Shown: one piece after another, positions 1-64,000 of the stretch
Position numbering within the stretch: the first letter of the stretch is position 1
Layout: each line of letters opens with the position of its first letter
From: Eubacterium sp. AB3007
Lineage (GTDB): Bacteria; Bacillota; Clostridia; Peptostreptococcales; Anaerovoracaceae
Length of the DNA stretch: 64,000 bases
Direction: 5' to 3'
Assembly (NCBI RefSeq): GCF_000688015.1
Contig: NZ_JIAD01000001.1
Location: 1,922,001 to 1,986,000, forward strand
The notes under the pieces: model-generated
Seen by the model: the letters and a program-made list of their open reading frames with translations, nothing else
Database searches by the model: none
What the model was told of the DNA's origin: nothing
Program-made: the position numbers and the translations under genes

Positions 1-1
1 A

Positions 2-2107
2 TTCGCTGACGACGCTGAATCGGTGCAGGCGACGGAGAACACCGACGTGCTGGTCACAAAGCTGAAGAGTAACGATCCTGCCAACACCTTGATCGTATCC
101 TCCATTCAGAAGATGAGCCGTGTCATGGAGGAAGGCGGCTACAAGGCGAAAGATATTGAGTTAATCAACCGGAAACGGATCGTGTTCATCATCGACGAAT
201 GCCATCGAGACACCTTCGGGGAGATGCTGATGAACATCAAGAACACCTTCCCGGGTGCCATGTTCTTCGGATTTACCGGCACGCCAATCCACGATGAAAA
301 CAAGAAGAAATTGAGTACCACGACAGACGTCTTCGGAAATGAACTCCACCGGTATTCCATCGCCGACGGCATCCGGGATAAGAACGTCCTTGGATTCGAT
401 CCTACCATGGTGATGACCTATAGAGATGTGGAACTGCGGGAGGCGGTGGCGCTAGAGAAGGCTAGGGCGAACAGTCTTACCGAAGTGCTGGAGGATCCTG
501 CCAAGAAGGAGATCTATTATAAATATATGGATCACACTCCCATGGCGGGACATAAGGGTGAGGACGGGAGGTATGTCCGTGGGATCGAAGACTTTGTCCA
601 AGCGGCGCAGTATGACCGTGAGGAACACCGGGAAGCTGTGGTAAAAGATATTCGTCAGAATTGGCAGCGGCTGAGCCGTGGAGGGTTGTTCCACGCGATC
701 TTTGCCACCAGCAGCATCCCCGAGGCGATCGAATACTACCGACTTATCAGAAAGAGGATCCCGCAGCTGAAGGTGACGGCTTTGTTCGATCCGAATATCG
801 ACAATAATCCCGGGGGTCTATTCAAAGAGGACGGTCTGGTGGATATCCTGAAGGATTATAACGAGGCTTACTGCGTGCACTATACGCTGCCCACCTATGC
901 GGCCTACAAAAAAGACGTTTCTCTGCGTCTGGCCCACAAAGCCCCCTATGCTGGGCTTGCCAATGATCCGGACAAACAGATCGACCTGCTGATCGTGGTG
1001 GATCAGATGCTCACAGGATTTGATTCCAGGTGGGTGAATACTTTGTATCTGGACAAACTCCTGCGTTACGAGGCACTGATCCAGGCGTTCTCCCGCACCA
1101 ACCGGCTGTTCGATCCGGCGGAGAAACCTTTCGGGATCATACGATATTACCGGAAACCTCACACCATGCACAGGAATATCGAGGATGCGTTCAGCCTGTA
1201 TTCCGGAGAGCGGCCCTACGGGATCTTTGTCAGCAAGCTAGGAGAGAACCTGAAGAAGATGAACGCCGTCTATGAGGACATTGCCTTCCTGTTCGAGTCG
1301 GAGGGGGTAGGAGATTTCGGGAAACTCCCGGACGATGTGGATGCCAGAGGACGGTTTGCCAGTCTGTTCAAGGCGTTCAACACATACCTGGAGTCCGCCG
1401 TGATACAGGGGTTCTCATGGAAGGACAGCACCTATTCCGTCGAAGGAGATGACGGGAAGACGGAGAAGATCAAGGTCGTTCCGGACGAGAAGACCTTCCT
1501 GACCCTCGCTCAGAGATACAAGGAGCTTTTCCCCGGGGGCGGTGATCCCGCTGGAGGCGGCGGGGATATCCCTTACGACATCGATCCGCATCTCACCGAG
1601 ATCAATACCGGTGCAATCGACCACAGCTATATGGAGTCCCGGTTTCGGAAATACCTGAAGGAACTTCAGGACGGTGTGGAAGAGACCAGAGCCCTGACCG
1701 AACTGCACAAGTCTTTCGCTGTACTGACTCAGGAACAGCAGAAATTTGCGAAGATCTTCCTGACGGATGTGCAGCAGGGGAACATCATGGTTGCCGAGGA
1801 TAAGACGTTCATGGACTACTGCAACCAGTACCAGGCAGAGGCTCATAACGACCGGATCCATCGGTTTGCAGAAGCCGTCGGCGTGGACGAAGATAGCTTG
1901 CGTGATTTCATGAATCTGGGAGTGACAGAGGACAATATCAATGTGTATGGGCGTTTCGACAACCTGAAGGCGACTGTGGACAAATCCACCGCTCAGAATT
2001 ATTTTGAGCGAGCAGAGGGCAAGCCGGTCAAGCCTTTCCGCGTCCCGGCCAAGGTGGACACGATCCTGCGGAAGTTCATCCTGAGCGGCGGGTTTGATGT
2101 GGATTGA
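2..2107 (+). CDS. hsdR: Type I restriction enzyme R subunit HsdR, 3' part
   Basis: The gene enters from before the window, so about 700 C-terminal residues are visible. HsdR is the motor and nuclease subunit of a type I restriction complex, which translocates DNA using ATP. The visible part starts inside the first helicase domain: the DECH box (IIDECH) is encoded near 190-205, followed by GFTGTP, and the second helicase domain carries DQMLTGFDS and QAFSRTNR near 1000-1110. The rest is the C-terminal region that normally contacts the other subunits. The nuclease and Walker A parts lie upstream of the window, and HsdM and HsdS are presumably there too. Family assignment is secure; the state of the missing half cannot be judged. 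Confidence 0.9.
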   Translation, partial: FADDAESVQATENTDVLVTKLKSNDPANTLIVSSIQKMSRVMEEGGYKAKDIELINRKRIVFIIDECHRDTFGEMLMNIKNTFPGAMFFGFTGTPIHDENKKKLSTTTDVFGNELHRYSIADGIRDKNVLGFDPTMVMTYRDVELREAVALEKARANSLTEVLEDPAKKEIYYKYMDHTPMAGHKGEDGRYVRGIEDFVQAAQYDREEHREAVVKDIRQNWQRLSRGGLFHAIFATSSIPEAIEYYRLIRKRIPQLKVTALFDPNIDNNPGGLFKEDGLVDILKDYNEAYCVHYTLPTYAAYKKDVSLRLAHKAPYAGLANDPDKQIDLLIVVDQMLTGFDSRWVNTLYLDKLLRYEALIQAFSRTNRLFDPAEKPFGIIRYYRKPHTMHRNIEDAFSLYSGERPYGIFVSKLGENLKKMNAVYEDIAFLFESEGVGDFGKLPDDVDARGRFASLFKAFNTYLESAVIQGFSWKDSTYSVEGDDGKTEKIKVVPDEKTFLTLAQRYKELFPGGGDPAGGGGDIPYDIDPHLTEINTGAIDHSYMESRFRKYLKELQDGVEETRALTELHKSFAVLTQEQQKFAKIFLTDVQQGNIMVAEDKTFMDYCNQYQAEAHNDRIHRFAEAVGVDEDSLRDFMNLGVTEDNINVYGRFDNLKATVDKSTAQNYFERAEGKPVKPFRVPAKVDTILRKFILSGGFDVD

Positions 2108-2194
2108 ATCAGAGGAAGGCCGAAGGAACGTTCACATCCCTGCTACATACACCGCCCCGTTTGTGATATAATGATCATATATATGGAGGTTGCG

Positions 2195-3172
2195 ATGACA
2201 AAGGATCAGGTGCTGGCCATTCTGGCCAGGGAGAAGGAGTTTGTGTCCGGGGAGCGGATCAGTGAGCAGATCGGCGTGACCCGGGCGGCGGTAAGCGGTG
2301 CAGTGAAGGCGCTGCGGAAGGACGGATATGAGATCACATCGGTGACCAACCGGGGTTACCGGCTGGAGTCCGGACCGGATCATCTGACGGCGGGGAGCAT
2401 CGGGGCGTTTCTGCCGGAGGCGCGGATGGGATCCGTGCTGGTGATGGAGCAGGTGGACTCCACCAACAAGAAGCTCAGGGAACTGTCCTACGAGGGGGCA
2501 CCGGATGGACAGGTGGTCATCGCGGATGCACAGACCGGAGGGCGGGGACGCCGGGGACGGTCGTTTTACTCGCCGGAGGGGAAAGGCATCTATATGTCCT
2601 ACCTTTTGAGGCCGGATACGGCGCCGGCGGAGACGGTTTCGCTCACCGCGTGGACGGCGGTGGCCGTGGCGCGGGCCATGGAGAAGGTGTCGGGCCGCGC
2701 CCCTTCCATCAAATGGGTGAATGACCTGCTTCTGAATGGAGGCAAGATATGCGGTATCCTGACGGAACTGTCAGTGGAGAGCGAGACGGGGATGGTGGAC
2801 AGCATCATCATTGGCATCGGGGTCAACGTCAACCAGGAACAGGAGGAGTTTCCAGAGGAGATCCAGGAGATCGCCACGTCCATGGCGGCAGCGCTGGGGC
2901 ACCCGGTATCCCGGGCGGCGCTGGGCGCGGCCATGGTGGCGGAACTGGACCGGATGCGGGCGGAATGGCCGGCTGCCCGGGCAGACTATCTGGAGGCCTA
3001 CAGGCAGCTGGACATCACGGCGGGGAGCGACGTGATGGTGCTGGCGGCCGATGGGGCAAGGTCCGCGAAGGCTTTGTGCATCAACGAGGATTTCTCACTG
3101 GAGGTGGAGTACCCGGATGGACGGAAAGAGGCTTTGTCCAGCGGAGAAGTGTCCCTGCGGATCTGCCGCTGA
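2195..3172 (+). CDS. birA: Biotin operon repressor / biotin-protein ligase BirA
   Basis: Bifunctional protein of 325 residues that attaches biotin to carboxylase carrier proteins and can repress biotin genes. An N-terminal winged helix (about residues 1-65, ISEQIGVTRAAVSGAVKALRKDGYEI) is followed by the ligase domain with the biotinyl-adenylate loop GRGRRGRSF (about 116-124) and KWVNDLLL (about 172). The C-terminal 50 residues match the small SH3-like domain. I chose ATG 2195 because TGGAGGT lies 5 nt upstream; an in-frame upstream start has no ribosome site. A TATAAT element sits at 2167-2172, with no clear -35. No biotin synthesis gene is next to it. Confidence 0.93.
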   Translation: MTKDQVLAILAREKEFVSGERISEQIGVTRAAVSGAVKALRKDGYEITSVTNRGYRLESGPDHLTAGSIGAFLPEARMGSVLVMEQVDSTNKKLRELSYEGAPDGQVVIADAQTGGRGRRGRSFYSPEGKGIYMSYLLRPDTAPAETVSLTAWTAVAVARAMEKVSGRAPSIKWVNDLLLNGGKICGILTELSVESETGMVDSIIIGIGVNVNQEQEEFPEEIQEIATSMAAALGHPVSRAALGAAMVAELDRMRAEWPAARADYLEAYRQLDITAGSDVMVLAADGARSAKALCINEDFSLEVEYPDGRKEALSSGEVSLRICR

Positions 3173-3180
3173 TCGGCGAT

Positions 3181-3199
3181 TGACCCAAAAGTGGGTCGA
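3181..3199. repeat. Small inverted repeat GACCC-N6-GGGTC, copy 1
   Basis: TGACCCAAAAGTGGGTCGA lies just after birA. A nearly identical 19-mer (17 of 19 bases) occurs at 4769-4787, and an extra half-site GGGTCAAAAC lies at about 3226. The two copies bracket the small-protein pair and thrH. It could be a regulator site or a small dispersed repeat; the function is unknown. Confidence 0.45.
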
Positions 3200-3347
3200 A
3201 CATCCCTTGGGGGCGAACCAAATATGGGTCAAAACACACAAAGTTCGTAGAGCGCACAGGTGGCGGCAGAGAGAAAAGAACGAGATGATAAAATTTTTTC
3301 GTTGGAATTCCAATGCTCGCATAATTTGTTTTAGGGAATACGGAAAG

Positions 3348-3376
3348 TTGGCACAGTTCATGCTTTATTATATTGT
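3348..3376 (+). promoter_or_regulatory. Probable sigma-A promoter of the small-protein gene
   Basis: TTGGCA (3348-3353), a 17-nt spacer and TATTGT (3371-3376) lie about 45 nt upstream of the ATG at 3421, followed by a strong AAGGAGG site. The preceding 170 bases hold no other gene. Confidence 0.5.
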
Positions 3377-3420
3377 GAAAACAACGAAATTACTTTTTAC
3401 AATATAAGGAGGATATAGAT

Positions 3421-3624
3421 ATGACCGAGATGAACAGAGTATTCGCAAACGTAGCCAACCTGATGAACAGCGCAGATGCTTCCGTAAGACGTGATGTGAT
3501 CGTGAACACCATGGCTTCTGAGCTGAAGGGCGTGTCCAGAGAGGACATCAAGGCCTATGTCAACGGCCAGCTGGAGTCCAGAGATCGCGCTGTATCCGAC
3601 TATGACTTTGGCGTAATGATGTAG
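3421..3624 (+). CDS. Small soluble protein with C-terminal DRAxSDY motif (A)
   Basis: A 67-residue acidic helical protein that I do not recognise. It has no signal peptide or membrane segment. A near-perfect ribosome site (AAGGAGGATATAGAT before ATG) and the use of favoured codons suggest strong expression. Its C-terminus, EDIKAYVNGQLESRDRAVSDY, aligns with that of the next gene (EEITEFILQHLKEEDRALSDY), so the two look like diverged paralogues encoded in tandem. The function cannot be inferred from the sequence. Confidence 0.75.
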   Translation: MTEMNRVFANVANLMNSADASVRRDVIVNTMASELKGVSREDIKAYVNGQLESRDRAVSDYDFGVMM

Positions 3625-3749
3625 TCACCGGCACAAAGCCTTGGGACCTGGGTGCGCGGCCCCCGGAAATGACCGCGAAAACCTGTCAGTCAGAGCGCAT
3701 TCGGCGCCTGAAATAAATGGAATGATGAATCAACAAGGAGGGTATCACA

Positions 3750-3989
3750 ATGGAAAAGAAAGAAATTCTGCAGAAGGCATACGATGAGGCTGGAAACAAC
3801 ATGGCAGTGGCCGCTCTGGGAAGAGAAGAGGCTGTCTACGTCATGAGGCTGATCATGAAGAACATCGCCGAGCATGAGCACGCTCAGATCACCGATGAGG
3901 AGATCACTGAGTTCATTCTGCAGCACCTGAAGGAAGAGGACAGAGCGCTGAGCGACTACTTCGTAGACAGCAAGCTGTATCGTTTCTAA
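3750..3989 (+). CDS. Small soluble protein with C-terminal DRAxSDY motif (B)
   Basis: A 79-residue protein, mainly charged helices, with no membrane segment. It shares the ending E-I-x(2)-Y/F-x(4)-L-x(3)-DRA-x-SDY with the protein encoded 126 bp upstream. CAAGGAGGG lies 8 nt before the ATG. The 125-bp spacer holds one copy of the dispersed word GCACAAAGCC (3631-3640). The gene is followed by a hairpin and T-rich tract. Probably co-transcribed with the first small gene; function unknown. Confidence 0.78.
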   Translation: MEKKEILQKAYDEAGNNMAVAALGREEAVYVMRLIMKNIAEHEHAQITDEEITEFILQHLKEEDRALSDYFVDSKLYRF

Positions 3990-4020
3990 GGGGAAGACTC
4001 CATACTAACTACGCTAAAGG

Positions 4021-4065
4021 CCTGGTTCCGGATCCATCATTTCCGGGGCCGGGTTCTTTCTTTTT
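4021..4065 (+). terminator. Rho-independent terminator after small-protein pair
   Basis: CCTGGTTCCGG (4021-4031) can pair, with G-U pairs, with CCGGGGCCGGG (4043-4053). The tract TTCTTTCTTTTT follows. Confidence 0.6.
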
Positions 4066-4067
4066 GC

Positions 4068-4096
4068 TTGACAGAAAAGTGTTTAGAAAGTAGAGT
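4068..4096 (+). promoter_or_regulatory. Sigma-A promoter of thrH
   Basis: Consensus TTGACA (4068-4073), 17-nt spacer and TAGAGT (4091-4096), 36 nt upstream of the thrH ATG and directly after the preceding terminator. Confidence 0.6.
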
Positions 4097-4131
4097 AAAG
4101 GGGAAGATAACTAGAAAGGCGGATTTTGATC

Positions 4132-4731
4132 ATGAATATCGTTTGTTTAGACATGGAAGGCGTTCTGGTACCGGAGATCTGGATCAACTTCGCTGAGGTC
4201 AGTGGGATCCCGGAGCTGAAGATCACCACCAGGGAGGAGCCGGACTACGATAAGCTTATGCGCTATCGGCTGAAGATCCTGAAGGAGCACGGTCTGGGTC
4301 TGACGGAGATCCAGGAGGTGATCGGCAAGATCGACCCGATCCCGGGCGCGAAGGAGTTTCTGGACGAGCTTCGGACCATTACTCAGGTAATCGTGCTGAG
4401 CGATACTTTTGAACAGTTCGCGGCCCCGCTGATGCGGAAACTGAACTGGCCCATGCTGATGTGTAACACCCTGGAGGTGGCGCCGGACGGCGAGATCGTG
4501 GACTTCCATATGCGCTGCGATCACTCCAAGCTCACCACGGTGAAGGGACTGCAGGCCATCGGCTACGACACCATTGCCAGCGGAGACAGCCACAACGATC
4601 TGGAGATGATCCAGGCCAGCAAGGCAGGCTTCCTATTCAAGAGCACGGAGCAGATCAAGCAAGACTATCCGCAGATCCCGGCGTACGAGGAGTACGACGA
4701 GTTGCTGGCAGCCATCAAGGCTGCGCTTTAG
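4132..4731 (+). CDS. thrH: ThrH-type phosphoserine phosphatase / homoserine phosphotransferase
   Basis: A 199-residue HAD-superfamily enzyme. The ThrH family, known mainly from Pseudomonas, dephosphorylates phosphoserine and can move the phosphate to homoserine. Motif I is CLDMEGVLVPE (nucleophile Asp7; Glu where other HAD enzymes have Asp, as in ThrH). Motif II is VLSDTFEQF and motif IV is SGDSHNDLEM (about 149-158). ATG 4132 was preferred to the upstream in-frame TTG because AAGGCGG lies suitably upstream. The gene has its own promoter and stands alone, but a homoserine dehydrogenase is encoded at 25512-26534. Confidence 0.88.
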   Translation: MNIVCLDMEGVLVPEIWINFAEVSGIPELKITTREEPDYDKLMRYRLKILKEHGLGLTEIQEVIGKIDPIPGAKEFLDELRTITQVIVLSDTFEQFAAPLMRKLNWPMLMCNTLEVAPDGEIVDFHMRCDHSKLTTVKGLQAIGYDTIASGDSHNDLEMIQASKAGFLFKSTEQIKQDYPQIPAYEEYDELLAAIKAAL

Positions 4732-4768
4732 AACCGTTATCGTTTGGAATCGCAGGGCTTTGTGCGTG

Positions 4769-4787
4769 TGACCCGAAAATGGGTCGA
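4769..4787. repeat. Small inverted repeat GACCC-N6-GGGTC, copy 2
   Basis: TGACCCGAAAATGGGTCGA, 17 of 19 bases identical to the element at 3181-3199, lies 35 nt before the rubrerythrin start. A copy of the dispersed word (CAGGGCTTTGTGC, 4753-4765) is immediately upstream. Confidence 0.45.
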
Positions 4788-4821
4788 GGCAGAGGGCCGG
4801 CGTAGAAAGTGAGGAATCGAA

Positions 4822-5355
4822 ATGAAATACGCAGGTACACAGACAGAGAAGAACCTTTGGGAGGCGTTCGCCGGAGAATCCCAGGCGAGAAACAAGTACA
4901 CCTACTTTGCGTCCAAGGCCAAGAAGGAAGGGTTTGAGCAGATCGCAGCTCTGTTCCAGAAGACAGCAGATAACGAGAAGGAACACGCCAAGCTGTGGTT
5001 CAAGGAACTGGAAGGCATCGGTGATACCGCGGCTAACCTGGAAGCTGCTGCAGAGGGTGAGAACTACGAGTGGACAGACATGTACAAGGAATTCGCGGAG
5101 ACCGCCGAGAAGGAAGGGTTCCCTGAGCTGGCTCAGAAGTTCCGCCTGGTCGGTGAGATCGAGAAGCATCATGAGGAGAGATATCGTGCTCTGCTGCACA
5201 ACGTAGAGGCGCAGGAGGTCTTCAAGAAGAGCGAGGTCAAGGTCTGGGAGTGCAGAAACTGCGGTCACATCGTGGTTGGCACCGAGGCGCCGGAGGTATG
5301 TCCGACATGCGCTCATCCGCAGAGCTACTTTGAGGTGCATTTGGAGAATTATTAA
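4822..5355 (+). CDS. rbr: Rubrerythrin
   Basis: A 177-residue non-haem iron peroxidase that removes hydrogen peroxide in anaerobes, with electrons from rubredoxin or NADH-linked partners. The N-terminal ferritin-like four-helix domain carries the diiron ligands ([11 protein letters not shown] near 17-27, [10 protein letters not shown] near 50-60, [10 protein letters not shown] near 112-121). The C-terminal rubredoxin-like domain has C144-x2-C147 and C160-x2-C163. Length and order are those of the family. The likely partner in oxygen defence, desulfoferrodoxin, is encoded at 61302-61679. Confidence 0.95.
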
Positions 5356-5365
5356 TAGAGAGAGT

Positions 5366-5410
5366 GGTGGGAGTCTGCTGCATCGTTGGCGGGGCTCCCG
5401 CCTTTTTTTT
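5366..5410 (+). terminator. Terminator after rubrerythrin
   Basis: GGTGGGAG (5366-5373) pairs with CTCCCGCC (5395-5402), followed by eight T. The dispersed word in full form, GCACAAAGCCCTG, starts at 5411 directly after the T-run. Confidence 0.7.
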
Positions 5411-5425
5411 GCACAAAGCCCTGGG

Positions 5426-6328
5426 TCAGGAGCACTTCCGCTGGGCGTAGTTCATCACGACGATGGAGCAGAGGACCAGGGCGATGCCGGTCAGCTTGCC
5501 GGTGCCGACGGTCTGTCCGAAGGCGGCGAGCCCGATGAGGGCGGCCACCACCGTCTCCACGGAGGCCAGCACGGGGATGCGGGAGGTCTCTGTGATGCGG
5601 CTGATCCCGGCGTAGTAGAAGCAGTATGCTGCGGCTGTGGAGAAGAGGGCGAGTCCGATGACCAGGGCGATGGTGGCAGGTGCAGTGGGCAGCGCCTGGC
5701 CCCGGAAAGGGCGCACCAGGAGAAAGAGGAAAAGTGCCCCGAACAAAAGGCCGTAGAAAGCGGCGGTAAGGGGATCTTCCTTGTCTGCGCCAATGCGGGA
5801 AAGGATGGGAAGGAGGGCGTAGGTGAACCCAGCCAGGAGCCCCATGACCAGCCCGAATCCGGAGATATGGATTTCCGTGAGGTCGCCGCCGGTGACGGTG
5901 AGGATACAGCCGGCGATGTTAAGCAGGATGGCGATGAGCTTGTTTGGGGTCAGCGCCTCCCGGTAGAGCAGGCGGGAGAGCAACGCAACATAGACGGGAG
6001 ATGTGTACAGAAAAACAGCGCCCGTCGCCATGCCGCATAGCTCGATGGTGTACATGTAACAGATGTTGAAGAAGGCCTGGGAGAACAGGCCGACCAGAAT
6101 GCAGGAGAAGAGTCCCCTCTTGCTGATCCGAAAGGCGGAAAGGCCCCGCCCCCGCAGTAGGAGCATGGGAGCCAGAAAGAGGGCTGCAAACAGGACCCGA
6201 GCCAAAGCGACCAGCTGCGCGCTCATGCCTGACTCAGCCAGCAACGTGGAAAAGAATCCGATGGTGCCCCACAGCGAGCCCGCCGCGAGGACGAGAAGAT
6301 AGCCTCGGGTCTGTGTGCTGTTTTGCAT
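5426..6328 (-). CDS. EamA/DMT-family transporter
   Basis: A 300-residue integral membrane protein with about ten hydrophobic helices and the duplicated EamA layout (first helix LVLAAGSLWGTIGFFSTLLA). Family members export or import small metabolites such as amino acids or nucleosides; the substrate cannot be told. The start at 6328 follows AGGAGG and overlaps the stop of the upstream minus-strand gene by one base (TGATG), so the two are translationally coupled. Confidence 0.85.
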   Translation of the reverse strand: MQNSTQTRGYLLVLAAGSLWGTIGFFSTLLAESGMSAQLVALARVLFAALFLAPMLLLRGRGLSAFRISKRGLFSCILVGLFSQAFFNICYMYTIELCGMATGAVFLYTSPVYVALLSRLLYREALTPNKLIAILLNIAGCILTVTGGDLTEIHISGFGLVMGLLAGFTYALLPILSRIGADKEDPLTAAFYGLLFGALFLFLLVRPFRGQALPTAPATIALVIGLALFSTAAAYCFYYAGISRITETSRIPVLASVETVVAALIGLAAFGQTVGTGKLTGIALVLCSIVVMNYAQRKCS

Positions 6329-7233
6329 CAATACCTCCTGGTCTTCACCTTCTTCAGGTGCTTGATCTCCTTGTCGATCTGCTTCTGGGTCAGGTCGTGG
6401 ACCAGGGCCAGGAGCATTTTTTTCTTGTTTTCGTTCTTATACTTGTGGCAGTGTTTCACCAGGATGGACTGAAGGGCTTCCACCTCCTCCTCTGATTCGG
6501 CGCCGGCATCCCACAGGTCCTGGGCGGTGACCTCCAGATCCTCCGCATCCAGCACGTAGCCGTGCTTGATCATGGAGTCCACAAAGCTATAGCTTTCCAG
6601 AGGCTTCAGTTCCCGCATCTTGCCCAGCTTCCAGGCGTACTGGGCGTAGTCGTTCATATCGAAGTAAAAGTCCTTGCCGAACCTTCCCACGAACTCCTCC
6701 AGGCTCTTCTGATTCCGAAGCCGGATGAACTCCATGTAGAAATAGATCAGATTGCAGATCCAGTCCACCGCCTCTTCGGTGAAGTTGGCGTCCCGGAGCG
6801 TCACCTCTGTGGCGTAGGGATCGAAGGAGAACATCAGCATGGCAAGACGGAAGCCCACATCATCCCGCCGGATGTTCAGGGCATCGAAATTGTCGATGAT
6901 GTTGTAGAAGGTCTTCTTGTCCATGAGCTTGCGGATGGGGAAGCACTTGGGCAGGCAGAAGGCCATGAACCCGGTGCGCTGCAGCGCCTGCAGCGCGGCT
7001 GAGGGGGCCGGCTCCTCCAGCACCCGCAGTACCTCGTCCATGCGGTCGGGGGCGCTGATCTGGGGCCAATGCTCCTCCTGGGTCATCCAGTGCTCAAAGT
7101 CTTTTTTCTTTACGTCGCCCCGGGCGATGACGTCTGTGATCAGTACGTGCATCATCTCCCCGGGTGTAAGTGTCTGGAAATAGTCTGAATCCTTCAGCGC
7201 CTTGCTGAGGGCTTTCTCTGTCATTTCGATCAT
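6328..7233 (-). CDS. Unrecognised 301-residue cytoplasmic protein
   Basis: A charged, helix-rich protein with no signal peptide or membrane segment and a very basic C-terminal tail (KQIDKEIKHLKKVKTRRY). The middle (FYNIIDNFDALNIRRDDVGFRLAMLMFSF) faintly recalls the helical C-terminal domains of CCA-adding/poly(A)-polymerase-like proteins, but no nucleotidyltransferase motif is present, so I give no function. The ATG at 7233 has GGAGG 9 nt upstream. It is the first gene of a two-gene unit with the EamA transporter. Confidence 0.7.
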   Translation of the reverse strand: MIEMTEKALSKALKDSDYFQTLTPGEMMHVLITDVIARGDVKKKDFEHWMTQEEHWPQISAPDRMDEVLRVLEEPAPSAALQALQRTGFMAFCLPKCFPIRKLMDKKTFYNIIDNFDALNIRRDDVGFRLAMLMFSFDPYATEVTLRDANFTEEAVDWICNLIYFYMEFIRLRNQKSLEEFVGRFGKDFYFDMNDYAQYAWKLGKMRELKPLESYSFVDSMIKHGYVLDAEDLEVTAQDLWDAGAESEEEVEALQSILVKHCHKYKNENKKKMLLALVHDLTQKQIDKEIKHLKKVKTRRY

Positions 7234-7348
7234 TGGGTTCCTCCGTTGATTTTCTACCCTGTATTATACCATTTTTCGACAGGAAAGCCAATAGGGGGGC
7301 CCATATCACTCCTGCCTGGGGCGAGCGTTAGTACAACGTTAGTATGCG

Positions 7349-7370
7349 TCTGTTAGAATATTCTAACAGA
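7349..7370. promoter_or_regulatory. Perfect 22-bp palindrome, candidate operator
   Basis: Half-site TCTGTTAGAAT followed exactly by its reverse complement. It lies 25 nt before the small membrane-protein gene and just after a direct repeat CGTTAGTA (twice within 7328-7345). The AT-rich centre and lack of a T-run argue for a protein-binding site rather than a terminator. The regulator is unknown. Confidence 0.5.
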
Positions 7371-7394
7371 GATTTCTTTTGTAGGGGGGATTGT

Positions 7395-7634
7395 ATGAAA
7401 GAAGATTTCAAGACAGGAAGGGAGACACTTACGATAGTTTTCGGTTTAGCATTATTGCCGTGCTATCTGTATAGCATATTTGGAGGCTCGGCAACTGGCC
7501 GGGAGTTCGCCGATGGAATGGTGAAACTTGCGGTAGCAAACTTCTTTGTCAAAGGAATAATCGCATCTGTTGTAAGATTTCGCAGGTTTAAAAAATACAG
7601 AGAAGAAAGGAACGATGGAACTGCATCTCTATAG
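7395..7634 (+). CDS. Small membrane protein, unknown function
   Basis: A 79-residue protein with two hydrophobic stretches (TIVFGLALLPCYLYSIFGG and MVKLAVANFFVKGIIASVV) and a basic tail. I chose ATG 7395 because GGGGGGA lies just upstream; the longer reading from 7344 would run through the palindrome at 7349-7370. No family recognised. It has lower GC than its neighbours, as does the following 300 bp. Confidence 0.55.
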   Translation: MKEDFKTGRETLTIVFGLALLPCYLYSIFGGSATGREFADGMVKLAVANFFVKGIIASVVRFRRFKKYREERNDGTASL

Positions 7635-7703
7635 ATTGGCTCGCGTATGGAGTCTTTGAAATCACCGCGAATTGATCTCGGTGTATAACGAGGGAGTTGT
7701 CTC

Positions 7704-7950
7704 AGAATAGAGGAAGTTCTTTTCCTTCATCTTTTTCCTTGGAAAACTGCAATTCTCAAATTGTGAAGGAAGCGTCGAAAAAATTCCTTGAACCAGATCA
7801 TCTCGGGGAATCCGAAGGAATCCGCCTGAAGGAAAATACCAGATCCTGTCATTTCCCTTCCTTAGAAAAGCAGATCCGTAGGTAATCCCAAGGAAGTTTT
7901 TTAAGGCATTCCTTCAGAACGAGCCAATCCTTGATTATTAAGGAATTCGA
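7704..7950. other. Gene-free stretch dense in AAGGAA/TTCCTT
   Basis: About ten copies of AAGGAA or its complement TTCCTT occur within some 250 bp, in both orientations and often next to GAATCC or AGATCC. The copies can pair with one another in many ways. No credible reading frame covers it. It lies between a small membrane-protein gene and a lipoprotein fragment and may be the remains of a repeat element. Confidence 0.45.
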
Positions 7951-8287
7951 ACGGTGGAATCCAACTCCAGTCGGGACGTCACTGCTGGCTGCCCTGTGTT
8001 TGTCTGGATGCAGCAGCAGTTCTGTCTCCAAAGATAGTGACATAAAGAAATACGAATGCACCAGAGTTGTTTTGCCGGAAGGCATAGATCGCATTGAGGA
8101 CATGCTGTTTGCTGGCGACACAATCTTTGTTGCTGCAGTCACCGCCGGGAAGAAGAACTCCAAAGCGGTGAGACTCTACCGGGGAAAAGCACCTGGAGTG
8201 GACTGGGAGCAGGTGTTCGAGAAAAAGTATCCAGACAGACAAGAGAGCAAGGGGGGAGGACAAAGGCTCTGGGCGCGGAGCAGATAG
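7931..8287 (+). pseudogene. Lipoprotein gene fragment
   Basis: The reading frame (118 codons) contains a lipobox, LLAALCLSGCSSSS, followed by a segment like the start of a beta-propeller-type lipoprotein (DRIEDMLFAGDTIFVAAV). The only start is a TTG with no ribosome site, the signal peptide lacks its usual basic N-terminus, and the C-terminus degenerates into low-complexity sequence. I read it as a truncated, decayed gene. Bases 8288-8368 hold nothing further. Confidence 0.45.
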
Positions 8288-8368
8288 GAGCGGTCGCCCT
8301 TGACTGTGACCAGACAATGAAGGAGGGCATGAACGTAAGGCTTTCCAACGAAGAGTGAGGATGTGAAA

Positions 8369-8402
8369 CCGGGCGGCCCAGGGTGTGTGTCGGGCCGCCC
8401 GG
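8369..8402 (-). terminator. Strong hairpin at the end of the pyr operon
   Basis: An 11-bp perfect stem, CCGGGCGGCCC (8369-8379) with GGGCCGCCCGG (8392-8402), 20 nt beyond the pyrI stop. There is no clear U-run on the minus strand, so it may act as an mRNA 3' end stabiliser as well as a terminator. Confidence 0.55.
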
Positions 8403-8421
8403 CCTGCATTACTGGCGGAGC

Positions 8422-8838
8422 CTACTTGTATTCTGCGTCACAGTAGATGCAACGGTAGGACTTGCGGGCTTTGTCGGAGAGCTTGAACCGATGGGGGATC
8501 TCCTGTTCGATGGAAGTGATGCACCTTGGGTTCTTGCACTTGATGACGTTGGTCAGCTCCTCGGGGAGATCCAGGTGGACCTTCTCCTGCAGCTCGCCGT
8601 TCTTAACGATGTTTACGGTGATGTTGTCATCGACATACCCCAGGATCTGGTAGTCGATGTTGAAGTCGCCGTCGACCTTGATGATATCCTTCTTGCCATA
8701 CTTCTCACTGTCGGCGTTCTGGATGATGGCCACGCAGCACTTCAGCTTGTCCAGACGCATCAAATCGTAGATAACGTTGCTCTTGCCGGCCTGGATGTGG
8801 TCCAGAACGACGCCGTTGTTTACACCATCAATATTCAT
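8422..8838 (-). CDS. pyrI: Aspartate carbamoyltransferase regulatory subunit
   Basis: A 138-residue protein that binds to PyrB and transmits allosteric control by nucleotides. The N-terminal effector domain begins MNIDGVNNGVVLDHIQAGK. The C-terminal zinc domain carries four cysteines (CKNPRC and CIYC). It is the last gene of the minus-strand pyr operon, 32 nt after pyrB, with a GGAGG site. PyrB and PyrI as separate neighbours imply an E. coli-like regulated holoenzyme. Confidence 0.93.
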   Translation of the reverse strand: MNIDGVNNGVVLDHIQAGKSNVIYDLMRLDKLKCCVAIIQNADSEKYGKKDIIKVDGDFNIDYQILGYVDDNITVNIVKNGELQEKVHLDLPEELTNVIKCKNPRCITSIEQEIPHRFKLSDKARKSYRCIYCDAEYK

Positions 8839-8870
8839 ATCTTATTTCCTCCCTTTGTTACAAAGCAATG

Positions 8871-9791
8871 TTATTTCAGTCCCAGCAGGAACAGGATCAG
8901 AGCCATGCGGATGTACTTTCCGCAGAGTGCCTGGTAGAAGTAGCAGGCGCGCGGATCGTCGTCCACTTCCACGGAGATCTCGTTGACGCGTGGCAGCGGA
9001 TGCAGGATGATCAGGTCCTTCTTGGCTGGTTCCAGAAGATCCAGGTTCAGGATGAAGCTGTCCTTCAGGCGGATATAGTCCTCCTCGTTGAAGAAACGCT
9101 CTTTCTGTACACGGGTCATGTAGAGGATATCCAGTTCCGGCATGGCCTCCTCCAGGCTCTCGTATTCCACCCACTCGGCGCCGGCTTTGTCCATGTTCTC
9201 CTTGACGTAATCGGGGACGCGCAGCTCTTCCGGGGCGATGAGGACGAACTTGATGTTCTCATAGCGGAGCAGGGCTTCGATGAGGGAATGGACGGTCCGG
9301 CCGAACTTCAGGTCGCCGCAGAGACCGATGGTGAAGTTGCCGAATCCACCCTTCTTGCGGGCGATGGTCAACAGGTCGGTCAGTGTCTGGGTGGGGTGGA
9401 AGTGTCCGCCGTCGCCGGCATTGATGATGGGGACGGTGGTCTTGGTGGCCGCGATCACCGGAGCTCCCTCCTTGGGGTGGCGCATGGCGATGATGTCCGC
9501 GTAGCAGCCGGCCATGATGACGGTGTCGCTGACACTCTCGCCCTTCTTGGTGGAGCTGGAGTTGGCGTCGTCGAATCCCAGCACGTTGCCGCCCAGCTCC
9601 ATCATGGCAGCGGTGAAGCTCAGACGGGTTCTGGTGGAAGGCTCAAAGAACAGGGTGGCCAGTTTCTTGTGGGCGCAGATGTCCTGGTACTTCTCCGGGT
9701 TGTCGATGATGTCGTTGGCGACCTCCACCAGGTGGTCGATCTCCTCGACGGTAAAATCTGTGATGTTGATCAGGTTGCGGATCTCGCTCAT
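8871..9791 (-). CDS. pyrB: Aspartate carbamoyltransferase catalytic subunit
   Basis: A 306-residue enzyme that joins carbamoyl phosphate and aspartate, the committed step of pyrimidine synthesis. The carbamoyl-phosphate motif [11 protein letters not shown] is at about 51-61, with the HPKEGAP loop and HPLPRVNEI near the C-terminus. It starts 1 nt after the pyrE stop (AGGAGGAATAAC before ATG), so the genes are tightly coupled. Confidence 0.96.
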
Positions 9792-9792
9792 G

Positions 9793-10428
9793 TTATTCCT
9801 CCTTCATCCATCCCTCGTCCGATGGATCGTTTCTGAAACGCAATATCTTCTCTTTATCCTCAGGTGCGATGTAGCCGGTGTCAGCGGCCACCTCCACCAA
9901 AGTGTCCAGGTCACAAAGGCTGTGGTTCACGGTTTTGTGCTCCGCCAACCGATCTAATCCCTTCTGCATACCGTAGGTGAAAATGCTGGCGATGCCCAGC
10001 ACCTCGGCTCCAGCTTCCCGCAGCGCTTCCACGGTGTCGCAGCAGGAACCCGCGGTGGAGATCAGGTCTTCGATGACCACCACCTTCTGGCCCGGCGCAA
10101 GCCGTCCTTCGATCTGGTTGGTGCGACCGTGGTCTTTCTTGCTGCCGCGCACATAGCCCATGGGAAGTCCCATCAGGTGTCCCACGATGGCGGCGTGGGC
10201 GATGCCGGCGGTGCTGGTGCCCATCAGGACTTCGCATTCCGGATAGTATTCTCTGACCACAGCGGCCAGGCCCTCCTCCACCTTGATGCGGACCTCCGGC
10301 GCCGTCAGCGTCAGTCTGTTGTCGCAATAGATGGGGCTTTTGATGCCGCTGGCCCAGGTGAAGGGGTCCTGCGGGCGCAGGAACACCGCCTCGATGGACA
10401 GCAGGCCCTTGGCGATCTCTTGTTTCAT
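9793..10428 (-). CDS. pyrE: Orotate phosphoribosyltransferase
   Basis: A 211-residue enzyme that converts orotate and PRPP to orotidine 5'-monophosphate. The PRPP loop [13 protein letters not shown] is clear, as are RGSKKDHG and the early KSPIYCDNR motif. It lies between pyrF (11 nt upstream) and pyrB. The ATG at 10428 has AAAGGAGGAAAGC upstream. Confidence 0.95.
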
Positions 10429-10439
10429 GCTTTCCTCCT

Positions 10440-11138
10440 TTAGTCTACGAACTCTCTCACGCAGCGCGCGTAAGCGGCTACGGGATCTTCTGCCTGTGTG
10501 ATCGGTCGCCCGACAACGATGTAGTCGGAGCCGATCGCTTTTGCCTTCTCTGGCGTGGTGATCCTGGTCTGGTCGTCGGCGGCGGCGCCGGCGAACCGGA
10601 CGCCAGGTGTGACAGTCACAAAGCCTTCGCCGCAGGCCTCATGGATCATGCCTGCTTCCAGCGGGGAACATACCACGCCGTCCAGACCGGCTTCCCGTGT
10701 GTTTCTGGCGTAGGCGGTGATCACCTCGTTGATCGGGTGGTTGATTAGCAGATCCTTCTCCAGTTGATCCTGTCCGGTGGAGGTGAGCTGTGTGACGGCG
10801 ATGAGGAGGGGGCTGGTCCCGTCCTCCCGGGTGAGTCCCCGTCGGGCTGCCTTCATCATCTCGATGGTCCCTGCCGCATGGACGTTGGTCATGTCTACAT
10901 TCAGCCTGGCCAGACTGCGCATGGCCTTCTCTACCGTGTTGGGGATGTCGTGGAGCTTCAGGTCCAGAAAGATCTGATGGCCTCTGGCCTTGATCTCTCT
11001 TACGATCTGCGGGCCCTCTGCGTAGAAGAGTTCCATCCCGATCTTAACAAAGGGTTTCCGATCCTGGAATCTGTCCAGGAACGCCAGCGTCTCCTCCCGT
11101 CCGGGGAAGTCACAGGCGATGATGACGTCTTTGCCCAT
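10440..11138 (-). CDS. pyrF: Orotidine 5'-phosphate decarboxylase
   Basis: A 232-residue TIM-barrel enzyme making UMP. The catalytic motif [11 protein letters not shown] (Asp-x-Lys-x2-Asp) is present, with TPGVRF and VVGRPIT in the phosphate-binding loops. The ATG at 11138 follows AGGAGGAAACAG. A 291-bp gap of repeats separates it from pyrD, although both are transcribed the same way. Confidence 0.95.
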
Positions 11139-11161
11139 TTCTGTTTCCTCCTGTTTTTCAA

Positions 11162-11298
11162 TGTATGCTCAGTGCCTTATGCGAATAGTCGCTAATATTT
11201 GCGATTATTCCAAAGGGCTTTCGGCGCAAGTGTATGCTCAGCGCCTTATGCGATTAATCGCAAATATTAGCGATTAATCCATACGGTTTTCGGTGCTA
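11162..11298. repeat. Two 69-bp tandem repeats with internal hairpins in the pyr operon
   Basis: Copy 1 starts at 11162 and copy 2 at 11231, both beginning TGTATGCTCAG. Each holds an inverted repeat: AATAGTCGC...GCGATTATT in copy 1 and GATTAATCGC...GCGATTAATC (perfect, 8-nt loop) in copy 2. The stem bases differ between copies but pairing is kept. No reading frame is apparent. Confidence 0.75.
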
Positions 11299-11346
11299 TA
11301 GTTGCGCGATGCGACTTGTTGATGCTGCGACGGCGTATCCCTTGCC

Positions 11347-11416
11347 CGGTGCTGTTCGTCTGCGCGGCGCTGTGCGGTGGTTGCACGGTGCTGTTCGTCT
11401 GCGCGGCGCTGTGCGG
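11347..11416. repeat. 31-bp direct repeat pair between pyrF and pyrD
   Basis: A 31-bp word beginning CGGTGCTGTTCGTC occurs identically at 11347-11377 and 11386-11416, separated by 8 bp. The surroundings (11290-11429) are GCGC-rich and hold no gene. The pair sits just after the pyrD stop in the direction of transcription. Confidence 0.75.
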
Positions 11417-11429
11417 CTGACCGGCGCTG

Positions 11430-12341
11430 CTACTCGACCGTTCCGATGATGTCTGCGAGCCGCTGGATCCCCAGAGATTCGCAGACGGCGGGGAGTTCCT
11501 CGATGATGGTCTTGCAGGCGTAGGGATCTACCAGGTTGGCGGCGCCCACCTGCACTGCCGTGGCACCGGCCATCATCATTTCGATTACGTCCTCGGCGGA
11601 GCTGATGCCGCCCATGCCGATCACTGGGATGTCCACCGCGTGAGACACCTGGTAGACCATCCGGACCGCTACCGGGAAGATGGCGGGGCCGGAGAAGCCT
11701 CCCATTTTGTTGGCAAGCACCGGTTGCCGGCGGCGGATGTCGATCCGCATTCCCAACAGAGTGTTGATTAGTGACAGGCCGTCTGCACCGCCCTCTTCAC
11801 AGGCGCGGGCGATGGCTACGATGTCGGTGACGTTGGGGGACAGCTTCATGTAGACCGGCTTGGTGGTGACGGCCTTGACCGCCTCGGTCACCTCTCTGGC
11901 CGCCTCCGGCTGTACGCCGAAAGCCATGCCGCCATTGTGTACGTTGGGACAGCTGATGTTGACTTCCAGGATTCCCACGTTCGGGGCTTTGTCCATGGCG
12001 CGGGCGCAGGTGACGTATTCCTCGATGGAGAAGCCGCTGATGTTGGCGATCACCGGCTTGTGGTAGAGCTTCGCAAGCTCTGGGAGCTCGTGCTCCAGCA
12101 CGGTATCCAGACCCGGGTTCTGCAGGCCGACAGAGTTCAGCATGCCCCGGGAACACTCTGCGATCCGAGGAAGCTCATTGCCGTAGCGCTCCTCTGCGGT
12201 GGTTCCCTTGAAGGAGATCGAACCCAGGATGTCCAGATCATATAGTTCCGCGAACTCCTTGCCGTAGCCAAAGGTGCCGCTGGCGGGGATCACCGGGTTG
12301 TCCAGGGTGATGCCGCTCAGGTCAACTTTCAGATCTACCAT
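11430..12341 (-). CDS. pyrD: Dihydroorotate dehydrogenase B, catalytic subunit
   Basis: A 303-residue FMN enzyme that oxidises dihydroorotate to orotate. Type 1B features: NSVGLQNPG, the catalytic-cysteine stretch LEVNISCPNVHNGG and the FMN phosphate site PVIGMGGISSAEDV. It overlaps pyrK by 7 nt, as expected for the heterotetrameric NAD-linked form in Bacillota. Confidence 0.95.
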   Translation of the reverse strand: MVDLKVDLSGITLDNPVIPASGTFGYGKEFAELYDLDILGSISFKGTTAEERYGNELPRIAECSRGMLNSVGLQNPGLDTVLEHELPELAKLYHKPVIANISGFSIEEYVTCARAMDKAPNVGILEVNISCPNVHNGGMAFGVQPEAAREVTEAVKAVTTKPVYMKLSPNVTDIVAIARACEEGGADGLSLINTLLGMRIDIRRRQPVLANKMGGFSGPAIFPVAVRMVYQVSHAVDIPVIGMGGISSAEDVIEMMMAGATAVQVGAANLVDPYACKTIIEELPAVCESLGIQRLADIIGTVE

Positions 12342-13069
12342 AGGATCTCACCTCCCTCCAGTACAGGACCGTCCTTGCAGATCCGCTTGTTTCCGTATTT
12401 TGTCCGGCAGCTGCAGCCCATGCAGGCGCCAAACCCGCAGGCCATCCGTGCCTCAAAACTGAACTGTCCATGGGAGCATGCGTTCCAGACGGCGCGGAGC
12501 ATGGGCTCCGGTCCGCAGGCGCATACGTAGCCGGCCTCGGTCCTGGCGAGCGCATCGGTCACAAAACCTTTCTCACCGGCGCTCCCGTCGTCGGTCATGA
12601 GGACCGGGTCGATGCCCAGCGCACGGAATTCCTCCTGCAGGATCACGTCTTCCGCCGTAGCGAAGCCGGTGATGACGGTGGGGGTGACCCCCTGGCGGAC
12701 CAGTGTCTTGGCAAGCCCGTAGATGGGCGGGGTCCCGATGCCGCCGCCCAGCAGTGTGGGAGTGCCGGCGGCGCAGGCTTTGTCCACATCGAACCCGTTG
12801 CCCAGGCCGGTGAGCACATCCAGCGATGTGCCGACGGAAAGCCGGGACAGGGCGGACGTGCCGCTTCCGACTACCTTATATATAATGGTCATGCTACACT
12901 CGTCCCAATCTGCGATGGAGATGGGACGGCGCAGGTAGTGATCCGGGATCTTCAGGTTGATGAACTGACCTGGGGCGGTGATGGGAGAGGTGTCTCCCCG
13001 GAGTACCGTCTGGTAGATGCCCTGGTTCAGCTTCCGTGTAGAAGCGATGGTCATGGTCTGTTGTTTCAT
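12335..13069 (-). CDS. pyrK: Dihydroorotate dehydrogenase electron-transfer subunit
   Basis: A 244-residue FAD and [2Fe-2S] protein that passes electrons from PyrD to NAD. The flavin motif RRPISIADW is at about 51-59, a nucleotide-binding stretch LLGGGIGTPPIYGLAKTL follows, and the C-terminal iron-sulfur cysteines are CGFGACMGCSCRTKYGNKRICKDG. It overlaps both neighbours (4 nt with pyrC, 7 nt with pyrD). Confidence 0.94.
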   Translation of the reverse strand: MKQQTMTIASTRKLNQGIYQTVLRGDTSPITAPGQFINLKIPDHYLRRPISIADWDECSMTIIYKVVGSGTSALSRLSVGTSLDVLTGLGNGFDVDKACAAGTPTLLGGGIGTPPIYGLAKTLVRQGVTPTVITGFATAEDVILQEEFRALGIDPVLMTDDGSAGEKGFVTDALARTEAGYVCACGPEPMLRAVWNACSHGQFSFEARMACGFGACMGCSCRTKYGNKRICKDGPVLEGGEILW

Positions 13070-14346
13070 AGGGATGCCTCCTCGTAGACGATCTCGCCGC
13101 CGCAGATGGTCATCAGGATCTTGCCGGTGACCTCTCTGCCGTCAAAGGGCGTGGCATGGCCCATGCTCCGGAAGGAGGCGGCGTCGATGGTGTAGCGTGT
13201 CGCCGGATCGATCACGGCAATGTCCGCGGGAGCACCATCTTCCAGAATGCCGCCGGGCAGGCCGAAACGTTTGCGGGGATTGATGGCCATCACCTGGAGC
13301 AGCTTCTCCATGGGCATGATCTTGTAGCGCACCAGGGAGGAGAAGAGCACCGGGAAGGCGCACTCCAGGCCTACGATGCCGAAGGCACTGTGAAGGATCC
13401 CCTTGGATTTCTCCTCTGCGCTGTGGGGTGCGTGGTCGGTAGCCACTATATCAACGGTTCCGTCCAGCAGCCCCTGCAGTAGGGCTTCCTGGTCGCGAAT
13501 ATCTCGGATGGGCGGGTTCATCTTGAACCGTCCCTCGTCCTGGAGTTTGCTGTCGTTCAGCACCAGATAGTGAGGGCCGGTCTCGCAGGTGACATCCACT
13601 CCGGACTTCTTGCCCTGGCGGATGATCTCGACAGATTCTTTGGTGGAGACGTGGCAGACGTGGTAGGCGCAGCCGGTCTTGGCGGCTAGCTCCACATCCC
13701 GCTCCACCTGGCGCCATTCGCTCTCGGAGCTGATGCCTTTGTGCCCGATGGAGGCGGCGTAGCGGCCGTCGTGGATGGAGGTGCCGCCCAGCAGCGACTC
13801 GTCCTCACAGTGTGCCACGATGATCTTGCCCAGGTCCTTTGCACGGAGCATGGCTTCCTCCATGAGGGCGCGGTCCTGCACACCCTTGCCGTCGTCGGTG
13901 AAGGCGCAAACATAGGGGGCCAGGGCTTCCATGTCGGAGAGGTGGCTGCGGCCGTCCTGCTTCTGGGTGATGGTGCCGTAGGGGATCACGTGGATGCAGG
14001 CGTCCCGGTCGATGATGTCCTGCTGGACTTTGAGTCCTTCCAGGGTGGAGGGGACAGGATCCAGGTTGGGCATGGTGAGGACGCAGGTGTAGCCCCCTGC
14101 GGCGGCGGCCTGGCTGCCGGTCAGGATCGTCTCTTTATAAGAAAAACCCGGCTCGCGGAAGTGTACATGCACATCCGTCAAACCGGGAATAATATACTTG
14201 TTGTTAAGGTCGATGATCCTCTCTGCATCCGCCGTGGGCGCCTTGCCAGGTTCAAAAACAAAAAGTTTACCGCCCGACACCAGGAGGTCTCTCTCCGTGG
14301 CGCCTTTCTCGGTAAACAGGTTGCCGTTCCGTAACAATATAGTCAT
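13066..14346 (-). CDS. pyrC: Dihydroorotase
   Basis: A 426-residue amidohydrolase that closes carbamoyl aspartate to dihydroorotate. Metal ligands are in DVHVHFREPG (about 59-68) and in the later His positions (IVAHCEDE, CHVSTKE), with the active-site Asp in VATDHAPH. It is the first gene of the operon; its ATG follows GGAAA and a consensus promoter 40 nt upstream. The short leader leaves no room for a PyrR-type attenuator. carAB is not in the window. Confidence 0.95.
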   Translation of the reverse strand: MTILLRNGNLFTEKGATERDLLVSGGKLFVFEPGKAPTADAERIIDLNNKYIIPGLTDVHVHFREPGFSYKETILTGSQAAAAGGYTCVLTMPNLDPVPSTLEGLKVQQDIIDRDACIHVIPYGTITQKQDGRSHLSDMEALAPYVCAFTDDGKGVQDRALMEEAMLRAKDLGKIIVAHCEDESLLGGTSIHDGRYAASIGHKGISSESEWRQVERDVELAAKTGCAYHVCHVSTKESVEIIRQGKKSGVDVTCETGPHYLVLNDSKLQDEGRFKMNPPIRDIRDQEALLQGLLDGTVDIVATDHAPHSAEEKSKGILHSAFGIVGLECAFPVLFSSLVRYKIMPMEKLLQVMAINPRKRFGLPGGILEDGAPADIAVIDPATRYTIDAASFRSMGHATPFDGREVTGKILMTICGGEIVYEEASL

Positions 14347-14387
14347 GCAGATTTCCTTTCTGACTCTTCGAATTCTTAATCTTTAAA

Positions 14388-14416
14388 TTTATATCACAAG
14401 ACCGGGCGGGTGTCAA
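14388..14416 (-). promoter_or_regulatory. Sigma-A promoter of the pyr operon
   Basis: On the minus strand: TTGACA (14416-14411), 17-nt spacer, TATAAA (14393-14388). Transcription would start near 14381, about 35 nt before pyrC. Confidence 0.7.
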
Positions 14417-14460
14417 TACCTTGTCGGAAAATCAATGTACTGATTTTCATACAAAATCCC

Positions 14461-14489
14461 TTGAATAGTTCATAGAAATATTGTATACT
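14461..14489 (+). promoter_or_regulatory. Sigma-A promoter of tadA, apparently leaderless
   Basis: TTGAAT (14461-14466), 17-nt spacer, TATACT (14484-14489). The expected transcript start (about 14496) is within 3 nt of the tadA ATG at 14499, and no ribosome site precedes that ATG. Confidence 0.6.
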
Positions 14490-14498
14490 GTGTAACGT

Positions 14499-14975
14499 AT
14501 GGGCTATAATAAGTATATGAAAGAAGCTTTGAGAGAAGCGGAGATAGCGGGAAGTCTGGGAGAGGTCCCCATCGGTGCCGTCATTGTCAGAGATGGCGAG
14601 ATCATCGCCAGGGGGCACAACCTGACGGAGACCACCCATGATCCCACCGCGCACGCAGAGATGATCGCCATCCGGCAGGCAGCGCAGAAGCTGGGAGGCT
14701 GGCGCCTTCCGGGCTGTGAGATGTACGTGACCTGCGAACCGTGCACCATGTGCGCCGGTGCGCTGGTGTGGAGCCGCATGGAGAAGCTCCACATCGCCAC
14801 CATGGATCCCAAGGCGGGGGCCTGCGGGTCGGTGTACGACGTGGTGCGTGACAGGCGGCTGAACCACTGCGTGGAGGTGGAGACCGGCATGATGGCGGAG
14901 GAAGCCAGTACCCTTCTCAAGAGCTTTTTTTCGGAACTGAGAGCCAAGAGAAAGAATAATCGGAGGACAAGATAA
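14499..14975 (+). CDS. tadA: tRNA-specific adenosine deaminase TadA
   Basis: A 158-residue zinc deaminase that makes inosine at the wobble position of tRNA-Arg(ACG). The zinc site is HAE (TAHAEMIAI) with PCTMC, and the EVPIGAVIV strand is typical. The next in-frame ATG (14517) also lacks a ribosome site, so I keep ATG 14499, which matches TadA N-termini. The stop overlaps the next start by one base (TAATG). Confidence 0.94.
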   Translation: MGYNKYMKEALREAEIAGSLGEVPIGAVIVRDGEIIARGHNLTETTHDPTAHAEMIAIRQAAQKLGGWRLPGCEMYVTCEPCTMCAGALVWSRMEKLHIATMDPKAGACGSVYDVVRDRRLNHCVEVETGMMAEEASTLLKSFFSELRAKRKNNRRTR

Positions 14976-15865
14976 TGAAGAGAACTGGTGCAATTGCGTG
15001 CCTGACGATGATGATCGTGATGATGATGACAGTCTGCAGTTTCGGCGCGGACTCCTTCCACATCACCCGGACCTATCCGGCGAACGGCGAGGAGAACACC
15101 ACCAAGGACAATATGTGTGTGAAGATCTACTTCAACTCGGAAGTGGGCAACAAGGCATCCAAAGCTGCCAACAAGAACGCCTTCTCCATCACCAACAAGA
15201 AGGGTAAGGAGTTCCCCTCGAGGATTTACTATAATAAGAATAATCCCCAGTACGCTCTGGTGGTCATCGATACCAACAAGGTAAAGAGCAGCGGCAAGAA
15301 CGCCATCAAGGACGATACAGAATACATCTGCACTCTGTCTGAGAACTTCATAGACAACAAAGGCAACAAGCTTGGCGATGATCCCAAGAGGGTCATCTCC
15401 TTCCGCACCATGAATCAGGGACGTAACACGCTGATCTACATGGTCATGATGTTCCTGATGTTCGGAGGGATGATGCTCTTCACCGTGCGACAGACGGCCA
15501 AGCAGAAGATGGAAGAAGAGCTCGGCAAGGGCAAGGACGCCAAGGAAGAACCATTCAATCCGTATAAGGAGGCCAAGAGGACCGGCAAGTCCGTGGAAGA
15601 GGTCCTGGCCAAGCACGAGAAGGAAGTGGCCAAGAAGGAAGCCGCCAGGAAAGCCAAGGCCAAGCGGGAGAAGGAACTGGACGAGTACTACGAGGAGAAC
15701 GATAACTACCGGGTCTCCAAGCCGCTGCGCATCGCAGATGCCGGTGCCACCTATCGGACCGGCCGTGCCAAACTGGCAGAGGAACGAAGAGCGGAAGAGG
15801 CGCGTCTGAAGGCAGAGCGGAAGGCCACCAACTATGGAAAGAACCCCAAGGGCAAGAAGAAATAG
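14975..15865 (+). CDS. Exported membrane-anchored protein with SbsA-type Ig-like domain
   Basis: A 296-residue protein with a signal peptide (residues 1-24, ending CSFGA), then an Ig-like domain of about 120 residues with the SbsA/Big_5 pattern (TYPANGEENTTKDNMCVKIYF). A membrane helix (TLIYMVMMFLMFGGMMLFTV, near 150-170) follows, and then a highly charged Lys/Glu/Ala-rich cytoplasmic tail likely to form coiled coil. It is coupled to tadA by a one-base overlap. The function is unknown; envelope structure or sensing is possible. Confidence 0.75.
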   Translation: MKRTGAIACLTMMIVMMMTVCSFGADSFHITRTYPANGEENTTKDNMCVKIYFNSEVGNKASKAANKNAFSITNKKGKEFPSRIYYNKNNPQYALVVIDTNKVKSSGKNAIKDDTEYICTLSENFIDNKGNKLGDDPKRVISFRTMNQGRNTLIYMVMMFLMFGGMMLFTVRQTAKQKMEEELGKGKDAKEEPFNPYKEAKRTGKSVEEVLAKHEKEVAKKEAARKAKAKREKELDEYYEENDNYRVSKPLRIADAGATYRTGRAKLAEERRAEEARLKAERKATNYGKNPKGKKK

Positions 15866-15868
15866 ACC

Positions 15869-16855
15869 ATGAACGAGATCACAGTACTGTCTTATGCCAA
15901 GATCAACCTTTCCATTGATGTAGGTGGGATCGATGAGAATGGATACCACGCGGTGGATATGATCATGCAGCAGGTGGACTTCAGCGACTACGTGAAGGTA
16001 GGCTTTGTGCCGGCCGGCGGCAGCAGACGCGGGGGAAATCCGGACGCGTCGCCGCAGGTGAAGAGTGCCCGAGGCAAGATCGAGATCTCACTGCGCACCA
16101 ATCGCTACTACCTGCCGGTGGATGAGCGTAACCTGGCGCACAAAGCCGCCCGGATCATGATCGACCGTTACGGAAGCACGCAGCAGAGTGGAAGGCTGGA
16201 GATCAACATCAAGAAAAGGATCCCGGTGGCAGCGGGGCTGGCCGGCGGCTCTGGCAACGGAGCAGCGGTGGTCCATGCGCTGAACCTGTTGTGGGGACTG
16301 AAACTGTCGCTGGCAGAGATCATGGAGATCTGCAGCGAGCTGGGATCGGATGTGCCCTTCAGCGCGGTGGGACAGGCGCGGGCCAACCGCAACTTCCCGG
16401 CATACCTGCGGAGGGATCCCATGGCGGCCGCCTGTGTGAGAGCGACGGGGCGCGGCACAGTGCTAGAACCGGTGCGTCCTCTGGACGCCTGGCTGGTCAT
16501 CGCCAAACCCAGACTCAGTGTCTCCACTCCGGAGGTGTATCGAGGAATCGATGACTGTGTCATCACCCGCCGGCCGGACAACGACCGGTTGCAGGCGAGG
16601 CTACAGGAGGGCACGTGCGGGGAAGAGATCTATGAGGATTTTGTGAACGTGCTGGAAGCGTATACACTGGACGCCTATCCCCAGGTGGCGAAGCTGAAGG
16701 CCCTGATGGAGAGCATGGGTCCGAGCAAGGTGCTGATGAGCGGCAGCGGACCGACGGTGTTTGCGGTGTGTGAGAGCAGAAAGGAAGCGCGGAGGCTTTG
16801 TGACCGGCTCCGAGAAGAAAGTTACGAGGCATATTGGATGCGCACTTCCAGATAG
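15869..16855 (+). CDS. ispE: 4-diphosphocytidyl-2-C-methyl-D-erythritol kinase
   Basis: A 328-residue GHMP kinase of the non-mevalonate isoprenoid pathway. AKINLSIDV opens the protein, the ATP loop is PVAAGLAGGSGNGAAVVHAL (about 115-134), and MSGSGPTVFAV is near the C-terminus. It is longer than usual (about 290) because of an insert rich in Gly/Arg/Ser near residues 50-65. It starts 3 nt after the preceding stop. Confidence 0.93.
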   Translation: MNEITVLSYAKINLSIDVGGIDENGYHAVDMIMQQVDFSDYVKVGFVPAGGSRRGGNPDASPQVKSARGKIEISLRTNRYYLPVDERNLAHKAARIMIDRYGSTQQSGRLEINIKKRIPVAAGLAGGSGNGAAVVHALNLLWGLKLSLAEIMEICSELGSDVPFSAVGQARANRNFPAYLRRDPMAAACVRATGRGTVLEPVRPLDAWLVIAKPRLSVSTPEVYRGIDDCVITRRPDNDRLQARLQEGTCGEEIYEDFVNVLEAYTLDAYPQVAKLKALMESMGPSKVLMSGSGPTVFAVCESRKEARRLCDRLREESYEAYWMRTSR

Positions 16856-16867
16856 AGGAATCTGATC

Positions 16868-17545
16868 ATGATAAATTTTGATGTACAAAACCATAAGCCG
16901 CTACGGGAGATCGTGTACGATCAACTGAAGCAGCAGATCCTGACGGGTCAGATCAACCCGGGGACCAGGATGATGGAAGTGGATCTGGCGAAGGATATGG
17001 GTGTCAGCAGGACGCCCATCCGGGAGGCCATCCGGAAACTGGAGAAGGAAGGGCTGGTGATCATCGAGCCGCGCCGGGGTGCCTACGTCTCAGACATTTC
17101 TGTGAAGGATATGGTGGATACCCTGGTGGTCCGGGAGGATCTGGAGGGGCTGGCCGGGTTGCTGGCAGCGGAGACCATCACCCGGGAGGAACTGGAAGAG
17201 CTGGAGGAAATCACCACCAGCTACAGCGATGCCATTGCCGCAGGGAACATGGAGAACATCATTCACTACGACGAGTTGTTTCACCGCCGCATCGTGGAGA
17301 TGACAGGGAATCACACCCTGATTCAGCTGTTCGGTTCTGTGCAGGAGCAGGCGCTGCGGTTCCGGTATCTGTATTACGATGACTTCACCAGGTACGAGAA
17401 CATGCCGGTGGAGCATCGCAACATCGTGGAGGCCATCCGCAGCGGGGACGGCGAGTCCGCCCGCAGGGTCTCTGACAACCATGTGAAGAAACTCAAGGAA
17501 TTCGTGGTGGCGGAGGGTGTCGCCGCATTTAAAGAACATAATTAG
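16868..17545 (+). CDS. GntR-family transcriptional regulator (FCD type)
   Basis: A 225-residue regulator. The N-terminal winged helix has the GntR signature (LREIVYDQLKQQILTGQINPGTRM and DMGVSRTPIREAIRKLEKEGLV). The C-terminal half is the all-helical FCD ligand domain with conserved metal or ligand histidines (DELFHRRIVEMTGN, EHRNIVEAI). It lies 12 nt after ispE and is the last gene of the run. Its target and ligand are unknown. Confidence 0.9.
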   Translation: MINFDVQNHKPLREIVYDQLKQQILTGQINPGTRMMEVDLAKDMGVSRTPIREAIRKLEKEGLVIIEPRRGAYVSDISVKDMVDTLVVREDLEGLAGLLAAETITREELEELEEITTSYSDAIAAGNMENIIHYDELFHRRIVEMTGNHTLIQLFGSVQEQALRFRYLYYDDFTRYENMPVEHRNIVEAIRSGDGESARRVSDNHVKKLKEFVVAEGVAAFKEHN

Positions 17546-17565
17546 CACGACGGAATAAGAGAGGC

Positions 17566-17655
17566 TGGCTGCATGGATCGCCGAACGCAGCAGCTTCTTT
17601 TTTTATCCATAATAACGGCATAACCAGAACACTGTCTGATTATGCCGTTTTTCTT
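17566..17655 (+). terminator. Two terminator hairpins between the GntR gene and htrA
   Basis: First, GCTGC...GCAGC followed by TTCTTTTTTT (about 17568-17604). Second, AACGGCATAA (17614-17623) with TTATGCCGTT (17640-17649), followed by TTTCTTTTT. They separate the convergent GntR and htrA genes. Confidence 0.7.
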
Positions 17656-17662
17656 TTTACTT

Positions 17663-19360
17663 TTATCCTTCTGCGTTCACCAGTTTGGTGGTGATGGTGA
17701 TGGTCTGTCCGTCTCGGAGCACCTGGAGCTTCACCTTGTCGCCAACCTTGTGTTTGGAGAGGATGGTGTGGAGCTCTTCCATGGTGGTCACCTTGGTGCC
17801 GTCCATGGAGGTGATCATATCGCCACGCTGGAGACCTGCCTGTCTGGCCTGGTCGCTGGTGACGCTGGTGATCAGAATGCCGCCCTGCGGGTAGCCGTAC
17901 ATCATGGCCTGCTCATCAGAGAGCTCGGAGATGATGATGCCGATGACCGCCTTGCTCTTGGACTGGCTGTCCGCCGTGCCGTTGTTGTCCTTGGAGGCGC
18001 TGCCGGTCTCGATGATCTCCTTGACGCTCTTGGCGACGGTGTTGACCGGTACAGCGAAGCCCAGGCCTTCCACGTCGGAGCCGGAGGACTTGGATTCTAC
18101 GATGCCCACCAGGTTGCCGGAAGCGTCCAGAAGGGCGCCGCCGGAGTTGCCCGGATTGATGGAAGCGTCGGTCTGCAGCAGATTCAGTTTCTGGCCTTCG
18201 ATGGTCAGGTTGCGGTTCAGCGCGCTGATGATGCCGGTGGTGGCAGTGTTACTCAGCTGGCCCAGGGGGTTGCCGATGGCGACGACCTGATCTCCTACCT
18301 CTAGCTTGGTGCTGTCAGCGTATTTCACAGCGTGCAGCTTGGTGGCGTTGATCTTGATGACTGCAAGGTCGTTGTCCTGATCGGTGCCCACCAGCTCTGC
18401 CTGATAGGTCTTGGAGTCAGAGGTGGTGACGGTGATCTTGCTGGCTCCGTCTATGACGTGGTAGCAGGTGACGATGTAGCCGTCCGACTGGACGATGACA
18501 CCGGAGCCTGCGCCCTTGGTTATATAGTTTTGTGCCCACATATCAGTGGAAAGCCCTTCCGTGGTGATGGACACGATGGTGTCGTTGGATTTCTCCACGA
18601 TGCTGGCGATGTCCAGGGTCTCCTTGGACTCCGTCAGGGTGTAGTTGGTGGCGGAGGTGTCCTTGGGAGAGAAGGTGTTCCCGAGCAACGCGATACCGCC
18701 GACGGTCAGCGCGGAAGTCAGCAGCATGGCGAGGATGAGGATGAGCACAAAAGCTCTTCGGGTGAGCTGCATGGGGGCCGGTGCTGCCTTGACCTTCTGG
18801 CCGTATCCACCGCCAGCGCCGCTCCCGTGGCCGCCTCCATAGTAACCGCCCCCATCGTAGCCACCACCGTTACCGGTTCCGCCGTCGTCGAAGCTGCCAC
18901 CGCCCCCGGCAAAGCCGCTGCCATAGTCGTCCCCTGCCGGGCCGGCGCTGTAGTTATCCTCCGGCGCGGAGTAGTAGCTGGTGCCATCAGGCCGCATTGG
19001 CATCCCGTAGGGGTCGGTGAAGGGCTGGTAGTCTTCCTCTGCCTCCTCCTTGCCGAAGATGTCCACCTCGGTGACCGGGTCGTAGGCTTGGGGTTGTGAG
19101 GGTGATGCCTCTTCTGGCTGCGCCGCAGTGTCCATGGGGGCTGCGGAGGGATCCCCTGGTTCCGCTGTATCATCCGCCGTATCAAAGGGGGCCGCCGGTG
19201 CCGGTGTGTCCACCAGCACAAAGCCTGTTTCCTGCGGGGCAGTAGAGGTGATGGGGGTCTCGGCAATGCCGATCCCCTCCACCGGTTTGGGTGTATCGGT
19301 CGTATTTGGATCTTCCGGATCTATCCGGAATCTGAAAGTGTTGGTATCCCAATTATCCAT
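17663..19360 (-). CDS. htrA: HtrA/DegP-like membrane-anchored serine protease
   Basis: A 565-residue protease for misfolded envelope proteins. It has a long Pro/Asp/Gly-rich cytoplasmic N-terminus (about 200 residues, with runs of Gly/Tyr), one membrane helix (RRAFVLILILAMLLTSALTVGGIALLG) and a trypsin-like domain with the triad His (TCYHVI), Asp (DNDLAV) and Ser (INPGNSGGAL). A C-terminal PDZ domain follows (GGILITSVTSDQARQAGLQRGDMI). I chose ATG 19360 because AAAGGAG lies 8 nt upstream. The extracytoplasmic side is the active side. Confidence 0.93.
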   Translation of the reverse strand: MDNWDTNTFRFRIDPEDPNTTDTPKPVEGIGIAETPITSTAPQETGFVLVDTPAPAAPFDTADDTAEPGDPSAAPMDTAAQPEEASPSQPQAYDPVTEVDIFGKEEAEEDYQPFTDPYGMPMRPDGTSYYSAPEDNYSAGPAGDDYGSGFAGGGGSFDDGGTGNGGGYDGGGYYGGGHGSGAGGGYGQKVKAAPAPMQLTRRAFVLILILAMLLTSALTVGGIALLGNTFSPKDTSATNYTLTESKETLDIASIVEKSNDTIVSITTEGLSTDMWAQNYITKGAGSGVIVQSDGYIVTCYHVIDGASKITVTTSDSKTYQAELVGTDQDNDLAVIKINATKLHAVKYADSTKLEVGDQVVAIGNPLGQLSNTATTGIISALNRNLTIEGQKLNLLQTDASINPGNSGGALLDASGNLVGIVESKSSGSDVEGLGFAVPVNTVAKSVKEIIETGSASKDNNGTADSQSKSKAVIGIIISELSDEQAMMYGYPQGGILITSVTSDQARQAGLQRGDMITSMDGTKVTTMEELHTILSKHKVGDKVKLQVLRDGQTITITTKLVNAEG

Positions 19361-19554
19361 AATCAATCTCCTTTAGTTTCGGATTCAGGTATTACTTTAC
19401 CTTACATCGTCATTATAGTCAACAAAGATGGTGTTTCTGTGAAAGAAATGTCAACAAAAAAGGAATTTCAACTGTGCAAACAGTGGATAATATAGTATAA
19501 TGGATAAGATTGTTGGTCAGAGACTGACAGACAGTGGAAAGGAGGTCCGGACAA

Positions 19555-19980
19555 GTGCAGGATATCATGTTGACGATCATCGGCAGGCAGTTTGCCGGCG
19601 ATGAGGCAGAGGATAGAATGGAATTCGTAACAGAAGGGAAGCTTTACCGGCGAGGTGAGGCGACGTATCTGGTCTACGACGAGAGTGAGTTTTCCGGGTT
19701 TCCGGGATGCAAGACAAGCCTGAGAGTGAAGGGCGATACCATGCGGATGAAACGCATCGGCGCAGACACCGGTTATGGGCTGGAGATGGAGTTCCAGGAG
19801 GGGAAACGTTTCCAGAGCAGTTACCAGACTCCCTACGGAGAGATGGATATGGAGGTGTTCACCACGCGGGTGAAGAATGCTTTGTCCGAGGAGGGCACCG
19901 GCAGCGTGGAGGTGGATTACGACGTGAGCATCGGCGGCATGGCAGAAGGGAAGAACGAACTTCGGATCGAAGTGAAATAA
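19555..19980 (+). CDS. DUF1934 (YwiB-like) beta-barrel protein
   Basis: A 141-residue protein of the YwiB family, a small lipocalin-like beta-barrel of unknown role common in Bacillota. GTG 19555 is taken as the start because AAAGGAGG lies 9 nt upstream; the next ATG (19567) is too far. Family features are the alternating beta pattern with TEGKLYRRGEATYLVYDESE and the closing YDVSIGG. A TATAAT at 19496-19501 marks a likely promoter with a weak -35. Confidence 0.78.
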   Translation: MQDIMLTIIGRQFAGDEAEDRMEFVTEGKLYRRGEATYLVYDESEFSGFPGCKTSLRVKGDTMRMKRIGADTGYGLEMEFQEGKRFQSSYQTPYGEMDMEVFTTRVKNALSEEGTGSVEVDYDVSIGGMAEGKNELRIEVK

Positions 19981-19994
19981 CAGGAAGGCAGTTT

Positions 19995-20111
19995 ATGTGG
20001 GATAAGAAAAACAAGAAAAGACAGAAGAGGATCGCGCAGGCGATCGTGATCGTCGTGGCGGCGTCCATGGTGTTGACAACACTGTTCTGGGCATTTCAGG
20101 CGATCGTATAG
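19995..20111 (+). CDS. 38-residue single-pass membrane protein
   Basis: The very basic start MWDKKNKKRQKRIAQ is followed by one hydrophobic helix (AIVIVVAASMVLTTLFWAFQAIV) that ends the protein. AGGAAGG lies 7 nt before ATG 19995. Bacillota often encode such DUF4044-like mini-proteins here and there; I cannot assign a function. It lies between DUF1934 (14 nt upstream) and DUF1846 (21 nt downstream), probably one transcript. Confidence 0.6.
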   Translation: MWDKKNKKRQKRIAQAIVIVVAASMVLTTLFWAFQAIV

Positions 20112-20132
20112 GGAAGTTGAAGGAGGCGAGTG

Positions 20133-21641
20133 ATGAAGATCGGATTCAGTGCAGAGAAGTATATCGAAGAGCAGTCCAAGTATATCCGGGAGAGACTCAA
20201 TCACGAGAACAGCCAGCGGCTGTACCTGGAGTTCGGCGGCAAACTGGTGCACGACAAGCATGCGGCAAGAGTGCTCCCCGGGTTTGACGAGAATGCCAAG
20301 GTCAAGCTTCTGCAGAAATTGAAGGACGAAGCGGAGATCATCATCTGCATCTATTCCGGCGACATTACCACTGCCAAGACTCGCCACGATTTTGGCATCA
20401 CCTATGACCTGGAGGTGCTCCGTCTGATCGATACCTTCCGGGCCTATGACCTGGAGATCAATAGTGTGGTGGTCACACGGTACGAGGATGCGCCGGCGGT
20501 TAACATGTTCATGAGCAAGCTGGAGCGCCGCGGGATCCGCACCTACAAGCACGACTTCACCAAGGGGTATCCGACGGATGTGGATACCATCGTCAGCGAC
20601 GAGGGATACGGGGCGAACCCGTTCATCGAAGTGACCAAGCCGTTGGTGGTGGTCACAGGGCCGGGAGGCGGCAGCGGCAAACTGGCTACCTGCCTGTCCC
20701 AGCTTTATCACGATTACCGCCGCGGGGTGAAGGCCAGATACGCCAAGTTCGAGACCTTCCCCATCTGGAATCTCCCGCTGAAGCACCCTGTGAACATCGC
20801 CTATGAGGCGGCTACGGCAGATCTGCGGGACGTGAATCAGATTGATTCCTTCCATCTGGAAGCCTATGGAGAGACAGCCGTCAACTACAACCGCGATATG
20901 GAAGTGTTCCCGGTGGTCAAGCGGATCATCGAGAAGATCACCGGCAAGGCGGAGTACCTGTCCCCTACCGATATGGGGGTCAACCGGGCAGGATTTGGGA
21001 TCATCGACGATGAGGTATGTCGGGAGGCGGCCTGTCAGGAGATCATCCGCAGATATCTGATCGCCGAGGTGGATTACAAGAAGGGCAAGATCTCTGAGTC
21101 CGCACTGGAGCGGGCCAAGCTCCTGATGAAAGAAGTCGGCATGGAACCGGAGGACAGACCGGTGGTACAGCCGGCCAGAGACTATCTGGAGCGCAAGCGG
21201 CAGGAACTGGGGGCGCAGGAGAACCTGGTCGGATTTGCCATCGAGATGCCTGACGGGAAGATCATCACCGGAAGAAGCTCCAGCCTGATGGTGGCGGCGG
21301 CTTCCTCGGTTCTGAACAGTATCAAGTATCTGGCAGGGTATCCGGATCCGCTGCTGCTGATCACAGAACAGGTTCTGGAGGCTTCCCAGAAGATGAAGAC
21401 GGAGATCCTGCGGTCCGACCGCAAGGCACTGAACGTGGAGGAGGTCATGATCGCCCTCTCCATCTCCAGTACACAGAATCCGGCAGCAGAAGTTGCCAGT
21501 TCCAAACTGGAGCTGCTGCGCGGATGCAAGGCGCACTGTACCGCCATCCTGTCGGATCACGACGAGCAGACACTGCAGTCCATGGGCCTGGATGTTACCT
21601 GCGATCCGGAGTACGTCACGACGAACCTTTATACGAACTGA
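20133..21641 (+). CDS. DUF1846 domain protein
   Basis: A 502-residue cytoplasmic protein of the DUF1846 family, found in many anaerobic Bacillota, biochemical role not established. The N-terminal part begins [22 protein letters not shown] phosphate-binding-like glycine loop, [23 protein letters not shown], is encoded near 20647-20715. The length fits the family. The start after AGGAGG was taken as ATG 20133. It ends one base before the CLC gene. Confidence 0.88.
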
Positions 21642-21642
21642 T

Positions 21643-23211
21643 ATGAAAAGCAAAGCGGAACAATCGATTGAGAGAATCAAGGGTATCAAGTACCAGCTTG
21701 TCATCCAGAGTGCCTGCATCGGTGTAGTGGCAGGGATAGTGGTCTCCGGGTTCCGCATGATCCTGACGAAAGCAGAGCCTCTGAGAGGCTCTGTTATTGC
21801 TATGGCAAAGGACGACCACAGCATGATCCCCCTGCTCCTGTTGGCGCTGGCGGTGTGTTACCTGGGCGCATGGCTTTGTCTGAAGATCGAGCCTCTCTGC
21901 GGAGGCTCGGGAATCCCGCAGGTGGCCGGGGAACTGAAGGGTAAGGTGTATATGACATGGTGGCGTGTGTTGCTGGCCAAGATCATCGGCGCGAGCCTGG
22001 CCATCACCGGCGGGCTGTCTCTGGGGCGGGAGGGTCCCAGCATCCAGATCGGGGCCATGGTGGGAAAAGGGTTTTCCCGCGGGGCCCGGCACATCGTCTC
22101 AGAGGAGAAGCTGTTGATCACCTGCGGCGCTGCGGCGGGACTTGCGGCGGCCTTCAATGCCCCGTTGGCGGGCGCCATGTTCGCACTGGAGGGTTTGCAC
22201 AAAAACTTTTCCACCGATATTCTGTTGGGGTCTCTGACTGCCTCGGTTTCGGCGAATTTTGTGGCCTTTTATTTCTTTGGGCTTACACCGGTATTTGATC
22301 TGGTAATGGGGCGGCCGCTGCCCTTGCATCTGTACTGGATGTTGTTGTTGCTCGGGGTGGTACTTGGGCTTTTCGGAGTTCTGTACGGACGGTGTATCGC
22401 CTGGTGCCAGGATCTTTACGGGCGGCTGCCCGGGAGGTCTGTGCGGCTTTTGGTGCCGTTCCTGCTGGTGATCCCTCTGGCGATCCTGCTGCCGGAGGTA
22501 CTCGGTGGCGGCAACTGGCTTGTGAGAGATACTTCAGATGGGAGATACGCGCTGGCGGCATTGGCCGTGCTTCTGGCCGTCAAGTTCTGTTTTTCGATCA
22601 TCAGTTTTTCCTCCGGTGCACCGGGCGGGATATTCATGCCTCTGCTGGTGCTTGGGGGACTGGCTGGAGGGCTGTTTTTCCTGCTTCTGAATCCACTGGT
22701 AGGTGTGGAGAATGGGATGATCAGCAATTTTGTGGTGTTCGGTATGGTGGGCTACTTCGCCGCCATCGTCCGTTCGCCGGTGACAGGGATCATCCTCATC
22801 ACCGAGATGGCAGGGGATTTCAACAATTTCCTGGCTTTATCTGTGGTGGCGCTGGTGGCGTACATCACAGCAGATCTGACGGGGACGCTTCCTATCTATG
22901 AGCAGCTGCTGCAGCGCATCCTCTCCGGAAAGGGGAACTACGGGATGACACATGGGCAGCGGGATGAGAAGGTGATGATGGAGAGCGATGTCTACATTGC
23001 CAGCCACATGGACGGTAACAAGATCAAGAGCATGAAGCTGCCGGAGGGCAGTCTGATCGTAGCGGTGCAGCGGGACCAGCAGGAGATCGTTCCCCGTGGA
23101 GACACGCGTCTTGCCGGCGGGGACAAGCTGACCATTCTCTGCCGACAGGGGGACATGGAGGAAGTGGACAGGATCCTGGAGGCCATGTGCCGGAGAGAGT
23201 GCAAGAGATAG
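21643..23211 (+). CDS. CLC-type chloride channel or Cl-/H+ antiporter with RCK_C domain
   Basis: A 522-residue membrane protein. CLC selectivity motifs are all present: GGSGIPQ, GREGP with the gating Glu, and GAPGGIFMP. FNAPLAGAMFALEG keeps an internal Glu at the position linked with proton coupling in antiporters, which favours exchange over a pure channel. The last 70 residues form a TrkA-C/RCK_C regulatory domain (SLIVAVQRDQQEIVPRGDTRLAGGDKLTILC). It starts one base after the DUF1846 stop. Confidence 0.92.
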   Translation: MKSKAEQSIERIKGIKYQLVIQSACIGVVAGIVVSGFRMILTKAEPLRGSVIAMAKDDHSMIPLLLLALAVCYLGAWLCLKIEPLCGGSGIPQVAGELKGKVYMTWWRVLLAKIIGASLAITGGLSLGREGPSIQIGAMVGKGFSRGARHIVSEEKLLITCGAAAGLAAAFNAPLAGAMFALEGLHKNFSTDILLGSLTASVSANFVAFYFFGLTPVFDLVMGRPLPLHLYWMLLLLGVVLGLFGVLYGRCIAWCQDLYGRLPGRSVRLLVPFLLVIPLAILLPEVLGGGNWLVRDTSDGRYALAALAVLLAVKFCFSIISFSSGAPGGIFMPLLVLGGLAGGLFFLLLNPLVGVENGMISNFVVFGMVGYFAAIVRSPVTGIILITEMAGDFNNFLALSVVALVAYITADLTGTLPIYEQLLQRILSGKGNYGMTHGQRDEKVMMESDVYIASHMDGNKIKSMKLPEGSLIVAVQRDQQEIVPRGDTRLAGGDKLTILCRQGDMEEVDRILEAMCRRECKR

Positions 23212-23223
23212 TGAGGAGGAACA

Positions 23224-24378
23224 ATGGGAATCAATGTAATACACAGATTCTTGGAAGGTGAGGATGTGATCCGCTGGGCAAGAGATTGCAGCGGCCCGGC
23301 TCTGGATGATATATGGAAGGAAGCCTGGCTGCAGGATGGGATCGGCAGCCGACTGAACGCACTTGTCGGGAACTTGGAGATGGCAGCAGGCGCCATGCGG
23401 TACAAGTGCGATCGGATCGTTCTGGTAGCGGAGGGGGCTGTTGCAGATATGCTGGAGGCGATGCTGTTTCTGGCACCGGAGAAGGACAGAGTGAAGCTGG
23501 TACGAGGCACGCTTTCTGCCGGAGAACTGAGCCGGGTGATCGAAGACCTGGAACAGGGGAGCGCGGGCCTGATCGGTGTGGCCATGGGGGAGGAGTCTCC
23601 ATCTTTCTGCGCGGTGTTTGCTACCTTGCGGAAGTTGATCGCGGATCGCTACAGTCAGGAAAAGAAAGATCGCCTAAAAGCGATCTATGGACGCAGGAGC
23701 ACATACTTGTCGGAGGAGATGGAGCGGGGAGACATGGAGGGCTTTAGGCTCCCAGAGGCCTATGATCCAGGAGAAGAATTCCCTGCATCTGCCTCACCCC
23801 TGGCGGCGGGGACAGCCGCCGCCTGTCTGGCATCCAGTGTGGCTATGATCTTTCCAATGATGGTGGCGGGGATCAACGCGGGTGCCTACGTACGTGGCTT
23901 TAGAGAGATGCTGGCATCTCCCTGGTGGGACCGGGACGCAGATCAGTATGGCCTGTATCTGGGCAGCAGTGTTGTGGGCTCCTGGGAAAGTGGAGAGGAC
24001 CTGGAAGAGGATCTTCTTTTCTGGCAGCCTGAGCTGAGGGGGGTCTGCCGCTGGATGGCAGCGATCCGAAGAGCATGGGGTGCTGAGGCCAGGGCTTTGT
24101 GCCTGCCGGAGGAGGCGGCTATGCGCCGGCCGTCTGCCCGTGCGACCACCCTCTTCTGCGAGGAGGAAGAGGCAGACATCATGCTGCCGGCCTTTCCGGG
24201 GGTGAGTCCGGAGGGGTCGTTGCACGAGATGACCCGGGAAGCGGCGGAGGCGTTGTACCAGAGTACCGGAGGGACGATGATTCGGCTGGATCGGATGGAT
24301 GCCGAAGAGCTTGGGCGCCTGATGGCATACCTGCAGCTTTCCTTCGGGATCGCCGGGTGGCTGCCACGGAATCAATGA
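23224..24378 (+). CDS. Divergent phosphoglucose-isomerase-like protein
   Basis: A 384-residue protein. The segment LAAGTAAACLASSVAMIFPMMVAGINAGAYVRGFREML resembles the stretch preceding the second SIS domain of glucose-6-phosphate isomerase, and the C-terminus STGGTMIRLDRMDAEELGRLMAYLQLSF fits the family end. The usual catalytic motifs (SKTGTT-type serine loop, catalytic Glu signature) are not seen, so it may be a non-catalytic or altered-specificity member. It follows the CLC gene by 12 nt with AGGAGG. Assignment tentative. Confidence 0.5.
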   Translation: MGINVIHRFLEGEDVIRWARDCSGPALDDIWKEAWLQDGIGSRLNALVGNLEMAAGAMRYKCDRIVLVAEGAVADMLEAMLFLAPEKDRVKLVRGTLSAGELSRVIEDLEQGSAGLIGVAMGEESPSFCAVFATLRKLIADRYSQEKKDRLKAIYGRRSTYLSEEMERGDMEGFRLPEAYDPGEEFPASASPLAAGTAAACLASSVAMIFPMMVAGINAGAYVRGFREMLASPWWDRDADQYGLYLGSSVVGSWESGEDLEEDLLFWQPELRGVCRWMAAIRRAWGAEARALCLPEEAAMRRPSARATTLFCEEEEADIMLPAFPGVSPEGSLHEMTREAAEALYQSTGGTMIRLDRMDAEELGRLMAYLQLSFGIAGWLPRNQ

Positions 24379-24398
24379 GGGGAATTGCAGAATTAGGG

Positions 24399-24426
24399 TT
24401 TACAAAGCAACGGAAAGTGTTATAAT
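24399..24426 (+). promoter_or_regulatory. Sigma-A promoter of hbd
   Basis: TTTACA (24399-24404), 16-nt spacer, consensus TATAAT (24421-24426), about 78 nt before hbd. A weak copy of the dispersed word (TACAAAGCA) overlaps the -35. Confidence 0.65.
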
Positions 24427-24503
24427 TGAGTTGCACAGTAAAGTTAATATTTTAACAGATTGCGAAATCTGTATATTAGCAACAATACAGGAGGTTTTCT
24501 GAA

Positions 24504-25352
24504 ATGAAAAAGATTGGTGTTTTAGGAACTGGCACTATGGGTGCTGGAATCGTTCAGGTACTGGCTCTGCACGGCTATGAGGTCGTTATGAGAGCAAGAC
24601 GTCAGACTTCCATCGACGGTGGCCTGGCTAAGGTCGAGAAGAACCTGGCTAAGATGGTCAAGAAGGAGAAGATCACCCAGGAGAAGATGGATGAGACCAT
24701 GAAGCTGATCAATGGTTCCACAGATCTGAGCATCATCGCTGATGCTGACCTGGTAATCGAGGCATCCACCGAGGATAAGGAAGCCAAGAAGGCTCTGCTG
24801 AAGGAAGTTGACGAGCTGACCGGCCCGGATTGCATCATCGCATCCAACACGTCCTCCCTGTCCATTACAGATATCGCTATGGCAACAAGCAAGCCGGACA
24901 AGGTAGTCGGCATGCATTTCTTCAATCCTGTTCCGGCTATGAAGCTGGTTGAGATCATCAACGGTCTGCTGACTTCTGAGGAGACCAACAAGGTCGTCAC
25001 CGATCTGGCCGTAGAGTTGGGCAAGACTCCGGTACAGGTGAAGGAAGCTCCGGGATTCGTTGTCAACAGAATCCTGATCCCGATGATCAACGAGGGAATC
25101 GCTATCCTGAACGAGGGTATCGCTTCCGCAGAGGATATCGACACTGCTATGAAACTGGGATGCAACCACCCGATGGGACCTCTGGCTCTGGGCGACCTGA
25201 TCGGACTGGACGTCTGCCTGGCCATCATGGAAGTACTGTACACCGAGTTTGGCGATCCGAAATATCGTCCGAACATCCTGCTGAAGCAGATGGTAGCTGC
25301 TGGCAAGCTGGGAATGAAGACCGGACAGGGCTTCTTCGATTACAGCAAATAA
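24504..25352 (+). CDS. hbd: 3-hydroxybutyryl-CoA dehydrogenase
   Basis: A 282-residue NAD(P)-dependent enzyme that interconverts acetoacetyl-CoA and 3-hydroxybutyryl-CoA in butyrate formation. The Rossmann loop [11 protein letters not shown] is at 5-15, the catalytic HFFNPVP motif is near 138-144, and [11 protein letters not shown] opens the C-terminal domain. It uses favoured codons only, with a strong ribosome site, so it is probably highly expressed. It stands alone with its own promoter and terminator, but links to the lysine island by making crotonyl-CoA-level intermediates interconvertible. Confidence 0.96.
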
Positions 25353-25374
25353 TTGCACAGCCTGTGATTGAGGA

Positions 25375-25405
25375 GGGATGCTGCATATGCGGCATCCCTT
25401 TTTTT
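25375..25405 (+). terminator. Terminator after hbd
   Basis: GGGATGCTGC (25375-25384) pairs with GCGGCATCCC (25389-25398) across a 4-nt loop; seven T follow. Confidence 0.85.
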
Positions 25406-25511
25406 GTGTAGGGCGGCGCCTGCGGCGGCTTTGTGTGGATTTTCACCTGTACCGTCGGACGCTCCACGAGGCGTGGCGGGAGGCCCCAACAGAAAGAGAG
25501 GAGGAGTGAAC

Positions 25512-26534
25512 ATGGATAGGATTCGGATCGCGTTGATCGGGTACGGGAATGTAGGACAAGCCTTTGCCCGGATGCTGGTGCGAAAGCAGGAGTATATCCG
25601 GAAGACTTTCGGAAAGGAGGCAGTGATCACCGCCATCTGTACCCGGCGGAGAGGAGGGATCCTGCAGCCGGAGGGGATCGATACGTCGGCAGTTTCAGAT
25701 GCCATGTTTGACAAAGCCCTGGACGCTTTTGCTATCCTGGACTCTGGAGAATACGATGTGATGGCGGAACTGAGTCCCATCAACATCATGACAGGTCAGC
25801 CGGCCACCGATCACATCCGCTGCGCCATGAACCTGGGAAAACACGTCATCACCGCCAACAAGGGTCCTATCGCCTGGCACTACCGGGAACTGAGGGATCT
25901 GTCCAGAGAAAAGGGCGTGGTGTTCTGTCAGGAGGCAACGGTGATGGACGGGGTGCCGGTCTACAATCTGGCGAAGGAGACACTGATGGGATGTCGGATC
26001 ACCGAGGTCAGCGGGATCCTCAATGCTACCACCAACTTCATCCTGACGGAGATGGAAAAGGGAGTGAGTTACGAGGACGCTGTGGAAGAGGGGCGTCGGC
26101 AGGGCTTTGTGGAAGCGGATCCATCTATGGACGTGGACGGGTGGGATGCGGCTGCCAAGCTCACCGCGCTGATGAATGTATTGATGGATGTGCGCATCAC
26201 CCCCTTGGACATCCGGCGGACCGGCATCGGAGGGATCACCAGGGAAGATCTGGAGGCCGCCCGGACTCAGGGGAAGAAGATCAAGTTGCTTTGCCGCGGG
26301 CGGATGGTGGACGGGCAGCCGGTGGGCACCGTGGAGCCGACGCTGGTTGAGGAGGGCTCTCTGCCGGCGATCATGGATGCCACTTCCTCTTACGTGACCG
26401 TGACCACGGATCTAATGGGAGGTGTTACTGTCATCGAGGAGCCTTTCGAGCCGGAGATCGACCATACGGCTTACGGTGTGTTGAGTGATCTGTTACGGAT
26501 CCTGAGGGAGACTGCCGGAGCCCGGGTAGAATAG
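25512..26534 (+). CDS. hom: Homoserine dehydrogenase family protein
   Basis: A 340-residue oxidoreductase. The NAD(P) loop is IALIGYGNVGQAFAR near the N-terminus. Typical homoserine dehydrogenase motifs follow: ITANKGPIA with the catalytic Lys, SGILNATTNFILTEME, and EADPSMDVDGWDAAAKL. It lacks the C-terminal ACT domain of many family members, suggesting no threonine feedback. It starts at ATG 25512 after GAGGAG. With ThrH elsewhere in the window it could supply threonine or methionine, but there is no local pathway cluster, so the exact substrate is not certain. Confidence 0.82.
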   Translation: MDRIRIALIGYGNVGQAFARMLVRKQEYIRKTFGKEAVITAICTRRRGGILQPEGIDTSAVSDAMFDKALDAFAILDSGEYDVMAELSPINIMTGQPATDHIRCAMNLGKHVITANKGPIAWHYRELRDLSREKGVVFCQEATVMDGVPVYNLAKETLMGCRITEVSGILNATTNFILTEMEKGVSYEDAVEEGRRQGFVEADPSMDVDGWDAAAKLTALMNVLMDVRITPLDIRRTGIGGITREDLEAARTQGKKIKLLCRGRMVDGQPVGTVEPTLVEEGSLPAIMDATSSYVTVTTDLMGGVTVIEEPFEPEIDHTAYGVLSDLLRILRETAGARVE

Positions 26535-26537
26535 AGA

Positions 26538-26565
26538 GACCCCGGTCCTGCGGCCGGGGCTTTGG
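26538..26565. terminator. Bidirectional terminator between hom and the glutaredoxin gene
   Basis: CCCCGG (26540-26545) pairs with CCGGGG (26554-26559) between two convergent genes; CTTTGGTT follows on the plus strand. Confidence 0.6.
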
Positions 26566-26805
26566 TTAGCATTGTGGATTCTGTTTCAGCCAGGCGATGA
26601 TGTCATCGCTCTCGTACATGGGTTTGCCGTCGATGAAGAGGCAGGGGACCTGATACTTGCCGCCCTCTCTGACCAGACGGTTGTAGTCCTCCTGGTTTAC
26701 GTCCACATCGTGGGTCTCCACGTCTGTCCTGCCGCTGGTGTAGATCTCGTTCATGACCTTGCAGCAGAACGGGCAGGTCTCTTTCAGGAAAAGTTCCAGT
26801 TTCAT
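26566..26805 (-). CDS. Glutaredoxin-like thiol-disulfide protein
   Basis: A 79-residue thioredoxin-fold protein with the redox pair C11-P-F-C14 and the cis-proline region YQVPCLFIDGKPMYESDDIIAWL. It may reduce disulfides or glutathionylated proteins in the cytoplasm. I chose ATG 26805 because AGGAGC lies upstream; the frame stays open much further upstream, but only through the non-coding repeat array. Convergent with hom. Confidence 0.88.
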   Translation of the reverse strand: MKLELFLKETCPFCCKVMNEIYTSGRTDVETHDVDVNQEDYNRLVREGGKYQVPCLFIDGKPMYESDDIIAWLKQNPQC

Positions 26806-26943
26806 ACCGTTGCTCCTTGTGGTTTTCAGGTGATTGCTTTTCTTGATTATCGTGGAAAAGGGGGGAGTTGTCAAGGGGAGAGATTTCTCGGGATCGCACA
26901 AAGACTTGCTCCTGAGAGCAGCCTCGTGAGCAGTATGTGCCGT

Positions 26944-27535
26944 CTGTTCCGCGATCCGGGATTTTTCATCAGTTTGCGGAACAGGACAGGGAATTTCTTC
27001 CGCTGAAGTGGAAAAAATTCTGTTTTGCGGGAATCTGTTCCGCGATCCGTTTTTTTCTTCGCTTTGCGGAACAGGACAGGGAATTTCTTCCGCTGAAGTG
27101 GAAAAACCTCTGTTTTGCGGGAATCTGTTCCGCGATCCGGGATTTTTCATCAGTTTGCGGAACAGGACAGGGAATTTCTTCCGCTGAAGTGGAAAAACCT
27201 CTGTTTTGCGGGAATCTGTTCCGCGATCCGGGATTTTTCATCGGTTTGCGGAACAGGACAGGGAATTTCTTCCGCTGAAGTGGAAAAAATTCTGTTTTGC
27301 GGGAATCTGTTCCGCGATATGGTTTTTTTCTTCGCTTTGCGGAACAGGACAGGGAATTTCTTCCGCTGACGTGGAAAAAATTCTGTTTTACGGGAATCTG
27401 TTCCGCGATCCGGGATTTTTCATCGGTTTGCGGAACAGGACAGGGAATTTCTTCCGCTGACGTGGAAAAAATTCTGTTTTGCGGGAATCTGTTCCGCGAT
27501 CCGGGATTTTTCATCAGTTTGCGGAACAGGACAGG
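26944..27535. repeat. 91-bp tandem repeat array (six full copies and one partial)
   Basis: Copies start at 26944, 27035, 27125, 27216, 27307, 27398 and 27489 (partial). Each begins CTGTTCCGC and carries the complementary GCGGAACAG about 23 nt later, so every unit can fold a 9-bp hairpin. A second weaker dyad, TTCCGCTGAAGTGGAA, follows. The loop comes in two versions: GATCCGGGATTTTTCATCRG (copies 1, 3, 4, 6, 7) and a T-rich type (copies 2 and 5). The remainder is nearly invariant. 91 is not a multiple of three and no gene is credible here; there are no unique spacers, so it is not CRISPR. Confidence 0.9.
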
Positions 27536-27797
27536 TTGGGAGGCATCTCCTGCAGAACATAGTTACCGGCTGAATAAGGCTTTGTCTTCAGTCTGAATCC
27601 TGCGGCGTTTACGCTCGCAGGATTTTGATTTCCAGTGCGCCGTAGGTTGAAGCCAAGCCCGCGTCGCCATGCGGCTCGCGCCCTTGGGTAACCCTGACGA
27701 AGGGCCTGCATCGCGCTGCAGCACGTGTTTTACAGCGCGGTAGGTCGTTTCCGATCACACTTCGCGGCGCTTGTGTTCTCGGACGCCCCTCGCGAAT
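27536..27797. other. Gene-free stretch with stable hairpins
   Basis: No convincing gene. AATCCTGCG (27596-27604) pairs perfectly with CGCAGGATT (27616-27624), followed by TTGATTT, a terminator-like end on the plus strand. The rest (27630-27797) is GC-rich with several short dyads (for example GCGCTGCAGC) and could be a structured RNA or decayed sequence. Confidence 0.4.
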
Positions 27798-27853
27798 GAA
27801 ATGCTTGCCAAAAGGCTGGTGACACTTGCGTCACCAGCCTTTTGGAGCATTTC
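27798..27853 (-). terminator. Long terminator hairpin after kal
   Basis: CCAAAAGGCTGGTGAC (27808-27823) pairs perfectly with GTCACCAGCCTTTTGG (27830-27845) across a 6-nt loop, extended by GAAATGCT/AGCATTTC on the outside. It begins 3 nt beyond the kal stop. Confidence 0.85.
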
Positions 27854-27855
27854 AC

Positions 27856-28251
27856 TTATTTTCTCTTCATTTCCTTCGGAGTTACGCAGGTACCGGTAGC
27901 TCTGCAGACAACGATGGGCTCTTCCAGGAAGTCAGCTGCGGAATCGTTGATGTCCTTTCTGGAGACGACGACCTTGCGAGCTTCGAACTTCATCTGACGG
28001 GAAGTGTTTCCGATCTTGGTAATCTCGCCATAAGCCTCGATGTAGTCGCCGGCATAGGTGGGAGCCAGGAACTCAACATTGTCGTATGCGCAGAACAGAC
28101 CCTCGTCTCCGTCCAGTTTGATCAGAAGCTCAGTAGCAACGTCGCCAAACAGGTGGACCATGTGAGCGCCGTCTACCAACTCGCCGCCGTAATGCGCATC
28201 CTTAGCGGACATTCTGACTCTGATTAATGAAGTGATCTTTTCGTTTTCCAT
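27856..28251 (-). CDS. kal: 3-aminobutyryl-CoA ammonia-lyase
   Basis: A 131-residue hotdog-fold enzyme that removes ammonia from L-3-aminobutyryl-CoA to give crotonyl-CoA, a late step of lysine fermentation. It begins [37 protein letters not shown], with the DAHYGG and hotdog-helix pattern typical of Kal. ATG 28251 has AAAGGAGAT upstream; a longer reading adds eight residues without a ribosome site. It is transcribed away from the rest of the island from a divergent promoter region shared with the regulator. Confidence 0.92.
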
Positions 28252-28300
28252 GATAATATCTCCTTTAATATTCAATATAACGTGTCGATGTTACAGTATA

Positions 28301-28329
28301 ATTATAAAACTCGGCGCCTTCGGTGTAAA
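28301..28329 (-). promoter_or_regulatory. Sigma-A promoter of kal
   Basis: On the minus strand: TTTACA (28329-28324), 17-nt spacer, TATAAT (28306-28301). The start would be near 28294, about 43 nt before kal. Confidence 0.7.
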
Positions 28330-28335
28330 TAATAA

Positions 28336-28364
28336 TTGCAAAAATCCGCGAAGTGGTTTATCAT
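28336..28364 (+). promoter_or_regulatory. Probable promoter of the Kdd-like regulator gene
   Basis: TTGCAA (28336-28341), 17-nt spacer, TATCAT (28359-28364), back to back with the kal promoter. The start (about 28371) would be 10 nt before the operator at 28381-28398. Confidence 0.5.
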
Positions 28365-28380
28365 TGACCATAGAAATGGC

Positions 28381-28398
28381 TGAACCGTTTTGTGTTCA
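28381..28398. promoter_or_regulatory. Candidate operator 1 (TGAAC-N8-GTTCA)
   Basis: TGAACCGTTTTGTGTTCA. The reverse complement of the site at 30526-30543 (CGAACCTTTTTGTGTTCA) matches it at 16 of 18 bases. It lies about 95 bp upstream of the kal start point and just downstream of the regulator's own start point, which would fit activation of kal and self-repression. Confidence 0.6.
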
Positions 28399-28421
28399 CC
28401 CGGAAAAGGAGTGAAACAAAA

Positions 28422-30482
28422 ATGAACCGGAGTATGGAATACGATGTCAGGCGTGTGCTGGAGCCGCAGCATGTGCTCCCAGTCTCCGCCTGGAAATTAG
28501 ACAACGGAAGGAAGATCGAGCCTTACGAGGTGCGGATCGAGATCAAGAAGATTCATATCGAAGGGACGAGTTTCAAACAGATCTGTCTGGAAGCGAATGA
28601 CAATGACGATAGGATCCGACAGAAAATCATGGATATCGTGATCCGACGGGGGAAACTGCACAATCCGGTGACGGATACGGGGGGCCTGTTTTACGGTGTG
28701 ATCCGGGAGATCGGAAGCGAGTATAGCAACCAGGACGGGTTCAAGGTGGGCGATGAGGTGGTCTGCAATACGTCCACCACATCCATCCCTGCTTATATCG
28801 ACCGGGTGGGGGCTATCGACCGGGCCTTTGGGCAGGTGGATGCGGAAGGATATGCTATCATTTATGAACGTATCTCAATGGTCAAGGTTAAGGATGACAT
28901 TCCCATCGACCTGATGATGTATGCGTTGAATGAGTCGGGTACATTGCTGAAGATCAGCAGCATCGCCGTCGGAAAGAAAAAGTTTCTGGTGGTGGGGAAC
29001 AACATCCTCATGAACATCATCTATGGGTATGCTATACGAAAGGTGGCCAGAGAGGACTCTGAGATCATCTGCCTGCTTGACAGGAAATCCGATGTACTCT
29101 TTCGGGGGAGTTCTATGGATAAGCTCATGGAGATGGTGTTTACGGAGGTCCGTTCGGTGGATATCCTGAAACCCATGGAGGCTATGGAGGATCTGGAGAA
29201 GCGAATGCCCTTTGATCTATCGGTCAATTGCGCAGATATACCCGGCGCGGAGACCATCAACATCCTGGCCACCAAGGAGGGCGGAACCGTAGTGTTTGCC
29301 AATCTGATCAACAACTACAACATTGCCCTCTATATTACAGAATACATATCCAGGCAGATGGACATTCGGTGTGCGGATGGATATATGGAGAGCTACGAGC
29401 GGTTCGATGAGGACCTGGTGCGAGACATTGCGCCTTACGTGGAGAAGGCGGTGAAGACCACCGTTGGTTTAAATGACGATCCTTCCTATCCCATCAATCG
29501 GGAGTCCAGATTGCGAGAGGTATCCGGGCAGAGGAAGACCATGCTGGAAGACTTTGTCTGTGAGAGCCGGGCCATGGCATCGGTACTGGACGAGATCCTC
29601 ACCGTCTCCAAGTACGATTGCAACGTATTGATCACCGGGGATACCGGCGTGGGCAAGGAGAAGGTGGCCAACATCATCTACAAGAACAGCAGCAGGAAGG
29701 TACAGCCGCTGGTGAAGATCAACTGCGCTTCGATTCTGCCGGACATGATCGAGACCGCCTTTTTCGGTGTGGAGGAGGCAGATGGCCCGCGGAAGGGTTA
29801 TTTTGAGATGGCGGACAACGGCGTGATCTTTCTGGATGACGTAGGCGAATTGAAGATGGATATGCAGGCCAAGCTGCTGCGTGTGATCCAGGACGGAGAG
29901 TTTTATCGGGTGGGGGGCAATGTACCTGTCAAGACAAGTGTCCGTATCCTTTCGGCTACCAACCGGAATCTGGAAGAGATGATCGAAAAGGGAGAATTCC
30001 GTCGGGATCTCTACTACCGCCTGAACGTGGTGGGGATCCGGGTACCAAGTCTAAAGGAACGAACAGGAGATATCCCGGCGTTGGTCGCACACTTCCTGGG
30101 CAAGTATGGAGAGCGTTTCGACATGAAGAGGGATATCGACCGTGACGCGGTGGAATACCTGAAACAGTTTGAGTGGCAGGGCAACATCCGTGAGCTGGAG
30201 AACATGGTCCAGCGGCTGATGATCAGCGCTACATCGGAACACATCACGCTCATAGATGTAATGAAAGAGATACACGGAGATGTGTTCGAGACCAGTGCGT
30301 TGGAGGAGAGTAACCGGAAGAGCGAGGAGCAGGTGATCGATCTGGAGAAGATGGTCCAGAATTTTGAGAAGAACATTCTGCGGCATGCATGCGAGCAGTA
30401 TGGTTCCACCAGGAAGATCGCCCGGGCGGTAGGGATCAGCCAGACACAGCTTGTGCGTAAGAAAAAGAAATACGGTCTTTAG
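28422..30482 (+). CDS. Kdd-like domain fused to AAA+ transcriptional regulator
   Basis: A 686-residue protein. Residues 1 to about 370 align with 3,5-diaminohexanoate dehydrogenase (Kdd, encoded at 30691): NPVTDTGGLFYGVIREIG matches NPWTGSGGMLIGTVEEIG, and FDLSVNCADIPGAETINIL matches CDVVINCVSIENTEMASIL. The Kdd glycine loop GGGGKSG is GNNILMN here, so dehydrogenase activity is probably lost and the domain may sense a lysine-pathway intermediate. An NtrC-type AAA+ domain follows (Walker A GDTGVGKE near 406, Walker B VIFLDDVGEL near 468), but GAFTGA is replaced by EEADGPRKG (near 450-458), arguing against sigma-54 contact. A Fis-like HTH ends the protein (STRKIARAVGISQTQLVRKKKKYGL). It is the probable regulator of the island. 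Confidence 0.85.
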   Translation: MNRSMEYDVRRVLEPQHVLPVSAWKLDNGRKIEPYEVRIEIKKIHIEGTSFKQICLEANDNDDRIRQKIMDIVIRRGKLHNPVTDTGGLFYGVIREIGSEYSNQDGFKVGDEVVCNTSTTSIPAYIDRVGAIDRAFGQVDAEGYAIIYERISMVKVKDDIPIDLMMYALNESGTLLKISSIAVGKKKFLVVGNNILMNIIYGYAIRKVAREDSEIICLLDRKSDVLFRGSSMDKLMEMVFTEVRSVDILKPMEAMEDLEKRMPFDLSVNCADIPGAETINILATKEGGTVVFANLINNYNIALYITEYISRQMDIRCADGYMESYERFDEDLVRDIAPYVEKAVKTTVGLNDDPSYPINRESRLREVSGQRKTMLEDFVCESRAMASVLDEILTVSKYDCNVLITGDTGVGKEKVANIIYKNSSRKVQPLVKINCASILPDMIETAFFGVEEADGPRKGYFEMADNGVIFLDDVGELKMDMQAKLLRVIQDGEFYRVGGNVPVKTSVRILSATNRNLEEMIEKGEFRRDLYYRLNVVGIRVPSLKERTGDIPALVAHFLGKYGERFDMKRDIDRDAVEYLKQFEWQGNIRELENMVQRLMISATSEHITLIDVMKEIHGDVFETSALEESNRKSEEQVIDLEKMVQNFEKNILRHACEQYGSTRKIARAVGISQTQLVRKKKKYGL

Positions 30483-30489
30483 AGACAAG

Positions 30490-30515
30490 AATGCGAACCG
30501 ATATCGGTTCGCATT
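30490..30515. terminator. Perfect palindrome: terminator and possible operator 2
   Basis: AATGCGAACC and GGTTCGCATT flank GATATC as a perfect inverted repeat, 8 nt after the regulator stop. The inner part, CGAACCGATATCGGTTCG (30494-30511), also fits YGAAC-N8-GTTCR. Its centre is 32 bp from that of the next site, about three helical turns. Confidence 0.6.
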
Positions 30516-30525
30516 TGTGCGTTCG

Positions 30526-30543
30526 TGAACACAAAAAGGTTCG
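30526..30543. promoter_or_regulatory. Candidate operator 3 (TGAAC-N8-GTTCG)
   Basis: TGAACACAAAAAGGTTCG. Inverted, it matches the site at 28381-28398 at 16 of 18 bases. Its centre lies about 90 bp upstream of the predicted kdd start point, a usual distance for an upstream activator. Confidence 0.6.
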
Positions 30544-30588
30544 AAAAGGAGATTAGCAAAAGATTCACAATCTCGGCTCGTTTCTTTG

Positions 30589-30617
30589 TGGACACAGAAT
30601 TGTCAGTCAATTATAAT
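30589..30617 (+). promoter_or_regulatory. Sigma-A promoter of kdd
   Basis: TGGACA (30589-30594), 17-nt spacer, consensus TATAAT (30612-30617). No TGGC-N8-TTGC type sigma-54 promoter is visible between the regulator and kdd. Confidence 0.65.
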
Positions 30618-30690
30618 GATATTGTGGCCAAGAGGCCAAAGTGTTGTTTATACTTTTAATACTAAATAAATGATTTAGGAGGATTCAGCA

Positions 30691-31752
30691 ATGAAAAAAG
30701 GAAACCCATATGGAACACACAGAGTCATTTCACCGAAGGGCGTTCTGCCACAGCCAGCAGACGTTATCGATAACGATATGGAGATCTATGACAACGAAGT
30801 TAAGATCAACGTTCAGACTCTGAACATTGACTCCGCTTCCTTCACCGAGATCTGCAAGCAGGTTCTGAACAAGAAGCCGGCTGAGATCGAGACTCAGGAA
30901 GAGAAGGACAAGGTTGCTGAGTGCATGAAGGGCATCGTTGCCAAAGCTGGAAAGCACAAGAACCCTTGGACTGGTTCCGGCGGAATGCTGATCGGTACTG
31001 TTGAGGAAATCGGACCTGAATGGAAGGGAGACCTGAAGGTTGGTGACAAGATCGCTACACTGGTATCTCTGTCCCTGACTCCGCTGGTAATCGACGAGAT
31101 CCTGGAGATGAGACCGGCTATCGACCAGGTTGACATCAAGGGTCACGCAATCCTGTTCCAGAGCGGCATCTATGCAAAGCTGCCTGATGACATGGAAGAT
31201 GGACTGGCTCTGTCCGCACTGGACGTTGCAGGAGCTCCGGCTCAGGCTGCTAAGCTGTGCCAGCTTGGCCAGACTGTACTGGTTATCGGTGGCGGCGGAA
31301 AGTCCGGACTGCTGTGCCTGTACGAAGCTAAGAAGAGAGTTGGCGTTACTGGTAAGGTTATCTGCGCTGCAGGATCCCAGAAATCCGAAGACAGAGCTCG
31401 CAACCTGGATCTGGCTGACGAGTACTTCCACATCGACGCTACCGATGCAGTTGGAATGTACGAGAAGATTATGGAGCTGACCAACGGCGAACTGTGCGAC
31501 GTAGTTATCAACTGCGTAAGCATCGAGAACACTGAGATGGCTTCCATCCTGTCCTGCAAGGACGACGGAACCGTTTACTTCTTCTCCATGGCTACCAGCT
31601 TCACCAAGGCTGCTCTGGGAGCAGAGGGTGTTGGCAAAGACGTTAACATGATCATTGGTAACGGATACACCAAGGGCCACGCAGACGTTACTCTGCAGGT
31701 TCTGAGAGAGCACGAAGGCCTGAGAAAGCTCTTCCAGGAGATGTATGCATAA
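30691..31752 (+). CDS. kdd: L-erythro-3,5-diaminohexanoate dehydrogenase
   Basis: A 353-residue NAD-dependent enzyme that oxidatively deaminates 3,5-diaminohexanoate to 5-amino-3-oxohexanoate, third stage of lysine fermentation. It begins KKGNPYGTHRVISPKGVLPQPA, characteristic of Kdd. The dinucleotide loop VIGGGGKSGLL is near 198-208. Favoured codons and a strong AGGAGG site suggest high expression. It is first of the long kam transcript, with two hairpins between it and kamA. Confidence 0.95.
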   Translation: MKKGNPYGTHRVISPKGVLPQPADVIDNDMEIYDNEVKINVQTLNIDSASFTEICKQVLNKKPAEIETQEEKDKVAECMKGIVAKAGKHKNPWTGSGGMLIGTVEEIGPEWKGDLKVGDKIATLVSLSLTPLVIDEILEMRPAIDQVDIKGHAILFQSGIYAKLPDDMEDGLALSALDVAGAPAQAAKLCQLGQTVLVIGGGGKSGLLCLYEAKKRVGVTGKVICAAGSQKSEDRARNLDLADEYFHIDATDAVGMYEKIMELTNGELCDVVINCVSIENTEMASILSCKDDGTVYFFSMATSFTKAALGAEGVGKDVNMIIGNGYTKGHADVTLQVLREHEGLRKLFQEMYA

Positions 31753-31796
31753 TCGACAGGGACGATAAGTCGGTCGTATAACGCGTAAGTTTATAA

Positions 31797-31834
31797 GCAT
31801 GACTGGTAGTATATGCGCATGCTGCCGGTCATGC
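31797..31834 (+). promoter_or_regulatory. Hairpin between kdd and kamA
   Basis: GCATGACTGG (31797-31806) pairs with CCGGTCATGC (31825-31834), one G-U pair. It is followed only later by GATTGTTTTTT (about 31851-31861). It could be a partial terminator or a processing site that sets the kdd to kamA ratio. Confidence 0.45.
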
Positions 31835-31861
31835 CTAAGTGTTATATTGAGATTGTTTTTT

Positions 31862-31887
31862 GCACAAAGCCTTATAGGGCTTTGTGC
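31862..31887. repeat. Inverted pair of the dispersed word, before kamA
   Basis: GCACAAAGCC (31862-31871) and GGCTTTGTGC (31878-31887) form a perfect 10-bp stem with a 6-nt loop, 24 nt before kamA. It is the only place in the window where two copies face each other closely. Confidence 0.8.
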
Positions 31888-31910
31888 TGGATAGTGAATA
31901 AGGAGATATC

Positions 31911-33170
31911 ATGGCTATCAGAAATTGGAAAGACATCCCTCTGTTCAAGGACGTTACCGATGAACAGTGGAACGACTGGCATTGGCAGGTCGCACATAGA
32001 CTGTCCACAACAGAGGAGATCGCACAGGTTATCAACCTGACACCAGAAGAGAGAGAAGAGATCGACAAGGTCATCGGCGGATTCAGAGTCGGCATCACCC
32101 CGTACTACGCTTCCCTGATGGATCCTGATGATCCAAGATGTCCGATCAGAATGCAGGCTGTGCCGACCCTGAAGGAGATGCACAGATCTGAGGCAGATGA
32201 CGCTGATCCGCTGCACGAGGATGCAGACTCCCCGGCTCCAGGACTGACCCACAGATATCCGGACAGAGTCCTCTTCCTGATTACTGACCAGTGTTCCATG
32301 TACTGCCGTCACTGCACCAGAAGAAGACTGGCCGGTGAGACAGATGGTGCAAGATCCAGAGAAGACATCGATGCATGTATCGAGTACATCCGCAAGACCC
32401 CGCAGGTCAGAGACGTCCTGCTGTCCGGCGGAGATGCTCTGTGCGTTGAGGATGATACCCTGGAGTACATCATCAGCGAGCTGAGAAAGATCGATCACGT
32501 GGAGATCGTAAGACTGGGCTCCAGAACACCTGTGGTTATGCCGCAGAGAATCACCGATGATCTGGTCAACATGCTGAAGAAGTATCATCCGATCTGGCTG
32601 AACACACACTTCAATCACCCGAAGGAAATGACTCCGACCGCTATGGAAGCTCTGCGCAAGCTGGCTGACGCCGGTATCCCTCTGGGCAACCAGTCCGTAC
32701 TGCTGAGAGGCGTCAACGACTGCAAGCACATCATGAGAGAGCTGGTACACGAGCTGGTCAAGAACAGAGTTCGTCCGTACTACATCTACATCTGCGACCT
32801 GTCCGTAGGTATCGAGCACTTCAGAACCTCCGTGGCTAAGGGCGTTGAGATCATCGAGGGCCTGAGAGGCCACACCTCCGGTTACTGCGTACCGACCTTT
32901 GTGGTCGATGCTCCGGGAGGCGGCGGAAAGACTCCGGTACAGCCGCAGTATGTGATCTCCGAGACACCGGACAAGGTGATCCTGAGAAACTACGAAGGCG
33001 TTATCACTACTTACACCCAGCCGAGACTGCCGGATCTTCCGTGCACCTGCGACTACTGCACAGGCAAGAAGACCTACAAGTATCAGGGTGTGTCCGCTCT
33101 GGGCGAGGGACTCCAGATCAAATCCATGGAGCCTTCCAACCTGGCAAGACACGAGAGAAACAAGCACTAA
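31911..33170 (+). CDS. kamA: L-lysine 2,3-aminomutase
   Basis: A 419-residue radical-SAM, PLP-dependent enzyme that turns L-lysine into L-beta-lysine, the first committed step. The [4Fe-4S] motif is C128-S-M-Y-C-R-H-C135, preceded by PDRVLFLITDQ. SGGDAL and the PLP-lysine region (VVDAPGGGGKTPV) follow, and a C-terminal Zn-type cysteine pair (CTCDYC) is present. ATG 31911 follows AAGGAG. Length and motifs match the clostridial enzyme. Confidence 0.97.
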   Translation: MAIRNWKDIPLFKDVTDEQWNDWHWQVAHRLSTTEEIAQVINLTPEEREEIDKVIGGFRVGITPYYASLMDPDDPRCPIRMQAVPTLKEMHRSEADDADPLHEDADSPAPGLTHRYPDRVLFLITDQCSMYCRHCTRRRLAGETDGARSREDIDACIEYIRKTPQVRDVLLSGGDALCVEDDTLEYIISELRKIDHVEIVRLGSRTPVVMPQRITDDLVNMLKKYHPIWLNTHFNHPKEMTPTAMEALRKLADAGIPLGNQSVLLRGVNDCKHIMRELVHELVKNRVRPYYIYICDLSVGIEHFRTSVAKGVEIIEGLRGHTSGYCVPTFVVDAPGGGGKTPVQPQYVISETPDKVILRNYEGVITTYTQPRLPDLPCTCDYCTGKKTYKYQGVSALGEGLQIKSMEPSNLARHERNKH

Positions 33171-33258
33171 TTCAGAAGGCTCACAAGGCCGCCTGAAAAG
33201 AAAGATTTTGGGGAGGCGACGGTCTCCCCTATATCGCTTAAAGGAAGTAATATAATTT

Positions 33259-34281
33259 ATGGGCTTACTATACGATCTGTCAACCAAATACAAGACTTTG
33301 TCCATCGTCGGCATGTCGAAGAACGCCGGCAAGACCACGGCGCTGAACTACCTCATCGAGGAAGCAGACGACGAGGGTCTTCTCCTGGGGATCACATCCA
33401 CCGGGCGGGACGGCGAGACATCGGATTTGGTGACGGGGACAGAGAAGCCGAAGGTCTTTCTCTATGAGGACACCATCGTGTCGGTACCCACGCAGCTGTT
33501 TGAGTTTGCAGAGGGCGGCCTGGAGATTCTGGAGAAGACCGGAATTCGCACACCGATCGGGGAGTTGATGCTCTGCCGGGTAGCGGACAGCGGCTACGTA
33601 CAGATCGCAGGGCCAGTGGCGACGGTAGATTCCAAGCGGATGTGCCAGCGGATGATGGAACTGGGCACGGAGCTCATCCTCATCGACGGCGCCATCGACC
33701 GGAAGTCCATAGCTTCGCCGGAGACCTCGGATGCGGTGATCCTCTCCAGCGGCGCGGTGCTCTCCCGCAACATGCAGAAGATGGTGGCGGAGACAGCGCA
33801 CGTGGTGGGGCTGTATAACCTCCCGGAGCTGGAGGAATGCGAAGCCAGAGACCTCATCCAGGAGGCGCGGAAGGAGAAAGAACGGGTCATGATGGTGGAT
33901 CGGGATGGCAGTCTGCGGGTACTGGATTTGGCCACAGGGCTGGGTGCCAGCACCAGGATCGACGAAGCCATCACCGAGGAGACAGAGTTCGTCTATGTAC
34001 CCGGTGCCTTCACCAGCAGCGTGATTTCCGGCATCCAGAAACCGAAACTGAAACAAGTCCGCTTCGTCCTGAAGGATCCCACCCGGATCTTTTTCGGATC
34101 AGCAGAGTGGAAACAGTGGGGGAAACGAGGGCTTGCTGTCAGCGTCCTGAAGAACATCGTGATTGCGGCGGTGACCGTCAATCCGTATTCCCCCAGCGGA
34201 TATTCCTTTGAGCACAAAGCCCTGCGGGACACGATGCAGGAGGCGCTTCCGGATATTCCGGTCATCGATGTGAGACTGTAG
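33259..34281 (+). CDS. kamB: Lysine 5,6-aminomutase reactivase subunit KamB
   Basis: A 340-residue P-loop protein with the motif VGMSKNAGKTT near residues 17-27. It is always found with KamC in lysine-fermenting clusters. The pair is thought to reactivate the B12-dependent mutase KamDE by exchanging damaged cofactor, which is inference from family annotation. A second notable stretch is LILIDGAIDRKS. The gene lies 88 nt after kamA, with a short hairpin-rich spacer, and 19 nt before kamC. Confidence 0.9.
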   Translation: MGLLYDLSTKYKTLSIVGMSKNAGKTTALNYLIEEADDEGLLLGITSTGRDGETSDLVTGTEKPKVFLYEDTIVSVPTQLFEFAEGGLEILEKTGIRTPIGELMLCRVADSGYVQIAGPVATVDSKRMCQRMMELGTELILIDGAIDRKSIASPETSDAVILSSGAVLSRNMQKMVAETAHVVGLYNLPELEECEARDLIQEARKEKERVMMVDRDGSLRVLDLATGLGASTRIDEAITEETEFVYVPGAFTSSVISGIQKPKLKQVRFVLKDPTRIFFGSAEWKQWGKRGLAVSVLKNIVIAAVTVNPYSPSGYSFEHKALRDTMQEALPDIPVIDVRL

Positions 34282-34300
34282 AGAACAATTGGGGGAGAAG

Positions 34301-35944
34301 ATGAAACAAGGTTCTAACAGAAGGCTTGCCAATGTGAAGACGAGAACAGAGACCGGATTTGACTATGTCAAGTCCATGATGGATCTGAACACGCCTTTCG
34401 GCAAGACACAACTGAAGGAAGCCGCGCCTTACTTCCCCGGGGAAGAGGAGGAACTGCGTCAGGAACTGGACCGGATCCAGTATATGGTGGAGTTCGTCCG
34501 CGCAGACGGACGTCTGGTGGGGAAATTGCAGGAGACCTTCATGATGATGAAGGATATCTCTTTCTCGCTGGCGCGCAGTCAGAAGGACACCCTGTCCGTG
34601 GTGGAACTGTTCGAGGTCAAGTCCCTGTTGCTGGAGATGCGGCAGGTGAGCACGCTTTGTGCGGGGTCGGAGAAGCCGGTGCCGGAGGAGTACATTCTGG
34701 AGGACACCACTGACATCCTGGACGAGCTGGATCCCCGGAAGGACAGACTGAACACCTTCTACATCTACGATGACTTTTCGGAGACGCTTGCACAGCTGCG
34801 GAAACGTAAACATGCTTGCGAGGTGGCGATCCGCAAGGCTCAGAAGAAAAGAAAAGAACAGATCAGGCAGGAGTATGGGATCGTGCTGACGCCCAAGTTC
34901 GACGTGATCATTCCCAAGAATGGGCCGGAACTTGAGAAGGCCAGGGAGATTGAGGATCTGGAGCAGATCGGCGAGGACTACAATTCCGTCACCTTCGAGC
35001 TGCAGAAGACCGAGGCGGTCTACGAGCATGCGAAGGAGATGGACGAGGTAATCGCCCTCATCGAAGATGAGGAACTTCGGATTCGGGGGATCCTGTCGAA
35101 GAAGGTGGCAGCGGCCAGCGAGAAGATGATGCGTAACTGCGACCGCATCGGCGCACTGGATCTGGCACTTGCCAAGGCCATCTATGCGGATAAGCATCAC
35201 TGTGTCCGGCCGGAGATCTGTGAAGAACATGTGATAGAGTTTGAGAACGGAAGAAATCTTCAGGTGGAGGATATCCTCCACTCCAAGGGGAAAGAGTACT
35301 GCCCTGTTAGTCTGAAGCTGGCGGACGGGGTCACGTGCATCACCGGCGCCAACATGGGTGGAAAGACGGTGAGCCTCAAGCTGGCTGGGATGATTCCTAT
35401 CCTGGCACAGTACGGGTTCTTTGTCCCCGCTGATAACGCAAGGATCGGTCTGTCTAACTACATGCAGATCCTGATCGGCGACAGCCAGTCGGTAGAGCGC
35501 GGATTGTCCAGCTTCGGGAGTGAGATGGAAGAACTGAAAGAGATCATCGATCGCAGCCAGGACAGATCGCTGTTCCTGATCGATGAGATCGCCAGCGGCA
35601 CCAATCCCGTGGAAGGGCTGGCTCTTACCAAGAGCATCATCGATTTTCTGAAAGGGAAGACCTTCATCACTCTGATGACCACTCATTTTGATGCGGTCAC
35701 CGAAGAGAAGGATGTGGTCAATATGCAGGTCCGGGGTCTGGCCGATGCCAATTTCCGGAAGCTGGACAGCGAACTGCATCTGGCCAACAGAAGAGAAAGG
35801 ATCAACATCATCTCCAAATACATGGATTACAGACTGTATACCGTGACGGAGAACAGAGAGATCCCCAAGGATGCCCTGAACATAGCTAAAATGCTCGGCC
35901 TTAATGACGAGATCATCGAGGGAGCCAAGAAATATCTTAAATAA
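34301..35944 (+). CDS. kamC: Lysine 5,6-aminomutase reactivase ATPase KamC (MutS-like)
   Basis: A 547-residue protein whose C-terminal half is a MutS-type ATPase: Walker A CITGANMGGKTVSLK (near 347-361), LSSFGSEMEEL, Walker B FLIDEIASGTNP (near 423) and TLMTTHFD. No mismatch-recognition domain is present. The N-terminal half is coiled-coil-rich (QEYGIVLTPKFDVI). GGGGGAG lies only 4 nt before ATG 34301, and an alternative TTG at 34289 is possible. It works with KamB on KamDE. Confidence 0.9.
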   Translation: MKQGSNRRLANVKTRTETGFDYVKSMMDLNTPFGKTQLKEAAPYFPGEEEELRQELDRIQYMVEFVRADGRLVGKLQETFMMMKDISFSLARSQKDTLSVVELFEVKSLLLEMRQVSTLCAGSEKPVPEEYILEDTTDILDELDPRKDRLNTFYIYDDFSETLAQLRKRKHACEVAIRKAQKKRKEQIRQEYGIVLTPKFDVIIPKNGPELEKAREIEDLEQIGEDYNSVTFELQKTEAVYEHAKEMDEVIALIEDEELRIRGILSKKVAAASEKMMRNCDRIGALDLALAKAIYADKHHCVRPEICEEHVIEFENGRNLQVEDILHSKGKEYCPVSLKLADGVTCITGANMGGKTVSLKLAGMIPILAQYGFFVPADNARIGLSNYMQILIGDSQSVERGLSSFGSEMEELKEIIDRSQDRSLFLIDEIASGTNPVEGLALTKSIIDFLKGKTFITLMTTHFDAVTEEKDVVNMQVRGLADANFRKLDSELHLANRRERINIISKYMDYRLYTVTENREIPKDALNIAKMLGLNDEIIEGAKKYLK

Positions 35945-35959
35945 CAAGGAGAGAGCAGG

Positions 35960-37516
35960 ATGAAAAGCAAACTTAACATCGATCCTAAGATGGTTGCCAG
36001 CGCGCGTCAGCACGCTGCAAACATCGCTAAGGACATGCAGGAGTTCATCGATGCACATACTACGGTAAGTACAGAGAGAACGATTCTGCGACTGCTGGGA
36101 GTTGATGGCATCGATGATGTCGAAACACCGCTTCCCAATGTCGTGGTAGAGCAGATCCAGGCAGCTGGTGGCCTCCCGAGAGGAACCGCTTACTGGATGG
36201 GCAACGCCATGATCCAGACAGGTCTGAATCCGCAGGAAATCGCGGAGAAGATGGCTGCCGGCGAGTTGGAGATCACCAAGCTGCCGACTGCTCCTGTAGA
36301 GGAAGCGAAGGAGGCGATCATGCCGCTGGTGCATGAGTCCCTCAAGAAAATCCGTCAGCAGACCAAGAAAAGAGAAGAATATCTTGCTACCATCGGAGAG
36401 GGTGACAAGCCCTATCTGTATGTAATCGTAGCTACCGGTAACATCTACGAGGATGTGGTTCAGGCGAAGGCCGCTGCCAGACAGGGTGCGGACATCATCG
36501 CCGTCATCAGAACCACCGCGCAGTCCCTGCTGGACTACGTACCTTATGGACCGACCACAGAAGGATTTGGTGGTACTTACGCTACCCAAGAGAACTTCCG
36601 CATCATGAGAAAGGCCTTGGACGAGGTAGGCGAGGAAGTTGGCAGATACATCCGTCTGTGCAACTACTCCTCCGGCATGTGCATGCCTGAGATCGCTGCA
36701 ATGGGCGCGCTGGAGAGACTGGACGTCATGCTGAATGATGCTATCTACGGCATCCTGTTCAGAGACATCAACATGCAGAGAACCATCGTCGACCAGTATA
36801 TGAGCCGTGTCATCATCGGTTACTGCGGCATCATCTTCAACTCCGGCGAGGATAACTACCTGACTACAGATGATGCTTACGAAGCAGCCCACACCGTGAC
36901 CGCTTCCCAGTTCATCAACGAGCAGTTCGCTGTTCTGGCCAACATTCAGGAGTGGCAGATGGGTCTGGGACACGCCTTTGAGATGGATCCTGCCATGGAA
37001 GACGGATTCCTGTATGAACTTGCTCAGGCACAGATGGCCAAGGAAATCTTCCCCAACGCCAGCCTGAAGTACATGCCGCCGACCAAGTTCATGACCGGAA
37101 ACATTTTCCGCGGACACATCCAGGATGCGTTGTTCAACCTGGTCGCCATCTGGACCGGACAGTCCCTGCAGTTGCTGGGAATGCTGACCGAGGCGATCCT
37201 CACACCGCATATGCACGACAGATATCTGTCCATTGAGAATGCACAGTACATCTTCAACAACGCGAAACACATCGGTGACGAAGTCGAATTCAAGAAAGAC
37301 GGAATCATCCAGAAGAGAGCACAGCTCGTTCTTGAGAAAGCAGACGCACTGCTGGCAGAGATCGAGAAGGATGGCCTGTTCTCAACGATCGAGCAGGGCA
37401 AGTTCGGAGGAGTCAAGAGACCTAAGGATGGTGGACACGGTCTGGAAGGCGTCTGCACAAAGGACGATCAGTACTTCAACCCATTCATCCCACTGATGAA
37501 AGAAGGTGCAGAATAA
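35960..37516 (+). CDS. kamD: Lysine 5,6-aminomutase alpha subunit
   Basis: A 518-residue TIM-barrel subunit that binds PLP and adenosylcobalamin at the interface with KamE and moves the epsilon-amino group of lysine or beta-lysine to C5. It begins KSKLNIDPKMVASARQHAANIAKDMQ, as in the clostridial enzyme. Typical stretches are RTTAQSLLDYVPYGPTTEGFGGT and LCNYSSGMCMPEIAAMGALERLD. Its stop overlaps the kamE start by one base. No B12 riboswitch is seen upstream. Confidence 0.96.
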   Translation: MKSKLNIDPKMVASARQHAANIAKDMQEFIDAHTTVSTERTILRLLGVDGIDDVETPLPNVVVEQIQAAGGLPRGTAYWMGNAMIQTGLNPQEIAEKMAAGELEITKLPTAPVEEAKEAIMPLVHESLKKIRQQTKKREEYLATIGEGDKPYLYVIVATGNIYEDVVQAKAAARQGADIIAVIRTTAQSLLDYVPYGPTTEGFGGTYATQENFRIMRKALDEVGEEVGRYIRLCNYSSGMCMPEIAAMGALERLDVMLNDAIYGILFRDINMQRTIVDQYMSRVIIGYCGIIFNSGEDNYLTTDDAYEAAHTVTASQFINEQFAVLANIQEWQMGLGHAFEMDPAMEDGFLYELAQAQMAKEIFPNASLKYMPPTKFMTGNIFRGHIQDALFNLVAIWTGQSLQLLGMLTEAILTPHMHDRYLSIENAQYIFNNAKHIGDEVEFKKDGIIQKRAQLVLEKADALLAEIEKDGLFSTIEQGKFGGVKRPKDGGHGLEGVCTKDDQYFNPFIPLMKEGAE

Positions 37517-38316
37517 TGGCAGATAAGAATTGCGCAACAGCAGTCGCTCAGGTCGATCTGACCAAGGTTAAGCCTTACGGCGATACGCTCAACGATGGAT
37601 ATATGGAAATGGCATTCACTCTTCCCGTTCCTTACGGTGAGGAAGCGGAGGAGGCCGCCAAGCAGTATGTTACCAAGATGGGCATCGAGGAACCGAACGT
37701 CACCTATTACCATGAGCTTTGTCCGGGATACACCTTCTTCGTGGTCTATGGAAAGTGTGTCCACACCGTGGACTACACTTCCATCAAGGTCAAGAAGGTA
37801 GATGTCGAGGTGCTGGACAGAGTGGAGTGCGGTAACTGGATTGCCGAGAACGTCGGCAGAGACATCGTCGTCGTCGGCGCATCCATCGAGTCCGACGCCC
37901 ACACCGTAGGCATCGATGCTATCATCCAGATGAAGGGCTTCCACGGCCACTTCGGTCTGGAGAGATTCAAGAACGTGGTCGCTTACAACATGGGTTCCCA
38001 GGTTCCCTGCGAGCAGCTGCTGGCCAAAGCCAGAGAAGTGAACGCAGACGCGATCCTGGTTTCCCAGACTGTTACCCAGAAGGACATCCATATCAAGCAG
38101 CTCACACAGATGATCGAGCTGGTGGAAGCAGAGGGTCTGAGAGACAAGCTCATCTGCACCTGTGGCGGTCCGCGTATCTCCCACGAGCTGGCACAGGAGC
38201 TGGGTTACGACGCAGGTTTCGGCCCTGGCAAGTATGCTGAGCACGTCATGAGTTACATCATGGAGGAAGTGGTCAAGAAGGGTTGGCAGGATAAGCCGAA
38301 CATCGAGGACCGCTAG
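37516..38316 (+). CDS. kamE: Lysine 5,6-aminomutase beta subunit
   Basis: A 266-residue cobalamin-binding subunit. The B12 motif D127-A-H129-T-V-G132 (GASIESDAHTVGID) and the nearby NMGSQVPCEQLLAKA match the Rossmann-like domain that holds the cofactor base-off. The N-terminal dimerisation part precedes it. It is coupled to kamD. A hairpin at 38341-38376 probably marks the end of the kam transcript. Confidence 0.96.
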   Translation: MADKNCATAVAQVDLTKVKPYGDTLNDGYMEMAFTLPVPYGEEAEEAAKQYVTKMGIEEPNVTYYHELCPGYTFFVVYGKCVHTVDYTSIKVKKVDVEVLDRVECGNWIAENVGRDIVVVGASIESDAHTVGIDAIIQMKGFHGHFGLERFKNVVAYNMGSQVPCEQLLAKAREVNADAILVSQTVTQKDIHIKQLTQMIELVEAEGLRDKLICTCGGPRISHELAQELGYDAGFGPGKYAEHVMSYIMEEVVKKGWQDKPNIEDR

Positions 38317-38340
38317 TCTCTCCTTACAGTAAGAAAAACG

Positions 38341-38376
38341 ACCGGTGGCGTCGGTGTTTAGAACTGACGCCCCGGT
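38341..38376 (+). terminator. Hairpin after kamE
   Basis: ACCGGTGGCGTCGGT (38341-38355) pairs with ACTGACGCCCCGGT (38363-38376) with one bulge. GGGCATATTTTG follows. Likely a terminator, though the T-run is short. Confidence 0.5.
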
Positions 38377-38401
38377 GGGCATATTTTGACTTGATAATTC
38401 T

Positions 38402-38430
38402 TTGACAACGGGGCTGTCTCGTACTATAAT
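38402..38430 (+). promoter_or_regulatory. Consensus sigma-A promoter before atoE'
   Basis: TTGACA (38402-38407), 17-nt spacer, TATAAT (38425-38430): both hexamers are perfect. It drives the decayed atoE and, downstream, atoDA. Confidence 0.8.
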
Positions 38431-38493
38431 GAACGATAGGTCGCAGTCTATGCGACTGGCAATCGTTACGGTTTTTATTGGAAGAATTATCAA

Positions 38494-39472
38494 ATGTTCA
38501 GAAAGATATCGAACGGATGCGTCCACCTGGTGAATCGGTTCTTACCGGATCTCTTCATCTTCTGCATCATCCTGACGGTCATCGTATTCCTGGCGGCCAT
38601 GCCGGCCACCGGTTCAGGTCCCATCGACATTGTCAACGCATGGGGCGAGGGCGCCTGGAATCTGTTGGCCTTCTCCATGCAGATGGCACTGGTGCTTGTG
38701 CTGGGCAGTGCTCTGGCTAACGCCCCTGCCGTGAAGAGGCTGATCGCCCGGATCGCATCCATCGCTAAGAGTCCTGTTCAGGGAATCGTAGTCGTGACCT
38801 TCTTCTCCCTGATCGCATGCTGGGTCAACTGGGGCTTCGGTCTGGTTGTAGGTGCGATCCTGGCCAAGGAGATTGCCAGACAGGTCAAGGGCATCGACTA
38901 CCGTCTGCTGATCGCATCTGCCTATTCAGGCTTTGTGATCTGGCATGCGGGATTTTCAGGATCCATCCCTCGATCATCGCGCTGGCGGGCCTGGTCTATC
39001 TGGTCTACTATTTCATCACAGCAGGATTCAACCTGTCCCTGAACATCGTCAACTTCATCTTCCTGATCCTGGGGATCATTTTCCACAAGACCCCGATCAG
39101 TTACGTGAGGGCGGTGCAGGAGGCATCTGGTGGAGCCGCAGGGATCATCCTGCAGTTCCCCTTCTACGCAGGGATCATGGGAATGATGGTGTTCGCACCG
39201 GAAGGTAGTACATCCCTGGCGGCGGCCAGTGGTTAGTGCAAGGCCCAATCATGATGCCGGCCGGACTTCATCTGGGCGTATCCCCGGCTATCACCGGAAT
39301 GGCGATCGCATGGGGCGATGCCTGGACCAATATGATCCAGCCATTCTGGGCATTGCCTGCTCTGGGAATCGCAGGGCTCTCCGCAAGGGACATCATGGGC
39401 TACTGCCTGATCACCCTGTTCTTTGTGGGTATCGTTGTTTGTGGAGGATTCATCATTGTTGGCATGCTGTAA
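38494..39472 (+). pseudogene. atoE: Short-chain fatty acid transporter AtoE, decayed
   Basis: Homology to AtoE (normally about 440 residues) runs in three frames. Frame 1 (38494 to about 38970) ends after AYSGFVIWHAGFSGSIP. Frame 2 resumes at SIIALAGLVYLVYYFITAGFN, missing about 85 residues compared with E. coli AtoE, and runs to YAGIMGMMVFAPEG (about 39205). Frame 3 carries PGGGQWLVQGPIMMPAG through ARDIMGYC to 39472, with a further loss of roughly 35 residues. Two internal deletions plus frame changes make a sequencing slip unlikely. The gene would have imported or exported acetoacetate or butyrate. Confidence 0.85.
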
Positions 39473-39532
39473 CAGCAGAGAGGATCCTTGCATATATATG
39501 TAAGTTAATTTATTAAAAGAAAGGTGATTAAT

Positions 39533-40255
39533 ATGATTGACAAAGTAATAACTGCCGATGAAGCAGTTGCAGGCGTTGAAGACGGTATGACTATAATGGT
39601 CGGCGGCTTCCTGGCGACCGGTTCACCTGAGATCCTGATGGATGCACTGGTAAGAAAAGGCGTCAAGCATCTGACCGTGATCGGAAACGACGGCGGACTG
39701 GCTGAGGGTCAGCCGGCTAACGGCCCCGGAAAGACTGCGAGAGGAATCGGCAAGTTGCTGGAAAACCACATGGTTGACCACATCATCGCTTCCCATCTGG
39801 GCGTTAACCCGAGACTGAACGAGCAGTTCGCAGATGGTTCCCTGAAGTACACACTGGTTCCCCAGGGAACACTGGCAGAGAAGATCAGAGCAGCCAACTA
39901 TGGTCTGGGCGGCGTTCTGACACCGGTTGGTGTAGGAACTCCGATGGAGACCGAGCTGGATGAGCTGGGCAGAGAGAAGATCACGATCGAGATCGATGGT
40001 GTCAAGTATCTGCTGGAGAGACCTCTCCACGCCGACTATGCGTTCTGCAGAGCTTCTATCTGCGACAGATTTGGTAACTTCATGAGTGCCAAGGCTACCA
40101 AGAACTTCAACTACGTCATGGCTGGCGCAGCTGATCACGTAGTGGTTGCTACTGAGAAACTGGTGGAGATCGGCGAAGTCGATCCGGATACCTTCGAAGT
40201 AGCTGGTGTACTTGTAGATAACGTTGTGGAAGGAGAACCAAAATGGCAGATATAA
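39533..40255 (+). CDS. atoD: Acetoacetate:butyrate/acetate CoA-transferase subunit A
   Basis: A 240-residue subunit of a class I CoA-transferase that moves CoA between acetoacetyl-CoA or butyryl-CoA and free acids. The N-terminus has the glycine loop TIMVGGFLATGSPE and NDGGLAEGQPANGPGKTARGIGKLL. ATG 39533 was preferred to the GTG at 39524 because AAAGGTGAT then has proper spacing. The 3' end overlaps atoA by 13 nt. It completes lysine fermentation to acetate and butyrate. Confidence 0.93.
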   Translation: MIDKVITADEAVAGVEDGMTIMVGGFLATGSPEILMDALVRKGVKHLTVIGNDGGLAEGQPANGPGKTARGIGKLLENHMVDHIIASHLGVNPRLNEQFADGSLKYTLVPQGTLAEKIRAANYGLGGVLTPVGVGTPMETELDELGREKITIEIDGVKYLLERPLHADYAFCRASICDRFGNFMSAKATKNFNYVMAGAADHVVVATEKLVEIGEVDPDTFEVAGVLVDNVVEGEPKWQI

Positions 40256-40899
40256 AAGCAAGAATTGCTAAGAGAGTAGCAAAAGAACTGCACGATGGAG
40301 ACGTGGTGAACCTGGGAATTGGTCTTCCGACCATGGTTCCGCAGTTCATAGATGAGGACATCGTTGTAACCCTGCACTCCGAGAACGGATTCGCAGGACT
40401 GGACGAGACCGTACAGGATCCGGCTGAGATCGATGTAGACATCATCGATTCCGGCGGAATGTATGTAAAGACTCTGCCGAGAGTCAAGTACTTTGACACA
40501 GCAGACAGCTTTGGGATCATCCGTGGTCACCACGTAGATGCTACCGTCCTGGGCGCCATGCAGGTTGCCGAGAACGGTGACCTGGCCAACTGGATCATCC
40601 CGGGCAAGAAGGTTGCCGGCATGGGCGGCGCTATGGATCTGGTGGTAGGTGCCAAGAAGGTGATCATCGCCATGACTCACACCCAGAAGGGCAACCACAA
40701 GATCCTGGAGAAGTGCACACTGCCTCTGACTGCAGAGAAGTGTGTCGACATGATCATCACTGAGATGGGTGTTATGGAGGTCACTCCGGAAGGCATCCTG
40801 GTTACCGAGATGCATCCTGACTTCACCAAGGAAGAGATGCAGGAAGCCACTGGCTGCAAGCTGATCTTCGCCGACGACATGAAGGTTATGGAGGATTAA
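40243..40899 (+). CDS. atoA: Acetoacetate:butyrate/acetate CoA-transferase subunit B
   Basis: A 218-residue catalytic subunit. The active-site Glu47 lies in LHSENGFAG, after VVNLGIGLPTMVPQFI, and GKKVAGMGGAMDLV is the conserved glycine-rich stretch. AAGGAGAACCAAA precedes the ATG, inside the 3' end of atoD. Last gene of the island. Confidence 0.94.
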   Translation: MADIKARIAKRVAKELHDGDVVNLGIGLPTMVPQFIDEDIVVTLHSENGFAGLDETVQDPAEIDVDIIDSGGMYVKTLPRVKYFDTADSFGIIRGHHVDATVLGAMQVAENGDLANWIIPGKKVAGMGGAMDLVVGAKKVIIAMTHTQKGNHKILEKCTLPLTAEKCVDMIITEMGVMEVTPEGILVTEMHPDFTKEEMQEATGCKLIFADDMKVMED

Positions 40900-40925
40900 T
40901 CCCCATTTGCGAAGCACAAAATATT

Positions 40926-40951
40926 CAGCCCCTCGTTTCGAGGGGCTGTTT
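40926..40951 (+). terminator. Terminator after atoA
   Basis: CAGCCCCTCG (40926-40935) pairs perfectly with CGAGGGGCTG (40939-40948), 3-nt loop. Only TTT follows, so it is strong in stem but weak in U-run. Confidence 0.65.
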
Positions 40952-40954
40952 ACG

Positions 40955-40983
40955 TTGCCTGCATATCCATTTTCTGCTATAAT
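40955..40983 (+). promoter_or_regulatory. Promoter of the diguanylate cyclase gene
   Basis: TTGCCT (40955-40960), 17-nt spacer, TATAAT (40978-40983), about 70 nt before the start at 41056. Confidence 0.55.
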
Positions 40984-41055
40984 TAAATGATAAGTATAAT
41001 TGCGAGTACTGCGATATGGAGAATAGAACGAGATGTTTTGAGGTTATGAGAAGGG

Positions 41056-41988
41056 ATGGACGTCGTGTCCAAGAATCGAAAGCCACTTAAAAGAAGCATA
41101 CTGATCGGCATTGTGGTATTTGTGGTTGCGCTGTGTGTAGCCATCGGTTGTTACCAGTATCTTCAATACAATCAGATGCTACACGAGAAGTACCGGGTCC
41201 ATATCGAGAACGTCCTGAATTACACGGAAGCCTGCATTGATGTAGATGACATGGAGAAGTGTATAAAATCCGGCAGGGAATCTGCAATTTTTAAATTGCT
41301 ACAGAAGAATCTGGACCGGATCAAGGATTACATGGAAGTTGATTACATCTATGTCATCGAACCACTGAACACTAACAAGATCGATAATATCCGAAATGTC
41401 ATCGCCGGAGTTAGTAAGGAGGAGGATCAGGATAAGATGGAGCAACCGGTGTATCTGAATATGCTCACCGGGGACTCCTACAGTCCGAAGGAGGCAAAGA
41501 AATACCTGGATGCCTATCGCCGCGGCAAACTCACCTTCTTTGAGAATGTCACCGAAAGGGGGCACGATTACACTGGCATGAAGACAGACCTGGAGAAAGA
41601 GCCAGAACCCTTCGCCATAATCATCATGGATGTGAACAACCTGAAGCTTGTAAATGACACTTACGGCCACGAGAAAGGAGATATTTACCTGATCCGGTGC
41701 TGCAGCCTGATCTGTGAAGTTTTCCGCCACTCGCCTGTCTTCCGTATCGGCGGCGATGAATTTGCAGTGGTGCTTCGGGGTCTCGATTATCGGAACAGGG
41801 TCGCGTTGATCGAGCAGGCCCGGCAGAAATACAGAAAGAACGCAGGTGATGAAAGTTTGGATCCGTGGGAACGTACTTCGGCAGCTCTCGGAATGGCGGA
41901 GTATGACTCTGCCCATCCGACCACCATCGAGGAGGTGGCGAACTTAGCGGATCAGATCATGTATAAAGAAAAGGAGTATAGACGGTAG
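41056..41988 (+). CDS. Shortened membrane diguanylate cyclase (GGDEF)
   Basis: A 310-residue protein that would make cyclic di-GMP. One membrane helix (ILIGIVVFVVALCVAIGCY) and an extracytoplasmic dCache-like sensor part come first. The chain then passes directly from FFENVTERGHDYTG to MKTDLEKEPEPFAIIIMDVNNLK. The end of the sensor, the second membrane helix and the first part of the GGDEF domain (the DxLTGxxNR region) are missing. The active-site loop RIGGDEF (near 230-236) is intact. As written, the catalytic loop would lie outside the cell, so an in-frame deletion that inactivated the protein is likely. Confidence 0.8.
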   Translation: MDVVSKNRKPLKRSILIGIVVFVVALCVAIGCYQYLQYNQMLHEKYRVHIENVLNYTEACIDVDDMEKCIKSGRESAIFKLLQKNLDRIKDYMEVDYIYVIEPLNTNKIDNIRNVIAGVSKEEDQDKMEQPVYLNMLTGDSYSPKEAKKYLDAYRRGKLTFFENVTERGHDYTGMKTDLEKEPEPFAIIIMDVNNLKLVNDTYGHEKGDIYLIRCCSLICEVFRHSPVFRIGGDEFAVVLRGLDYRNRVALIEQARQKYRKNAGDESLDPWERTSAALGMAEYDSAHPTTIEEVANLADQIMYKEKEYRR

Positions 41989-41992
41989 CGCG

Positions 41993-43165
41993 ATGGAGGA
42001 CAATCGTTTCCAGGTGCTGGACGGCGGTCTTGCCCGTTGTCCATCAGCACAATACAGAGAGATTCATTCCTGTTGGGTCACCAATACTCGTCTCATGGGG
42101 GTATTGGTAGTTTGTGTGCGGTGGAAGAATGTGAGTGTAGAGGAGAACGACCTGTTCCATTTCTTTTACTTCGACTACGAGGAATACGGACTTGATCGTT
42201 TTGAATCATTCGCAGGTGAAGACCGAACGGAACTGGCGGAACTTGAGAGCGATCTTATCGGTGGTCTTGGAGGACGCAAGGTAGCGCTGCGGATGCGAGA
42301 AGCCGTGTCCCTCATCCAGGGCTTTGTGCGGCACAACCTCCAGAAACATATCGCATTGCCAGGAGAAGCGGAGGAATACCGCTTCTATCAGTATATGGAG
42401 GGGTCGCTGACGGCAGAAGAGGAGGAGATCCTGTGGCGGAAGACCTGTGTGCAGCTGGAATCTGAGAACGGACTGGCCAACTACTTCCTCATGCGTTGTT
42501 TTGGACGTGATTTTGACGGGGCGGCACTGCTTGCGGAGGAAGGGGTAGAGTTAGATCTCTTTCCGGAATTTCCAGCAGGGACATTCTACCGCAATCGAGT
42601 GATCCTGTCGGTGACCCGAAATGGTTGTCAGTGCAGGTCCATCGTGGAAGCAGGGGGTACTCACTTTCTGGTTGTGACAGAGTTGGACTTTCGGAATCTG
42701 CGGATCAGCGGGTACAGGAGAGTATCGCTCATGGCTTTGTCGCCGGAAGAGGTGTACATGAACCTGTCTCACGATGAGTTCGTAACGGTGTATCAGTTTG
42801 ATGGCGGTCCGGCGGATTTCGGGCGTGAGAGCATCGCGCCGGCAAGGAACGCGGTCATCAGCGAGGAGCACGGTGGTCGAACGTTTATGCTCTACCAGCC
42901 GGATAACAGTCATGTGGAGAAAAGCTCTTATCAACTGCAGGATGATCTGTTGGGTGTGATCCATGTGGGGAACGGACAGTTGCTGGCCAGTGCTCAGACG
43001 CTGCGGAATATCCATAAGCTGGAGATCGCGCTGCATACATCGGAGATATTCTGGCGCATGCATCATGTGGGATCGTTCCAGTTTCTGGAGCCGGTGCTGA
43101 TGCGTTTTCTTGATAGCCGATTCGAGGATTTCATGGAATTTCTGGAGGCCATAAAAATCGAATAA
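41993..43165 (+). CDS. Unrecognised 390-residue protein
   Basis: A cytoplasmic, mixed alpha/beta protein with no membrane segment or known motif that I can see. It starts 4 nt after the diguanylate cyclase stop, so the two are probably co-transcribed. The C-terminal half contains GRTFMLYQPDNSHVEKSSYQLQDDLLGVIHV and ends in an acidic helix. Function unknown. Bases 43166-43439 after it hold no gene, but carry a DnaA-box-like word. Confidence 0.72.
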   Translation: MEDNRFQVLDGGLARCPSAQYREIHSCWVTNTRLMGVLVVCVRWKNVSVEENDLFHFFYFDYEEYGLDRFESFAGEDRTELAELESDLIGGLGGRKVALRMREAVSLIQGFVRHNLQKHIALPGEAEEYRFYQYMEGSLTAEEEEILWRKTCVQLESENGLANYFLMRCFGRDFDGAALLAEEGVELDLFPEFPAGTFYRNRVILSVTRNGCQCRSIVEAGGTHFLVVTELDFRNLRISGYRRVSLMALSPEEVYMNLSHDEFVTVYQFDGGPADFGRESIAPARNAVISEEHGGRTFMLYQPDNSHVEKSSYQLQDDLLGVIHVGNGQLLASAQTLRNIHKLEIALHTSEIFWRMHHVGSFQFLEPVLMRFLDSRFEDFMEFLEAIKIE

Positions 43166-43386
43166 AAAGGATCGTGGCCCGGTTTTATGTCAACTGGTGT
43201 TCGCAGATTTGCAAACGATTTTCAACATGGCCCGCTTCCCATTATTTCGCCAATTATGGGGTTTTTCCACAGGGGTTTTCAGAATCGTATACAATTTTAT
43301 TCATGCTGAGGTGTTGATAACTTGGAAGGTCGTAGATGTTGAAATTGCAATATTATCAGCGCCATTTCAGATTTGTCAAGAGGTAG

Positions 43387-43395
43387 TTATCCACA
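43387..43395. other. DnaA-box-like 9-mer in a 274-bp gene-free gap
   Basis: TTATCCACA is a perfect DnaA box. A weaker TTTTCCACA lies near 43264. Two boxes do not make an origin, and dnaA/dnaN are not here. The gap also holds GATAACTT and is AT-rich. Confidence 0.3.
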
Positions 43396-43439
43396 ATTTT
43401 TGTGAAGAACAAAGCATTATTTTGGAGAACGGAGAAAAC

Positions 43440-44657
43440 ATGACGGCGAACAGACTTTTTCAGAGCGATTTTTACTTGAAAAATGCAGAAGGAAATGTAT
43501 TATCACTTTACGAGGATAAAGACAGGATCAGGGTCATTCTCGATCAGACGATCTTCTTTCCTACCGGGGGAGGGCAGAGCTGCGATCGGGGGACACTGAC
43601 AGTTGGAGAGCAGTCCTGGGACGTGATCGATGTCTATGAAGAGGGGGAGGAGATCATCCACGTGCTTCAGGGCGCTGCGGATGGTCTTGCAGAGGGGGCT
43701 CATGTTTCTATGGAGATACTTTGGTCCCACCGATTTGATAACATGCAGCGCCACCTGGGGGAGCACATCCTGTCCGGGGCCTTCTATCGCCTCTTCGGCG
43801 GACATAACAAGGGTTTCCACATGGGGGAGGATTACATTACCATCGACATTGCCTTCGACGAAGAGGCAGACTGCCACAAGGTCACCTGGGAGATGGCTAT
43901 GGCGGCGGAAGCCGATGCCAATCGGGTGATCACAGACAATGTACCGGTGCATGTGGACTATTTCGCCTCCAGAGCAGAGGCGGAGAAGTACCCTCTTCGC
44001 AAACCGCTTGCTTTCGATGAGGATATCTCTATCGTGACGGTAGGGGACCCTGCGGATCCGGAGGACTGCGTGGCTTGCTGTGGCACCCACCCTGCCCGTA
44101 CCGGTGAGGTTGGGCTTCTGAAAATCTACAAGATCGAGCCCAACAAGGGGATGTCCCGCATCTATTTTGAGGCAGGCGGCAGGGCTCTGGCGCATTACCG
44201 TCAGCAGTTCGACACTCTGTACGAGCTGTCCACCAGACTGTCGGCGGGAACGGAGGACGTTCTTCAGAAGTTCGAGGTCTTCGAGCAGAAAGCGGAGAAG
44301 ACCCATGCGGAACTGGCAGCGCTGCGCAGTCGGTTGCTGGAGGAAGAGGCGGAGCGACTGGCGTCGCATATGGAACCAGGTCTGGTAGCCCACTACCAGG
44401 AGTTCTCTGTGGATGATCTGTTCAACCTGGGCAAGAAGCTTGCGGGAAGGATCACGGGCGTCATCGCCCTGGTCTGCGAACCGGTCAATACGGTGGTGCT
44501 GCTCTCTGGTGGTACACCGGCCTGTGGGGCGCTTGTGAAGGAGCACGCGGCAGCCTTCGGAGGGAAGGGCGGCGGACGGCCGGACTCGGCCCGGGCATTC
44601 TTCCCGGACAAAGACAGTCTGGAGGATTTTTTGGAAAAGACCCTTAAGCAGGGTTGA
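43440..44657 (+). CDS. Alanyl-tRNA editing protein (AlaX-type, with DHHA1 domain)
   Basis: A 405-residue free-standing editing enzyme that removes wrongly attached amino acids from tRNA-Ala. The zinc site is HLGEH (near 103-107) with CVACCGTHPARTGE, and PTGGGQSCDRGTL is the typical N-terminal stretch. A coiled region and a DHHA1 domain ending GGKGGGRPDSARAFF follow. No aminoacylation domain is present. ATG 43440 follows GGAG at good spacing; the frame's longer upstream extension has no support. Confidence 0.9.
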   Translation: MTANRLFQSDFYLKNAEGNVLSLYEDKDRIRVILDQTIFFPTGGGQSCDRGTLTVGEQSWDVIDVYEEGEEIIHVLQGAADGLAEGAHVSMEILWSHRFDNMQRHLGEHILSGAFYRLFGGHNKGFHMGEDYITIDIAFDEEADCHKVTWEMAMAAEADANRVITDNVPVHVDYFASRAEAEKYPLRKPLAFDEDISIVTVGDPADPEDCVACCGTHPARTGEVGLLKIYKIEPNKGMSRIYFEAGGRALAHYRQQFDTLYELSTRLSAGTEDVLQKFEVFEQKAEKTHAELAALRSRLLEEEAERLASHMEPGLVAHYQEFSVDDLFNLGKKLAGRITGVIALVCEPVNTVVLLSGGTPACGALVKEHAAAFGGKGGGRPDSARAFFPDKDSLEDFLEKTLKQG

Positions 44658-44681
44658 CAAGCAACGTATAGACGGTATAAT
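44654..44681 (+). promoter_or_regulatory. Promoter of the SAM-controlled metK transcript
   Basis: TTGACA (44654-44659), 16-nt spacer, TATAAT (44676-44681), both consensus, overlapping the stop of the AlaX gene. Confidence 0.75.
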
Positions 44682-44690
44682 TGAATAAGA

Positions 44691-44881
44691 AATCCTTATT
44701 AAGAGTGGTTGAGGGAATAGGCCCTATGACGCCCGGCAACCTGGCTTTGTGGTAGACGCGATCTGCGGATCCGGCGGCGCAGCGAGCCAAGGTGCTACAT
44801 CCTACAGGACGCGCAGCGCCCTGAAAGATGAGGAAGATCGTAAATCGTACGAGACGGCCTTCCCATTGGGAAGGTTTTTTT
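44691..44881 (+). promoter_or_regulatory. SAM-I (S-box) riboswitch with terminator
   Basis: Conserved S-box parts in order: AAGAGTGGTTGAGGGA, GGCCCTATGACGCCCGGCAACC, AAGGTGCTACATCCTACAGG and CTGAAAGATGAGGAAG (to about 44838). The expression platform ends in the terminator GGCCTTCCCATTGGGAAGG followed by seven T (44857-44881). High SAM should stop transcription before metK. The P2-P3 junction includes CTGGCTTTGTGG, a variant of the dispersed word. Confidence 0.93.
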
Positions 44882-44901
44882 ACACAAGTAGGAGGTAATA
44901 A

Positions 44902-46080
44902 ATGAAGAGACTTTTTACATCCGAGTCTGTGACCGAGGGGCATCCGGATAAGGTGTGCGACCAGATCTCAGATGCGATTCTGGACGCTATTCTGGAACAG
45001 GATCCCAATGGCCGCGTAGCATGCGAGACCACCACGACCACGGGATATGCCATGGTCATGGGTGAGATCAGTACCAATTGTTATGTGGACATCCCAAAGG
45101 TGGTCAGAGGAGTCATCGATGACATCGGGTATAACAATGCGGAATACGGGTTCGATGCCAAGACCTGCGCCGTACTCAGCGCCATCGACGAGCAGTCCGG
45201 TGACATCGCTATGGGTGTCAACGACGCGCTGGAACATAAGGAAGGCAGTATGAACGACGCTATCGAGGCCATCGGTGCCGGTGACCAGGGTATGATGTTC
45301 GGCTACGCCTGCACTGAGACGCCGGAGTACATGCCGATGCCGATCGCGCTGGCACACAAGCTGACCTATCAGTTGGCCAAGGTACGGAAGGATGGCACTC
45401 TGCGCTATCTGCGCCCGGACGGCAAGAGCCAGGTGACAGTGGAATACGATGGTGACAAGGTCAAGCGTGTGGATACCGTGCTGATCTCCACACAGCATGA
45501 TCCCGATGTCACACAGGAGCAGATCCGCAGAGACATGATCGAGTACGTGATTCGGCCGATCGTTCCTCAGGAGCTTCTGGATGAGAACACGAAATACTTT
45601 GTGAACCCCACCGGAAGGTTCGTCATCGGTGGTCCTCACGGGGATTCTGGACTCACCGGCCGCAAGATCATCGTGGACACCTACGGTGGATATGCGCACC
45701 ACGGCGGCGGCGCTTTCTCCGGGAAGGATCCAACCAAGGTAGACCGTTCTGCGACATACGCTGCCAGATACGTTGCAAAGAATCTGGTAGCTGCGGGCTT
45801 TGCTACCAAACTGGAGATCCAGCTGGCCTATGCCATCGGTGTGGCGAAACCTGTTTCTGTTATGGTAGATACCTTCGGTACAGGCGTCATGGACGACGAC
45901 AAAATCGCTGAGATCGTGAACCGTCATTTCGACCTGCGCCCGGCAGCTATCATCCGGGATCTGGACCTGCGTCGCCCGATCTACAGAAAGACGGCAGCTT
46001 ACGGCCACTTCGGAAGAACCGACGTAGACTTCACATGGGAACATCTTGACAAGGTAGAGGAACTGAAGAAGGAGTTATAA
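44902..46080 (+). CDS. metK: S-adenosylmethionine synthetase
   Basis: A 392-residue enzyme that makes SAM from methionine and ATP. It begins [27 protein letters not shown]. The signature [12 protein letters not shown] is near 131, and [17 protein letters not shown] is the P-loop-like stretch. It sits 20 nt after the riboswitch terminator, with AGGAGG. SAM is needed by KamA and other radical enzymes in this genome. Confidence 0.97.
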
Positions 46081-46083
46081 AGC

Positions 46084-47205
46084 ATGCATTTTAAACCTGA
46101 AGAAATACTGAAGACGGAGAGCCATCTGGGCCAGATCGGTCTGGTCGCAACGGAGGGCGCCAAGGAACTGGTGGATCGTGTAGACGAGTACTTGCGCGGA
46201 TGGGCCGGCACACAGGAGTCGTTCATTGTTGACAGCGGATGCCCTCGATTTTCCTCTGGCGATGCCAAGGGGATTCTGAACGAGACCGTCAGAGGACGGG
46301 ATCTATACGTATTTGTGGACGTGGGCAACTACGGATGCACCTACGATCTGTTCGGATACAGCAACCATATGTCACCAGATGATCATTATCAGGATCTGAA
46401 GAGGATCATCCAGGCGGTGGGGGGGAAGGCGCACCGCATCAGTGTCATCATGCCGATCCTCTACGGTGGACGTCAGCACAAGCGTAGCTTCCGGGAGTCC
46501 CTGGATGCCGCCTGCATGCTTCAGGAACTGCAGGCAATGGGCGTAGCCAACCTGTATTGCTTTGATGCGCACCAGTCTATGGTGCAGAACGCGGTGCCGC
46601 TGATGGGGTTTGATAACATCATGCCGTATTACCAGGTGCTGAAGACCCTGAAGAAGGACTTTCCGGATATAGTCTGTGACAAGGACCATTTCATGATGGT
46701 CTCTCCGGACGAGGGAGCCATGCACCGGAACATGTACTACTCTTCCGTACTGGGAGTGGATCTGGGAATGTTTTACAAGCGTCGTGACTACACAACCATC
46801 GTCAACGGCCACAATCCCATCGTGGCTCACGAGTACCTGGGCGCTTCCGTGGAAGGGAAGTCTGTGTTCATCACCGATGACATCATCTCCTCCGGCGAGT
46901 CCATGCTGGAAGTGGGGAGAGAACTGAAACGCCGCGGTGCCGCAGACATCTACTGTTACGCTACTTACGGACTCTTCACCGGTGGGCTGAAGGACTTCGA
47001 CAAAGCCTATGCAGACGGCATGATCAAGGGTGTGCTGGCCTCCAATCTGACGTACCGGACCAGAGACCTGCAGGAGCGTGAGTGGTTCCATGAGGTGGAT
47101 TGTTCCAAGTACACCGCCTACCTGATCGCGGCTGTCAATCATGACGTTTCCGTCAGCAACATCATCGATCCGAAAGACAAGGTAGAGGCACTGCTGGAGA
47201 AATAA
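46084..47205 (+). CDS. PRPP-synthetase-like phosphoribosyltransferase family protein
   Basis: A 373-residue protein built like ribose-phosphate pyrophosphokinase. GYSNHMSPDDHYQDLKRIIQAVGGKAHRISVIMPILYGGRQHKR matches the Prs N-domain loop, and VFITDDIISSGESMLEVGRELKRRGA is the PRPP-binding motif. It is longer than standard Prs (about 315), with a different N-terminus. It lies 3 nt after metK and so should also be under SAM control. It may be a divergent Prs; the exact reaction is uncertain. Confidence 0.75.
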   Translation: MHFKPEEILKTESHLGQIGLVATEGAKELVDRVDEYLRGWAGTQESFIVDSGCPRFSSGDAKGILNETVRGRDLYVFVDVGNYGCTYDLFGYSNHMSPDDHYQDLKRIIQAVGGKAHRISVIMPILYGGRQHKRSFRESLDAACMLQELQAMGVANLYCFDAHQSMVQNAVPLMGFDNIMPYYQVLKTLKKDFPDIVCDKDHFMMVSPDEGAMHRNMYYSSVLGVDLGMFYKRRDYTTIVNGHNPIVAHEYLGASVEGKSVFITDDIISSGESMLEVGRELKRRGAADIYCYATYGLFTGGLKDFDKAYADGMIKGVLASNLTYRTRDLQEREWFHEVDCSKYTAYLIAAVNHDVSVSNIIDPKDKVEALLEK

Positions 47206-47339
47206 AACATATGGTTTATGGATATTCTGCCGGGTTTGATGCCGAAATATCCACTTTTCCAGGCCATACACAGAAATGCATGTTTTTCCGAAACCCCGGA
47301 GGGCATGAATCTGCGAGAATATAATAGATTTGGTTGCAT

Positions 47340-47374
47340 ATGTCAGAGATTTTCAGGGATCTCTGGCATATTTT
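47340..47374 (+). terminator. Terminator after the metK transcript
   Basis: ATGTCAGAGAT (47340-47350) pairs with ATCTCTGGCAT (47359-47369), one G-U pair, 8-nt loop, then ATTTT. The following 200 bp hold no gene, only a copy of the dispersed word (GACAAAGCCC at about 47410). Confidence 0.7.
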
Positions 47375-47572
47375 GTATATCTAGGCGAATTGCAGGCGGC
47401 TTCTGCACAGACAAAGCCCGACGAGGCCCGGATGAAGCCCAGCCAAAGCCTGGCCTTATGGATAATTTGGCCGTGGATGGGGGGAATATCCACGCGAACA
47501 ATTTGCTGAAAAAACACAGTATGCAATCAATGAATATTTATAGTTGGCGCCGCCACCTGCTTTTTGCTCCAC

Positions 47573-47601
47573 TTGACAAATCCTTTTGATCTCCTCATAA
47601 T
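47573..47601 (+). promoter_or_regulatory. Promoter of the ABC exporter operon
   Basis: TTGACA (47573-47578), 17-nt spacer, CATAAT (47596-47601), about 70 nt before the first ABC gene. Confidence 0.65.
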
Positions 47602-47671
47602 AACGGTATTGACGACTAAAGTGTACAGCAATCCAAAAAGTGGATGATAGAAAAGATAGAGGAATAGATGT

Positions 47672-49825
47672 ATGAAAAATCTTGTGAAGAACCTGAAACC
47701 ATACTGGCACTGGATCATTGTGCTGGTGTTGGTGCTCAGCCTCCAGGCTTATAGCGATCTGGCACTGCCTGCGTACACCCAGGACATCATCGATGTGGGG
47801 ATCCAGAACAAGGGGATCGAACATATCATACCAGAGAAAATCCAGGCGCAGGACTATGAGTCTGCAACGGTGTTTATGACAGAAGATGAGAAGACCACCT
47901 GGGAGAAAGCGTTCGATGCCAAAGCGACACATGGGGTCTACGCCCGCCGGAGCATGTCGGAGGAGGCGCTGGATGCCGCGGACAAAGCCCTGCTGGTGCC
48001 TCTGGTGATGACCTTCCGCGCAGCCCACGCAGAGGACCTGCAGGATGCGGCCGCGGCTGACCATGCTTCCGGCGCGGCCGCGACACCTGGCGGCGGCGAC
48101 ACCGACCCTGCCGCCGCCCGCACTCAGATGCAGAAGGTGATCGATACGGTGGGGGACAAGACCCTGAAGGCCATGGGCGTTGCCTACGCCGCCGAGTGCG
48201 ATGCACGGGCGGGCGTCGACGTGGATGCCCGCCAGACCCGGTACCTGTGGATTGCCGGAGCCAAGATGGGACTAATGGCTCTGCTCATGTTCCTGTCCGC
48301 AGGGGTGGCAGCGCTGATCGCCTCCCGGGTAGGGGCCGGTGTCGGCCGGGATCTGAGGAGAAAGCTTTATCGTAACGTGATGGCCTTTTCTGACGGGGAG
48401 ATGAGCCGGTTCCAGACAGCCTCGCTGATCACCCGTGCCACCAACGACGTACAGCAGGTGCAGATGGTAAGCACCATGATGCTCCGCATGGTGCTCTTCT
48501 CACCGATCATGGGTCTGTGGGGGATCATCAAGGTGGCCCATACCGGTGCTGACATGGGATACATCGTGGCACTGGCAGTGCTGATGATCATCGCTTTGGT
48601 GGGGCTCCTGATGGCAGTGACAATGCCAAAATTCCGGATCATGCAGACTTTGATCGATGGGGTGAACCTGGTGGCAAGGGAGATCCTGACGGGGTTGTCT
48701 GTGATCCGCGCCTTTACCAGAGAGAAGGAAGAGCAGGAGCGTTTTGACAAGGCCAACACAGAGCTAATGAAGACACAGCTGTTCACCTCTCGGGTCATGG
48801 CGCTGATGCAGCCCTCCATGCAGCTGATCATGTTCGGCCTGACTGTGGTCATCACCTGGGCCTCGGCCAGTCGCATCGATGACGGAACTCTGCAGGTGGG
48901 GGCGATGACCGCCTTCATCACCTATTCCATTATGATCGTCATGTCCTTCCTGATGCTCACCGTCATGTCCATCCTCCTGCCTAGAGCCGGGGTGGCGGCA
49001 GACCGTATCCAGGAGGTGATTCAGACAGTGCCTGCCATCCAGGAACCGACGGAGGTGACACACATTCGGGAGCATACAGGAACAGTGCGGTTTGAACACG
49101 TGAGTTTCCGGTATCCAGACGCAGATATGGATATCATCAAGGATATCGATTTTGAGGCCAGACCTGGAGAGACCACCGCCATTATCGGGAGCACCGGATG
49201 CGGGAAGAGTTCGCTAGTGCACCTGATCCCCAGGTTCTACGACGTTTCCGCAGGACGCGTCCTGATCGATGGAGTGGATGTGAGAGAGCTCCCACTGGAG
49301 GAGCTGCGAAGGTGCGTGGGCTTTGTGCCTCAGAAGGGCGTGTTGTTCTCCGGGACCATCGCCAGTAACCTCCGGTTCGGGGATTCGGATGCCAGCGAGG
49401 AGGAACTGAAGAGGGCGGCAGAGATCGCACAGGCGGACGGCTTTGTGCAGGAGAAGGAGAAGGGATACGACAGTGCCATCGCTCAGGGCGGCAGCAACGT
49501 GTCCGGCGGACAGAAGCAGCGGCTGGCCATCGCACGGGCAATCGCACGGAAACCGGAGATCCTCATCTTCGATGACAGTTTCTCGGCGCTGGATATGAAG
49601 ACAGACGCGGCGCTCAGACGGGCGCTGGCGGAGGAACTCAGTGGGACCACCCGGATCATCGTTGCCCAGAGGATCAGCACGATCCTCCATGCGGAGCAGA
49701 TCCTGGTGATGGACGAGGGAAGGATCGTGGGGCAGGGTACCCATGAGGAATTGATGAGAAGCTGCAGGGTGTACCGTGAGATCGCGGACTCGCAGCTGTC
49801 GAGTATGGAACTGGAGGCGATGTAA
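47672..49825 (+). CDS. Heterodimeric ABC exporter, subunit 1 (degenerate NBD)
   Basis: A 717-residue half-transporter: six membrane helices then a nucleotide-binding domain. Walker A is GSTGCGKSSL and the signature NVSGGQKQR is intact. After Walker B there is Asp instead of the catalytic Glu (ILIFDDSFSALD), and the switch His is Gln (IVAQRIST). That is the degenerate half of a BmrCD/TM287-288-like pair. An unusual insert of about 140 residues, rich in Ala/Asp/Gly, separates helices 1 and 2 and should face outside. The next gene follows directly. Confidence 0.92.
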   Translation: MKNLVKNLKPYWHWIIVLVLVLSLQAYSDLALPAYTQDIIDVGIQNKGIEHIIPEKIQAQDYESATVFMTEDEKTTWEKAFDAKATHGVYARRSMSEEALDAADKALLVPLVMTFRAAHAEDLQDAAAADHASGAAATPGGGDTDPAAARTQMQKVIDTVGDKTLKAMGVAYAAECDARAGVDVDARQTRYLWIAGAKMGLMALLMFLSAGVAALIASRVGAGVGRDLRRKLYRNVMAFSDGEMSRFQTASLITRATNDVQQVQMVSTMMLRMVLFSPIMGLWGIIKVAHTGADMGYIVALAVLMIIALVGLLMAVTMPKFRIMQTLIDGVNLVAREILTGLSVIRAFTREKEEQERFDKANTELMKTQLFTSRVMALMQPSMQLIMFGLTVVITWASASRIDDGTLQVGAMTAFITYSIMIVMSFLMLTVMSILLPRAGVAADRIQEVIQTVPAIQEPTEVTHIREHTGTVRFEHVSFRYPDADMDIIKDIDFEARPGETTAIIGSTGCGKSSLVHLIPRFYDVSAGRVLIDGVDVRELPLEELRRCVGFVPQKGVLFSGTIASNLRFGDSDASEEELKRAAEIAQADGFVQEKEKGYDSAIAQGGSNVSGGQKQRLAIARAIARKPEILIFDDSFSALDMKTDAALRRALAEELSGTTRIIVAQRISTILHAEQILVMDEGRIVGQGTHEELMRSCRVYREIADSQLSSMELEAM

Positions 49826-51694
49826 ATGAAAGAGGATAGACAGATAAGGACATCGCGTCCCAGAGGAGGCGGCCACGGGCGAGGACTGGCGCCAGGGGAG
49901 AAGCCGCAGAACCTGCGAAAGGCGATCGCGGATATCGTGCGCTACATGGGTGGATACCGGTTGGTGGTGGTGCTTGTCATGCTGTTGGCGGCGGCATCTA
50001 CCGTATTTCAGGTCATCGGGCCGAAGGTGATGGGGATGGCCACCACCGAGATCGCAGAGGGTCTCATGCGGAAGATCACTGGGAGCGGAGGGATCGCTTT
50101 TGATGTGATCGCCAGGATCCTATTCATCACCATGGCGCTCTATGTGGCCAGCTCTGTGTTCTCGTTTCTGCAGAACTTCATCATGAGTACTGTGACGCAG
50201 AGGATCAGCTACAACCTGCGGCGAGATATCGCGGACAAGATCGATCGACTGCCCATGGAGTATTTTGAGAGCCGGCCATATGGAGATGTACTTTCCCGCA
50301 TCACCAACGATGTGGATACGTTGGGGACAGGCCTGAATCAGAGCATCACCCAGATCATCACGGCGGTATGTACGGTGGCAGGCGTCATTCTTATGATGCT
50401 GTCCATCTCTCCACTTATGACGGGAATCGCCGTGCTGCTGGTACCGGTGTCGGCCGGGCTCATGGCGCTGCTGGTGCGGTTCTCACAGCCCCACTTTCAG
50501 GCGCAGCAAAAGTACCTGGGGAAGATCAACGGGCAGGTAGAGGAGAATTTTGCCGGGCAGCAGGTCATCAAGGCCTTCAGCAAGGAACAGGATATGATCG
50601 ACAGTTTTGAGGAGGTCAACGACGTCCTGTACAGGTCCGCCTGGAAATCCCAGGCCTTTTCCGGTATCATGATGCCGCTGATGATGTTTGTGGGCAACCT
50701 GGCTTATGCAGGGGTGGCCATCTCCGGGGGAATGCTGGCGATCCGGCGTGTCATCGGAATTGGCGATATCCAGGCATTCATTCAGTACGTAAAGAACCTG
50801 TCCCAGCCGATCTCTCAGGTGGCACAGGTGATGAACCAGGTGCAGTCCATGGCGGCCGCGTCGGAGAGGGTCTTCGCCTTCCTTGGAGAAGCGGAGGAGG
50901 AGATCGAGCCGGAGCACAAAGCAAGCCTGACTGATGTCAGGGGCGCCATTGGGTTCGATCATGTGCGCTTTGGATATGACCCGGAGCATCCCGTGATTCG
51001 GGACTTCAGCGTGGACGTGGCACCTGGGCAGAAGATCGCCATCGTGGGGCCTACCGGGGCCGGCAAGACCACCATCGTGAAGCTGCTGATGCGTTTCTAC
51101 GACGTGGATGCAGGGAGCATCACGCTGGACGGAGTGGATATCCGTCGGTTTGACCGGCACGAACTTCGGGAGAGTTTTGGGATGGTGCTCCAGGAGACCT
51201 GGCTTTTCTCTGGGAGCATCATGGAGAACATTCGTTATGGAAATCCGGAAGCCTCGGATGAAGAGGTGATTCGGGCCGCAAAGGCCGCCAGGGTGGATCA
51301 TTTCATCCGGACACTGCCCGGCGGATATGATATGATCCTGAACGAGAATGCAGATAACGTTTCCCAGGGGCAGAAGCAGCTCCTGACCATTGCGCGAGCT
51401 ATCCTGGCGGACAACCGGGTGATGATCCTGGACGAAGCGACTTCCTCCGTGGATACTCGCACGGAGGAACAGATCCAACAGGCCATGGACACATTGATGG
51501 AGGGGCGGACCAGTTTTGTCATCGCACACCGGCTCTCTACTATCCGCAATGCGGACAGGATCCTCGTGATGAACCAGGGCGACATCATTGAACAGGGCAC
51601 ACACCAGGAACTGCTAGAGGCGAAGGGCTTCTACGCGGATATGTATAACGCCCAGTTTGATGATACGCAAAGCACGGCCGCTGTGAAAAAATAG
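49826..51694 (+). CDS. Heterodimeric ABC exporter, subunit 2 (catalytic NBD)
   Basis: A 622-residue half-transporter. A basic Gly/Arg-rich N-terminus precedes six membrane helices. Walker A is GPTGAGKTTIVKLL, the signature is NVSQGQKQL (Ser-Gln instead of Ser-Gly), Walker B has the catalytic Glu (VMILDEATSSVD), and the switch His is present (VIAHRLST). It complements the degenerate partner encoded upstream, whose stop immediately precedes this ATG. The substrate is unknown, perhaps lipophilic drugs or lipids. Confidence 0.93.
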   Translation: MKEDRQIRTSRPRGGGHGRGLAPGEKPQNLRKAIADIVRYMGGYRLVVVLVMLLAAASTVFQVIGPKVMGMATTEIAEGLMRKITGSGGIAFDVIARILFITMALYVASSVFSFLQNFIMSTVTQRISYNLRRDIADKIDRLPMEYFESRPYGDVLSRITNDVDTLGTGLNQSITQIITAVCTVAGVILMMLSISPLMTGIAVLLVPVSAGLMALLVRFSQPHFQAQQKYLGKINGQVEENFAGQQVIKAFSKEQDMIDSFEEVNDVLYRSAWKSQAFSGIMMPLMMFVGNLAYAGVAISGGMLAIRRVIGIGDIQAFIQYVKNLSQPISQVAQVMNQVQSMAAASERVFAFLGEAEEEIEPEHKASLTDVRGAIGFDHVRFGYDPEHPVIRDFSVDVAPGQKIAIVGPTGAGKTTIVKLLMRFYDVDAGSITLDGVDIRRFDRHELRESFGMVLQETWLFSGSIMENIRYGNPEASDEEVIRAAKAARVDHFIRTLPGGYDMILNENADNVSQGQKQLLTIARAILADNRVMILDEATSSVDTRTEEQIQQAMDTLMEGRTSFVIAHRLSTIRNADRILVMNQGDIIEQGTHQELLEAKGFYADMYNAQFDDTQSTAAVKK

Positions 51695-51773
51695 TTCACA
51701 AGACCAGGGGATTAGAGTATAATGGAAAATAGAAGAGCAGAAACGGTTGCTCTGGAAACGGAGGTCTGAGAAA

Positions 51774-52409
51774 ATGAAGAAATTGCTGACCATCAGTCGG
51801 GAATACGGAAGTGGAGGACGCCTCATCGGTGGAATCGTCGCAGAGAAGCTCGGAGTGCCACTGTATGACAAGCAGTTGATCGATATCGCATGCGAGAAGA
51901 GTGGACTCTCCAGAGAGATCATCGAGCAGGCTGAACTTAGGGCCAAGAGCAGTTTCTCCTACACGCTTTCGTCAGTCATGGGTCTGGGAGAGGGGGTTGC
52001 CGGGGAGGGCATCTCCATGAACGAGAAGCTCTTTCTTACCCAGTTCGACATCATCGAGCAGATCGGAGAACTCGGTGAGGGCGTGATCGTCGGCCGGTGC
52101 GCGGACTATATCCTGAAGGATATCCCGGATGTGACGAACGTATTCATCTATGCGGAGCTTCCGGAGAGGATCAAACGCTGTGTAGAGATCTACGGGGATG
52201 ATCCGGACGAGGTCAAGAAGAAGATCCAGACTTATGACAAGGCCAGAGGCAACTATTATAATTACCACACCTGCCAGAAGTGGGGGGATTTTAGAAACTA
52301 CAACCTGAGTATCAATACCAGTTATATTTCCGAGGAAGCAGCAGCGGACCTCATCGTGGAGTTCGTCAAGACGAGGAATTATGGTGTAAGGGAGGGAAAT
52401 CATGAGTAA
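51774..52409 (+). CDS. Cytidylate-kinase-like protein
   Basis: A 211-residue P-loop kinase-like protein (Cytidylate_kin2 type). It begins KKLLTISREYGSGGRLIGGIVAEKLGVPLYDKQLI, where REYGSGG is the nucleotide loop, and later has VGRCADYIL and YDKARGNYYNYHT. Family members are widespread in gut anaerobes with unproven substrate. ATG 51774 has GGAGG 9 nt upstream; an earlier in-frame start lacks one. Confidence 0.85.
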   Translation: MKKLLTISREYGSGGRLIGGIVAEKLGVPLYDKQLIDIACEKSGLSREIIEQAELRAKSSFSYTLSSVMGLGEGVAGEGISMNEKLFLTQFDIIEQIGELGEGVIVGRCADYILKDIPDVTNVFIYAELPERIKRCVEIYGDDPDEVKKKIQTYDKARGNYYNYHTCQKWGDFRNYNLSINTSYISEEAAADLIVEFVKTRNYGVREGNHE

Positions 52410-52614
52410 GATGAGTAAGAACAGTGCGGATCTGGGACGCCGCAAGACATCGACGGCAGCCAAGGTTGCGATCGCTGTGCTGGGGGTCGGCTTTGTGACA
52501 GGGATGACCCTGGTGATCGGAATGGATCAGGTCATGAAGAAAATCTTTGTCAATGAGGAGTGGCCGAACGAAGAATGGTCTGGCGACGACTGGGCAGGCG
52601 AAGATCTGGAATAG
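52402..52614 (+). CDS. Small single-pass membrane protein with acidic tail
   Basis: A 70-residue protein: basic N-terminus (SKMSKNSADLGRRKTS), one helix (AKVAIAVLGVGFVTGMTLVIGM) and a Trp/Glu/Asp-rich tail with a WxNEEWxGDDW pattern. It overlaps the kinase-like gene by 8 nt and has AAGGGAGG before the ATG, so it is probably co-translated. No family recognised. Confidence 0.68.
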   Translation: MSKMSKNSADLGRRKTSTAAKVAIAVLGVGFVTGMTLVIGMDQVMKKIFVNEEWPNEEWSGDDWAGEDLE

Positions 52615-52621
52615 TATACAG

Positions 52622-52657
52622 AAAAGGGATGTCCATCTTGGGACATCCCTTTTTCTT
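52622..52657. terminator. Bidirectional terminator
   Basis: AAAAGGGATGTCC (52622-52634) pairs with GGACATCCCTTTTT (52641-52654), between the convergent small membrane-protein gene and the DUF554 gene. Confidence 0.85.
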
Positions 52658-53357
52658 ACATTAGACCGGTCAGCCAGTCCATCAGGGGGCAGAAGGCGAT
52701 GGGCAGGAAGATGGCGGGGGTGTAGTTCATGACCTTCAGGTCGGTGGCCTTCAGCAGGTTCAGCCCAAGTGCCACGATCAGGAGGGAGCCGGCGCAGGTC
52801 ATTTCGTTGATGACAGCGGTGCTGAGCATGGGGGCTACAGCGGCGGCCACAAGGAAGATGCCGCCCTCCAGCAGCAGGACGGTGCCTGCAGAAAACAGGA
52901 CGCCGAACCCTAGCGAGGCGGCGATCATGATGGAACTGAAGCCATCCATAACTGTTTTGGTGTAAAGAAGAGAGTTGTCTCCCTTCAGTGCGGCGTTCAT
53001 GGGACCCACGATGGTCATGGCTCCGACGCAGAACAGCAGACTGGAGGTGATGAAGGCCTGGGCAAAGGTCGAGTTCTCGTTGCCGCCATCGAACTTCGCT
53101 TCGATCTTCTTGGAGAACCGGTTGAACCGGCCGTCGATATCCAGTCCCTGGCCGATCATGGCGCCGATGACGATGGAGAGTACCAGCACCAGTGTCTGTT
53201 CTCCCTTCAGCATGCCTGACACGCCGATGAATATTGAGATCAGGCCCATTCCTTTCAGGATAGTGTCGCCCCAGCTATCAGGGATGGCCTTCTTGGCGAT
53301 CAGGCCGATGGTGCTGCCCAGCAGCACAGATATGGTATTTGCGATGACTCCGATCAT
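52656..53357 (-). CDS. DUF554 family membrane protein
   Basis: A 233-residue protein with about six to seven hydrophobic helices and conserved glycines (IGVIANTISVLLGSTIGLIAKK, LVLSIVIGAMIGQGLDIDGRF, FCVGAMTIVGPMNAAL). It matches the DUF554/YdfK family, probably a transporter, substrate unknown. The start at 53357 follows AGGGAAACG. It is a single gene with its own terminator. Confidence 0.9.
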   Translation of the reverse strand: MIGVIANTISVLLGSTIGLIAKKAIPDSWGDTILKGMGLISIFIGVSGMLKGEQTLVLVLSIVIGAMIGQGLDIDGRFNRFSKKIEAKFDGGNENSTFAQAFITSSLLFCVGAMTIVGPMNAALKGDNSLLYTKTVMDGFSSIMIAASLGFGVLFSAGTVLLLEGGIFLVAAAVAPMLSTAVINEMTCAGSLLIVALGLNLLKATDLKVMNYTPAIFLPIAFCPLMDWLTGLM

Positions 53358-53464
53358 GTCGTTTCCCTCCGTTGGTTCAATGTGAATAATCTATCACGTT
53401 TTTGGGGTTTTGTAAAGACGAGAGGATATTACACACAGACAATGCATATTTTGTGTGTATGCAG

Positions 53465-53498
53465 GCGGTTTTCCAAAGCAAGAACTATGGAAAACCGC
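53465..53498. other. Isolated hairpin upstream of the symporter operon
   Basis: GCGGTTTTCC (53465-53474) pairs perfectly with GGAAAACCGC (53489-53498), then TGTTTTATG. It lies in the 328-bp gap between divergent genes, so it ends neither. It could close a small RNA, or act in the leader of a longer transcript. Confidence 0.4.
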
Positions 53499-53580
53499 TG
53501 TTTTATGTGCAAGAAATGATCGAAATATCAGGATATGTTTGCTGTAGACAAAAAAATATACATAAATTTGTGATTATATG

Positions 53581-53609
53581 TTGACAATGAATAAGGAGGA
53601 GGGTATAAT
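53581..53609 (+). promoter_or_regulatory. Perfect consensus sigma-A promoter of the symporter-Vor operon
   Basis: TTGACA (53581-53586), 17-nt spacer, TATAAT (53604-53609), about 75 nt before the symporter start. Confidence 0.85.
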
Positions 53610-53685
53610 TATCGATAATTTCAAGTAAATACTTATAACTATTTCAAAACTGCATCTTATTAATAAGCAGAAGGAGGAAAAAGGC

Positions 53686-55179
53686 ATGGCACAGTTTTCC
53701 ACACTCGACATCATTATCGTCATCTGTTATCTGGCGATGCTCGTATGCGTCGGAATCTGGACGGCGCGAAAGGCCAAGACCACAGAGGATTTCATGGTGG
53801 CAGGGAGAAGTATCGGGATCTGGAGGTTTACAGCAGCGATGGCTGCCTGCGTGATCGGTGGTTCACTGACCATGGGCAGTTCCACCCTGGCGTATAACTT
53901 CGGAGTAGGAGCGATCTGGCTTGGAGGTGTATGCGCGGCAAGCATATTCCTCTTGAGTCTCTTTCTGAGAACCAAGTTGACCAACATGAGAATTCTCAGT
54001 GCCGCGGAAGGCTTCGGTGTATTTTACGGTCCCTATGCGAGAGTGTTGAGTGCGGTCGTCATGATGATCTATCTCTTTATGGTCGCCGTAGTACAGGTGG
54101 TCGCGGCCGGCACCATCATGAACGTCATGTTCGGTCTGTCCACGCAGGTGTCCATGCTGATCGGCGGTGTGGTGGTATTGGCCTATGTGGTCATCGGCGG
54201 TATGTGGGCAGTGACCTACACCGACATCATCCAGTTCCTGATCATGACACTGGGGATCATCGTGCTTTGTCCAGCCATGGCCATCCACAGCGTGGGAGGA
54301 ATCGGTGCTCTGGCAGAGGCGGTCCCTGCGACTCATCTGAATCTGGGGAACCTGGGCGCGGCGAAGATCGTGGCCTACATCTTCCTGTATCTACCTGGCT
54401 TTCTGGTTGGACAGGATATATGGCAGCGAGCATTTACGGCCAAGAGTCCCAAGATCGCCAGAAGGGGAACAGCTCTGGCGGCGCTGTATATCTTCCTGTA
54501 TACCGTAGCACTGATCATTATTGGGCTCTGTCTGGTGGTCACCATCCCGGATCTGGAGAATCCTGACCTGGCTTTCGCCACTGCAACCACCACTTTCACC
54601 CCGATGGGGATCAGAGGCGTGCTTTTGGCAGCCGCTCTGGCCGCCGTCATGTCCACCGCTTCCAGCGAGATCATGGGTACGGCTACCGTCGCCTTCAATG
54701 ATCTAGTAGCCAACGCCAAGCCCGGAATCCCGGAAAAGCAGGGGATCATGATCACCCGGTGCATTGCCATCGTTGTAGGACTGCTGGCCATCGTGTGTGC
54801 TCTGTGGATCCAGAGTGTGCTGGTAGCGCTGGACGTAGCCTATGCGTTTATCTCCGGCTGTATCTTTATTCCGCTTGTGTTCGCCTTCCTGATGAAGCAG
54901 GTGAGTGCGAGAGCCGGACTCCTGTCCCTTCTGGGCAGTTTCCTCACCGTCGTGGCATTCATGGCGAAGGACGGCCTTTCGGCCACCACCCCGATCATGT
55001 ACGGCATGCTGGTCAGCGCAGTGATCTTCTTCCTGGTCAACGCGATCGACAAGAAGAAACACACTGTGGAGATCCAGGAAGACGGGACCGTCTATATCGA
55101 CGGTGTCAAGCAGGAACGTAAGCCTATGAAGTCGACCGAGGTTATGGTCGGAAAGAACATGACAGCAGAGAAAGCATAA
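53686..55179 (+). CDS. Sodium:solute symporter (SSS family)
   Basis: A 497-residue membrane protein with about 13 helices. SSS hallmarks are DIIIVICYLAMLVCVGIWTARKAKTTEDFMVAGRSIG at the N-terminus and the central GGMWAVTYTDIIQF; TASSEIMGTATVAFND lies in the sodium-site region. It imports an organic solute with Na+. As the first gene of an amino-acid oxidation operon, it probably brings in the amino or keto acid used by the enzymes downstream. Confidence 0.92.
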   Translation: MAQFSTLDIIIVICYLAMLVCVGIWTARKAKTTEDFMVAGRSIGIWRFTAAMAACVIGGSLTMGSSTLAYNFGVGAIWLGGVCAASIFLLSLFLRTKLTNMRILSAAEGFGVFYGPYARVLSAVVMMIYLFMVAVVQVVAAGTIMNVMFGLSTQVSMLIGGVVVLAYVVIGGMWAVTYTDIIQFLIMTLGIIVLCPAMAIHSVGGIGALAEAVPATHLNLGNLGAAKIVAYIFLYLPGFLVGQDIWQRAFTAKSPKIARRGTALAALYIFLYTVALIIIGLCLVVTIPDLENPDLAFATATTTFTPMGIRGVLLAAALAAVMSTASSEIMGTATVAFNDLVANAKPGIPEKQGIMITRCIAIVVGLLAIVCALWIQSVLVALDVAYAFISGCIFIPLVFAFLMKQVSARAGLLSLLGSFLTVVAFMAKDGLSATTPIMYGMLVSAVIFFLVNAIDKKKHTVEIQEDGTVYIDGVKQERKPMKSTEVMVGKNMTAEKA

Positions 55180-55201
55180 TCATCATCACGGGGAGGTAAG
55201 A

Positions 55202-55420
55202 ATGGCAAAAGTTATACTCGATGAGAGTCGGTGCAAGGGGTGCTACCTTTGCTCCAGCGTATGTCCCAGGGACGTTTTGATCCCGTCCACAAAGCTGGGA
55301 GCGAAGGGTTTTGAGATCGTACAGATCGACGAGAGCAAGGAGTGCATAGGCTGTGGTGCATGTTACAAGATGTGCCCGGATTATTGCCTGGAGATCGTGG
55401 ACGAAGGAGGGCAGCAGTGA
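55202..55420 (+). CDS. vorD: 2-oxoacid:ferredoxin oxidoreductase, ferredoxin-like delta subunit
   Basis: A 72-residue protein with two [4Fe-4S] motifs: CKGCYLCSSVCPRD and CIGCGACYKMCPDYC. It passes electrons from the TPP subunit to free ferredoxin. GGGAGG lies upstream, and its stop overlaps the next start by one base. Confidence 0.9.
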   Translation: MAKVILDESRCKGCYLCSSVCPRDVLIPSTKLGAKGFEIVQIDESKECIGCGACYKMCPDYCLEIVDEGGQQ

Positions 55421-56478
55421 TGGCAAAGGTACTGATGAAGGGAAACGAAGCATTGGCGGAGTCCTGTCTGCGCGCCGGATGCCGGTTTTTCAGCGGGTAT
55501 CCCATCACGCCGCAGTCAGAGATCCTGGAATATCTCTGCTGGCGCATGGACGAGGTCGGAGGAGACTGCGTGCAAACGGAGTCGGAACTGGCAGGTGTCA
55601 ATATGCTGCTGGGCGCTTCTGCCGGCGGTATGAGGGCGTTGACCACCACTTCGGGACCGGGGTTCTCACTGAAGCAGGAGGGGATCTCCTACCTGTGCGG
55701 CAGTGATCTGCCGGCCGTCATCGTGGATGTTCAGCGGATTGGCTGCGCTCTGGGAGATATCTTTATGGGGCAGGGCGATTACTGGCAGTTGACTCGCGGC
55801 GGTGGACACGGAGATTACAGAACCATCGTGCTGGCGCCTGCCAGCGTGCAGGAGAGTGTGGATCTGGCCTATGGGGCTTTTGATCTGGCAGAGAAGTACA
55901 GACATCCGGTGCTCATTGCCACCGACGCCACCATCGGACAGATGATCGAGCCGGTGGAGTTGCCGGAGATGAAGGAGCACGACGTAGACAGCTGTGACTG
56001 GGCCCTCCATCCAAGAAAGGAAGGAGAGCCCCAGAGGGCCATCTGGAACCGCTACTGGGACTGGGAAGATGGAGGACACAAGTATCCTGCCTACATCCTG
56101 GACAAGTATGGAAGGATGGAACAGGAACAGCGTTGGGAGGAAGTGCAGACAGAGGACGCAGAGATCGTCATGGTGGCCTACGGTACCAGTTCTCGTGTGG
56201 CCAAGTCGGCGCTGCAGCGTGCCCGGAAGGAGGGACTGAAGGTTGGCCTTCTGCGTCCTATCACATTGTGGCCATTCCCGAAGAAGGGTTTCGATCAGCT
56301 GGGAGACCAGGTGAAAGCCTTCCTGGATATCGAAATGAACATCCTGGGTCAGATGCGGGATGACGTGATCCTGGCCGATGGAAACCGCCATCCGGTGGAA
56401 TTCTACGGAGAATACTGGGACAATATCAATGAACTTAAGATCGTTGAGAAACTAAAGGAAATGGCAGAGAAGTATTGA
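55420..56478 (+). CDS. vorB: 2-oxoacid:ferredoxin oxidoreductase, alpha subunit
   Basis: A 352-residue subunit, VorB/KorA-like. It has GCRFFSGYPITPQSEILEYL and NMLLGASAGGMRALTTTSGPGFSLKQEG (pyrimidine-domain stretches), then a C-terminal domain from about 230 on (MVAYGTSSRVAKSALQRARKEGLKVGLLRPITLWPFP). It binds TPP jointly with the beta subunit. The start codon overlaps the ferredoxin gene's stop. Confidence 0.93.
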   Translation: MAKVLMKGNEALAESCLRAGCRFFSGYPITPQSEILEYLCWRMDEVGGDCVQTESELAGVNMLLGASAGGMRALTTTSGPGFSLKQEGISYLCGSDLPAVIVDVQRIGCALGDIFMGQGDYWQLTRGGGHGDYRTIVLAPASVQESVDLAYGAFDLAEKYRHPVLIATDATIGQMIEPVELPEMKEHDVDSCDWALHPRKEGEPQRAIWNRYWDWEDGGHKYPAYILDKYGRMEQEQRWEEVQTEDAEIVMVAYGTSSRVAKSALQRARKEGLKVGLLRPITLWPFPKKGFDQLGDQVKAFLDIEMNILGQMRDDVILADGNRHPVEFYGEYWDNINELKIVEKLKEMAEKY

Positions 56479-56491
56479 GGAGGGACTGCAG

Positions 56492-57232
56492 ATGAATTAC
56501 ACCATTCCAAAAGATATCGATATGACACAGCAGGCCTCCTGGTGTCCGGGCTGCGGACACGGGATCATCTGCCGTCTCATCGCAGAAGCAGCGGAGGAAC
56601 TGGGGGTCAGTGACCGAATCCTCACGGCGGACGATGTCGCCTGTGGACAGTTCGGCCAGTTCGCTCTGAAGTACAACACCGTCATGGGAGCGCATGGCAG
56701 GACTATCGTCACAGCAGCGGGGTTGAAACATGCCCGGCCAGATGCGCTGGTCATCGCTCGCCCAGGCGATGGCTCTGCCTACAGCATTGGCATCGAGTCC
56801 ACGCTGTATAGCGCCATCCGAAACGAGAATATCCTGGCCATCGTTATCAATAACAGTGTGTTTGGAATGACTGGCGGGCAGATGTCGCCTACGACTCTCC
56901 CGGGAATGAAGACCGCCACATCTCCCTTTGGACGGGACGAGAAGAAAAACGGGAGCATGGTGGACATCACCAAGATCCTGGGGCAGACAGATATGGCATA
57001 CCTGGCCAGATGCACCGTGAATACACCGGCCAACACGGAGAAAACCAAGAAGGCTATCAAGAAGGCCCTGCAGAAGCAAATGAACGGAGAAGGGTTCTGC
57101 CTGATCGACGTGCTCAGCATGTGCCCCACCAACTGGAAGATGTCTGAAGTGGATGCCTGTGCATTCATCAAGGATACACAAAGCAAATATCTCCCGCTCG
57201 GGGAGTTTATCGACAAGGGAGGTGACCTATGA
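56492..57232 (+). CDS. vorA: 2-oxoacid:ferredoxin oxidoreductase, beta (TPP) subunit
   Basis: A 246-residue subunit that binds thiamine diphosphate. CPGCGHGIICRL begins the domain, ARPGDGSAYSIGIEST is the GDGxx-type Mg/TPP motif, and NNSVFGMTGGQMSPTT follows. The split alpha/beta/gamma/delta layout matches 2-oxoisovalerate (Vor) or 2-oxoglutarate (Kor) enzymes; which substrate is used is not decided by the sequence. Overlaps the gamma gene by 4 nt. Confidence 0.92.
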   Translation: MNYTIPKDIDMTQQASWCPGCGHGIICRLIAEAAEELGVSDRILTADDVACGQFGQFALKYNTVMGAHGRTIVTAAGLKHARPDALVIARPGDGSAYSIGIESTLYSAIRNENILAIVINNSVFGMTGGQMSPTTLPGMKTATSPFGRDEKKNGSMVDITKILGQTDMAYLARCTVNTPANTEKTKKAIKKALQKQMNGEGFCLIDVLSMCPTNWKMSEVDACAFIKDTQSKYLPLGEFIDKGGDL

Positions 57233-57771
57233 TGGAAGTGATCTGTTCCGGAATCGGCGGACAGGGCGTGCTGGTCGCCGGCATGATCCTGGCGGACATC
57301 GCCATGGAAGAAGGGAAGAATGTCTCCTGGTATCCCTCCTATGGATTTGAGATGAGAGGCGGCGCAGCGAACTGTGAACTGAAGATTGGGGAGAAGGAAC
57401 TGCAGAGTCCGTATTGTCTGGAACCGGACATTCTCCTGACTATGAGTGAATCCGCCATCGACACATTTGAAGAGAGACTGAAGCCCGGCGGGGTGCTCCT
57501 TGTGAATAGCTCCCTGGTGAGTGAGGACAGGAAGTATCGCCCGGACATTCAAGTGTTCCGGATCCCGGCTACTGCCATCGCCAAGGAACTGAATAATCCA
57601 CACGGCACCAATATCATCATGTTGGGAGCCTTGGCGGGAGCATCGGATCTGTACGATACAGCCCATGTGAAAGCAGGGATGGAGCACTACTTTGAAAAGA
57701 AGGGGAAGAACAACCCGAAGAATGCTTTGTGCTTCGACAAGGGGGCGGAGGCTGCGACAGCCCAGCGATAA
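57229..57771 (+). CDS. vorC: 2-oxoacid:ferredoxin oxidoreductase, gamma subunit
   Basis: A 180-residue subunit: EVICSGIGGQGVLVAGMILADIA opens the domain, then PSYGFEMRGGAANCELKIG, as in KorC/VorG. It completes the four-subunit enzyme. The start may be either of two adjacent ATGs (57229 or 57232) after AGGGAGG. Confidence 0.91.
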   Translation: MMEVICSGIGGQGVLVAGMILADIAMEEGKNVSWYPSYGFEMRGGAANCELKIGEKELQSPYCLEPDILLTMSESAIDTFEERLKPGGVLLVNSSLVSEDRKYRPDIQVFRIPATAIAKELNNPHGTNIIMLGALAGASDLYDTAHVKAGMEHYFEKKGKNNPKNALCFDKGAEAATAQR

Positions 57772-57810
57772 CTGGAGAGAACATACAACGAGTAGATTGG
57801 AGCATAGGTT

Positions 57811-59037
57811 ATGGAAGAGAAAACACTGCCTTTACAGGGCGTCAAGGTCGTAGAGATGGGGACAGTGGTGGCGGCGCCCACCACGGCGCGGATGCTTTGT
57901 GCTTATGGGGCGGAGGTCATCAAGGTGGAGGGTATCGATGGAGATGTGATGCGTCTGGCAGGGACGCACGAGTTCACGCCATATGAGGATGATCTGAACC
58001 CACTGTTTACCATCCACAACAGCAACAAGAGATTCGTCTCACTGAATTTCAAGACAGAGGAGGGCAAGAAGGTCCTTCTGGAGCTTATAGGCCAGGCGGA
58101 TGTGTTCATCACCAACATCAGGGAGAAATCTCTGATCAGGAACGGTCTGGATTATGACACCCTGAAAGAGACCAATCCGGGGCTGATCTACGCGCTGTTC
58201 TCCGGCTACGGGCCAAAGGGTCCGGCCGCCAATGACCCCGGGTTCGACATCAGCTGTTTCTGGATGCGCTCTGGCCCCATCGCAGACTGGAGCGAGGAGG
58301 GGGCCTTCCCTCTGCTGCCTACCTACGCGTTTGGGGATATGGCTACCAGTTCAGCCTTTCTGTCGGGGATCCTGATGGCGCTCTATGGACGATCTCAGAC
58401 CGGAAAGGGGACCAAGGTGGACATCTCTCTCTTCGCCAACGGAATCTGGTGCAACGCCATCGGTGTGGTTCAGACTCAGTTCGAGAGGCAGTATCTGAAC
58501 CCACATCCGCTGCGGCCCAGTGACCCCTTCAACACCGTATATAAGTGCAAAGATGGCCGTTGGATCGGTGTATACTGCAATGAGTATGTGCAGGACAAGG
58601 AGAAAATCGCGAAACTGTACGGTATCGAGGAGATCGTGGACGATCCGCGTTACGAGGATATCGAGACCATGCAGAAGACCGGATCCATCGAAGAGATCAT
58701 CCGGCGGTGCAACGAGATTTTTCTTACAAAGACTGCGGAAGAATGGAGAGAGATCTTCAGCGCAAACAGTGTGGCCTGTGAGATCATGCAGAACGCAAAG
58801 GATGTCTGCAAGGATCCTCAGGCGATCGAGAATGGGTATATGGTGCCGGTGGAGTTTCCTGATGCGGCACATACCAGGGTGATGATGCCCTCACCTCCGG
58901 TATCCTTCAGCGACTATGGACGCCGTGACTATGCACCAACCGGTACGATCGGCGAGGATACGGATCAGATCCTGACGGAGTTGGGCTATGAGGCGGAGGA
59001 AATACAGGCTATGAAAGAGCATGGGGCCGTTCGATAA
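57811..59037 (+). CDS. Class III (CaiB/BaiF) CoA-transferase
   Basis: A 408-residue CoA-transferase. LQGVKVVEMGTVVAAPTTARMLCAYGAEVIKVE is the family start. The catalytic Asp is in NDPGFDISCFWMRSGPIADW, a context like the 2-hydroxyacyl-CoA transferases FldA and HadA of Stickland-fermenting clostridia. In this operon it would move CoA from the acyl-CoA made by the Vor enzyme to another acid. Two copies of the dispersed word flank its start (57724, 57894). Confidence 0.9.
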   Translation: MEEKTLPLQGVKVVEMGTVVAAPTTARMLCAYGAEVIKVEGIDGDVMRLAGTHEFTPYEDDLNPLFTIHNSNKRFVSLNFKTEEGKKVLLELIGQADVFITNIREKSLIRNGLDYDTLKETNPGLIYALFSGYGPKGPAANDPGFDISCFWMRSGPIADWSEEGAFPLLPTYAFGDMATSSAFLSGILMALYGRSQTGKGTKVDISLFANGIWCNAIGVVQTQFERQYLNPHPLRPSDPFNTVYKCKDGRWIGVYCNEYVQDKEKIAKLYGIEEIVDDPRYEDIETMQKTGSIEEIIRRCNEIFLTKTAEEWREIFSANSVACEIMQNAKDVCKDPQAIENGYMVPVEFPDAAHTRVMMPSPPVSFSDYGRRDYAPTGTIGEDTDQILTELGYEAEEIQAMKEHGAVR

Positions 59038-59056
59038 AGGGAGGGAGGAAAGCACC

Positions 59057-60214
59057 ATGAAGCACAGATTCATTGCAAAGAGATATTGGAAGGATCAGAG
59101 TACTGCCATGGGGCAGTCGGATGTCATGGCAAAGATGTTCGATGATGTCATCGACCTCTCCCTGGGGGATCCGGATCTGACAACGGATCACCGGATCATC
59201 GAGGCGGCTTTCCGGGATGCTAAGGCTGGACATACCAAGTATACGGACTTTCGGGGAGATCCTGAATTGCGGCAGGCCATCGTGGATTTCTACAAAGAAG
59301 AATACGATATGACAGTGGCAGATGAAGAGATCTTTGTGTCCGCGTCCGGCTGCCTGGCGATGTATCTGGTGATGGAGGCGATCCTGGACGATGGGGACGA
59401 GGTGATCCTGCAGGCTCCGTACTTCACCCCCTATCCACAGCAGGTGGAGCTGGCCAGAGGGATCCCTGTGGAACTTCCTACCTATGAAGAGGAGGACTTT
59501 CAGATCGATGTGGACCGGCTGGAGGGTCTGATCAACGAACGCACCAAGGCTCTGGTCATCAATTCTCCAAGTAACCCGACAGGAAACTGTCTCACGGTGG
59601 AAACCATGGAGAAGATCGCAGCGGTGGCCGAGAAGTATGACCTGATCGTGGTGGCGGATGACATCTATACCGCCTTCAGCTACCAGAACCCCTTCGTTCC
59701 TTTCGCATCTCTGCCGGGAATGCAGGAACGGACCATCGTTATCAACTCCTTCTCCAAGAACTTCACCATGACCGGTTGGCGTGTGGGCAACATCATCGCC
59801 CCGCGGTACATCATCCAGATCATTCAGCAGATCAATGAGAATGTGGTGTTCACGGCGCCTTCCATCTCTCAGCGTGCCGGTATCTATGCCCTGCGGCACA
59901 GGGCAGAGGTCCAGCCGTCTATGGTAGAAGAATACAGAAAGAGAATGTTCTATGCTGCGGAACGGATCACAGATATCCCCGGGATCAGTGTCATCAATCC
60001 ACCGAAGGGTAGTTTCTATCTATTTATTAATATCAAAGAGACAGGGCTTTCCAGTGTGGAGGCGGCGGATATGTTCCTGAAGAAAGCGCATGTCCTCACC
60101 CTGCCCGGAAATGCCTTTGGGGAGTGCGGCGAAGGGTACCTACGCATTGCCTGTACCGTCGGAGTGGACACTCTGAAGGAGGCGTTCGACAGGATCGAGG
60201 CAGCGCTGCGGTAG
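59057..60214 (+). CDS. PLP-dependent aminotransferase, class I/II
   Basis: A 385-residue fold-type I aminotransferase. Conserved points are SLGDPDLTT, YFTPYPQQVE, NSPSNPTGN, ADDIYTAF with the PLP Asp, and the Schiff-base lysine in INSFSKNFTMTGWRVG. The C-terminal Arg for the substrate carboxylate is in YLRIACT. ATG 59057 follows GGGAGG. As last gene of the operon it should convert the imported amino acid to the 2-oxoacid used by VorDBAC. Confidence 0.92.
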   Translation: MKHRFIAKRYWKDQSTAMGQSDVMAKMFDDVIDLSLGDPDLTTDHRIIEAAFRDAKAGHTKYTDFRGDPELRQAIVDFYKEEYDMTVADEEIFVSASGCLAMYLVMEAILDDGDEVILQAPYFTPYPQQVELARGIPVELPTYEEEDFQIDVDRLEGLINERTKALVINSPSNPTGNCLTVETMEKIAAVAEKYDLIVVADDIYTAFSYQNPFVPFASLPGMQERTIVINSFSKNFTMTGWRVGNIIAPRYIIQIIQQINENVVFTAPSISQRAGIYALRHRAEVQPSMVEEYRKRMFYAAERITDIPGISVINPPKGSFYLFINIKETGLSSVEAADMFLKKAHVLTLPGNAFGECGEGYLRIACTVGVDTLKEAFDRIEAALR

Positions 60215-60267
60215 GGCGATGCACAAAGCAAGATGCTACAGGGAGAGAGGGCCTCTCCCTGTATTGA

Positions 60268-61215
60268 CTATTTTCCCGCTACGATGGAGAATCCATCAAA
60301 CTGATATTGCCGCATAGTGGGCGGATCCTGAAAGTAGCCGTACTTCTCATCCTGCAGGGGCTCTCCTTCTGCCGTGCCGTCCCGGACTGCCGTGAGAGCG
60401 TCCCGGATCTCGGTGATAGCGGCTTTGTCTGTGACAAAATCGTTGTGAGACACGTAGATCGCCCGCATGTCGGGGCAACGGAAGCGTACCTTGTCCAAGG
60501 AGTCGATGTAATCCTGGATGTCGGAGTGTCCCATCACCTCATTGTCGAACTGGACATAGATCGCACCGAAGTAGATCATGTCCCCGGCGAAGAGGATGCC
60601 AAACCTGTGATCGAAGAGCATGGCGTGGTCCTCGGTGTGTCCCGGTGTGTTGATGAATTCCACATCCCGTTCTCCCAGGTGGAAAATCTGGCCATCCTGA
60701 CAGATCCTGTAGCGATAGGGACGAACGCAGTAGTTGGACGGAACGAATCCCTCAGGATATCCCTGCAGGAACATGTCTTCGTCAGACTGGTTGGCCAGAG
60801 GGGCGCAGGGCACGCCGCGGGCCGCTTGTTTCTCCGCCACGGGATCTGCCGCGCCCCAGACCTGACCGAAGCGCCAGTTGTTGCCGGTGTGGTCAAAGTG
60901 ACAGTGGCAGTTCACCACCTCCAGGGTGCTGAAGTAACTGCCTCCCTCTTTCCCGTGCAGTTCGTCCTCCCGGGCACAAAGTTCTTCGACCAGAGGGCGG
61001 ATATCGCAGATCCCCATACCAGAATCCATCATCAGCACCTTCTCCTCTCCGAAAATCAGGAATACGTTCACCTCCTGCAGGTGCTGCGGTTCACAGATGG
61101 CGATGACGTGGCCGGGAAGCTGGTATACCTGAAACCAGTCCCGGTGGTTCTCGACCTGCAGTTTCTGGTATTTACTATAGTACGGACGTTCCTGGTCCGG
61201 ATTTCTCCATTTCAT
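60268..61215 (-). CDS. Metallo-beta-lactamase-fold hydrolase
   Basis: A 315-residue binuclear metal hydrolase. The metal motif HxHxDH appears as NCHCHFDHTGN, with GHTEDHAML and FAGDMIYFGAIYV as later ligands. The N-terminus (KWRNPDQERPYYSKYQKLQVENHRDWFQVYQLPG) is not one I can place in a subfamily. ATG 61215 is supported by AAGGAG; the frame extends further upstream without a ribosome site. Substrate unknown. Confidence 0.85.
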   Translation of the reverse strand: MKWRNPDQERPYYSKYQKLQVENHRDWFQVYQLPGHVIAICEPQHLQEVNVFLIFGEEKVLMMDSGMGICDIRPLVEELCAREDELHGKEGGSYFSTLEVVNCHCHFDHTGNNWRFGQVWGAADPVAEKQAARGVPCAPLANQSDEDMFLQGYPEGFVPSNYCVRPYRYRICQDGQIFHLGERDVEFINTPGHTEDHAMLFDHRFGILFAGDMIYFGAIYVQFDNEVMGHSDIQDYIDSLDKVRFRCPDMRAIYVSHNDFVTDKAAITEIRDALTAVRDGTAEGEPLQDEKYGYFQDPPTMRQYQFDGFSIVAGK

Positions 61216-61301
61216 GCTGTTCTCCTTGTTTACTTTCTTGTTTTTTGAGTATATAATCATTATAAGCAAAATCATACCGAAAGAGCAAGGAGGAATCAAA
61301 A

Positions 61302-61679
61302 ATGTTAGAAATGTATAGATGCTCACACTGCGGAAACATCGTGATCATGGCATACAAGACCGGTGTTCCTATCGTATGTTGCGGCGAGCCCATGGAACTG
61401 CTGAAGGCCAACACGGAAGAGGCTGCTTTTGAGAAGCACATTCCAGCCTGCGTTCTGGAGGACGGCAAGGTTACCGTCAAGGTCGGCGAGGTAGAGCACC
61501 CCATGACGGAGGAACACTACATCGGCAGCATCTTGCTGGAAACAGAGCATGCTCTGCAGGTGAAGTGGCTGAAGCCCACAGACAAGCCGGAGGCAGTCTT
61601 TGCGATCACACCGGATGACAAGCCGGTAGCCGCTTATGAGTACTGCACGCTCCACGGACTGTGGAAGGCAGATCTGTAA
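61302..61679 (+). CDS. dfx: Desulfoferrodoxin (superoxide reductase)
   Basis: A 125-residue two-iron protein that reduces superoxide to peroxide. The desulforedoxin-like centre I has C7-x2-C10 and C26-C27. Centre II ligands are in EKHIPAC, VEHPMTEEHYI and CTLHGLW. The full class I form is present. AAGGAGG lies upstream. It supplies the peroxide that rubrerythrin removes. Confidence 0.95.
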   Translation: MLEMYRCSHCGNIVIMAYKTGVPIVCCGEPMELLKANTEEAAFEKHIPACVLEDGKVTVKVGEVEHPMTEEHYIGSILLETEHALQVKWLKPTDKPEAVFAITPDDKPVAAYEYCTLHGLWKADL

Positions 61680-61701
61680 ACAGGATCCCCTGTTGGATAG
61701 T

Positions 61702-61731
61702 AACCTCTGCGTTTATGGCGCAGAGGTTTTT
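61702..61731 (+). terminator. Terminator after desulfoferrodoxin
   Basis: AACCTCTGCG (61702-61711) pairs perfectly with CGCAGAGGTT (61719-61728), then TTT and an AT-rich tract. Confidence 0.8.
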
Positions 61732-61914
61732 AATTTTCTGAAAAATTTTTACTTTGCTAAAGTTTTTGTCCAATTGGCGCTGTGAAAAAGTATGTGTACG
61801 CCCGAATGCGTGTAAATATATACGACATATAGTGATTGAAATACCAATGTTTCTACCTCGTATAGATGGTGAAAAATAGTTGGGTGTATGACCAGAGAAA
61901 TTTCGAAAAAACCC

Positions 61915-61943
61915 TTGCATTCTTGCGCTTTTTCATATATACT
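61915..61943 (+). promoter_or_regulatory. Promoter of the S10 ribosomal operon
   Basis: TTGCAT (61915-61920), 17-nt spacer, TATACT (61938-61943). The region 61735-61914 holds no gene. Confidence 0.7.
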
Positions 61944-61949
61944 AAAAAG

Positions 61950-62181
61950 GCTTGCGTTAGGCGTTGAAGCGGGAAGTTGCTGAGCTATCAGGTAATTTCC
62001 GTGGAGAATAGTCCCCGCTGGACGGGGGCGGAGGGCCTGCTGATTTTATTTCGTGCAATCCGATATGGAAACGCACGGCGGCGTGTCGCAAGTGGGCAAA
62101 CAGCCCGAACGTTGAAAAATCAATGGGCGGCCCTTGTACGAGAATAGCGATAACAGTACTAAACATCAAATGGAGGAAAAA
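61950..62181 (+). promoter_or_regulatory. Long structured leader of the S10 operon
   Basis: About 230 nt between the promoter and rpsJ, with no reading frame and GC-rich inverted segments (for example GTCCCCGCTGGACGGGGGC near 62010-62028). Leaders at this position in Bacillota can bind ribosomal protein L4 (encoded at 63246) and control the operon; this one is a candidate by position only. Confidence 0.5.
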
Positions 62182-62493
62182 ATGAGCGAATTACAGAAGA
62201 TCAGAATCAAACTGAAGGCTTATGATCACGCAATGCTGGATCAGTCAGCGGCCAAGATCGTTGAGACAGCCAAGAAGACCGGCGCAGATGTATCCGGACC
62301 GATTCCTCTCCCCACCGAGAAGGAAGTCACCACCATCATCCGTGCAGTCCATAAGTACAAGGACAGCAGAGAGCAGTTCGAGCAGAGGACTCACAAGAGA
62401 CTCATCGACATCACCAACGCGACTCTGCAGACGATTGACGCGCTCACCAAGCTGGATATGCCGGCTGGCGTGTACATCGAGATCAAACAGTAA
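62182..62493 (+). CDS. rpsJ: 30S ribosomal protein S10
   Basis: A 103-residue protein, standard length. [30 protein letters not shown] and [34 protein letters not shown] are family hallmarks. S10 also acts as NusE in antitermination. ATG 62182 follows TGGAGG; the reading upstream of it is leader. First gene of the operon. Confidence 0.98.
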
Positions 62494-62582
62494 GGGAATT
62501 CCCCTTAAGTATGTGAGACATGATGCCCTCCGCAAGGAGCGGGTCAGTGGTTCACCAATGCAAAGAATGGAGGAAAAACTAT

Positions 62583-63218
62583 ATGAAGGCAATTTTAGGA
62601 AAGAAAGTCGGGATGACCCAGATTTTCGCAGAATCAGGCGCTGTGATTCCTGTGACTGTCATCGAAGCAGGTCCTGAGGTAGTCACTCAGATCAAGACTG
62701 TCGAGACAGATGGATACGAAGCCGTACAGGTAGGCTTTGAGGATCAGAAGCCGCAGAGAGTGAACAAGCCGATGACCGGCCACTTTGAGAAGAGCGGCAC
62801 CTCCCCCAAGAAGTATCTGACAGAGTTCAGACCAGAAGAGGGAGAGACCTATGAGCTGGGACAGGTGATCACCGTTGCTGATTTCGAAGAAGGAAAGAAG
62901 CTGGACATCACTGGTGTTTCCAAGGGTAAGGGAACTCAGGGTAACATCAAGAGACACGGACACCACAGAGGCCCCATGAGCCACGGTTCCAAGCACAAGA
63001 GACTGGCCGGCGCTCTGGCAGGTGCGACTTATCCATCCAGAGTATTCCCGGGCAACGCAGGTCCGGGCCGCATGGGCAGAGATACCGTGACAGTTCAGAA
63101 CGTAGAACTCGTGAAGATCGACACTGACAGAAATCTGATGCTGGTCAAGGGCGCTGTTCCGGGAGGAAGAGGAAGCCTGGTCAAGATCAGATACGCTGTC
63201 AAGGGTCAGGACAAATAA
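62583..63218 (+). CDS. rplC: 50S ribosomal protein L3
   Basis: A 211-residue protein beginning [14 protein letters not shown], with [20 protein letters not shown] in the part that reaches the peptidyl transferase centre. AATGGAGG lies upstream of ATG 62583. Second in the S10-L3-L4-L23 order. Confidence 0.98.
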
Positions 63219-63245
63219 TCAGACTGAGGAAAGGAGGAAGCGTAA

Positions 63246-63869
63246 ATGGCAACAATTACAATGCTCAACATGGCCGGACAGGAAGCTGGCACCATCGAGC
63301 TGAAGGATGAAATTTTTGGCATCGAGCCAAACGAGAACGCGGTTCACGACGTAGTGAAGAACTACCTGGCTAACCAGAGACAGGGTACTCAGTCTGCTAA
63401 GACAAGAGGCGAAGTCAGAGGGGGCGGACGGAAGCCTTTCAGACAGAAGGGGACAGGCCGCCACAGACAGGGATCTAGCACAGACCCGTCGCAGATTGGA
63501 GGCGGTGTGGTATTCGCACCCAAGCCGAGAGATTACAGCTATTCCGTACCTAAGAAGGTCAAGAGACTGGCGATGCTGTCAGCTCTCTCTGCCAAGGTAG
63601 CAGATGGCGAGATGATCGTTCTGGACGAGCTGAAGATGGAAGCTCCTAAGACCAAGGAGATGGTCGCTACACTGGCCAACATCAAGGCTGGCAAGAAGCC
63701 GCTGATCATCACCGCCGCTAAGGATGAGAACGTTGTGAAGTCCGCAGCAAACATCCCTGGCGTAAGAACAGCGCTGGTAGGCACCATGAACGTATATGAG
63801 ATCGTAAACCACGACAGCTTCATCGTCACCAAGGAAGCAATCGAAAAGATCGAGGAGGTGTACTTATAA
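63246..63869 (+). CDS. rplD: 50S ribosomal protein L4
   Basis: A 207-residue protein. The extended loop that lines the exit tunnel is clear (KTRGEVRGGGRKPFRQKGTGRHRQGSS). L4 may also control the operon through its leader. AAAGGAGG before the ATG. Confidence 0.98.
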   Translation: MATITMLNMAGQEAGTIELKDEIFGIEPNENAVHDVVKNYLANQRQGTQSAKTRGEVRGGGRKPFRQKGTGRHRQGSSTDPSQIGGGVVFAPKPRDYSYSVPKKVKRLAMLSALSAKVADGEMIVLDELKMEAPKTKEMVATLANIKAGKKPLIITAAKDENVVKSAANIPGVRTALVGTMNVYEIVNHDSFIVTKEAIEKIEEVYL

Positions 63870-64000
63870 TGAGATCCGCATACGACGTAGTCATCAGACC
63901 GATCATCAGTGAGCAGTCCATGGACAAGGCCGCTGAGAAGAAGTACACATTCAAGGTCGCCGTCGACGCGAACAAGACCGAGGTCAAGAACGCGATCGAA
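63869..64000 (+). CDS. rplW: 50S ribosomal protein L23, 5' part
   Basis: The first 44 residues are visible (RSAYDVVIRPIISEQSMDKAAEKKYTFKV), typical of L23, the exit-tunnel protein that docks trigger factor and SRP. The start overlaps the rplD stop by one base (TAATG). The gene runs out of the window. Confidence 0.95.
   Translation, partial: MRSAYDVVIRPIISEQSMDKAAEKKYTFKVAVDANKTEVKNAIE

Follow-up and report, generated by a model that had tools for sequence, protein, structure and literature searches.

The window, a stretch of 64,000 nucleotides, contains a lysine fermentation operon in which a regulator gene lies between a divergent kal and a run of kdd, kamA, kamB, kamC, kamD and kamE, in that order. 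These genes are placed as follows:

27856..28251, reverse strand: kal, 3-aminobutyryl-CoA ammonia lyase, with its ATG at 28251
28422..30482, forward strand: regulator gene, 686 residues, Kdd-like domain plus AAA+ plus HTH
30691..31752, forward strand: kdd, L-erythro-3,5-diaminohexanoate dehydrogenase
31911..38316, forward strand: kamA, kamB, kamC, kamD and kamE

The kdd start is 208 bp past the regulator's stop codon, matching the 200 bp or so given in a first-pass annotation. After kamE come what we take to be a permease-like gene and then CoA-transferase genes; the permease-like gene (38494-39516) consists of overlapping open reading frames in different frames, as if shifted or broken. The gap before kal holds a tandem array (26943-27535; 91-bp unit, 6.5 copies, 93% matches).

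The regulator gene comprises these features:

28422..29450, forward strand: Kdd-like putative sensor domain, residues 1-343
28662..28685, forward strand: NPVTDTGG block common to Kdd (NPxTxxGG), residues 81-88
28995..29015, forward strand: former dinucleotide loop, GNNILMN versus GGGGKSG in Kdd, residues 192-198
29340..29342, forward strand: Glu307 codon, aligned with Glu310 of solved Kdd
29559..30038, forward strand: AAA+ domain (Sigma54_activat), residues 380-539
29757..29807, forward strand: L1 loop region without GAFTGA, AFFGVEEADGPRKGYFE
30054..30281, forward strand: AAA lid (AAA_lid_14), residues 545-620
30339..30479, forward strand: TyrR-type HTH (HTH_50), residues 640-686

Alignments and profile models confirm the predicted architecture, a Kdd-fold sensor half joined to AAA+ and HTH. 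By BLASTP, the N-terminal part is 26% identical to the kdd product over 346 residues (132 bits, E 4e-38). The NCBIfam Kdd model NF052381 (Lys_ferment_KDD; 178 positions) matches residues 9-174 (E 9e-38) at 129.9 bits, below the 200-bit cut-off of this enzyme model. The solved Kdd structure 7dl3 aligns over residues 5-335 (E 2e-22), and this comparison supports a Kdd fold. The first-pass annotation had extended the resemblance to Kdd over some 370 residues: the alignment itself stands, and its extent does not, as the match stops near residue 343 (alignments 2-343 and 1-335). The NPxTxxGG and VNC/INC blocks that it had named are both in the alignment, and so is the replacement of GGGGKSG by GNNILMN. 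Its description of the C-terminal part as an AAA+ ATPase without GAFTGA, plus an HTH, also agrees with the domain matches (HTH_50 scores 49.4 bits against a cut-off of 27): in the L1 loop, GAFTGA is deleted, not varied. Walker A, Walker B (here LDD) and the R-finger are all found in the Sigma54_activat domain, within the retained motifs GDTGVGKE, GVIFLDD and FRRDLYYRL. The NCBIfam TyrR equivalog reaches 237.9 bits, under its cut-off of 576, and matches residues 359-686 only; the N-terminal portion of that model is presumably ACT/PAS.

A profile scan of genome contigs yielded 207 candidate loci encoding a relative, of which the best 80 were used; they include Aminicella lysinilytica, Hornefia butyriciproducens, Eubacterium minutum and Emergencia timonensis, along with Eubacterium infirmum, Sinanaerobacter and Anaerovorax records. 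We take their family to be Anaerovoracaceae, a name that one homologue match bears. Among 80 regulators of at least 450 residues (from 78 of the best 80 loci), kdd follows immediately on the same strand in 69, kal is divergent in 69, and both arrangements occur together in 62 and at least one of them in 76. Regulators of 450 residues or less (L110, L136) were left out; at L136:9989-12032 the regulator is split across two adjacent open reading frames. Many loci, L038, L045 and L062 among them, carry two tandem kdd copies after the regulator. The Kdd model matched in 24/291 genomes of a class sample, 82/398 of a phylum sample and 184/349 of a family sample. Six of the 24 class genomes hold eight regulator-length open reading frames (686-731 residues), each with a Kdd in the genome; in the phylum sample, such a frame was found only in the window's genome and one other (G742). 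Of 60 extra kdd loci from the family, seven are without a long regulator frame (some are cut by contig ends), and collapsing regulators with the same last 400 residues left 21 new ones.

In a quick tree, all 36 regulator N-domains are separated from 52 Kdd rows by one branch (SH-aLRT 100), with the root unplaced since the sole outgroup row was too long-branched. The window's Kdd clusters with other Kdds and not with the regulator, which means that the regulator did not arise as a copy of the kdd beside it. The first-pass proposal that the regulator arose by duplication of the enzyme thus fails for the local gene: a recent duplication is not supported, and on these data the fusion would be both old and single. 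Basal regulators retain a GAxx[KR]xG loop where the window's group has GNNxxxN. Filtering the best 120 of 624 homologues by length and Walker A left 32; every one of these has a GAFTGA-like loop, and GAxx[KR]xG is recognised in 29 of them. Loss of the dinucleotide loop appears confined to the derived regulator group, and the earlier claim of its loss therefore holds for the window's group but not for the basal members.

The N, P, T, G and G of the NPxTxxGG block are identical in 36/36 aligned regulators; positions fixed or nearly fixed in Kdd and regulators alike include, together with this block, Glu36, Gly77-Lys78, Asp265, Glu277 and Gly288. In Kdd, according to a review, Glu310 hydrogen-bonds the NADPH amide and Gly323 lies 3.8 Å from the same amide (PMC9902596, in the part consulted). 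The first position is Glu in 35/36 regulators, so the domain may still bind a cofactor, and the second is Gly in 34/36. In the window regulator, however, Kdd residues that are the same in 52/52 Kdd rows are replaced: Gly203, Lys204 and Gly206 by Ile, Leu and Asn, and His330 by Tyr. Catalysis has probably been lost. The nicotinamide/substrate end of the pocket seems to be kept and the phosphate loop gone in the derived group, which makes a pathway metabolite the likeliest ligand; our best guess is L-erythro-3,5-diaminohexanoate, on which Kdd acts, or the keto compound that Kdd makes from it, either alone or together with a nicotinamide cofactor.

We then aligned 109 distinct regulators, the window's included: the G[AST][FY][TS]GA loop is present in 85 and absent in 24 (the GTFTGA of L039 was counted as intact). 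To score sigma-54 promoters, we compared TGGCACG-N4-TTGCW with the 300 nt preceding kdd and kal and kept the best match, with a threshold of 9/12 (GG and GC required) that was set after seeing the scores and is reached by about 5% of 400-nt shuffles. A site precedes kdd in 73/75 loop-bearing and 0/20 loopless loci (Fisher p 1e-18), and kal in 61/68 and 0/23, respectively (Fisher p 1e-15; both values uncorrected for kinship). All nine exceptions go one way: the loop is kept and the site is missing. Gene starts in the other loci were picked by a script rule, and some single misses may be start errors, possibly including the kdd of L114, which is without a site that its near-twin L115 has; the kdd start of L087 was set by hand and still has no site. 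Neither the window's kdd nor its kal has a -24/-12 promoter, and a sigma-54 scan of the window gave nothing above chance; this, with the deleted loop, leaves the first-pass view of a regulator acting without sigma-54 undisturbed. The whole genome has eight TGGCAYNNNNNTTGCW sites, compared with 4 for a reversed control, and none of them is in the window. What looks like the remnant of a former promoter is found upstream of kal:

28336..28354, reverse strand: kal sigma-54 promoter remnant, -12 element kept, -24 element unrecognisable

Its sequence is ACTTCGCGGATTTTTGCAATTATTATTTACA, compared with ATTGGCACATATTTTGCAATTATTATTTACA in Emergencia timonensis.

On a regulator tree from which the loop columns were left out, five changes are required to account for the loopless state, of which at least four are forced by well-supported branches, and a single origin is rejected (AU p 0.0011; 40-row tree, no mixture model). 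In phylogenetically independent pairs, loss of the kdd site accompanies loss of the loop in 4/4 (154/200 pairings), and that of the kal site mostly in 2-3/4, never in the opposite direction; with only 4-5 such pairs a sign test has no way of reaching 0.05 (its median p is 0.125 at kdd and 0.25 at kal). We considered loss of rpoN as the cause of promoter loss and rejected it: rpoN is in 25/25 genomes checked (15 loopless from all five clades and 10 loop-bearing), so sigma-54 is still encoded. The family appears to be ancestrally one of sigma-54 activators, with the loop lost in the window's clade. A plausible intermediate is the loop-bearing clade adjoining the window's (L074, L075, L078 and L080; joint branch support 83), which supplies four of the seven kal exceptions: the kal sigma-54 site is gone in all four members and the kdd site is kept in three, while the sigma-A promoter found at kal is accompanied by an operator at -96. 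In the Emergencia group, kal has a dual promoter in which sigma-54 and sigma-A elements overlap.

Word counts upstream of kdd and kal pointed to a shared DNA element: TCGGTTCA/TGAACCGA occurs in 69/143 loop-bearing regions (1.3 expected) and 25/43 loopless regions (0.8 expected). The full dyad is TGAACC-N6-GGTTCA; the TyrR box has the same 6-6-6 layout with different half-sites. The window's predicted operators and promoters are:

28301..28329, reverse strand: kal sigma-A promoter, TTTACA-N17-TATAAT, 11/12
28336..28364, forward strand: possible regulator promoter, TTGCAA-N17-TATCAT, 9/12, no better than chance
28381..28398, reverse strand: predicted operator O1, TGAACACAAAACGGTTCA, between kal and the regulator, at about -96 for kal
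30494..30511, no strand assigned: predicted distal operator O2, CGAACCGATATCGGTTCG, centre -122.5 for kdd
30526..30543, forward strand: predicted proximal operator O3, TGAACACAAAAAGGTTCG, centre -90.5 for kdd
30589..30617, forward strand: kdd sigma-A promoter, TGGACA-N17-TATAAT, 11/12

O1 is just downstream of the regulator's own predicted promoter. Searching with YGAACM-N6-GGTTCR at up to one mismatch, we found an operator at kdd in 18/20 loopless and 57/75 loop-bearing loci, and at kal in 23/23 and 47/68; controls gave 10/1860 shuffles and 3/360 regions upstream of kamA-E and atoD. The pattern was derived from these loci, so that its presence here is partly by construction, while its absence elsewhere is not. 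Across the 2.3-Mb genome, the strict operator YGAACMNNWNNNGGTTCR occurs in three places only, all in the two intergenic regions described here, and the reversed pattern has 0 occurrences; at two mismatches the genome search was too loose to use. The distal kdd operator (30494-30511 in the window, and in relatives) can fold as a terminator-like hairpin in 4/14 loopless and 9/46 loop-bearing loci, and may be one element serving both ends.

A general scan of 28230-30720 for sigma-70-type promoters gave 7 matches, versus 3.3 (sd 2.0) in shuffles, and the two best are those of kdd and kal. A sigma-A promoter of at least 10 precedes kdd in 19/20 loopless and 5/75 loop-bearing loci, and kal in 17/23 and 17/68 (shuffles about 4-6%); the six loopless kal regions without one all belong to clade C. 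Transcription starts were taken as 7 nt after the -10 box. On this basis the centre of the proximal kdd operator falls between -90.5 and -92.5 in 19/20 loopless loci of all five clades at up to two mismatches (17/20 near -91 at up to one; L154 has none), and a second operator, where present, is 31-32 nt further upstream. In loop-bearing loci, by contrast, the proximal operator ranges from -64.5 to -206.5 relative to the sigma-54 start (sd 29; 56 loci), here at up to one mismatch, so the two distributions differ in stringency. Among loci that have an operator, a sigma-A promoter of at least 9.5 stands at the -91 offset in 19/19 of the loopless and 0/65 of the loop-bearing ones, although two of the latter (L062 and L137) score 9, just below the value used. 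Inheritance of the kdd sigma-A promoter from loop-bearing ancestors was rejected on this count, the dual promoter at kal in the Emergencia group notwithstanding. At other offsets in loopless loci, the sigma-A mean is 2.9%, with one or more high values of up to 74% that presumably reflect the second operator. Measured from the sigma-54 start, 40/41 operator sites at kal fall at -64; relative to the sigma-A start, the operator lies at -90 to -102 in the 17 loopless loci for which a promoter was scored. Both groups have a fixed spacing at kal, perhaps since the divergent promoter shares its DNA.

What has been computed here is a set of domains, a predicted fold, the co-loss of loop and promoters, operator and promoter patterns, and their spacing. 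From these we infer DNA binding, activation, autoregulation and a ligand, and we consider it probable that the window's protein is a one-component regulator of lysine fermentation: ligand-controlled, formerly sigma-54-dependent, and now activating the sigma-A promoters of kdd and kal. Its Kdd-fold domain, probably without catalysis, would sense a pathway metabolite, and the AAA+ protein would bind TGAACC-N6-GGTTCA operators through its TyrR-type HTH, in the intergenic DNA both between kal and the regulator and between the regulator and kdd. Ancestral regulators would have relied on GAFTGA for the remodelling of sigma-54 RNA polymerase at both genes. The window's clade and, independently on the tree, four others have neither the loop nor the sigma-54 promoters any more; there the regulator most likely activates sigma-A promoters from fixed positions, near -91 and -122 at kdd and near -96 at kal, and limits its own expression through O1. 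Action at sigma-A promoters, as the first-pass annotation proposed, is supported by the two 11/12 promoters, the missing sigma-54 sites and the predicted operators at fixed positions. The fixed spacing in five clades, set against the free kdd spacing of the sigma-54 relatives, is what contact activation versus enhancer action predicts.

Could the protein instead be mainly a repressor at sigma-A promoters that is released by a lysine metabolite, like TyrR of E. coli? Such a role would suit O1, which occupies a repressing position just downstream of the regulator's possible promoter, and TyrR usually represses sigma-70 promoters (PMC1173090, in the part consulted). We nevertheless judge it unlikely: the sites at -91 and -122 (kdd) and near -96 (kal) are clear of the promoter, and steric repression from upstream would not need a position that varies by only about 2 nt over five clades. 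Moreover, regulators working with sigma-54 must activate, and so must the ancestors of this one have done. There is a very small chance that the N-domain is still an enzyme, in the manner of a trigger enzyme that oxidises diaminohexanoate while regulating transcription; the conserved N-P-T-GG block, the Glu310 and Gly323 positions and the GAxx[KR]xG loop of basal members are compatible with this idea, while the Ile/Leu/Asn and Tyr substitutions at invariant Kdd positions of the window regulator speak against it.

That the protein still depends on sigma-54, by way of an altered loop and of promoters that escaped recognition, is even less credible. The genome does have rpoN and a loop-bearing paralogue, and variants such as GSFTGA are held to be functional in Clostridiales (PMC6615313, in its main text); yet the window's loop is deleted outright, no loopless kdd or kal region has a -24/-12 site, none of the genome's eight TGGCAYNNNNNTTGCW sites is in the window, and both genes have 11/12 sigma-A promoters. 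Least probable of all, to the point of being negligible, is that the loopless regulators are in decay and have lost any regulatory role. AAA motifs do drift in some of them (Walker B is LDD or LNE, and the R-finger changes), but their HTH is close to that of loop-bearing relatives, operators are more, not less, frequent in their loci, 24 long open frames persist, and spacing is fixed. Under the activator reading that we prefer, the same drift suggests that ATPase activity may be dispensable in loopless regulators.

Extending this activator reading to the whole family, we lean, less firmly, towards a history in which a sigma-54 activator acquired a metabolic enzyme as its sensor on a single occasion and was then converted in place, on the same genes, four or five times, from distance-tolerant to fixed-position sigma-A action, always with a site centre about -91 from the kdd start. 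If true, the family would offer a natural experiment on the change of sigma-factor class, run in replicate, whose intermediates survive: the clade adjoining the window's, in which the loop is kept and the kal sigma-54 site lost, and the Emergencia group with its overlapping kal promoters.

The closest precedent is TyrR of enteric bacteria and its sigma-54 relative PhhR (PMC1173090, in the part consulted). TyrR and the window regulator have in common an NtrC-type AAA+ domain with GAFTGA lost or disrupted, sigma-70 promoters (predicted ones in the window), a TyrR-type HTH and a loop-bearing close relative still on sigma-54. According to the same paper, TyrR was recruited from catabolic to biosynthetic genes, whereas here the neighbouring putative target genes are unchanged. 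Unlike TyrR, the window regulator has a Kdd-derived sensor, and in its family the loop has been lost about five times, with a visible change at both promoters. The NtrC proteins of Rhodobacter capsulatus and Caulobacter likewise have an L1 loop deletion and use sigma-70 promoters, with a phosphorylated receiver and a role in nitrogen control where the window regulator has a Kdd domain (PMC10274813, in the part consulted). OrdR, PrdR, LeuR and other sigma-54 activators of Clostridiales resemble it in being tied to amino-acid fermentation operons; the survey describing them counted exact GAFTGA in 355 of 490 activators and variants in 100, and neither a Kdd-type domain, nor a lysine operon (Table 1), nor the word lysine appears in its main text (PMC6615313). 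The consulted parts of three lysine pathway papers (PMC3149608, PMC4697335, PMC12316311) make no mention of a Kdd-AAA+-HTH regulator.

Our literature search, which covered mostly open-access papers and their main texts, found no described regulator of this build, as the first-pass annotation had suspected. TyrR, for its part, responds to aromatic amino acids through ACT and PAS domains. From Kdd itself (PDB 7dl0, 7dl1, 7dl3, 7dl7) the window regulator differs in falling below the NCBIfam cut-off, in its changed dinucleotide loop and in being joined to AAA+/HTH. We regard it as a type of bacterial enhancer-binding protein whose sensor is new and whose family appears to have changed sigma class repeatedly; within the literature searched, a catabolic dehydrogenase fold was not found as the sensory domain of an NtrC-type protein. 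The Kdd-fold sensor predicts a ligand class for a regulator of lysine fermentation to butyrate, in gut and other anaerobes. Sigma-54 needs ATP-driven remodelling and tolerates distance; sigma-A needs contact from fixed positions. Previous accounts of moves from sigma-54 to sigma-A, in the sources as consulted, concern single families, such as PhhR/TyrR and NtrC. Here, a single operon appears to have undergone the move several times, and each lineage still shows the state of the loop, of the two promoters and of the operator spacing; the sequence of steps and the requirement for AAA+ thereby become directly testable.

The paralogue in the same genome (C1, about 20.4 kb; L004:8402-10522) is a second Kdd-AAA+-HTH regulator, 33% identical to the window's and with GAFTGA intact; a sigma-54 scan around it gave no site above chance. 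It lies ~6 kb upstream of kce, a pairing similar to that in L039 (kce 5.5 kb downstream); kce of L004 is part of what is presumably a murB-rapZ-whiA block, separate from the kam operon. Two other loci, L131 (Anaerovorax odorimutans) and L132, have two tandem regulators beside KamA-like and CoA-transferase genes, with neither kdd nor kal within the stretch examined; perhaps a different aminomutase pathway is under the same kind of regulator there. A protein of 721 residues (P0157) has Kdd-type domains and PF12094 in place of AAA+/HTH, and is either another fusion or an assembly artefact. Finally, L004:10500-10740 contains a ~100-bp element with 'ttgcaacc..cgcttcgcaggcttgcgctcttgggcaaccctgac' twice in a row, and something resembling it, by eye, is present at 27640-27740 of the window.
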